From: an uncultured Lachnospiraceae bacterium
Lineage (GTDB): Bacteria > Bacillota > Clostridia > Lachnospirales > Lachnospiraceae
Direction: 5' to 3'
DNA length: 18,562 bases
Assembly (NCBI GenBank): GCA_900544445.1
Contig: UQVK01000080.1
Span: 1 to 18,562, forward strand
Positions 1 through 18,562 of the stretch are shown piece by piece (position 1 is the stretch's first letter; the number at the start of each line of letters is the position of its first letter). Both the position numbers and the translations under genes were made by a program. A model generated the notes under the pieces. The model was not told the origin of the DNA, searched no databases, and saw only the letters and a program-made list of their open reading frames with translations.

Positions 1-973
1 TGTATAGTATCACACGGACAGGAGAATGGTCGGTATGAATACTGTAATCCCGGTGAATCAGCGCATTCAAAACGATTTCGCGGACAGCCAGCACAGGATA
101 TTCCATACGGTCTGTTCGATTTCCGTTTTTATCAACTATCGTTGCGGTCCGGATATTTCTGCGGATAAATGTCAGCGTCTCCTCCAGCATCTGCGATAAA
201 GTTCCTTCCATACGCTGATTATCAATGAACCGTTCCCCGTTTTCTCCCAGTTCTCCTATTTCTGTTCCATCAACCACCACAGCGGTAACACTGAGTTGAG
301 GAAAAAAAGCCTGAGGATATTCACCAAACAGCATAATTCCCGCAACCGTTGGCTTTCCCTTGTCCACAATCCCCTGAAGCTGAAGGATTTTTTCATCCGG
401 CTGTCTGGAAAGATTAGGTTTCATTTTCCGCAGTCTGATAAAATATTCCGCGAGAGCATTTTGGTCAAAATCCTCCATATCCGCGCGATCAACTGTCCGG
501 AGCTCGTCCTGAATTTTTCTTCGGAATACCTCATAGCTGTAAACTTCATATTCCGTCATTGGCATATCCGCTTCCCCGACACGAACGTAGGAACCTCGAA
601 TTCTTCCTGCCCCCTTGTAAAAACAGGGTTTATCAAAAATATCACATTCTGAAATTTCAGCGCTCACGACTGTTCTGCCATTCATTTCAGCAACCGTAAA
701 TACCGGACGTACCACCGGTTCCATCTGGAGTGCCTGTGCTGCTACCTTCGCCTGGAGATCCTGCGCATCATAAACGCCGGTAATTTCAAAATTATTTTTC
801 TCATCAATACCAAACAGAATAATCCCGCCGCCAACCTGATTGGAAAAGCTGGAAAGAGTGTCATACAGCTTTTCCGGAGTTCCCCGGCCGGCACATTTCA
901 ATTCGATATTCTGCCTTTCACATTTTTGAGCAATGATATCCCTCACCAGATTCTCTAATTCTGTCGGAAGCAA
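1..973 (-). CDS. AlbA_2/Schlafen-type putative DNA-binding protein with ATPase-like C-terminus (3' end cut by window)
   Basis: About 324 codons are visible, open to the window edge. The N-terminal part (residues ~15-140) fits the AlbA_2 (Schlafen AlbA_2) domain: a QNIELKCAG stretch, then a segment ending in FSNQVGGGIILFGID, then EITGVYD. The last visible residues, with VREIVLNALIHRDYS, match the start of the HATPase_c_4-like domain that commonly follows AlbA_2 in bacterial 'putative transcriptional regulator/ATP-binding' proteins. I chose the TTG at 973-971 because a GAGGA ribosome binding site lies 6 nt upstream and no ATG fits. The family is thought to bind nucleic acid; its targets are generally unknown. 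A sigma-A-like promoter and a 12-bp inverted repeat lie upstream, so autoregulation is possible but inferred. The domain call is confident; the biological role is not. Confidence 0.8.
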   Translation of the reverse strand, partial: MLPTELENLVRDIIAQKCERQNIELKCAGRGTPEKLYDTLSSFSNQVGGGIILFGIDEKNNFEITGVYDAQDLQAKVAAQALQMEPVVRPVFTVAEMNGRTVVSAEISECDIFDKPCFYKGAGRIRGSYVRVGEADMPMTEYEVYSYEVFRRKIQDELRTVDRADMEDFDQNALAEYFIRLRKMKPNLSRQPDEKILQLQGIVDKGKPTVAGIMLFGEYPQAFFPQLSVTAVVVDGTEIGELGENGERFIDNQRMEGTLSQMLEETLTFIRRNIRTATIVDKNGNRTDRMEYPVLAVREIVLNALIHRDYSIHTDHSPVRVILY

Positions 974-1038
974 AATGAATCCTCGCTTTCCGCCGTTATG
1001 CGGCTTTTTGGGCACTTTTGTTTCGTCTTTTCACTAAA

Positions 1039-1067
1039 ATAATAGCATTTTATGAAACAAATTTCAA
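1039..1067 (-). promoter_or_regulatory. Promoter for the AlbA_2-type gene
   Basis: On the minus strand, a -35 box TTGAAA (1067-1062) and a -10 box TATTAT (1044-1039) are separated by exactly 17 bp in AT-rich sequence. The expected transcription start is ~60 bp before the TTG start at 973. Box sequence and spacing fit a housekeeping sigma-A promoter. Confidence 0.65.
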
Positions 1068-1081
1068 TGTTTTAGCAAAAA

Positions 1082-1113
1082 TTTGTTTTCTAATTTTATT
1101 TTTAGAAAACAAA
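1082..1113. repeat. 12-bp perfect inverted repeat upstream of the AlbA_2-type promoter
   Basis: Arms TTTGTTTTCTAA (1082-1093) and TTAGAAAACAAA (1102-1113) are perfectly complementary around an 8-nt AT spacer. The repeat sits 14 bp upstream of the -35 box. It could be an operator for a dimeric regulator, possibly the adjacent gene product. It lacks the G+C-rich stem of a terminator. Confidence 0.6.
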
Positions 1114-1165
1114 GATAAATTTATCAAACAGTTTAGCGAACAGTCTTTTCATAAAAACATTTTAC

Positions 1166-1191
1166 AAAAAGCCCCGGAGCTGTTCCGGGGC
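1166..1191 (-). terminator. Rho-independent terminator after the AGE-family isomerase gene
   Basis: On the minus strand, GCCCCGGA (1191-1184) pairs perfectly with TCCGGGGC (1178-1171) around a 5-nt loop and is followed directly by TTTTTG. It lies 55 bp past the stop codon of the isomerase gene and closes this same-strand run. Confidence 0.9.
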
Positions 1192-1245
1192 CTTCGTCGG
1201 CTGTTCCCATCTCTGAATCTTCAGAAGCTGTACCTTTTAGCAGTC

Positions 1246-2502
1246 TTAAATTTCCTTCCCCTCCTTCACCGCAGGAGCGATGGAAAGGTCCGCCGTATGG
1301 TAAGGGATCAGCGTCGCCTGCAGGGCGTGGTACAGGTCAGATTTTCCCGGCCAGACGGTGCCGATCACGTTGTTGTTCTGATCCAGCTGGTGGAACCAGG
1401 AGCCGTTTATGTGATCCAGGACTTTCTCGTCCAGATACTGCATGAACCGGGCGTAGTCGTCCGCATACTTCTGTTTTCCGGTCACATGCCAGAGAACGGA
1501 AGAGGTATTGATGGCTTCCGCCAGGGTCCAATGCATCCTGTCATGCACCACCGGCTTTCCTTCCCAGTCCGTGGTGTATACGATGCCCGGCGCGCCGTCC
1601 ACATTCCAGGCATCCTCTACCGCTCTATTGAACAGATTTTCCGAGATTTCGATGTACCCGGCGGCCTTCCTGGCATCATCCCGGTAAGTGGAAAGGGCCC
1701 ACTGGGCGATCAGCCTTGCCCACTCAATGCCATGGCCGGGCGTCGCTCCATAAGGCTTGAACTGGTCGTCCGGCTTATCCTTATTGCACTCCAGATCCGG
1801 CGTCCAGTCTTTGGTGAAATGCTCGGGGATTCTCCAGCTGTTGTCTCTGGCCCAGCCCGTCACATGATCAATGATGCGTCCTGCACGCACCCGGTATTTC
1901 TCATCCCCGGTGACGTCCGCAGCCGCCAGGAAGGCTTCCACCGTATGCATGTTGGCGTTCAGGCCTCTGTAATCATCCAGCACGGTAAACTCCGTATTCC
2001 AGGTATCGCAGGAAAGCCCTTCTTCCTCGTTCCAGAAACGAAGATCATACAGCTTCAACGCGTCCTCCAGAAGCTCCTTTGCGCCCGGCCGTCCCGCCAG
2101 AACCGCAGAGGATGCCGCCAGAATCACAAACGCATGGGCATAGCACTGTTTGTTTGGCAGAATGCCGCCGTCCGCAGTCAGACCGGCATACCAGCCGCCG
2201 TTCTTTTCATCATGCAGCTCGCCCTTCAGGCCTTTCAGACCTGCATCCACAAGGGCCTCGCTTCCCTCATGTCCCAGAAAGGTTCCCAGACTGTACACAT
2301 GTACCATGCGGCTGGTGATCCATGTCTCCCGGCTGCGGTCCGTCCAGGGCGTGCCATCGTCGCCCAGGTAATAAGAGCTTCCGCCCGGTGAAGGGAATCT
2401 GTGTCCGAAGCGGAGCAGATCGTTTCTGATCTCCTCAAGAAATTTCCGGTTTTCCGCTGTGTCAATCTGATACTTTTTATTCGGTTCGCTCATGTTGTCC
2501 AT
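1246..2502 (-). CDS. AGE-family sugar epimerase/isomerase (YihS/mannose-isomerase-like)
   Basis: The 418-residue protein has the size and motifs of the N-acylglucosamine 2-epimerase family, an (alpha/alpha)6-barrel that interconverts free aldoses and ketoses or epimers in the cytosol. Visible landmarks are R65 in TSRMVHVY, H186 in NANMHTVEA, H257 in PGHGIEWARL and H392 in WPGKSDLYHALQA. Their order and spacing correspond to R55, H176, H248 and H383, the active-site residues I recall for E. coli YihS. This favours a YihS-like aldose-ketose isomerase acting on mannose or a related sugar. The equivalent of YihS R238 appears to be Q247, so sulfoquinovose is not the default substrate. The start at 2502 was chosen because GGAGG lies 5 nt upstream; an in-frame ATG at 2550 has no such site. 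The gene has its own promoter and a strong terminator. No kinase or transporter for the product is visible. Confidence 0.85.
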   Translation of the reverse strand: MDNMSEPNKKYQIDTAENRKFLEEIRNDLLRFGHRFPSPGGSSYYLGDDGTPWTDRSRETWITSRMVHVYSLGTFLGHEGSEALVDAGLKGLKGELHDEKNGGWYAGLTADGGILPNKQCYAHAFVILAASSAVLAGRPGAKELLEDALKLYDLRFWNEEEGLSCDTWNTEFTVLDDYRGLNANMHTVEAFLAAADVTGDEKYRVRAGRIIDHVTGWARDNSWRIPEHFTKDWTPDLECNKDKPDDQFKPYGATPGHGIEWARLIAQWALSTYRDDARKAAGYIEISENLFNRAVEDAWNVDGAPGIVYTTDWEGKPVVHDRMHWTLAEAINTSSVLWHVTGKQKYADDYARFMQYLDEKVLDHINGSWFHQLDQNNNVIGTVWPGKSDLYHALQATLIPYHTADLSIAPAVKEGKEI

Positions 2503-2577
2503 CCTTTCCTCCAGGCCGGAGCGTTTTCGCCGGAGCACGCACACCGGCACCTTTTTCAGCCCGCCGTTTTTATGGTT

Positions 2578-2606
2578 ATTTTACCTCAGGAGGACAGGAA
2601 TGTAAA
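2578..2606 (-). promoter_or_regulatory. Promoter for the AGE-family isomerase gene
   Basis: On the minus strand, TTTACA (2606-2601) and TAAAAT (2583-2578) are spaced by 17 bp. They lie between the stop of the lipoprotein gene (2634) and the isomerase start (2502), so the isomerase can be transcribed independently of the GH36 gene. Confidence 0.6.
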
Positions 2607-2633
2607 CCATGTTTGGCTTGCCGGAAAAGGCTT

Positions 2634-3056
2634 TCAGTCAAATACCACCGTCTTATCCCGGAATTCCACCTTGATCACGATGTAGGGATAGGACGGGCTG
2701 TTTCCGGAGGCGCTTCCCGCTTTCGGGCCGAGCAGGTTCGTGTTCACATAGATGGCGTTATCCGTTTCATACAGGGAATCCACGGTGATGCTGTAGCCGC
2801 CGCTGTCCTGTTTTCCATATCCGGTACAGATGTAGAGATATCCTGCATCCGCATAGGTGAGCTTGAAGGCGTTCTCCTTTTTTCCTTCCACGATCTCCTT
2901 CAGCTCCTCCGGCAGCCGGTCCTCGCTCACCACCGTAAATTCCATATCATCCTGTGATTCGCTCTGCTGCACGGACGCGGTGCAGGCAGTAAGCCATCCT
3001 GTCATCAGGCAGAGTGCCAGCAGGATTCCCGTTTTTTTCATGCGGTTTTTTCCCAT
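2634..3056 (-). CDS. Small PrcB-domain lipoprotein
   Basis: The 140-residue protein has a basic N-terminus, a hydrophobic stretch and the lipobox LTAC, with the lipidated Cys at residue 25. It should therefore be exported and anchored to the outer face of the membrane. The C-terminal half (GYGKQDSGGYSITVDSLYE, then SYPYIVIKVEFRDKTVVF) matches the PrcB_C domain first described in the Treponema protease complex subunit PrcB. In Firmicutes this domain is common in small lipoproteins of unknown role. The acidic linker (residues 26-60) is low in hydrophobicity. The start at 3056 sits only 4 nt after a 12-bp-stem hairpin that covers the upstream purine-rich region. An in-frame ATG at 3041 (MKKTGILL) is an alternative, and neither has a strong ribosome binding site. 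It follows GH36 on the same strand with no promoter that I can see. Confidence 0.75.
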   Translation of the reverse strand: MGKNRMKKTGILLALCLMTGWLTACTASVQQSESQDDMEFTVVSEDRLPEELKEIVEGKKENAFKLTYADAGYLYICTGYGKQDSGGYSITVDSLYETDNAIYVNTNLLGPKAGSASGNSPSYPYIVIKVEFRDKTVVFD

Positions 3057-3101
3057 AAAAATACCATCCGCCTTTTTTACTAATCTATTGGCGGATGGTA
3101 T
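3057..3101 (-). terminator. Hairpin/terminator between the GH36 and lipoprotein genes
   Basis: ATACCATCCGCC and GGCGGATGGTAT form perfect 12-bp arms (3090-3101 and 3061-3072) around a 17-nt A-rich loop. On the minus strand the stem is followed by TTTT and then the ATG of the lipoprotein gene. It lies 3 bp after the GH36 stop. It reads as a terminator for GH36 with a short T-run. Because it occupies the lipoprotein leader, it may also limit read-through or initiation. Confidence 0.65.
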
Positions 3102-3104
3102 GTC

Positions 3105-5282
3105 CTATGACAGGTTTTCAATTTCAAACAGCCGCGCCATAAAGGCTTCCGGGAAGGTGACGGTCAGTTCCGCCTTCTGTGCGTCCCAGACAAAATCCAC
3201 GGGTCTCTCCGCCGGATAGGCGCAACGCACCCGGATCTCCTTTCCGCGGCAGTCCGGCAGCGGAAGGCGGCAGGACGCCTCTTCTCCGCCCCTGCGCCAA
3301 ACGGCAAGATAACTCTTTTTTCTGCCTTTCATTCCCAGCGCCGTCCATGCATCATAATAGGTTCCGAAGCCCAGCGGCCAGAAGGGAAGGGCTTCCCTGC
3401 GGTCCTCTCTCGTGGCCTGATACCAGGAGATGGCCTCCCGGATCAGCTCCTGGCAGATCTCACCCAGGCGGAACAGATGGCCGCTCTGATGAATGCGCAG
3501 AAGCAGCACATTTACCATGTTGAAAATGGTTTCCTCCGCATCATCGGCATTCAGCGGATAGGACCAGACCGCAGCCTGTTCCGGCGTAAGGGCCAGCGGA
3601 GAGTTCACCGCGATGGTCGCGTACATCCGGTAATCCTCCATATCGCTGGTGGACTGCACGCTGTGCCGCTTCAGCATGGCGTAATCCATGCGCATGCCGC
3701 CGCTTCCGCAGTTCTCGATCACCAGATCCGGATATTCTGCAAAAATCCCGTCCAGCCAGGACAGATAAGCCCTCTGATGCTCCAGCAGCCCGTCCCCGGC
3801 ACTGTCCGCATGCTGATCCGTTCCGATTCCCGGCTCGATGTTATAGTCCATCTTAATGTAGCCAACGCCATAATCTTCCACCAGACGCCGGATCACACCG
3901 GTGGCAAACTCCCGCACCTCGGGATTGCGGTAATCCAGCTGATACCTGGTCTTTTCCCGAACGCGCTTTCCATGGCGCATGAAAAACCACTCGTCCGGCT
4001 TTTCTTTTGCCAGCGGGCAGTTTAAGCCCATCACCTCCAGCTCCAGCCACAATCCGGGCACCATCCCCTTCTGCCGGATGTAGGCGAGCAGGGATTTCAG
4101 CCCCTCCGGAAACGCTTCCGTTTTCGGGAAACGTTCTTCCGAGGGCAGCCATTCTCCCACGTTGCCCCACCATTCCCCGGCGCTGTACCAGCCGCAGTCG
4201 ATGCAGTAATATTCACAGCCGCAGGCTGCAGCAATGTCAATGAGCGGAATTTCCTCTTCCGTGGTGGGCTTGCCCCAGAGACAGTTCATATAATCATTGA
4301 AAATCACCGGCAGCTTCCGGTTGTCCTCATTTTCCCGGCGGATGTGCCTGCGGTATGCGGTCAGGGCGCGCACCGCTTCATCCGCTCTTCCGCAGCCGTA
4401 TGCCACGGCCGCCGGCACGCTCACAAAGGTTTCGCCCGGCTTTAATTCCTTATACCAGTGGGCATACTGCTCTGTTGGCCCCGCCGCCTTCAGATACAGC
4501 TGGCCCGCATGCTCGCCGATCTCCCAGTGCCAGGAGCCGTTGTGCTCGATCTGCCAGGCCAGGAATTTTCCCGTTTCTTCGTCCTCCAGAATACCCAGAG
4601 GCAGATACTGCTTCGTGGACCAGGCGCCCGTATTGGTCACGGAAATGAACTTAGTGCTGTTGTACCGGCCCGGCTTCTGGGAGGCCGAAAGCCCCAGCTC
4701 CGAAAAGCGGTAAGCGTGCCACTGCAGTTCCTTCTGCCAGCCGTTATGTACCAGGTGAAGACGGAAGCGCTCCTCATAGGGCAGATTTCCGTCCCGTTCC
4801 AGCCCGTGCAGGGAAAAGGACGTGACCGCCTCAAGTCCCTGGGGCAGCGTTCCCCGATTCTCCACCTCCGTGTGGCAGGAAATCACGTTCAGCTCCGCAT
4901 AAAACCGGTAATGCAGCCGCGCGGCCATTCCGGTGTCCTCATCCTTCAGGAAAAAGACGTATTCCGCTCCATCCTCCGTCTGCCGTCTTTCATGCCGCTC
5001 ATACTGCAGCTTCACCGCAAGGGATGTGTGGATGAGCTGGTTCCCCATCCGGTCCTCCGGACAGTTTTCTCCCGTGATCGTCGCCTCCAGAGGCGCATAT
5101 TCCTGGAAAGCATCCTCGTTTCCGGCTTCCGCCCCGTCCTTCTGTTCAAAAGCTACCTCCTGCATTTCAGACGCCTGCTGCCGTTTCTTTCCTTCCGTTA
5201 CCGCAAGCAGCACCAGTCTGTTTTCCTGTGTCACGCCGAAGCGAAGGCCGATGCGGTCTTCTTCTATGTTGATTATGTGCAT
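3105..5282 (-). CDS. GH36 alpha-galactosidase-type glycoside hydrolase
   Basis: The protein is 725 residues long, the usual size of clostridial GH36 enzymes, which hydrolyse terminal alpha-galactosides such as raffinose and melibiose. The N-terminal ~320 residues form the beta-rich domain, followed by the TIM barrel and a small C-terminal beta domain. In the barrel, numbering from the chosen start, the nucleophile is D479 in GYIKMDYN. The acid/base is D547 in QSTSDMED. The family motif ENCGSGG lies at ~523-529 and CIDCGWY at ~360-366. No signal peptide is seen, so the enzyme should be cytoplasmic and act on imported oligosaccharides. I chose the ATG at 5282 because AGGAAG lies 6 nt upstream; the ATG at 5306 adds 8 residues but has no ribosome binding site and overlaps the preceding stop. 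It begins only 25 bp after the rloB remnant and has no obvious promoter of its own. Substrate linkage cannot be read from sequence alone. Confidence 0.88.
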   Translation of the reverse strand: MHIINIEEDRIGLRFGVTQENRLVLLAVTEGKKRQQASEMQEVAFEQKDGAEAGNEDAFQEYAPLEATITGENCPEDRMGNQLIHTSLAVKLQYERHERRQTEDGAEYVFFLKDEDTGMAARLHYRFYAELNVISCHTEVENRGTLPQGLEAVTSFSLHGLERDGNLPYEERFRLHLVHNGWQKELQWHAYRFSELGLSASQKPGRYNSTKFISVTNTGAWSTKQYLPLGILEDEETGKFLAWQIEHNGSWHWEIGEHAGQLYLKAAGPTEQYAHWYKELKPGETFVSVPAAVAYGCGRADEAVRALTAYRRHIRRENEDNRKLPVIFNDYMNCLWGKPTTEEEIPLIDIAAACGCEYYCIDCGWYSAGEWWGNVGEWLPSEERFPKTEAFPEGLKSLLAYIRQKGMVPGLWLELEVMGLNCPLAKEKPDEWFFMRHGKRVREKTRYQLDYRNPEVREFATGVIRRLVEDYGVGYIKMDYNIEPGIGTDQHADSAGDGLLEHQRAYLSWLDGIFAEYPDLVIENCGSGGMRMDYAMLKRHSVQSTSDMEDYRMYATIAVNSPLALTPEQAAVWSYPLNADDAEETIFNMVNVLLLRIHQSGHLFRLGEICQELIREAISWYQATREDRREALPFWPLGFGTYYDAWTALGMKGRKKSYLAVWRRGGEEASCRLPLPDCRGKEIRVRCAYPAERPVDFVWDAQKAELTVTFPEAFMARLFEIENLS

Positions 5283-5307
5283 GCTAATCTTCCTTTGCTG
5301 TTCCATT

Positions 5308-5838
5308 TCACATTAAATACTTCTGCAGTTCTTCCACCAGTTCAAACACCCGGGTTGCCGGGCACATCTGAGAGGGAGGTTTATCTCCGTACTCCTGATA
5401 CTGCCGTCTGGCTCTTTTTATTGCTGTTTCTGTCTTATCTTTCAAAACCTCGTAGATATCTTTTCTGTTCAGCGCACTATACTGCGTGTTATCAAAATCA
5501 TCCAGCGGGAAGTCATCCTTGTCATACATCAGCCAGACAATTTCCGCCTGTGGGAAATCAGCTTACACCTGCTTTCTGACGTAAGAAAGCAGCCCCCGTG
5601 TATTCCTTCCGGTCCCCCTCACATAAATACGGGGACCGGACGAAAAGTCAAAAAATTTCCGGTTGATGGCATCTGCCATTCCCTTTATATAATAGGGCTC
5701 TGTTTTAATTCCTTCGCTGATGACGTACATATATGGCGGAAGCTCGTCATGTGTCTCCTTCCTTTTTTTCAACATTTTTGTATTGATTTCTTCCTGACTC
5801 CGCTTTATATCACTGAACTTCCTGGGCTTCAGGCTCAT
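5308..5838 (-). pseudogene. rloB: rloB (RloB/AbiLii-like defence gene) with internal stop and internal deletion
   Basis: The first 91 codons encode a recognisable RloB N-terminus (PPYMYVISEGIKTEPYYIKG and RIYVRGTGRNT). They end at an in-frame TAA at 5565-5563. The same frame continues without a shift: ADFPQAEIVWLMYDKDDFPLD, then the C-terminal helix KDIYEVLKDKTETAIKRAR and VFELVEELQKYL. Intact RloB proteins, from memory, have ~50-60 residues between the DKDDFP segment and this helix, including a conserved SNEAFELWYLLHF-like motif. Here DDFDN runs straight into the C-terminal helix, so that middle is missing. RloB partners the RloA ATPase in AbiL-type phage defence and has been proposed to be the nuclease-like effector. 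The start overlaps rloA by 29 bp and has a GGAGGAGAGG ribosome binding site. I consider it non-functional. Confidence 0.82.
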
Positions 5839-7081
5839 CCTCTCCCTCCTCCCAACTCAAAATTTTTCGGATGTATGGATCCGCGCCATAACGCCCTTCC
5901 AGATATCTTTTTCCGTATATCTCATCATTCCTTGGCTGTTGGCCATTTTCCTTCCGAAAGGAAATCAACGAATAAAGCTTTGATGCTCCCATTGGATTTC
6001 TGGCACAAAACCAGATTTCATCCCGCCGAAACACGGATGGATTCATGGTGGTAATATCGTGAGACGTCAACAAAAGCTGCGCGCCGTTTTGATTGCTCTT
6101 TGGATTGGTGAAAAGCGCAATGATATATTCCAAAAGCTTCGGATGAAACTTCGCGTCCAGTTCGTCAGCAAGAATCAGATTTCCTTCTTCCAGACAGGAA
6201 ATACACTCTCCCAGAAAGCTGAACAATTTTCTGGTGCCGCTGGATTCCTCTTCAAACGGGATCTCAAACTCTTCTCCGTTTGGAAGCGCGTGCTTCGCGT
6301 ATACATTCAGAATATTGCCATCCGCATCCTTAACGAAACGAATATCCGTAATCTGAATATCCAGAGCATGAAGGATATCGAACATTTTCCTTCTTTCTTT
6401 TTCCGTGGCCGGAATCAGAATCTGCCGGTCTTTTCTGGGATTATCATAATCAATTACGTCAATCTTCAGGAACCATCCGACCGCTTCATCTATGATCTCA
6501 ATATCATAATTGATCGCAATATGTGAAAGCAGCGGCATGGCTCCGTTCACCCGTTCCACCGCAATGTCCTCCACATTTTTCCCCAGAAGGCATTCTTCCT
6601 CTGTACGTTCAAAGATGACCTCCGCATCCTTTTCTCCAATTTCCTGAGCATACAGATTCTCCTCCACGACCTTGCCATCCTGCAGGGAAAGGCAATAACG
6701 GAACTGCCTTTTTTTCGTCCGGAACATCACGTCAAAGGAGGTTGGCAGATTCCTGCAGTCAGGATCACATTTATGATACCAGGTTCTTGAAGTATCCACT
6801 GAAAAGTTCTTCAAAAAAAGTTCATAATTATTTCTGTCCTGCAGCCTTGTCAGAAGAACCGTCTGCAATACATATCGACGCAGGAAATTCAATGCGTCCA
6901 GAACTGTTGACTTTCCTCCCGCATTCGGACCATATATTGCGATAACCGGAATAAAACGTTCCCCATCTGTCTCATCAACCAGCAGGCTTTCCTTATGCTC
7001 CCGAATCGGTTCAGCCATAAAGTCCAGAAAAGCCTCATTTTTAAAAATTTTATAATTTTTAAAAGAAAACTGACAAAGCAT
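5810..7081 (-). CDS. rloA: RloA/AbiLi-type AAA15 family ATPase, phage-defence ATPase
   Basis: The 423-residue protein has the OLD/RloA-like AAA_15 architecture. It opens with MLCQFSFKNYKIFKNE, with Walker A GPNAGGKST at 51-59. An insert follows, then an ABC-type signature ESSGTRK at 279-285, Walker B LILADELDAKFHP at 302-314 and a switch-like TSHD at 339-342. All ATPase motifs are intact, so the protein could fold and hydrolyse ATP. In this family the ATPase works with RloB in abortive-infection defence (AbiL type). The start at 7081 was chosen for its AAAGGAG site 8 nt upstream; an upstream ATG at 7138 would place the promoter inside the coding region. The partner rloB overlaps its 3' end but is broken. 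The gene has its own promoter at 7129-7157. Its lower G+C content and standalone promoter suggest a transferred defence cassette. Confidence 0.85.
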   Translation of the reverse strand: MLCQFSFKNYKIFKNEAFLDFMAEPIREHKESLLVDETDGERFIPVIAIYGPNAGGKSTVLDALNFLRRYVLQTVLLTRLQDRNNYELFLKNFSVDTSRTWYHKCDPDCRNLPTSFDVMFRTKKRQFRYCLSLQDGKVVEENLYAQEIGEKDAEVIFERTEEECLLGKNVEDIAVERVNGAMPLLSHIAINYDIEIIDEAVGWFLKIDVIDYDNPRKDRQILIPATEKERRKMFDILHALDIQITDIRFVKDADGNILNVYAKHALPNGEEFEIPFEEESSGTRKLFSFLGECISCLEEGNLILADELDAKFHPKLLEYIIALFTNPKSNQNGAQLLLTSHDITTMNPSVFRRDEIWFCARNPMGASKLYSLISFRKENGQQPRNDEIYGKRYLEGRYGADPYIRKILSWEEGEDEPEAQEVQ

Positions 7082-7099
7082 CAGGATCACTCCTTTGAG

Positions 7100-7115
7100 A
7101 TTTTTTCGAAAAAAT
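7100..7115. repeat. 16-bp palindrome in the rloA leader
   Basis: ATTTTTTCGAAAAAAT is a perfect palindrome lying between the predicted -10 box and the AAAGGAG ribosome binding site of rloA. It is a candidate operator just downstream of the transcription start, or a weak leader hairpin. Confidence 0.5.
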
Positions 7116-7128
7116 ATAGGATATATCA

Positions 7129-7157
7129 ATAATATCACCCATATTTCATGGTTTCAA
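7129..7157 (-). promoter_or_regulatory. Promoter for the rloA-rloB cassette
   Basis: On the minus strand, TTGAAA (7157-7152), a 17-bp spacer and TATTAT (7134-7129), with TGA directly before the -10 (extended -10). The predicted start is ~40 bp before the rloA ATG. This is one of the best promoter matches in the window and would drive rloA-rloB and possibly GH36 by read-through. Confidence 0.7.
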
Positions 7158-7183
7158 TCACTATTCTTCCGATTTTTTCGCAA

Positions 7184-7825
7184 TTATAATTTCCACCAAA
7201 ACACGCCCGCACAGAATGAAAATCTGCGAAAGTGCATCTGGGGAAATCCGTTTCCGGAAAGCCGGGAGGCGATCTCTTCCGCCACTGGATAGCTTTCCTC
7301 TTCGTCCCAGTCCCTGCCGGACGCCTCTCTGCACACTTCCAGCTCCTGCCTTGTGGCAAAAGCCACATCCCCGATGTAAAGCCTTCCGCCCGCTTCCAGA
7401 TGAGAAAGCATCTGTTCAATCAGGCCGATTTTCTGTTCCTCATCCAGATGATGGATCGCATAAGTACAGACAATCACGTCAAAACGCTCACCCGCCAGCT
7501 TCTCCGGAAGCCCCTGGGAAAAGTCATGGCAGATCAGCCTGGCTTCCGGCATTTTCCGGGCAGCCTCCTCCAGCATTTTTTCTGAAAAGTCAATGCCACA
7601 GACTGGAATCCCCCTGTCATACAGTTCTCCGGCAAGCTTTCCGGTTCCGATCCCTACGTCCAGATAGCTGCCGCAGCTCCTGCTGCCCTCTGCGGTAATC
7701 TCCTGCCGCAGCCAGCTCATCAATGCGTCATATCCGGCAAAGGGATAGCCGGACGCCTCATCCGTTTCCCGCACGCTTCTGTCATATTCTTCCGCCCAGG
7801 CGTCAAATCCCTCTTTTTCCAGCAT
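7184..7825 (-). CDS. Class I SAM-dependent methyltransferase (YrrT-like)
   Basis: The 213-residue protein is the same length as B. subtilis YrrT and shares its opening, FDAWAEEYDRSVRE. SAM-binding motif I is YLDVGIGTGK (54-63), the acidic ribose contact is D79 in GIDFSEKM, and post-I motifs continue with FDVIVCTYAIHHLDEE and LEAGGRLYIGDVAF. It has no transmembrane segment and should be a cytosolic small-molecule methyltransferase. The substrate is unknown. The start at 7825 is supported by GGAGGAAG upstream, and a promoter lies at 7849-7878, so it can be expressed apart from the phosphodiesterase gene before it. None of the sulfur-metabolism neighbours usual for yrrT are present. Confidence 0.8.
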   Translation of the reverse strand: MLEKEGFDAWAEEYDRSVRETDEASGYPFAGYDALMSWLRQEITAEGSRSCGSYLDVGIGTGKLAGELYDRGIPVCGIDFSEKMLEEAARKMPEARLICHDFSQGLPEKLAGERFDVIVCTYAIHHLDEEQKIGLIEQMLSHLEAGGRLYIGDVAFATRQELEVCREASGRDWDEEESYPVAEEIASRLSGNGFPQMHFRRFSFCAGVFWWKL

Positions 7826-7848
7826 TCCTGCTTCCTCCGGTTTCCAAA

Positions 7849-7878
7849 TATATACTTTCCATATATACTCTCAGTAAA
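7849..7878 (-). promoter_or_regulatory. Promoter for the YrrT-like methyltransferase
   Basis: On the minus strand, TTTACT (7878-7873), an 18-bp spacer and TATATA (7854-7849), followed by a short leader carrying GGAGGAAG. The stretch also contains an imperfect tandem repeat (TTTCC plus ATATATAC twice on the plus strand). Confidence 0.5.
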
Positions 7879-7909
7879 TGCGTTCCGTTTTAATCCGGTC
7901 CGTTCGCTT

Positions 7910-8632
7910 CTAACCAACAATTCTGCGCGCCACATCCGGCCTGTTGGTGATCACTGCGTCGATTCCCGCTTCCACAAGCCTGCGGATGTCCTCTTCTTCG
8001 TCCACGGTCCAGACATGCAGCAGCAGACCACGTTTTCTGCACTCTTCCAGGAAATCCGGATACTGCAGGTTATAAAGCGCCGGATGGAGGGCGTCGGCTC
8101 CCAGCTTCGCCGCATAGTGGGGCACGTTCTGAAAGCCGTCCGAATAAAGGAGTCCCACCCTCGCCTCCGGGTTCAGCTCCTTCATCTTCATGGCGCTGTA
8201 GTGGTTGAAGGAGGAATAGATGATCTTCCCCTCCATCCCCATTTCCAGTTCAAGGCGGTACAGCCGCTCCTCAATTTCCGGATAAAAAATGATCCCGGTC
8301 TTAATCTCCACATTGATTTCCAGCCCGGCGGGCTTCAGAAGTTCATAGACCTCCGCCAGAGTGGGGATTGTGGCATCCGCATATTCCGGATGGGTCCGGT
8401 TGAATTTCATTTTCTTCAGCTCGGAAAGGGTATGGTCCATCACCCTTCCATGTCCGTCGCTGGTCCGGTCGATGGTTTCATCGTGAATCACCACCAGCTT
8501 TCCGTCCTTTGTCATCTGCACATCCAGTTCCACGCCGTCCGCCTTCTGATCGACGGCAAGCTGAAATGCTTCCAGCGTATTTTCCGGCGCATACGCGCTG
8601 GCGCCCCTGTGCGCCCATACTTTTGTTTTCAT
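7910..8632 (-). CDS. Glycerophosphodiester phosphodiesterase family protein
   Basis: The 240-residue protein has the standard single-domain GDPD size and motifs: AHRGASAYAPENT at the N-terminus (H8, R9, E17, N18), then GVELDVQMTKDG (E35, D37), then VIHDETIDRTSDG (H50). Downstream, NVEIKTG and HVWTVDEEEDIRRLVEAGIDAVITNRPD follow the TIM-barrel pattern. The family hydrolyses glycerophosphodiesters released from phospholipids to glycerol-3-phosphate plus an alcohol, using a divalent metal. No signal peptide or membrane segment is present, so a cytosolic role is expected. The start at 8632 was chosen because AGGAA lies 5 nt upstream and because HRG should lie near the N-terminus; an earlier ATG at 8680 would overlap the preceding gene's leader hairpin. 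It follows the methyltransferase at 8695 on the same strand. Confidence 0.9.
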   Translation of the reverse strand: MKTKVWAHRGASAYAPENTLEAFQLAVDQKADGVELDVQMTKDGKLVVIHDETIDRTSDGHGRVMDHTLSELKKMKFNRTHPEYADATIPTLAEVYELLKPAGLEINVEIKTGIIFYPEIEERLYRLELEMGMEGKIIYSSFNHYSAMKMKELNPEARVGLLYSDGFQNVPHYAAKLGADALHPALYNLQYPDFLEECRKRGLLLHVWTVDEEEDIRRLVEAGIDAVITNRPDVARRIVG

Positions 8633-8648
8633 CGTTTTCCTGCCCTTC

Positions 8649-8665
8649 TGCCGCCGTAGGCGGCA
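8649..8665. repeat. Short G+C-rich hairpin in front of the GDPD gene
   Basis: TGCCGCC-GTA-GGCGGCA is a perfect 7-bp stem with a 3-nt loop, 17 nt upstream of the GDPD start. A T-rich run follows it only on the plus strand, where no gene ends, so for the minus-strand operon it looks more like an intercistronic RNA hairpin than a terminator. Confidence 0.5.
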
Positions 8666-8694
8666 TTTTAATTTCATCATGCCATGCGGAAAGC

Positions 8695-9456
8695 TCAGAC
8701 CGGCTTCACCGCCTTCGTCGCCCAGAACGTGGGCACGCCGTATTCCTCCAGCTTTCCGTAACCGTTCGTATCCTGATATACATCCTTCAAAACGAAGCCT
8801 GCGGCGAGCTGGCCTCCGATCTGCTCCTCAATGGTATGGGAAAACTGGATCCCCCAGTTGTTCTTCACCGACTCCTCATAGAGGGCTTCGTCCTTCAGCG
8901 GATTGTAGGGGAGCCGGTAGCGGATCGTGGTTTCCTCTTCCTCTCCAAAGAGATAATTGAAGCCGTTGTCCAGCCCCGCCAGCAGGATTCCGCCCCTTTT
9001 CAGCACCCGGAAACACTCCTTCCAGATGGGAAGCACGTCTTCCACGTAACAGTTGGAAACCGGATGAAAGATCAGGTCAAAGCTTTCCGCCTCAAATGGC
9101 AGCGGCTTCGTCATATCCGCCCGGATCAGATCGATGGTATACCCCTCCCGGTCCGCCACCAGCTTTTCCATGCGAAGCTGCTCTTCGGAATAATCCAGGA
9201 CCGTACACTTTGCCCCCGCCGCTGTGAAAATGGGCATCTGCTGGCCGCCGCCGGAGGCGAGGCCGAGCACCCTGGCTCCTTTCATCTCACAGAACCAGTC
9301 CCCCGGGACAGATTTTGTAGGCGTCAGATACACCTTCCAGTCTCCCTGAACCGCCTTCACCCAGGTATCATGATCGATGGGTTTTCCCCATTCCCAGCCG
9401 TTTTTTACCCAGTCGTCAATCGTTTCTGAGTTGATCTGTGTGTAATCCCTGTTCAT
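8695..9456 (-). CDS. Class I SAM-dependent methyltransferase
   Basis: The 253-residue protein has an N-terminal helical lead (MNRDYTQINSETIDDWVKNG) and SAM motif I VLGLASGGGQQ at 63-73. It also has the acidic residue D88 in CTVLDYSEEQL, D114 in IRADMTKPLPF, and the core strand FDLIFHPVSNCYVED. The Gly-rich GLASGGGQQMP form is typical of a clostridial methyltransferase group usually annotated only as 'class I SAM-dependent methyltransferase'. I do not recognise the substrate. The start at 9456 was chosen for GGAGGAAAAG directly upstream. It begins 14 bp after the YdcF-like gene and should be cotranscribed with it. YdcF itself has been reported to bind SAM, so the pairing may be meaningful. Confidence 0.85.
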   Translation of the reverse strand: MNRDYTQINSETIDDWVKNGWEWGKPIDHDTWVKAVQGDWKVYLTPTKSVPGDWFCEMKGARVLGLASGGGQQMPIFTAAGAKCTVLDYSEEQLRMEKLVADREGYTIDLIRADMTKPLPFEAESFDLIFHPVSNCYVEDVLPIWKECFRVLKRGGILLAGLDNGFNYLFGEEEETTIRYRLPYNPLKDEALYEESVKNNWGIQFSHTIEEQIGGQLAAGFVLKDVYQDTNGYGKLEEYGVPTFWATKAVKPV

Positions 9457-9470
9457 CTTTTCCTCCATGC

Positions 9471-10256
9471 CTATGACGCATACATGGGATTCGCTTCCCG
9501 TACCATTCCTCCATACTCCTTTTTCAGTTCCGAAAAAGCTTCCGCAACCTCCGGCGGGATATCCACATGGGCAATGAAATTTTTTCCGGCGGGCCCATAT
9601 CCAACCGGCGCATCGGATAAGCGCGGAATCTCTCCCATCAGTAGAGTAATGTATCTGTCCATATCCCACATTCCCCAGATCTCTTTTTCATATTCCGGCT
9701 CTCCGTTTCTGACGGTCACCTCCGCCTGATAAGCCGCAAAATTGATGATCAGCGCATCCGCATCCTGTTTTCTCAGTCCGGCTTCCATCCTGCGCTGCAT
9801 GGCCGCATCCTGGATCAGAATAATGGAATGGAAGGATATCCCGTTTTCCGCGAGCAGTTCCAGAAGATAGGTAATGTTATTTCCGCAGTTTGTGGATCTG
9901 CATTCCAGAAGATCGGCATGCAGCCCGTAACGATATTCCAGATAGGCTTCAAATATTTCCGCCTCCGGCAGTCCTTCCGTCATGATCTCAGGAAACTCCG
10001 CATGCATTTTTCTGCGAAGCGTTTCCGTCGTATGCCCGGCTCCGCCCACGATAACATACTTTTGGGCCACATTCTGTTTCATTGCGTCCGCAAGCACATC
10101 TCCTCCGCACAGAATGCTGCCGCCGAAAAGCACCAGGACATCGGCCTGTCTGATCTGATACTTTCGATACAGCTGATCCGGTGTCAGTTCCGGCACATCC
10201 CTTTTCCCGCAGAATCTGCCCAGCCGGTTGATCCATTCCGCTGTCTGTTCCTTCAT
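9471..10256 (-). CDS. YdcF-family protein (DUF218, SAM-binding YdcF-like)
   Basis: The 261-residue protein aligns from memory with E. coli YdcF (266 aa) along its length. Shared features are ADVLVLFGGSI near 38-48, VGGAGHTTETL (70-80), RSTNCGNN (120-127), LIQDAAMQRR (147-156), DMDRYITLLMGEIPRL and GYGPAGKNFIAHVDIPPEV near the C-terminus. The DUF218 fold is Rossmann-like; E. coli YdcF was reported to bind S-adenosylmethionine, but its reaction is unknown. There is no N-terminal membrane helix, unlike ElyC or SanA, so it is cytosolic. The start at 10256 is the first ATG and has a GGGAGAGAGAG tract upstream. It lies 69 bp after the DUF5703 gene and 14 bp before a methyltransferase gene. Confidence 0.87.
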   Translation of the reverse strand: MKEQTAEWINRLGRFCGKRDVPELTPDQLYRKYQIRQADVLVLFGGSILCGGDVLADAMKQNVAQKYVIVGGAGHTTETLRRKMHAEFPEIMTEGLPEAEIFEAYLEYRYGLHADLLECRSTNCGNNITYLLELLAENGISFHSIILIQDAAMQRRMEAGLRKQDADALIINFAAYQAEVTVRNGEPEYEKEIWGMWDMDRYITLLMGEIPRLSDAPVGYGPAGKNFIAHVDIPPEVAEAFSELKKEYGGMVREANPMYAS

Positions 10257-10325
10257 TGGCTCTCTCTCCCGTCTTGTTTCTTCTCGTCGTCTCCAGAATA
10301 TTGTACCAGACCTCCGGCAAGGTGG

Positions 10326-12503
10326 CTAGTCCAGAGCAAACAGATTTCCATTCTTCAGACAGTATGCAGCCACCTTTCCTCCCGGCAGATGCAGTTTGAA
10401 CCGGACATCTACCTTTCTATCCCAGGCAGGCAGGACTTCGAAGCCGTCGCCTTTCACCTGTACCAGCATTTCCTGCAGTCCGATCATCGCGCTTCCGCCC
10501 CAGTTATGATCCGGCGTCCAGTCATGCCCCGGTCCCCAGAAAACCGGAAAGCGCCTTTCGGAATCTCCCATTTTCCATTTCAGAATGCGCATGGCCTCCT
10601 CTGTCAGATTCAATCTTGCCGCAAAAATCCCATTCTGATGCCAGCTGACCAGAAGTCTCTGATCTTCGTTAAGGGACGGGCTCCAGTAGGTATTTCTTCC
10701 TCTTTCCTTTTCCTCTTCCGCAAGCCCCCTGCAGCTGTAAGGAAATATGCGATACAGCTGAGGGATTTCACAATTAAAGGGGATCGGGTTATATTTTTCC
10801 GCGGGAAGGAAAACCGGTTTCCCATTTTCCTCTCCCTCCGGCAGTTCCGGACAGATTCTTCTCCATTCCCGATATTCTGCCGCATCCTGCCCTCTGTTCT
10901 CCAGATAGCGGATCAGCTGATCCAGAAGCTCCCGCAGTCCCGCGACAGCATCCATCGGATTCGAAGCTCCATACCGATTCCCGTCTGCGCTGTAAGGATC
11001 TTCCCCCTTATAGGTCTCCAGAGCCGTAGAAGGGAAAATCCTCAGCCTGCCCTTCCCGTCACGCCCATAATGGGAAAAATAGAATCGGATTACCTGATCG
11101 ATGAAGTCCAGATATTCCGCAATATCCCTGCCGGAATATTCCGCATATTCCAGCATCATCAGAGCAAATTCCAGGGCTGTGGAATAATGCATCCTTACCC
11201 ACGGATTGTCATCTTCCCCTTCCGGGATCTCCTTTCTCCTGTTCCATTTATATTCCGCGCAGATGGAGGTTCCAAAGCAGCTGATCTGTTCCGGGAAACA
11301 GGCTCCGTCCTCTCCCCAGTAACCCAAAGCCCGCATCTTTCCGGCCTCAAGAAGATGATTGTAAAAATCAAACTGGGGCTTCATCGCGTCAAAATCCCCG
11401 CTCTTCAGCATCGGCCAATAGACAAGCCTCTGGTTCTGCGCCGTAAATTCCGTTCCTGACCAGTTCCGGTAGTCCGGGGTAAAGCGTTCATAAAACGTGA
11501 AAAGCCCTCCGTTGAATTTGGTCGGCCATTTCCCATAGTAGTTGCATCCCAGCATATACCGGAACAGCTGATAATTTCTCCCGATTTTCCAATATTCCGA
11601 ACCGGGATGATCTTCGTCAATGTAAATGTAGCTTCTGTCGAAATAATCCTCCCACCATTTCTGATTTTCTTCCAGACTGATGCCGGCAGAAGCGTTTTCT
11701 GTGACCCGGCTTTTCCAGTCTTCTTCCGAAGCAAACTGCCCGGTCAGCAGGGATACGACAATCTCGGTTTCTTTCAGGCCGGCAGTCTCATACTGATACT
11801 CCATCTGATCCGTATGCTCGAAGCAGCCCGCTTTTTTCCCTTTGTAAACCAGCGAAGGGCAGCTGAGCAGGCCTCCCGTCAGCCTGTCCTTCAGCCAGTT
11901 GGGAAAGGCGTCTTTTACCGCTTCCAGATGCTGCTGCCGGATCGCCCGGTCATATACAAGCCTGTCGTTCCGGTTTTTATGAAAGAAAAAGAGCCTGTTT
12001 TCCTCCGCCTGGATCTGATCCGGCCACGTTATCACCGGATCGGGGAACGAATCTTCTCCCTGTACGGCAAAATTCCTGCACTGTCCCCGTTCTTCAGGCA
12101 CCACCTCCCGCTCCCGATAGCGCCAGCAGTCAAATATCACCTGAAGCTTCTCCTCTCTGTCCGAGGAAAAATGAATGTGGAGATTGGAATTGGTCACATC
12201 CTGCCACAGCAGAAACTTCATCCGGTTTTCTTCATCCCCTGCTGAAATACAGATCTGCCCCTTTTCCAGTTCCAGCTCCTGCCTGAAATTTGAGGACATC
12301 CGTTCCCGGTTCACCGGGTGAATTCTTAAACGCCCCAGCTTCAGCATGGTTCCATTTTCATCAAAGGCTCCGCTCTGAGCCAGATAAATGCAGAGCTCGT
12401 CATCCTGAACCCAGACGTTGCATCCCGCGTCATGTCCTCCAAGCGGCATGCTTTCGGATGAATCTCTGCTCTGTGTATGCCATATTACATGGTAGTCCTT
12501 CAT
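10326..12503 (-). CDS. DUF5703 domain protein, glycoside-hydrolase-like
   Basis: The 725-residue protein begins with a DUF5703-type block: IWHTQSRDSSESMPLGGHDAGCNVW at ~7-31 and LCIYLAQSGAFDENGTMLKLGRLRIHP at ~37-63. The rest, with many aromatic motifs (WSGTEFTAQNQRLVYWPML, GYWGEDGACFPEQ, GASNPMDAVAGLRELLDQLI, WGPGHDWTPDHNWGGSAMIGLQEMLVQ), fits an (alpha/alpha)6-toroid like that of GH95-type enzymes. I infer carbohydrate hydrolysis; the substrate and catalytic residues cannot be named. There is no signal peptide, so it probably acts in the cytoplasm on imported sugars. The start at 12503 was chosen because DUF5703 should start near the N-terminus and GGAG lies 9 nt upstream. It is the first gene of the run down to 7910, behind a promoter at 12625-12653 with a ~115-nt leader. 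Confidence 0.82.
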   Translation of the reverse strand: MKDYHVIWHTQSRDSSESMPLGGHDAGCNVWVQDDELCIYLAQSGAFDENGTMLKLGRLRIHPVNRERMSSNFRQELELEKGQICISAGDEENRMKFLLWQDVTNSNLHIHFSSDREEKLQVIFDCWRYREREVVPEERGQCRNFAVQGEDSFPDPVITWPDQIQAEENRLFFFHKNRNDRLVYDRAIRQQHLEAVKDAFPNWLKDRLTGGLLSCPSLVYKGKKAGCFEHTDQMEYQYETAGLKETEIVVSLLTGQFASEEDWKSRVTENASAGISLEENQKWWEDYFDRSYIYIDEDHPGSEYWKIGRNYQLFRYMLGCNYYGKWPTKFNGGLFTFYERFTPDYRNWSGTEFTAQNQRLVYWPMLKSGDFDAMKPQFDFYNHLLEAGKMRALGYWGEDGACFPEQISCFGTSICAEYKWNRRKEIPEGEDDNPWVRMHYSTALEFALMMLEYAEYSGRDIAEYLDFIDQVIRFYFSHYGRDGKGRLRIFPSTALETYKGEDPYSADGNRYGASNPMDAVAGLRELLDQLIRYLENRGQDAAEYREWRRICPELPEGEENGKPVFLPAEKYNPIPFNCEIPQLYRIFPYSCRGLAEEEKERGRNTYWSPSLNEDQRLLVSWHQNGIFAARLNLTEEAMRILKWKMGDSERRFPVFWGPGHDWTPDHNWGGSAMIGLQEMLVQVKGDGFEVLPAWDRKVDVRFKLHLPGGKVAAYCLKNGNLFALD

Positions 12504-12624
12504 ACATTCTTCTCCATTTCGCCGTCTCATTTCCCGTAATGCTTTACTTCCCCAACCAGTTTTTCTGCGACAATTGCCGAGCATTCCCTGAAAGCAAATT
12601 GTCTGCTCCTGGTTTTCTGAAACT

Positions 12625-12653
12625 ATTATATCTGACTGTTAAGTACATGACCA
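12625..12653 (-). promoter_or_regulatory. Promoter for the DUF5703-led gene run
   Basis: On the minus strand, a perfect -10 TATAAT (12630-12625) has a weaker -35 TGGTCA (12653-12648) at 17-bp spacing. In the leader, GACAATT and AATTGTC arms (12597-12603 and 12569-12575) can pair. The weak -35 suggests that an activator may help. Confidence 0.55.
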
Positions 12654-12704
12654 GCCACGGCAGACACAAAATTTTACCGTCCGCTCCTGAATGGAGGGCT
12701 TGTG

Positions 12705-12749
12705 TAAGGTCACTTTACCCATAATTTATAAGGTCAGATACCCCATAAT
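12705..12749. repeat. Pair of imperfect 21-bp direct repeats in the DUF5703/XRE divergent region
   Basis: Copies at 12705-12725 and 12729-12749 start 24 bp apart. Both begin TAAGGTCA and end CCCATAAT, matching at 17 of 21 positions. They lie upstream of both the minus-strand DUF5703 promoter and the plus-strand XRE gene, where tandem regulator sites would be expected. Confidence 0.55.
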
Positions 12750-12764
12750 GGAATTGGTTAAAGA

Positions 12765-12781
12765 TTGAATTTCAAATTCAA
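12765..12781. promoter_or_regulatory. 17-bp palindrome upstream of the XRE gene (candidate operator)
   Basis: TTGAATTTCAAATTCAA is perfectly symmetrical about its central C. It lies ~110 bp before the XRE start and 15 bp after the direct-repeat pair. HTH regulators of this class often bind palindromes near their own gene; binding here is inference. I see no convincing plus-strand -35/-10 pair, so the XRE promoter is unresolved. Confidence 0.5.
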
Positions 12782-12892
12782 AATGTTGTGGATATTCCTT
12801 CCCGGATATCCGGTTCACATGATAGGCTACTTCTACCATTCATAGAAAAGAGCGGCCATCCGCCGGCAGCCGTCTATGGGAAAGGCATCGTT

Positions 12893-13129
12893 ATGACCCG
12901 ATTAAAAGAACTGAGAAAAGAAAAAGGCTATACCCAGATCAAAATGCAGCATCTGACCGGCATTGATCAGAGCGATTATTCCAAAATCGAAAACGGCAAG
13001 CGCTATCTCACCTTCGAACAGTGCAGACGGATCGCCATCGCTCTGGATACCAGCATGGACTATCTGGCAGGGCTGACGGATGAGAAGAATCCCTATCCGA
13101 GAAGCGCTTCTCTGGAGAATCAGGGCTAA
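12893..13129 (+). CDS. Small XRE-family helix-turn-helix regulator
   Basis: The 78-residue protein is almost entirely an HTH_3 (Cro/CI-like) domain. It reads MTRLKELRKEKGYTQIKMQ, then the recognition region GIDQSDYSKIENGKRYLTFEQCRRIAIALDTSMDYLAGLTDE. It should bind DNA as a dimer and lacks a sensor domain. The start at 12893 was chosen because the domain begins there and AAAGG lies 7 nt upstream. An in-frame ATG at 12788 would add 35 residues with no domain character. It is one of two plus-strand genes, divergent from the DUF5703 gene and convergent with the MATE gene, ending at a shared terminator. The DUF5703 run is a plausible target but unproven. Confidence 0.87.
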   Translation: MTRLKELRKEKGYTQIKMQHLTGIDQSDYSKIENGKRYLTFEQCRRIAIALDTSMDYLAGLTDEKNPYPRSASLENQG

Positions 13130-13139
13130 GCACGCCAAA

Positions 13140-13185
13140 AGAAGCGGACTCTCGTTTTTCAGGTCGTCCGCTTCTCTTCTTTTTT
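13140..13185 (+). terminator. Bidirectional terminator shared by the XRE and MATE genes
   Basis: AGAAGCGGAC (13140-13149) and GTCCGCTTCT (13166-13175) form a perfect 10-bp stem around a 16-nt loop. On the plus strand it is followed by CTTCTTTTTT, which terminates the XRE gene. On the minus strand the stem is followed by TTTT and can serve MATE. The right arm lies inside the last codons of the MATE gene. Confidence 0.8.
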
Positions 13186-14505
13186 CCTGATATATCTGTA
13201 ATACGTCACCCCCGTCACATCCGCCAGCGCCCAGCCGATGGGCACCGCCCACCAGATTCCCAGCACGCCAATGCCAGGGACGGCGGAAAGCGCATAGGCA
13301 AGGAGCACCCGCGTTCCCAGGGAAATCACCGTAAGCACCAGAGACATGGCCGGCCGCTCAATGGCCCGATACAGCCCGTACAGCAGGAAGAGGCCGCCGA
13401 TACCGACGTAAAACGCCCCTACCACCCGAAGGTAGGATACGCCGATAGCCAGGATTTCCGTCTCCTCCGGCCGGATGAAAATCAACAGAAACACTCTGGC
13501 AAAAATAACGACTACAGCCGATACACACAAAGCGAAAATCACCGCAGTTCTGACCGCGCACCGGATTCCTTCCCGGATCCGGTCTTTTTTCTTTGCCCCG
13601 TGGTTCTGGGCGATGAAGGTGGAGAAGGCGTTTCCAAAATCCTGCAGGGGCATGTAGGCGAAGGAATCGATTTTGACCGCCGCCGCAAAGGCCGCCATGA
13701 CCGAAGCGCCGAAGCTGTTCACCAGTCCCTGCACCATCAGTATTCCCAGATTCATCACCGACTGCTGCAGACAGGTCAGCACGGAGGCTCCCGTCACCTC
13801 CCGCACCGTTTCCCTGCGCACGCGCATCTGCTGCCGCCCTACCTTCAGCTGCGGACATTTCAGCCATTTATAGATAAGCAGCCCCACGCCGGAAAACCAC
13901 TGGGCGAGAATGGTGGCAAAAGCCGCGCCCGCCACGCCCCAGCCGCAGGAAACCACAAAATACAGATCCAGCACGATATTGATCACGGCTGAAATTCCGA
14001 GAAAAATCAGCGGAACCACGGAATTTCCAACCGCCCGGAGCAGGGAGGCGTAATAATTATAAAGAAAGGTTCCCCCGATTCCCCAGAAAATTACCCACAG
14101 ATATTCCCGCATCAGGCCGTAGACTTCCTGTGGGACGGAAAGCAGGCGCATGATCCCGTCCAGAAAAACGAACACGCCCACATTGATCACCACGGTAACG
14201 GACGCAATCATCAGAAAGGACACGAACATATCCTCCTGAAGCTGCTTTCTGTTCCCTTCACCGTAACGGATGGAAAACATGGCTCCGCTTCCCATGCACA
14301 GGCCGAGCAGAATGGAGGTCAGAAAGGTCATCAGCGTATAAGCGCTTCCCACTGCCGCCAACGCGTCCGCGCCGAGAAACTGCCCCACAATCAGCGTATC
14401 CACCACATTATAAAGCTGCTGAAGCAGATTTCCGCAGATCATCGGAAACGCAAACTTCAACAGCGTCTTTGTGATATTTCCCTGTGTCAGATCCATCTGT
14501 GCCAT
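13159..14505 (-). CDS. MATE family multidrug/organic cation efflux transporter
   Basis: The 448-residue membrane protein has about 12 hydrophobic segments in two similar halves. The opening MAQMDLTQGNITKTLLKFAFPMICGNLLQQLYNVVDTLIVGQFLG is the typical N-terminus of DinF/NorM-like clostridial MATE proteins. Later features include GLCMGSGAMFSIRYGEGN after TM2 and QNHGAKKKDRIREG in the inter-half loop (the GQNxGA-type motif). MATE proteins export cationic drugs or metabolites using Na+ or H+ gradients. The start at 14505 was chosen because the conserved N-terminus begins there; the in-frame ATG at 14574 adds a very basic stretch, with the -10 box partly overlapping it. It is divergent from the AraC gene. 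The stop codon lies in the terminator loop. Confidence 0.92.
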   Translation of the reverse strand: MAQMDLTQGNITKTLLKFAFPMICGNLLQQLYNVVDTLIVGQFLGADALAAVGSAYTLMTFLTSILLGLCMGSGAMFSIRYGEGNRKQLQEDMFVSFLMIASVTVVINVGVFVFLDGIMRLLSVPQEVYGLMREYLWVIFWGIGGTFLYNYYASLLRAVGNSVVPLIFLGISAVINIVLDLYFVVSCGWGVAGAAFATILAQWFSGVGLLIYKWLKCPQLKVGRQQMRVRRETVREVTGASVLTCLQQSVMNLGILMVQGLVNSFGASVMAAFAAAVKIDSFAYMPLQDFGNAFSTFIAQNHGAKKKDRIREGIRCAVRTAVIFALCVSAVVVIFARVFLLIFIRPEETEILAIGVSYLRVVGAFYVGIGGLFLLYGLYRAIERPAMSLVLTVISLGTRVLLAYALSAVPGIGVLGIWWAVPIGWALADVTGVTYYRYIRKKEEKRTT

Positions 14506-14562
14506 TTTTTCTCTTTCCGCCCTTTTCTTTCCGCTCTTTTTCCTGATATTGTATGATTTTCT

Positions 14563-14573
14563 TGACATTGTCA
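14563..14573. promoter_or_regulatory. Candidate operator between the MATE and AraC genes
   Basis: TGACA-T-TGTCA is a perfect palindrome between the divergent genes. It abuts the MATE -10 box, and its left half lies in a TTGACA that could be a plus-strand -35. The position suits repression, but no regulator can be assigned. Confidence 0.4.
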
Positions 14574-14581
14574 TAATATCA
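14573..14581 (-). promoter_or_regulatory. Extended -10 promoter element for the MATE gene
   Basis: On the minus strand TGATATTAT combines the extended -10 TGn with TATTAT. No good -35 lies at 17-18 bp, as expected for extended -10 promoters. The predicted start is ~60 bp before the MATE ATG at 14505. Confidence 0.45.
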
Positions 14582-14669
14582 GCCTTACACTGAAGCTGTA
14601 TATTAAAAAAGCAGCCTTTTTTATAAAAATATTGCGGTTTTACAAAAAATGCCGCTCACGGCGGCGGCA

Positions 14670-14680
14670 GGGGGGGGGGG
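14670..14680 (+). repeat. 11-G homopolymer at the AraC ribosome binding site
   Basis: Eleven consecutive G residues end 6 nt before the ATG at 14687. A G-run can pair with the CCUCC of 16S rRNA using one G-U pair, and the distance is ideal for initiation, so the tract may itself be the ribosome binding site. Tracts this long are prone to slippage, so its length may vary between cells. It could also be a sequencing or assembly length error. Confidence 0.75.
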
Positions 14681-14686
14681 TAAGGT

Positions 14687-15577
14687 ATGATTGTCAATCA
14701 GCTTAAGACACTGGACAGCAAGGAAGGAATCATGGAGCGGATTTCTCCCGGCTTTCCTCTTTCCGTCTATCAGACCGATTTTTCCCTGTCCCCCGCACCC
14801 GTTCCCTGGCACTGGCACGAGGATTTTCAGCTCTGTCTGGTGAACCGGGGCGCGGTGCGCTTTCATGTGGTTCATCAGAGCTGCCTGCTGACAGAAAATA
14901 CCGGTCTTTTCATCAACTGCCGGCTGGCGCACATGGCAGAAGCGGAAAGTCCGGACGCTTCCTATTACGGCATCAACGTCCACCCGGATCTGATCTGTCC
15001 GCGCCCGGACAGCCGGGTTTATCAACAGATGCTGCTTCCGCTCCTTCAGTTATCCACATCTTCCGTCTCCCTTTTCGACAAAAGCACACCGGACGGCCTC
15101 CGTCTCACTGAAGCCTTTTCCAGAATTCTGACGCTTTCAGAACAGCCGGAGATTCCGGGCAGAGAGCTGCTCATACAAAGCGAACTGCTCAGCGCCTGGC
15201 CGGGCATCTGGAACATCGTCCGCGGGAGCGGAAAAAATGTCAGCGCCTCCGAAAACCAGCGTCTGAAGGAAATCCTTCTTTATCTGGACGCCCACTATCC
15301 TGAAAAAATCACCCTGGATGCCGTCGCCGGGCACATCCATCTGAGTCCCGGCGAATGCAGCCGTTTTTTCCGCCGGGCGACAGGGCTGACGCTGTTTTCC
15401 TACCTCCTGCAGTACCGGATTCGTCAGAGCGGAAAGCTCCTTTGCAAAACCGATCTGAGCATCGCGCAGATCTCGCTGGAATGCGGGTTTTCCTCCCAGA
15501 GCTACTTCACGGCCTGCTTCCGGAAACTGGAGGGCTGCACGCCGCAGCAATACCGGTACCGGCACCGGACCGGTTAA
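14687..15577 (+). CDS. AraC family transcriptional regulator with N-terminal cupin
   Basis: The 296-residue protein has an N-terminal AraC-type cupin with WHWHE at 41-45 and LAHMAEAE near 81-88. The C-terminal ~105 residues carry two helix-turn-helix units. The first is ITLDAVAGHIHLSPGECSRFFRRATG; the second is LSIAQISLECGFSSQSYFTACFRKLEGCTPQQYR. Regulators of this type sense a sugar or small ligand and activate nearby catabolic or transport genes. Two starts are possible: 14687, behind the G11 tract, or 14732 (MERISPGFP), behind AAGGAAGGAATC. I keep 14687 because LKTLDSKEGI resembles the usual family N-terminus. It is divergent from MATE, and its stop overlaps the stop of the convergent FAD gene by 4 bp. 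Likely targets are the MATE gene or the FAD/SDR genes (inference). Confidence 0.87.
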   Translation: MIVNQLKTLDSKEGIMERISPGFPLSVYQTDFSLSPAPVPWHWHEDFQLCLVNRGAVRFHVVHQSCLLTENTGLFINCRLAHMAEAESPDASYYGINVHPDLICPRPDSRVYQQMLLPLLQLSTSSVSLFDKSTPDGLRLTEAFSRILTLSEQPEIPGRELLIQSELLSAWPGIWNIVRGSGKNVSASENQRLKEILLYLDAHYPEKITLDAVAGHIHLSPGECSRFFRRATGLTLFSYLLQYRIRQSGKLLCKTDLSIAQISLECGFSSQSYFTACFRKLEGCTPQQYRYRHRTG

Positions 15578-17556
15578 ATTTCCTGCCCTCTCCGCTCGCG
15601 GAAAGCCTTCCACTGGGTTTCGAAGAAATACTCCGGTTCCGGCATGGGGCGGACCGGCCGCCAGGTGATCCTGCACTCCTCAGCGCTCTCCTCCCCGATC
15701 TCTTCCACAGTTTTCTGTGACTGAAGCCGGATTTCCTGAATCATTCCTCCCAGCCTGCCTTCATCCATCCTGCACCGGTACAGCTCAGGCATTTTTTCTC
15801 CCGGCTTCTCTCCCTCCGGGTTGGTATAGAGGGCGGAGCCTCTGCTTCCACCGCCGCGCCGGATATAATCCAGCATGGCGGACAGGTACACCTTCTGGGA
15901 GATCAGCATATCCAGCAGGTGATACAGCATTCCCGCCTGGCCGTAATCCGAAATACGGATGTCCCTTTCGAAATGCGCCAGTTCCTCCGTCGTCTCCTTC
16001 AGCGCCTGTTCCAGCATTTCCCCGTTCCGAATCATCCCGGCCGCCCTGCTCATGCGCCCGGCTGCACGCCCCCAGGCTTCGTCTATGTTGGAATTCCCGC
16101 CAGGCCGGGCAGCCAGATTCATGCGCCTCTCGGCAGCCTGCAGGCAAAACGCCCGCTCTTCTTTCGTCAGATGCCTGTGCGTTCGATTTCTGACACAGGC
16201 GATATATTCAGCCGCCCGCTGAGCGCCCGCCTGACCGGCATTGAGCGCACTTCCACCCGGTCGTGTCACACCGTGGCTGCCGCAGACCTCTCCCACTGCG
16301 AAAATCCCTTCTATATTGGTCTGCCAGTGGCAGTCCGTAGACAGCCCTCCGTTATTATGCTGAACACAAACGGCAATTTCCAGCATTTCCCTTCTCAGAT
16401 CCACTCCATGCTCCAGATAAAATGACACGGCGGGCTCATTCATATGCAGCAGCCGCTCGATGGGCGTACCGAAACAGGCGCCGGCGGAGCGCAGATACGC
16501 ACGGGCTTCCTCCGGAAGCTTCTCAAATGCCACCGTTTCTTCGCCCGGATTATGCAGGAAATCCAGAAATACCCGCCTTCCTTTCAGAATCGTTTCCTGA
16601 TATACCAGAAGGTCGATCATGGAAGATCCGCCGTATATCCTGTTGGAATCAAAGGGCCACTGATAGCCCTTCAAAAAAGTCAGATACTGCACCTTCCCGG
16701 GATCCGCAAAATAGTCCATCAGAAATTCCCGTTCGTCCTTCCCTTCCAAGTCCGTGGAGACAAAACGGGGAAGCGCCTGCATATAGGTTCCGCTCACATT
16801 CCAGCGGGGCTTTCGGGAAGCCATTCCAAACTGCCATTCCGTCAGATTCTTTCCCTTGATTCCGGCTTCAAAGGCGATTCCGCTGCTTCCAAGCTGAGAG
16901 GCCGGATAGACGCTGTCCCGGTACATGCCTGCCGGGCCTCCGGTGGCAAGTACCAGATTTTCACACCAGATGACCGTAAATTCACAGCCTTCAGCTTCAC
17001 GACGGTCCAGCCTTTCCCGGTTCAGGCAGAGAACTCCGCACACCTTTTCATCCTTTACGAGAATCTGTATCACCTGCCTGTGATCCAGAACAGGAATCCG
17101 CCGGCGCTTCGCTTCCTGCTCCAGGCATTCCGTCATGATTTTTGAGGTGTAGGGGCCCACGCTGGAAGCCCGCCTTCCCCTGTCGTGATCCGTCTGATAG
17201 CCGATATATTCCCCATATTCATTGTCCGGGAAAGGGACACCCAGCTCCACCAGACGATAAAAACACCTTGCGGACAGAGCCGCCTCGCACAGCGCCAGAT
17301 CGCCGTCCACGCACTGCCCGTGAAACAGATCCTCCGCCATGCTGCGGACGGAATCCGCCTCTCTGCCCGCAAGGGACAGCTTATAATAAGTCTGCTTATC
17401 CGACCCGGTATTGCGTGAGGTCCCGGCCTTTACCTCTTCTGCCAGGATTGCCAGGTCCCGTTCCCCATACTGATGCAGGCGCACGGCCGCCCCATATCCG
17501 GCCGCTCCCGTTCCCACAACCAGCGTCCGAATTTCCATCTCCTTAAAAAACGCCAT
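15574..17556 (-). CDS. FAD-dependent oxidoreductase, fumarate-reductase/succinate-dehydrogenase flavoprotein-like
   Basis: The 660-residue protein has the dinucleotide-binding motif VVGTGAAGYGAA at 13-24. It has the family signature near the middle-to-C-terminal FAD region, GIFAVGEVCGSHGVTRPGGSALNAGQAGA, as in FrdA/SdhA and L-aspartate oxidase. The segment after the first helix reads TSRNTGSDKQTYYK instead of the usual SGSxxAxGG-type flavin loop. The C-terminal ~150 residues do not resemble the fumarate reductase tail. No signal peptide, flavocytochrome heme motif or FMN-binding domain is seen, so it is probably cytosolic. The substrate is unknown. The start at 17556 was chosen for GGAGGAAAAA just upstream; the frame stays open into the upstream hairpin repeat, but that DNA is repeat sequence, not protein. 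It follows an SDR gene on the same strand, so a joint substrate-oxidising pathway is plausible. Confidence 0.82.
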   Translation of the reverse strand: MAFFKEMEIRTLVVGTGAAGYGAAVRLHQYGERDLAILAEEVKAGTSRNTGSDKQTYYKLSLAGREADSVRSMAEDLFHGQCVDGDLALCEAALSARCFYRLVELGVPFPDNEYGEYIGYQTDHDRGRRASSVGPYTSKIMTECLEQEAKRRRIPVLDHRQVIQILVKDEKVCGVLCLNRERLDRREAEGCEFTVIWCENLVLATGGPAGMYRDSVYPASQLGSSGIAFEAGIKGKNLTEWQFGMASRKPRWNVSGTYMQALPRFVSTDLEGKDEREFLMDYFADPGKVQYLTFLKGYQWPFDSNRIYGGSSMIDLLVYQETILKGRRVFLDFLHNPGEETVAFEKLPEEARAYLRSAGACFGTPIERLLHMNEPAVSFYLEHGVDLRREMLEIAVCVQHNNGGLSTDCHWQTNIEGIFAVGEVCGSHGVTRPGGSALNAGQAGAQRAAEYIACVRNRTHRHLTKEERAFCLQAAERRMNLAARPGGNSNIDEAWGRAAGRMSRAAGMIRNGEMLEQALKETTEELAHFERDIRISDYGQAGMLYHLLDMLISQKVYLSAMLDYIRRGGGSRGSALYTNPEGEKPGEKMPELYRCRMDEGRLGGMIQEIRLQSQKTVEEIGEESAEECRITWRPVRPMPEPEYFFETQWKAFRERRGQEI

Positions 17557-17568
17557 TTTTTCCTCCAT

Positions 17569-17706
17569 GTCGGAACGCCCTTTGTTCCGACCGCGCGAAA
17601 AAATCGCGCATGCGATTTTTTCGCTGCAATCACAGCAGTTTTGCGGCGTTCCGACGCAAAACTGCCGATTGAAAAATAAGCCATCGGGCTTATTTTTCAA
17701 TCTTCC
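17569..17706. repeat. Composite hairpin-rich intergenic repeat, long copy, before the FAD gene
   Basis: Four perfect inverted repeats lie head to tail. They are GTCGGAAC/GTTCCGAC (17569-17591), GCGAAAAAATCGC/GCGATTTTTTCGC (17595-17624), GCAGTTTTGCG/CGCAAAACTGC (17635-17665) and GATTGAAAAATAAGCC/GGCTTATTTTTCAATC (17667-17702). The last 52 nt (17655-17706) recur exactly at 18508-18559. The unit fills the gap from just after the SDR stop to the FAD ribosome binding site. TCGGAACGCC (17570-17579) can also pair with GGCGTTCCGA (17645-17654), giving an alternative fold. Confidence 0.85.
17667..17702 (-). terminator. 16-bp-stem hairpin after the SDR gene
   Basis: GATTGAAAAATAAGCC pairs perfectly with GGCTTATTTTTCAATC around a 4-nt loop, 12 nt beyond the SDR stop. 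Its U-run (ATTTTT) is inside the 3' arm rather than after it, so it may be a partial terminator, an mRNA 3'-end stabiliser or just part of the repeat. Confidence 0.5.
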
Positions 17707-17714
17707 TCCCCATT

Positions 17715-18485
17715 TCATAAACGTCGGATATGAAAGCCGCCGTCAACGTCCAGATAGCTTCCCGTGGTATAAAGAATTCTGTCCGAGCAGAACAGACTCA
17801 CCGCATCCGCCACATCCTCCGGGGTTCCCCAGCGCCTGATGGGAAAAACACCCTGTTCCAGCATGGCGTCGTATTTGTCCTTCACCGCGCTGGTCATATC
17901 GGTGGCGATGACGCCGGGCCTGACCTCATGAACCAGGATTCCCTCCGGTGCAAGACGGTCCGCAAACAGCTGTGTAATCATGGCGACACCGGCCTTTGAA
18001 ATGCAGTATTCGCCCCGTGAGGTAGAGGAAACTTTCGCGGAACAGGAGCCCACGTTGACGATGGTTCCCCTTTTCTTTCCGATCCACTCCTGCTTCAGCA
18101 TCTGATTTGCCACAAGCTGCGTCAGGAACAGCGTCCCCTTCGTATTGATCCCCATCACCCGGTCAAAGCTCTCCTCGCTCATCTCCAGGATGTCCTTTCT
18201 TTCAAGCGGAGCCACTCCCGCGTTATTCACCAGCACGTCCACCCGTCCAAAGCGGGCGAGCGTCTCGTCCAGAAGCCGCCTACGGTCCTGCGCGCAGTCA
18301 ATGCTTCCCTGTACATAATGCCAGGTGATGTCCTGCTCTGTCAGCTTTTCGAAAGCCTCCGCATATTTTTCCTTTGCGCCGGTGGCCAGCATCACCACCT
18401 GGTAACCGTCCAGCCCCAGCTGCTTCGCAATGGCATAGCCGATTCCCCGGCTCGCCCCCGTCACAATTGCCGTCTTTTTTCCCAT
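17715..18485 (-). CDS. Short-chain dehydrogenase/reductase (FabG-like SDR)
   Basis: The 256-residue protein is a classical SDR of normal size. It has the cofactor motif TGASRGIG (9-16), NNAG (87-90), the structural Asn N114, and the catalytic triad S147, Y160 and K164 in GSCSAKVSSTSRGEYCISK. RPGVIATDMT and YLDVDGGFHIRRL complete the fold. No basic residue stands out after strand 2 (VVMLATGAKEK), so NAD(H) versus NADP(H) preference is unclear. Such proteins are often annotated as 3-oxoacyl-ACP reductase, but no fatty-acid genes are nearby; next to an FAD oxidoreductase a sugar or polyol substrate is as likely. The start at 18485 is set by GGAGGAAAAA; the in-frame ATG at 18512 lies in repeat DNA. 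It is followed by the FAD gene across a 158-nt gap filled by hairpins. Confidence 0.9.
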   Translation of the reverse strand: MGKKTAIVTGASRGIGYAIAKQLGLDGYQVVMLATGAKEKYAEAFEKLTEQDITWHYVQGSIDCAQDRRRLLDETLARFGRVDVLVNNAGVAPLERKDILEMSEESFDRVMGINTKGTLFLTQLVANQMLKQEWIGKKRGTIVNVGSCSAKVSSTSRGEYCISKAGVAMITQLFADRLAPEGILVHEVRPGVIATDMTSAVKDKYDAMLEQGVFPIRRWGTPEDVADAVSLFCSDRILYTTGSYLDVDGGFHIRRL

Positions 18486-18498
18486 TTTTTCCTCCATA

Positions 18499-18559
18499 TC
18501 GGAGCGCCGCAAAACTGCCGATTGAAAAATAAGCCATCGGGCTTATTTTTCAATCTTCC
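18499..18559. repeat. Short copy of the hairpin-rich intergenic repeat, before the SDR gene
   Basis: TCGGAGCGCC joins directly to a 52-nt block (18508-18559) identical to 17655-17706. The block includes the perfect 16-bp-stem hairpin GATTGAAAAATAAGCC/GGCTTATTTTTCAATC (18520-18555). It ends at the SDR ribosome binding site and probably follows the stop of another gene just beyond the window. It lacks the ~76-nt middle of the long copy. Confidence 0.85.
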
Positions 18560-18562
18560 CCC

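Follow-up and report, generated by a model that had tools for sequence, protein, structure and literature searches.

The stretch analysed here (the window: 18,562 nt of DNA from an uncultured Lachnospiraceae bacterium, contig UQVK01000080.1) raises the question why two neighbouring genes, encoding an FAD-binding oxidoreductase (FAD gene) and a short-chain dehydrogenase (SDR gene), start behind almost the same hairpin-bearing leader. The initial annotation, made from the letters alone, had offered a repeated element of the REP, BIME or MITE kind or a repeated post-transcriptional control module. We consider it likely that the leader is a non-autonomous, modular palindromic mobile element, which inserts behind a Shine-Dalgarno sequence (SD) in fixed orientation and carries an SD of its own.

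Two leader copies and the history of their sites

Both leader-bearing genes lie on the minus strand. A repeat search of the window found a direct repeat of 58 nt with 97% identity (17652-17709 and 18505-18562), in which reading delimits an exact run of 52 nt, and both repeats contain a perfect 16-bp stem (17667-17682 with 17687-17702; 18520-18535 with 18540-18555). The shared block and its hairpin were thus borne out as annotated, and the same holds for the TCGGA(A/G)CGCC segment that runs into near-identical starts: it forms, together with the CATGGAGGAAAAAATG and TATGGAGGAAAAAATG starts, part of a second repeat (17553-17579 and 18482-18508; 27 nt, 93% identity). Read 5' to 3', the copy before the FAD gene (17562-17711, minus strand) comprises a native SD, GGGGAGGAA, the hairpins H1, H2 and H3, a 3' arm able to pair with the H2 loop, and lastly the start region CATGGAGGAAAAAATG with another SD and the start codon. 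Beyond the shared H1 it therefore has two more hairpins and a pairing of loop with 3' end. Folded alone, the minus strand of 17553-17715 reached -75 kcal/mol against -44.4 (sd 3.97) in 200 shuffles (z -7.7). The features are:

15574..17556, minus strand: downstream gene, FAD-binding oxidoreductase, 660 aa (PF00890)
17554-17556, minus strand: start codon of the FAD gene (sequence)
17562..17566, minus strand: right SD GGAGG, adjoining the element's CAT (sequence; conserved end in 156 copies)
17570..17577, minus strand: 3' arm CGTTCCGA, partner of the H2 loop or the H4 5' arm (pairing in both data sets)
17584..17591, minus strand: H4 5' arm, second and weaker partner of the 3' arm (alignment pairing)
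17592..17628, minus strand: H3, 13-bp stem plus 3-bp base, one bulged A (fold, covariation)
17635..17665, minus strand: H2, 11-bp stem (fold, covariation)
17647..17654, minus strand: H2 loop TCGGAACG, forming the 5' side of the long-range pairing (covariation, repeated in the second data set)
17667..17702, minus strand: H1, perfect 16-bp stem with 4-nt loop, 5' end of the element (repeat search, fold, covariation)
17705..17709, minus strand: left native SD, GGAGG within GGGGAGGAA (17703-17711), directly 5' of H1 (sequence)
17715..18485, minus strand: gene between both copies, short-chain dehydrogenase (SDR), 256 aa (PF13561)
18491..18562, minus strand: short, internally deleted copy ahead of the SDR gene (sequence, repeat search)
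18491-18495, 18500-18508, 18508-18519 and 18520-18555, minus strand: SD, 3' arm, H2 5' arm and H1 of the short copy (sequence)

An SD-like sequence stands 5' of each copy (GGGGAGGAA for the FAD gene, GGGGGAA for the SDR gene), and the left SD of the FAD copy, 5 nt past the SDR stop codon (17715-17717), is now orphaned. The SDR copy is an internally deleted form, which keeps H1, the H2 5' arm, the 3' arm and the SD alone, and its 5' flank is cut at the window edge. Short forms occur at six other loci, four joined as in the window (L172, L180, L253, L260) and two in a different way (L099, L110); consequently, the SDR copy is either a deletion that recurs or a minimal version. A motif scan of the window copies detected no terminator-like site within the element. 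Four of the five promoter-like matches (TTGAAA-16-TATTTT) fall into H1, on both strands (17669-17700, 18522-18553), and are symmetric; they are no evidence of function. On the other side of the FAD gene an AraC-type regulator (14687-15577, plus strand) is convergent with it, the two ORFs overlapping by 4 bases.

In the gap between the SDR and FAD genes the insert is absent from the six relatives found to have both genes (G003, G005, G006, G007, G009, G011); G009 and G007 show an ordinary SD and start at this junction. The site before the SDR gene carries a full copy in G006, the short copy in the window and, by reading, none in G005, G011 and G003. At the same place G009 and G007 (L185, L186) have a shorter relative that lacks H1 and H2 but has an H3-like hairpin and shares the CGCTTCGGCATGGAGG end; it may be an older form. 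In a second filled and empty pair (L035 and L249) the sequence reads CCGGCATGGAGGAA, with the element behind it. Altogether 28 such pairings were compared, several of which are divergent, contain another or older element, or are unclean: in L004 against L221 the filled site has bases additional to the element, and in L042 against L234 the other genome has a different element. An exact before and after pair of near-identical strains was not found among them, and no copy was seen moving. Duplication of one leader within the window, without any mobility, had been named at the outset as the competing explanation and would suit two neighbouring copies with an exact 52-nt block. We rejected it as practically negligible, since copies 90-94% identical are dispersed elsewhere in G006 and G009 and the two sites have separate histories, the SDR site with its full copy in G006 having one of its own.

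Dispersal and siting at ribosome-binding sites

Further copies, for which a search in related genomes had been suggested, turned out to be many and dispersed. The nearest genome (G001) gave 21 leader matches at 17 places, two to the SD end only. Among 61 relatives searched (E 1e-6), 11 gave matches, namely 10 of 13 within the genus and a single genome from another family of the order. With one mismatch allowed, the H1 pattern was present at 2-60 sites in each of the ten carrier genomes of the genus and at 0 in the other three; the reversed pattern, as control, gave 0 sites. A scan of named genomes delivered at least 115 stretches with matches, mostly Eisenbergiella or Lachnospiraceae bins. Other labels among the matches listed were Eubacteriales, Roseburia, Blautia, Acetatifactor, Bacillus, Muribaculaceae and Gastranaerophilales, the last three perhaps misnamed. 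Across the bacterial family, a covariance model built from 42 aligned copies (alignment A1) located the element in 36 of 250 genomes, or 35 of 249 genera, and, among the better assemblies, in 28 of 201. Within 0.73 Mb of G009 there are 16 matches of at least 23 bits, about 22 per Mb, on contigs partly picked for earlier matches. This small hairpin DNA, which is probably mobile, is common in some gut bacteria.

Phage and plasmid collections gave no match of the window copy at the sensitivity used, and viral contigs contained 0 exact matches of the H1 pattern; an origin as phage or plasmid cargo was rejected on these grounds. Of 117 matches, 19 were cut at an end of the retrieved stretch, among them L069, L084, L095, L107, L111 and L139, which lie at contig ends, as would be the case for a repeat whose many copies interrupt assembly. 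The element thus helps to explain why contigs often end inside copies in such assemblies. Two pairs of loci (L182 and L119; L102 and L074) show alike gene starts, by eye nuclease-like and MetA-like, that carry the element in different genomes; these could be either old shared insertions or repeated hits.

An ORF of at least 60 aa follows directly after 48 of 56 copies, compared to 7 of 56 on the opposite strand as control and 870 of 3000 random places. These 56 copies remained from 86 matches of at least 23.7 bits after 30 were dropped (3 cut by the end of the stretch, 27 that hit the same copies again on the opposite strand or through H1 only), and some of the stretches had been chosen because of their matches. 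In a second set 61 of 71 run directly into an ORF, against 4 of 71 in the opposite control. Further counts rest on 156 copies kept from 226, after removal of 27 without recognisable H1, 25 near an edge and 18 duplicates, with a few opposite-strand matches remaining as noise. The spacing from SD to start is mostly 5-6 nt in these copies. A few bases 5' of H1 an SD-like motif (AGGAGG at 5 or 6 of 6 positions) is found in 90 of the 156, against 16 and 20 in control windows further upstream, and in the second set in 42 of 71 against 6 of 71; the base just upstream of H1 is A in 90%. An SD hence stands on both sides of the element.

The tested genes downstream are unrelated: ligase, ABC transporter, ProRS, GalT, aminotransferase, Dus and others, with a Pfam hit in 8 of the 10 proteins tested out of 20 prepared. 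At one locus (L245:9126-12119) the element lies 5' of a gene whose 998-aa product has both kinase and RCC1-repeat matches. Tandem insertion at the element's own right SD was seen as well (L029 / L261; G003 C201, 21837-22226). There three tandem copies lie 135-140 nt apart, each behind the right SD of the previous one.

Structure, ends and the question of DNA or RNA

Compensatory base changes, for which a covariance model had been proposed, proved extensive. Alignment A1 comprises 42 of 51 representative copies, 9 with extra hairpins or misread ends being omitted. Pairing in its three stems amounts to 97.9%, changes on both sides affect 22 of 43 pairs, and 212 double-change cells compare with 69.8 after shuffling. 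The H2 loop and the 3' arm are 95.0% paired, while slid versions reach 23-39%, and 32 double-change cells stand against 10.3 shuffled. Weaker points of this pairing are that 34 of 500 shuffles also reached its count of 4 doubly changed pairs and that its 10 pair types fall below the shuffled mean of 10.6. H4 as local partner of the 3' arm is 78.1% paired. The second alignment, A4, draws on other genomes of the family and contains 71 matches that did not enter the covariance model (one copy counted twice, as L307 and L369), with no core identical or 95% alike to A1, and it was not fitted to the loop pairing. Here loop and 3' arm are 93.2% paired, against at most 38% in slid versions. Both-side changes occur in 7 of 9 pairs (reached by 16 of 500 shuffles), with 72 double-change cells against 21.0 and 20 further pair types against 15.1. 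Since the covariation shuffles ignore relatedness, more weight falls on the controls given by the slid versions and by the second data set.

By reading, the ends are mostly NNNA|GATTG or GTGTG on the left and CGG(A/C)ATGGAG on the right, at a length of about 125-145 nt. AT precedes GGAG at 162 of 196 right ends (of 227 copies) but at only 77 of 502 other SDs, although the latter retain some element ends (30 read GG(A/C)AT; the filter removed only 7). Consequently, CGG(A/C)AT belongs to the element. Terminal inverted repeats were not detected, the mean being 4.8 of 14 matches compared to 4.9 shuffled in 114 of the 156 copies.

Left and right flanks resemble each other just after the GGAG. A comparison that used 106 of the 156 copies showed identity above within-group shuffles (P below 0.01) at SD+4 to +6 and at an isolated -7 (P 0.009), among nineteen positions tested. 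A test within subfamilies used 185 of 227 copies, 142 of them in subfamilies of two or more. Of 568 comparisons between the last 4 left bases and the 4 that follow the right GGAG, 353 agreed, against 323.6 shuffled, and 0 of 2000 shuffles reached the observed value; singly, the four positions gave P 0.04, 0.0005, 0.002 and 0.05. All four were equal in 33 copies (18.0 shuffled, maximum 29), and an excess, though a weaker one, also appeared at neighbouring shifts (P 0.01 at -1, P 0.023 at +2). Shared runs of 8 or more nt were found in 33 of 216 copies (of 227), against 11.1 and a maximum of 21 in 1000 shuffles. The signal of a flank duplication is modest and the flanks are biased in composition. 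Some right ends off the consensus share their departure with the left flank and others do not, so the exact junction may vary. Taken together, the flank identity and the AT before the right GGAG suggest an insertion about 4 bases behind GGAG with a short duplication, in which the element's own GGAG keeps the spacing.

Is this structure kept as DNA or as RNA? Among 251 distinct hairpins with 2857 pairs we counted 49 mismatches, 15 of them G-T and 18 A-C, whereas 23 tRNAs of the same DNA have 32 G-T and 1 A-C (Fisher P 4e-6). That the palindromes are nearly perfect and show no bias towards wobble pairs suggests that they are maintained as DNA, or else that palindrome correction is at work. The pairing of loop and 3' arm, however, leans toward G-U over A-C (31:12 in A4, 15:6 in A1), which could reflect an RNA-level role for that pairing and counts against a purely DNA reading. 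It is also the single result that favours the control module of the initial annotation, i.e. a cis-regulatory leader RNA (a pseudoknot switch or RNase site) copied before many genes as shared post-transcriptional control. Such a leader would agree with the sense orientation of most copies beside the SD and with the strong covariation seen in the pseudoknot-like pairing that abuts it. Against it stand the unrelated downstream genes, the orthologous genes without the element and the missing wobble excess among stem mismatches. Nor is the SD predicted to be buried: with the pseudoknot left out of the calculation, exposure was 0.52 with the element (110 copies) and 0.54 with it cut out (85; P 0.64), while a set of 250 other SD-led genes had 0.41 (P 0.0002). 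By these predictions SD sequestration is not supported, and translation of the gene is probably little affected. A known Rfam RNA was rejected as well: Rfam 15 gave 0 matches at gathering score in the window, the best of the scattered sub-threshold hits having 30.2 bits where 79 are needed (E 0.005). We thus regard a control RNA as less likely than a mobile element, and the leader-RNA explanation as quite unlikely.

The proposal of a repeated element that brings its own ribosome-binding site is, on the other hand, supported by dispersal, empty orthologous sites, position and structure. A mobile element of this kind, in its common form of about 125-145 nt and almost wholly hairpins, would insert in one orientation directly behind a gene's SD, its left end lying past GGAG plus about 4 nt. 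The right end would supply CGG(A/C)ATGGAG, so that the SD spacing of the gene is kept and the old SD is stranded upstream; the gene is probably still readable via the replacement SD. Because the stems are near-perfect DNA palindromes without RNA-type wobble, we infer a transposition step by an enzyme that reads folded DNA, and the loop-to-3'-end pairing may bring the element ends together. Alternatively, the fixed orientation could arise if insertions that cost a gene its SD are selected against. Tentatively, one might envision a family-wide class that targets the ribosome-binding site, the enzyme recognising folded DNA, joining the loop-paired ends and inserting four bases behind GGAG, where the built-in SD replaces the displaced one and makes the insertion nearly silent.

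Insertion at a gene start would normally cost the gene its ribosome-binding site; a spare SD could let repeats fill tight operon gaps without silencing. The element would also change leader annotation in Lachnospiraceae, as it looks riboswitch-like and is probably no riboswitch, and it points to a mobilising enzyme whose target is very short and general. A search by title or abstract start found no description of it in the open-licence literature, which is not proof of its being unpublished.

Putative mobilising enzyme and relation to known systems

Non-autonomous elements of the IS200/IS605 type (PATEs) have hairpins at their ends, keep the target on the left, carry a target-like right end and insert in fixed orientation. 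The element described here resembles them in that it keeps its target motif left, matches it right and is found in one orientation, which selection could give as well. An IS200/IS605-derived or REP-type element, moved as folded single-stranded DNA by a Y1 (RAYT/TnpA) transposase, would agree with hairpins at both ends and with these motifs. However, the Y1 domain PF01797 does not track the carriers: within the genus it was detected in all 3 non-carriers and in 3 of the 10 carriers, and in the family, among genomes hand-chosen from the covariance-scan results, in 5 of 18 carriers (2 weak, one of these below the cut-off) compared to 10 of 16 non-carriers. Since it is missing from many copy-rich genomes, a Y1 transposase is not supported as mobiliser, and the indicated short duplication argues in the same direction. 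We therefore see in this variant of the mobile element a minor possibility. Among the matches listed, no autonomous copy with a gene between the halves was present.

Another variant, which we consider unlikely, is that a DDE transposase moves an ordinary MITE and duplicates a short piece of the target, orientation and position being left by survival under selection. The left and right identity just after GGAG speaks for it, but the element has no terminal inverted repeats, and selection alone leaves the left orphan SD unexplained. With MITEs, as described in PMC3049150, it shares small size, structure and lack of autonomy, and a short duplication may be a further likeness; it differs from them by the absence of terminal inverted repeats. 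Of the proposed likeness to REP, BIME or MITE, a mobile-type repeat is hence supported, whereas a strict REP, with its end tag and a consistent Y1/RAYT gene, and a classical MITE are not.

REPs are described as measuring 20-40 bp and bearing an end tag GTAG or CGTC (PMC3733652); by reading, neither tag is present at the element ends. REP, BIME and REPIN sequences with their RAYT are like the element in being high-copy intergenic palindromes that are non-autonomous and spread within genomes (PMC3733652). At 125-145 nt, with several hairpins, siting at the SD and no consistent Y1 gene, it nevertheless differs from a REP as there described (PMC3733652). By description, a further likeness is to the pneumococcal BOX, built as boxA-boxB(n)-boxC: this too is a modular small interspersed repeat that is folded, judged parasitic, and gains and loses modules (PMC3049150). 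In contrast to BOX, for which the available part of that description mentions no SD siting, the element is sited at the SD and carries an SD of its own (PMC3049150).
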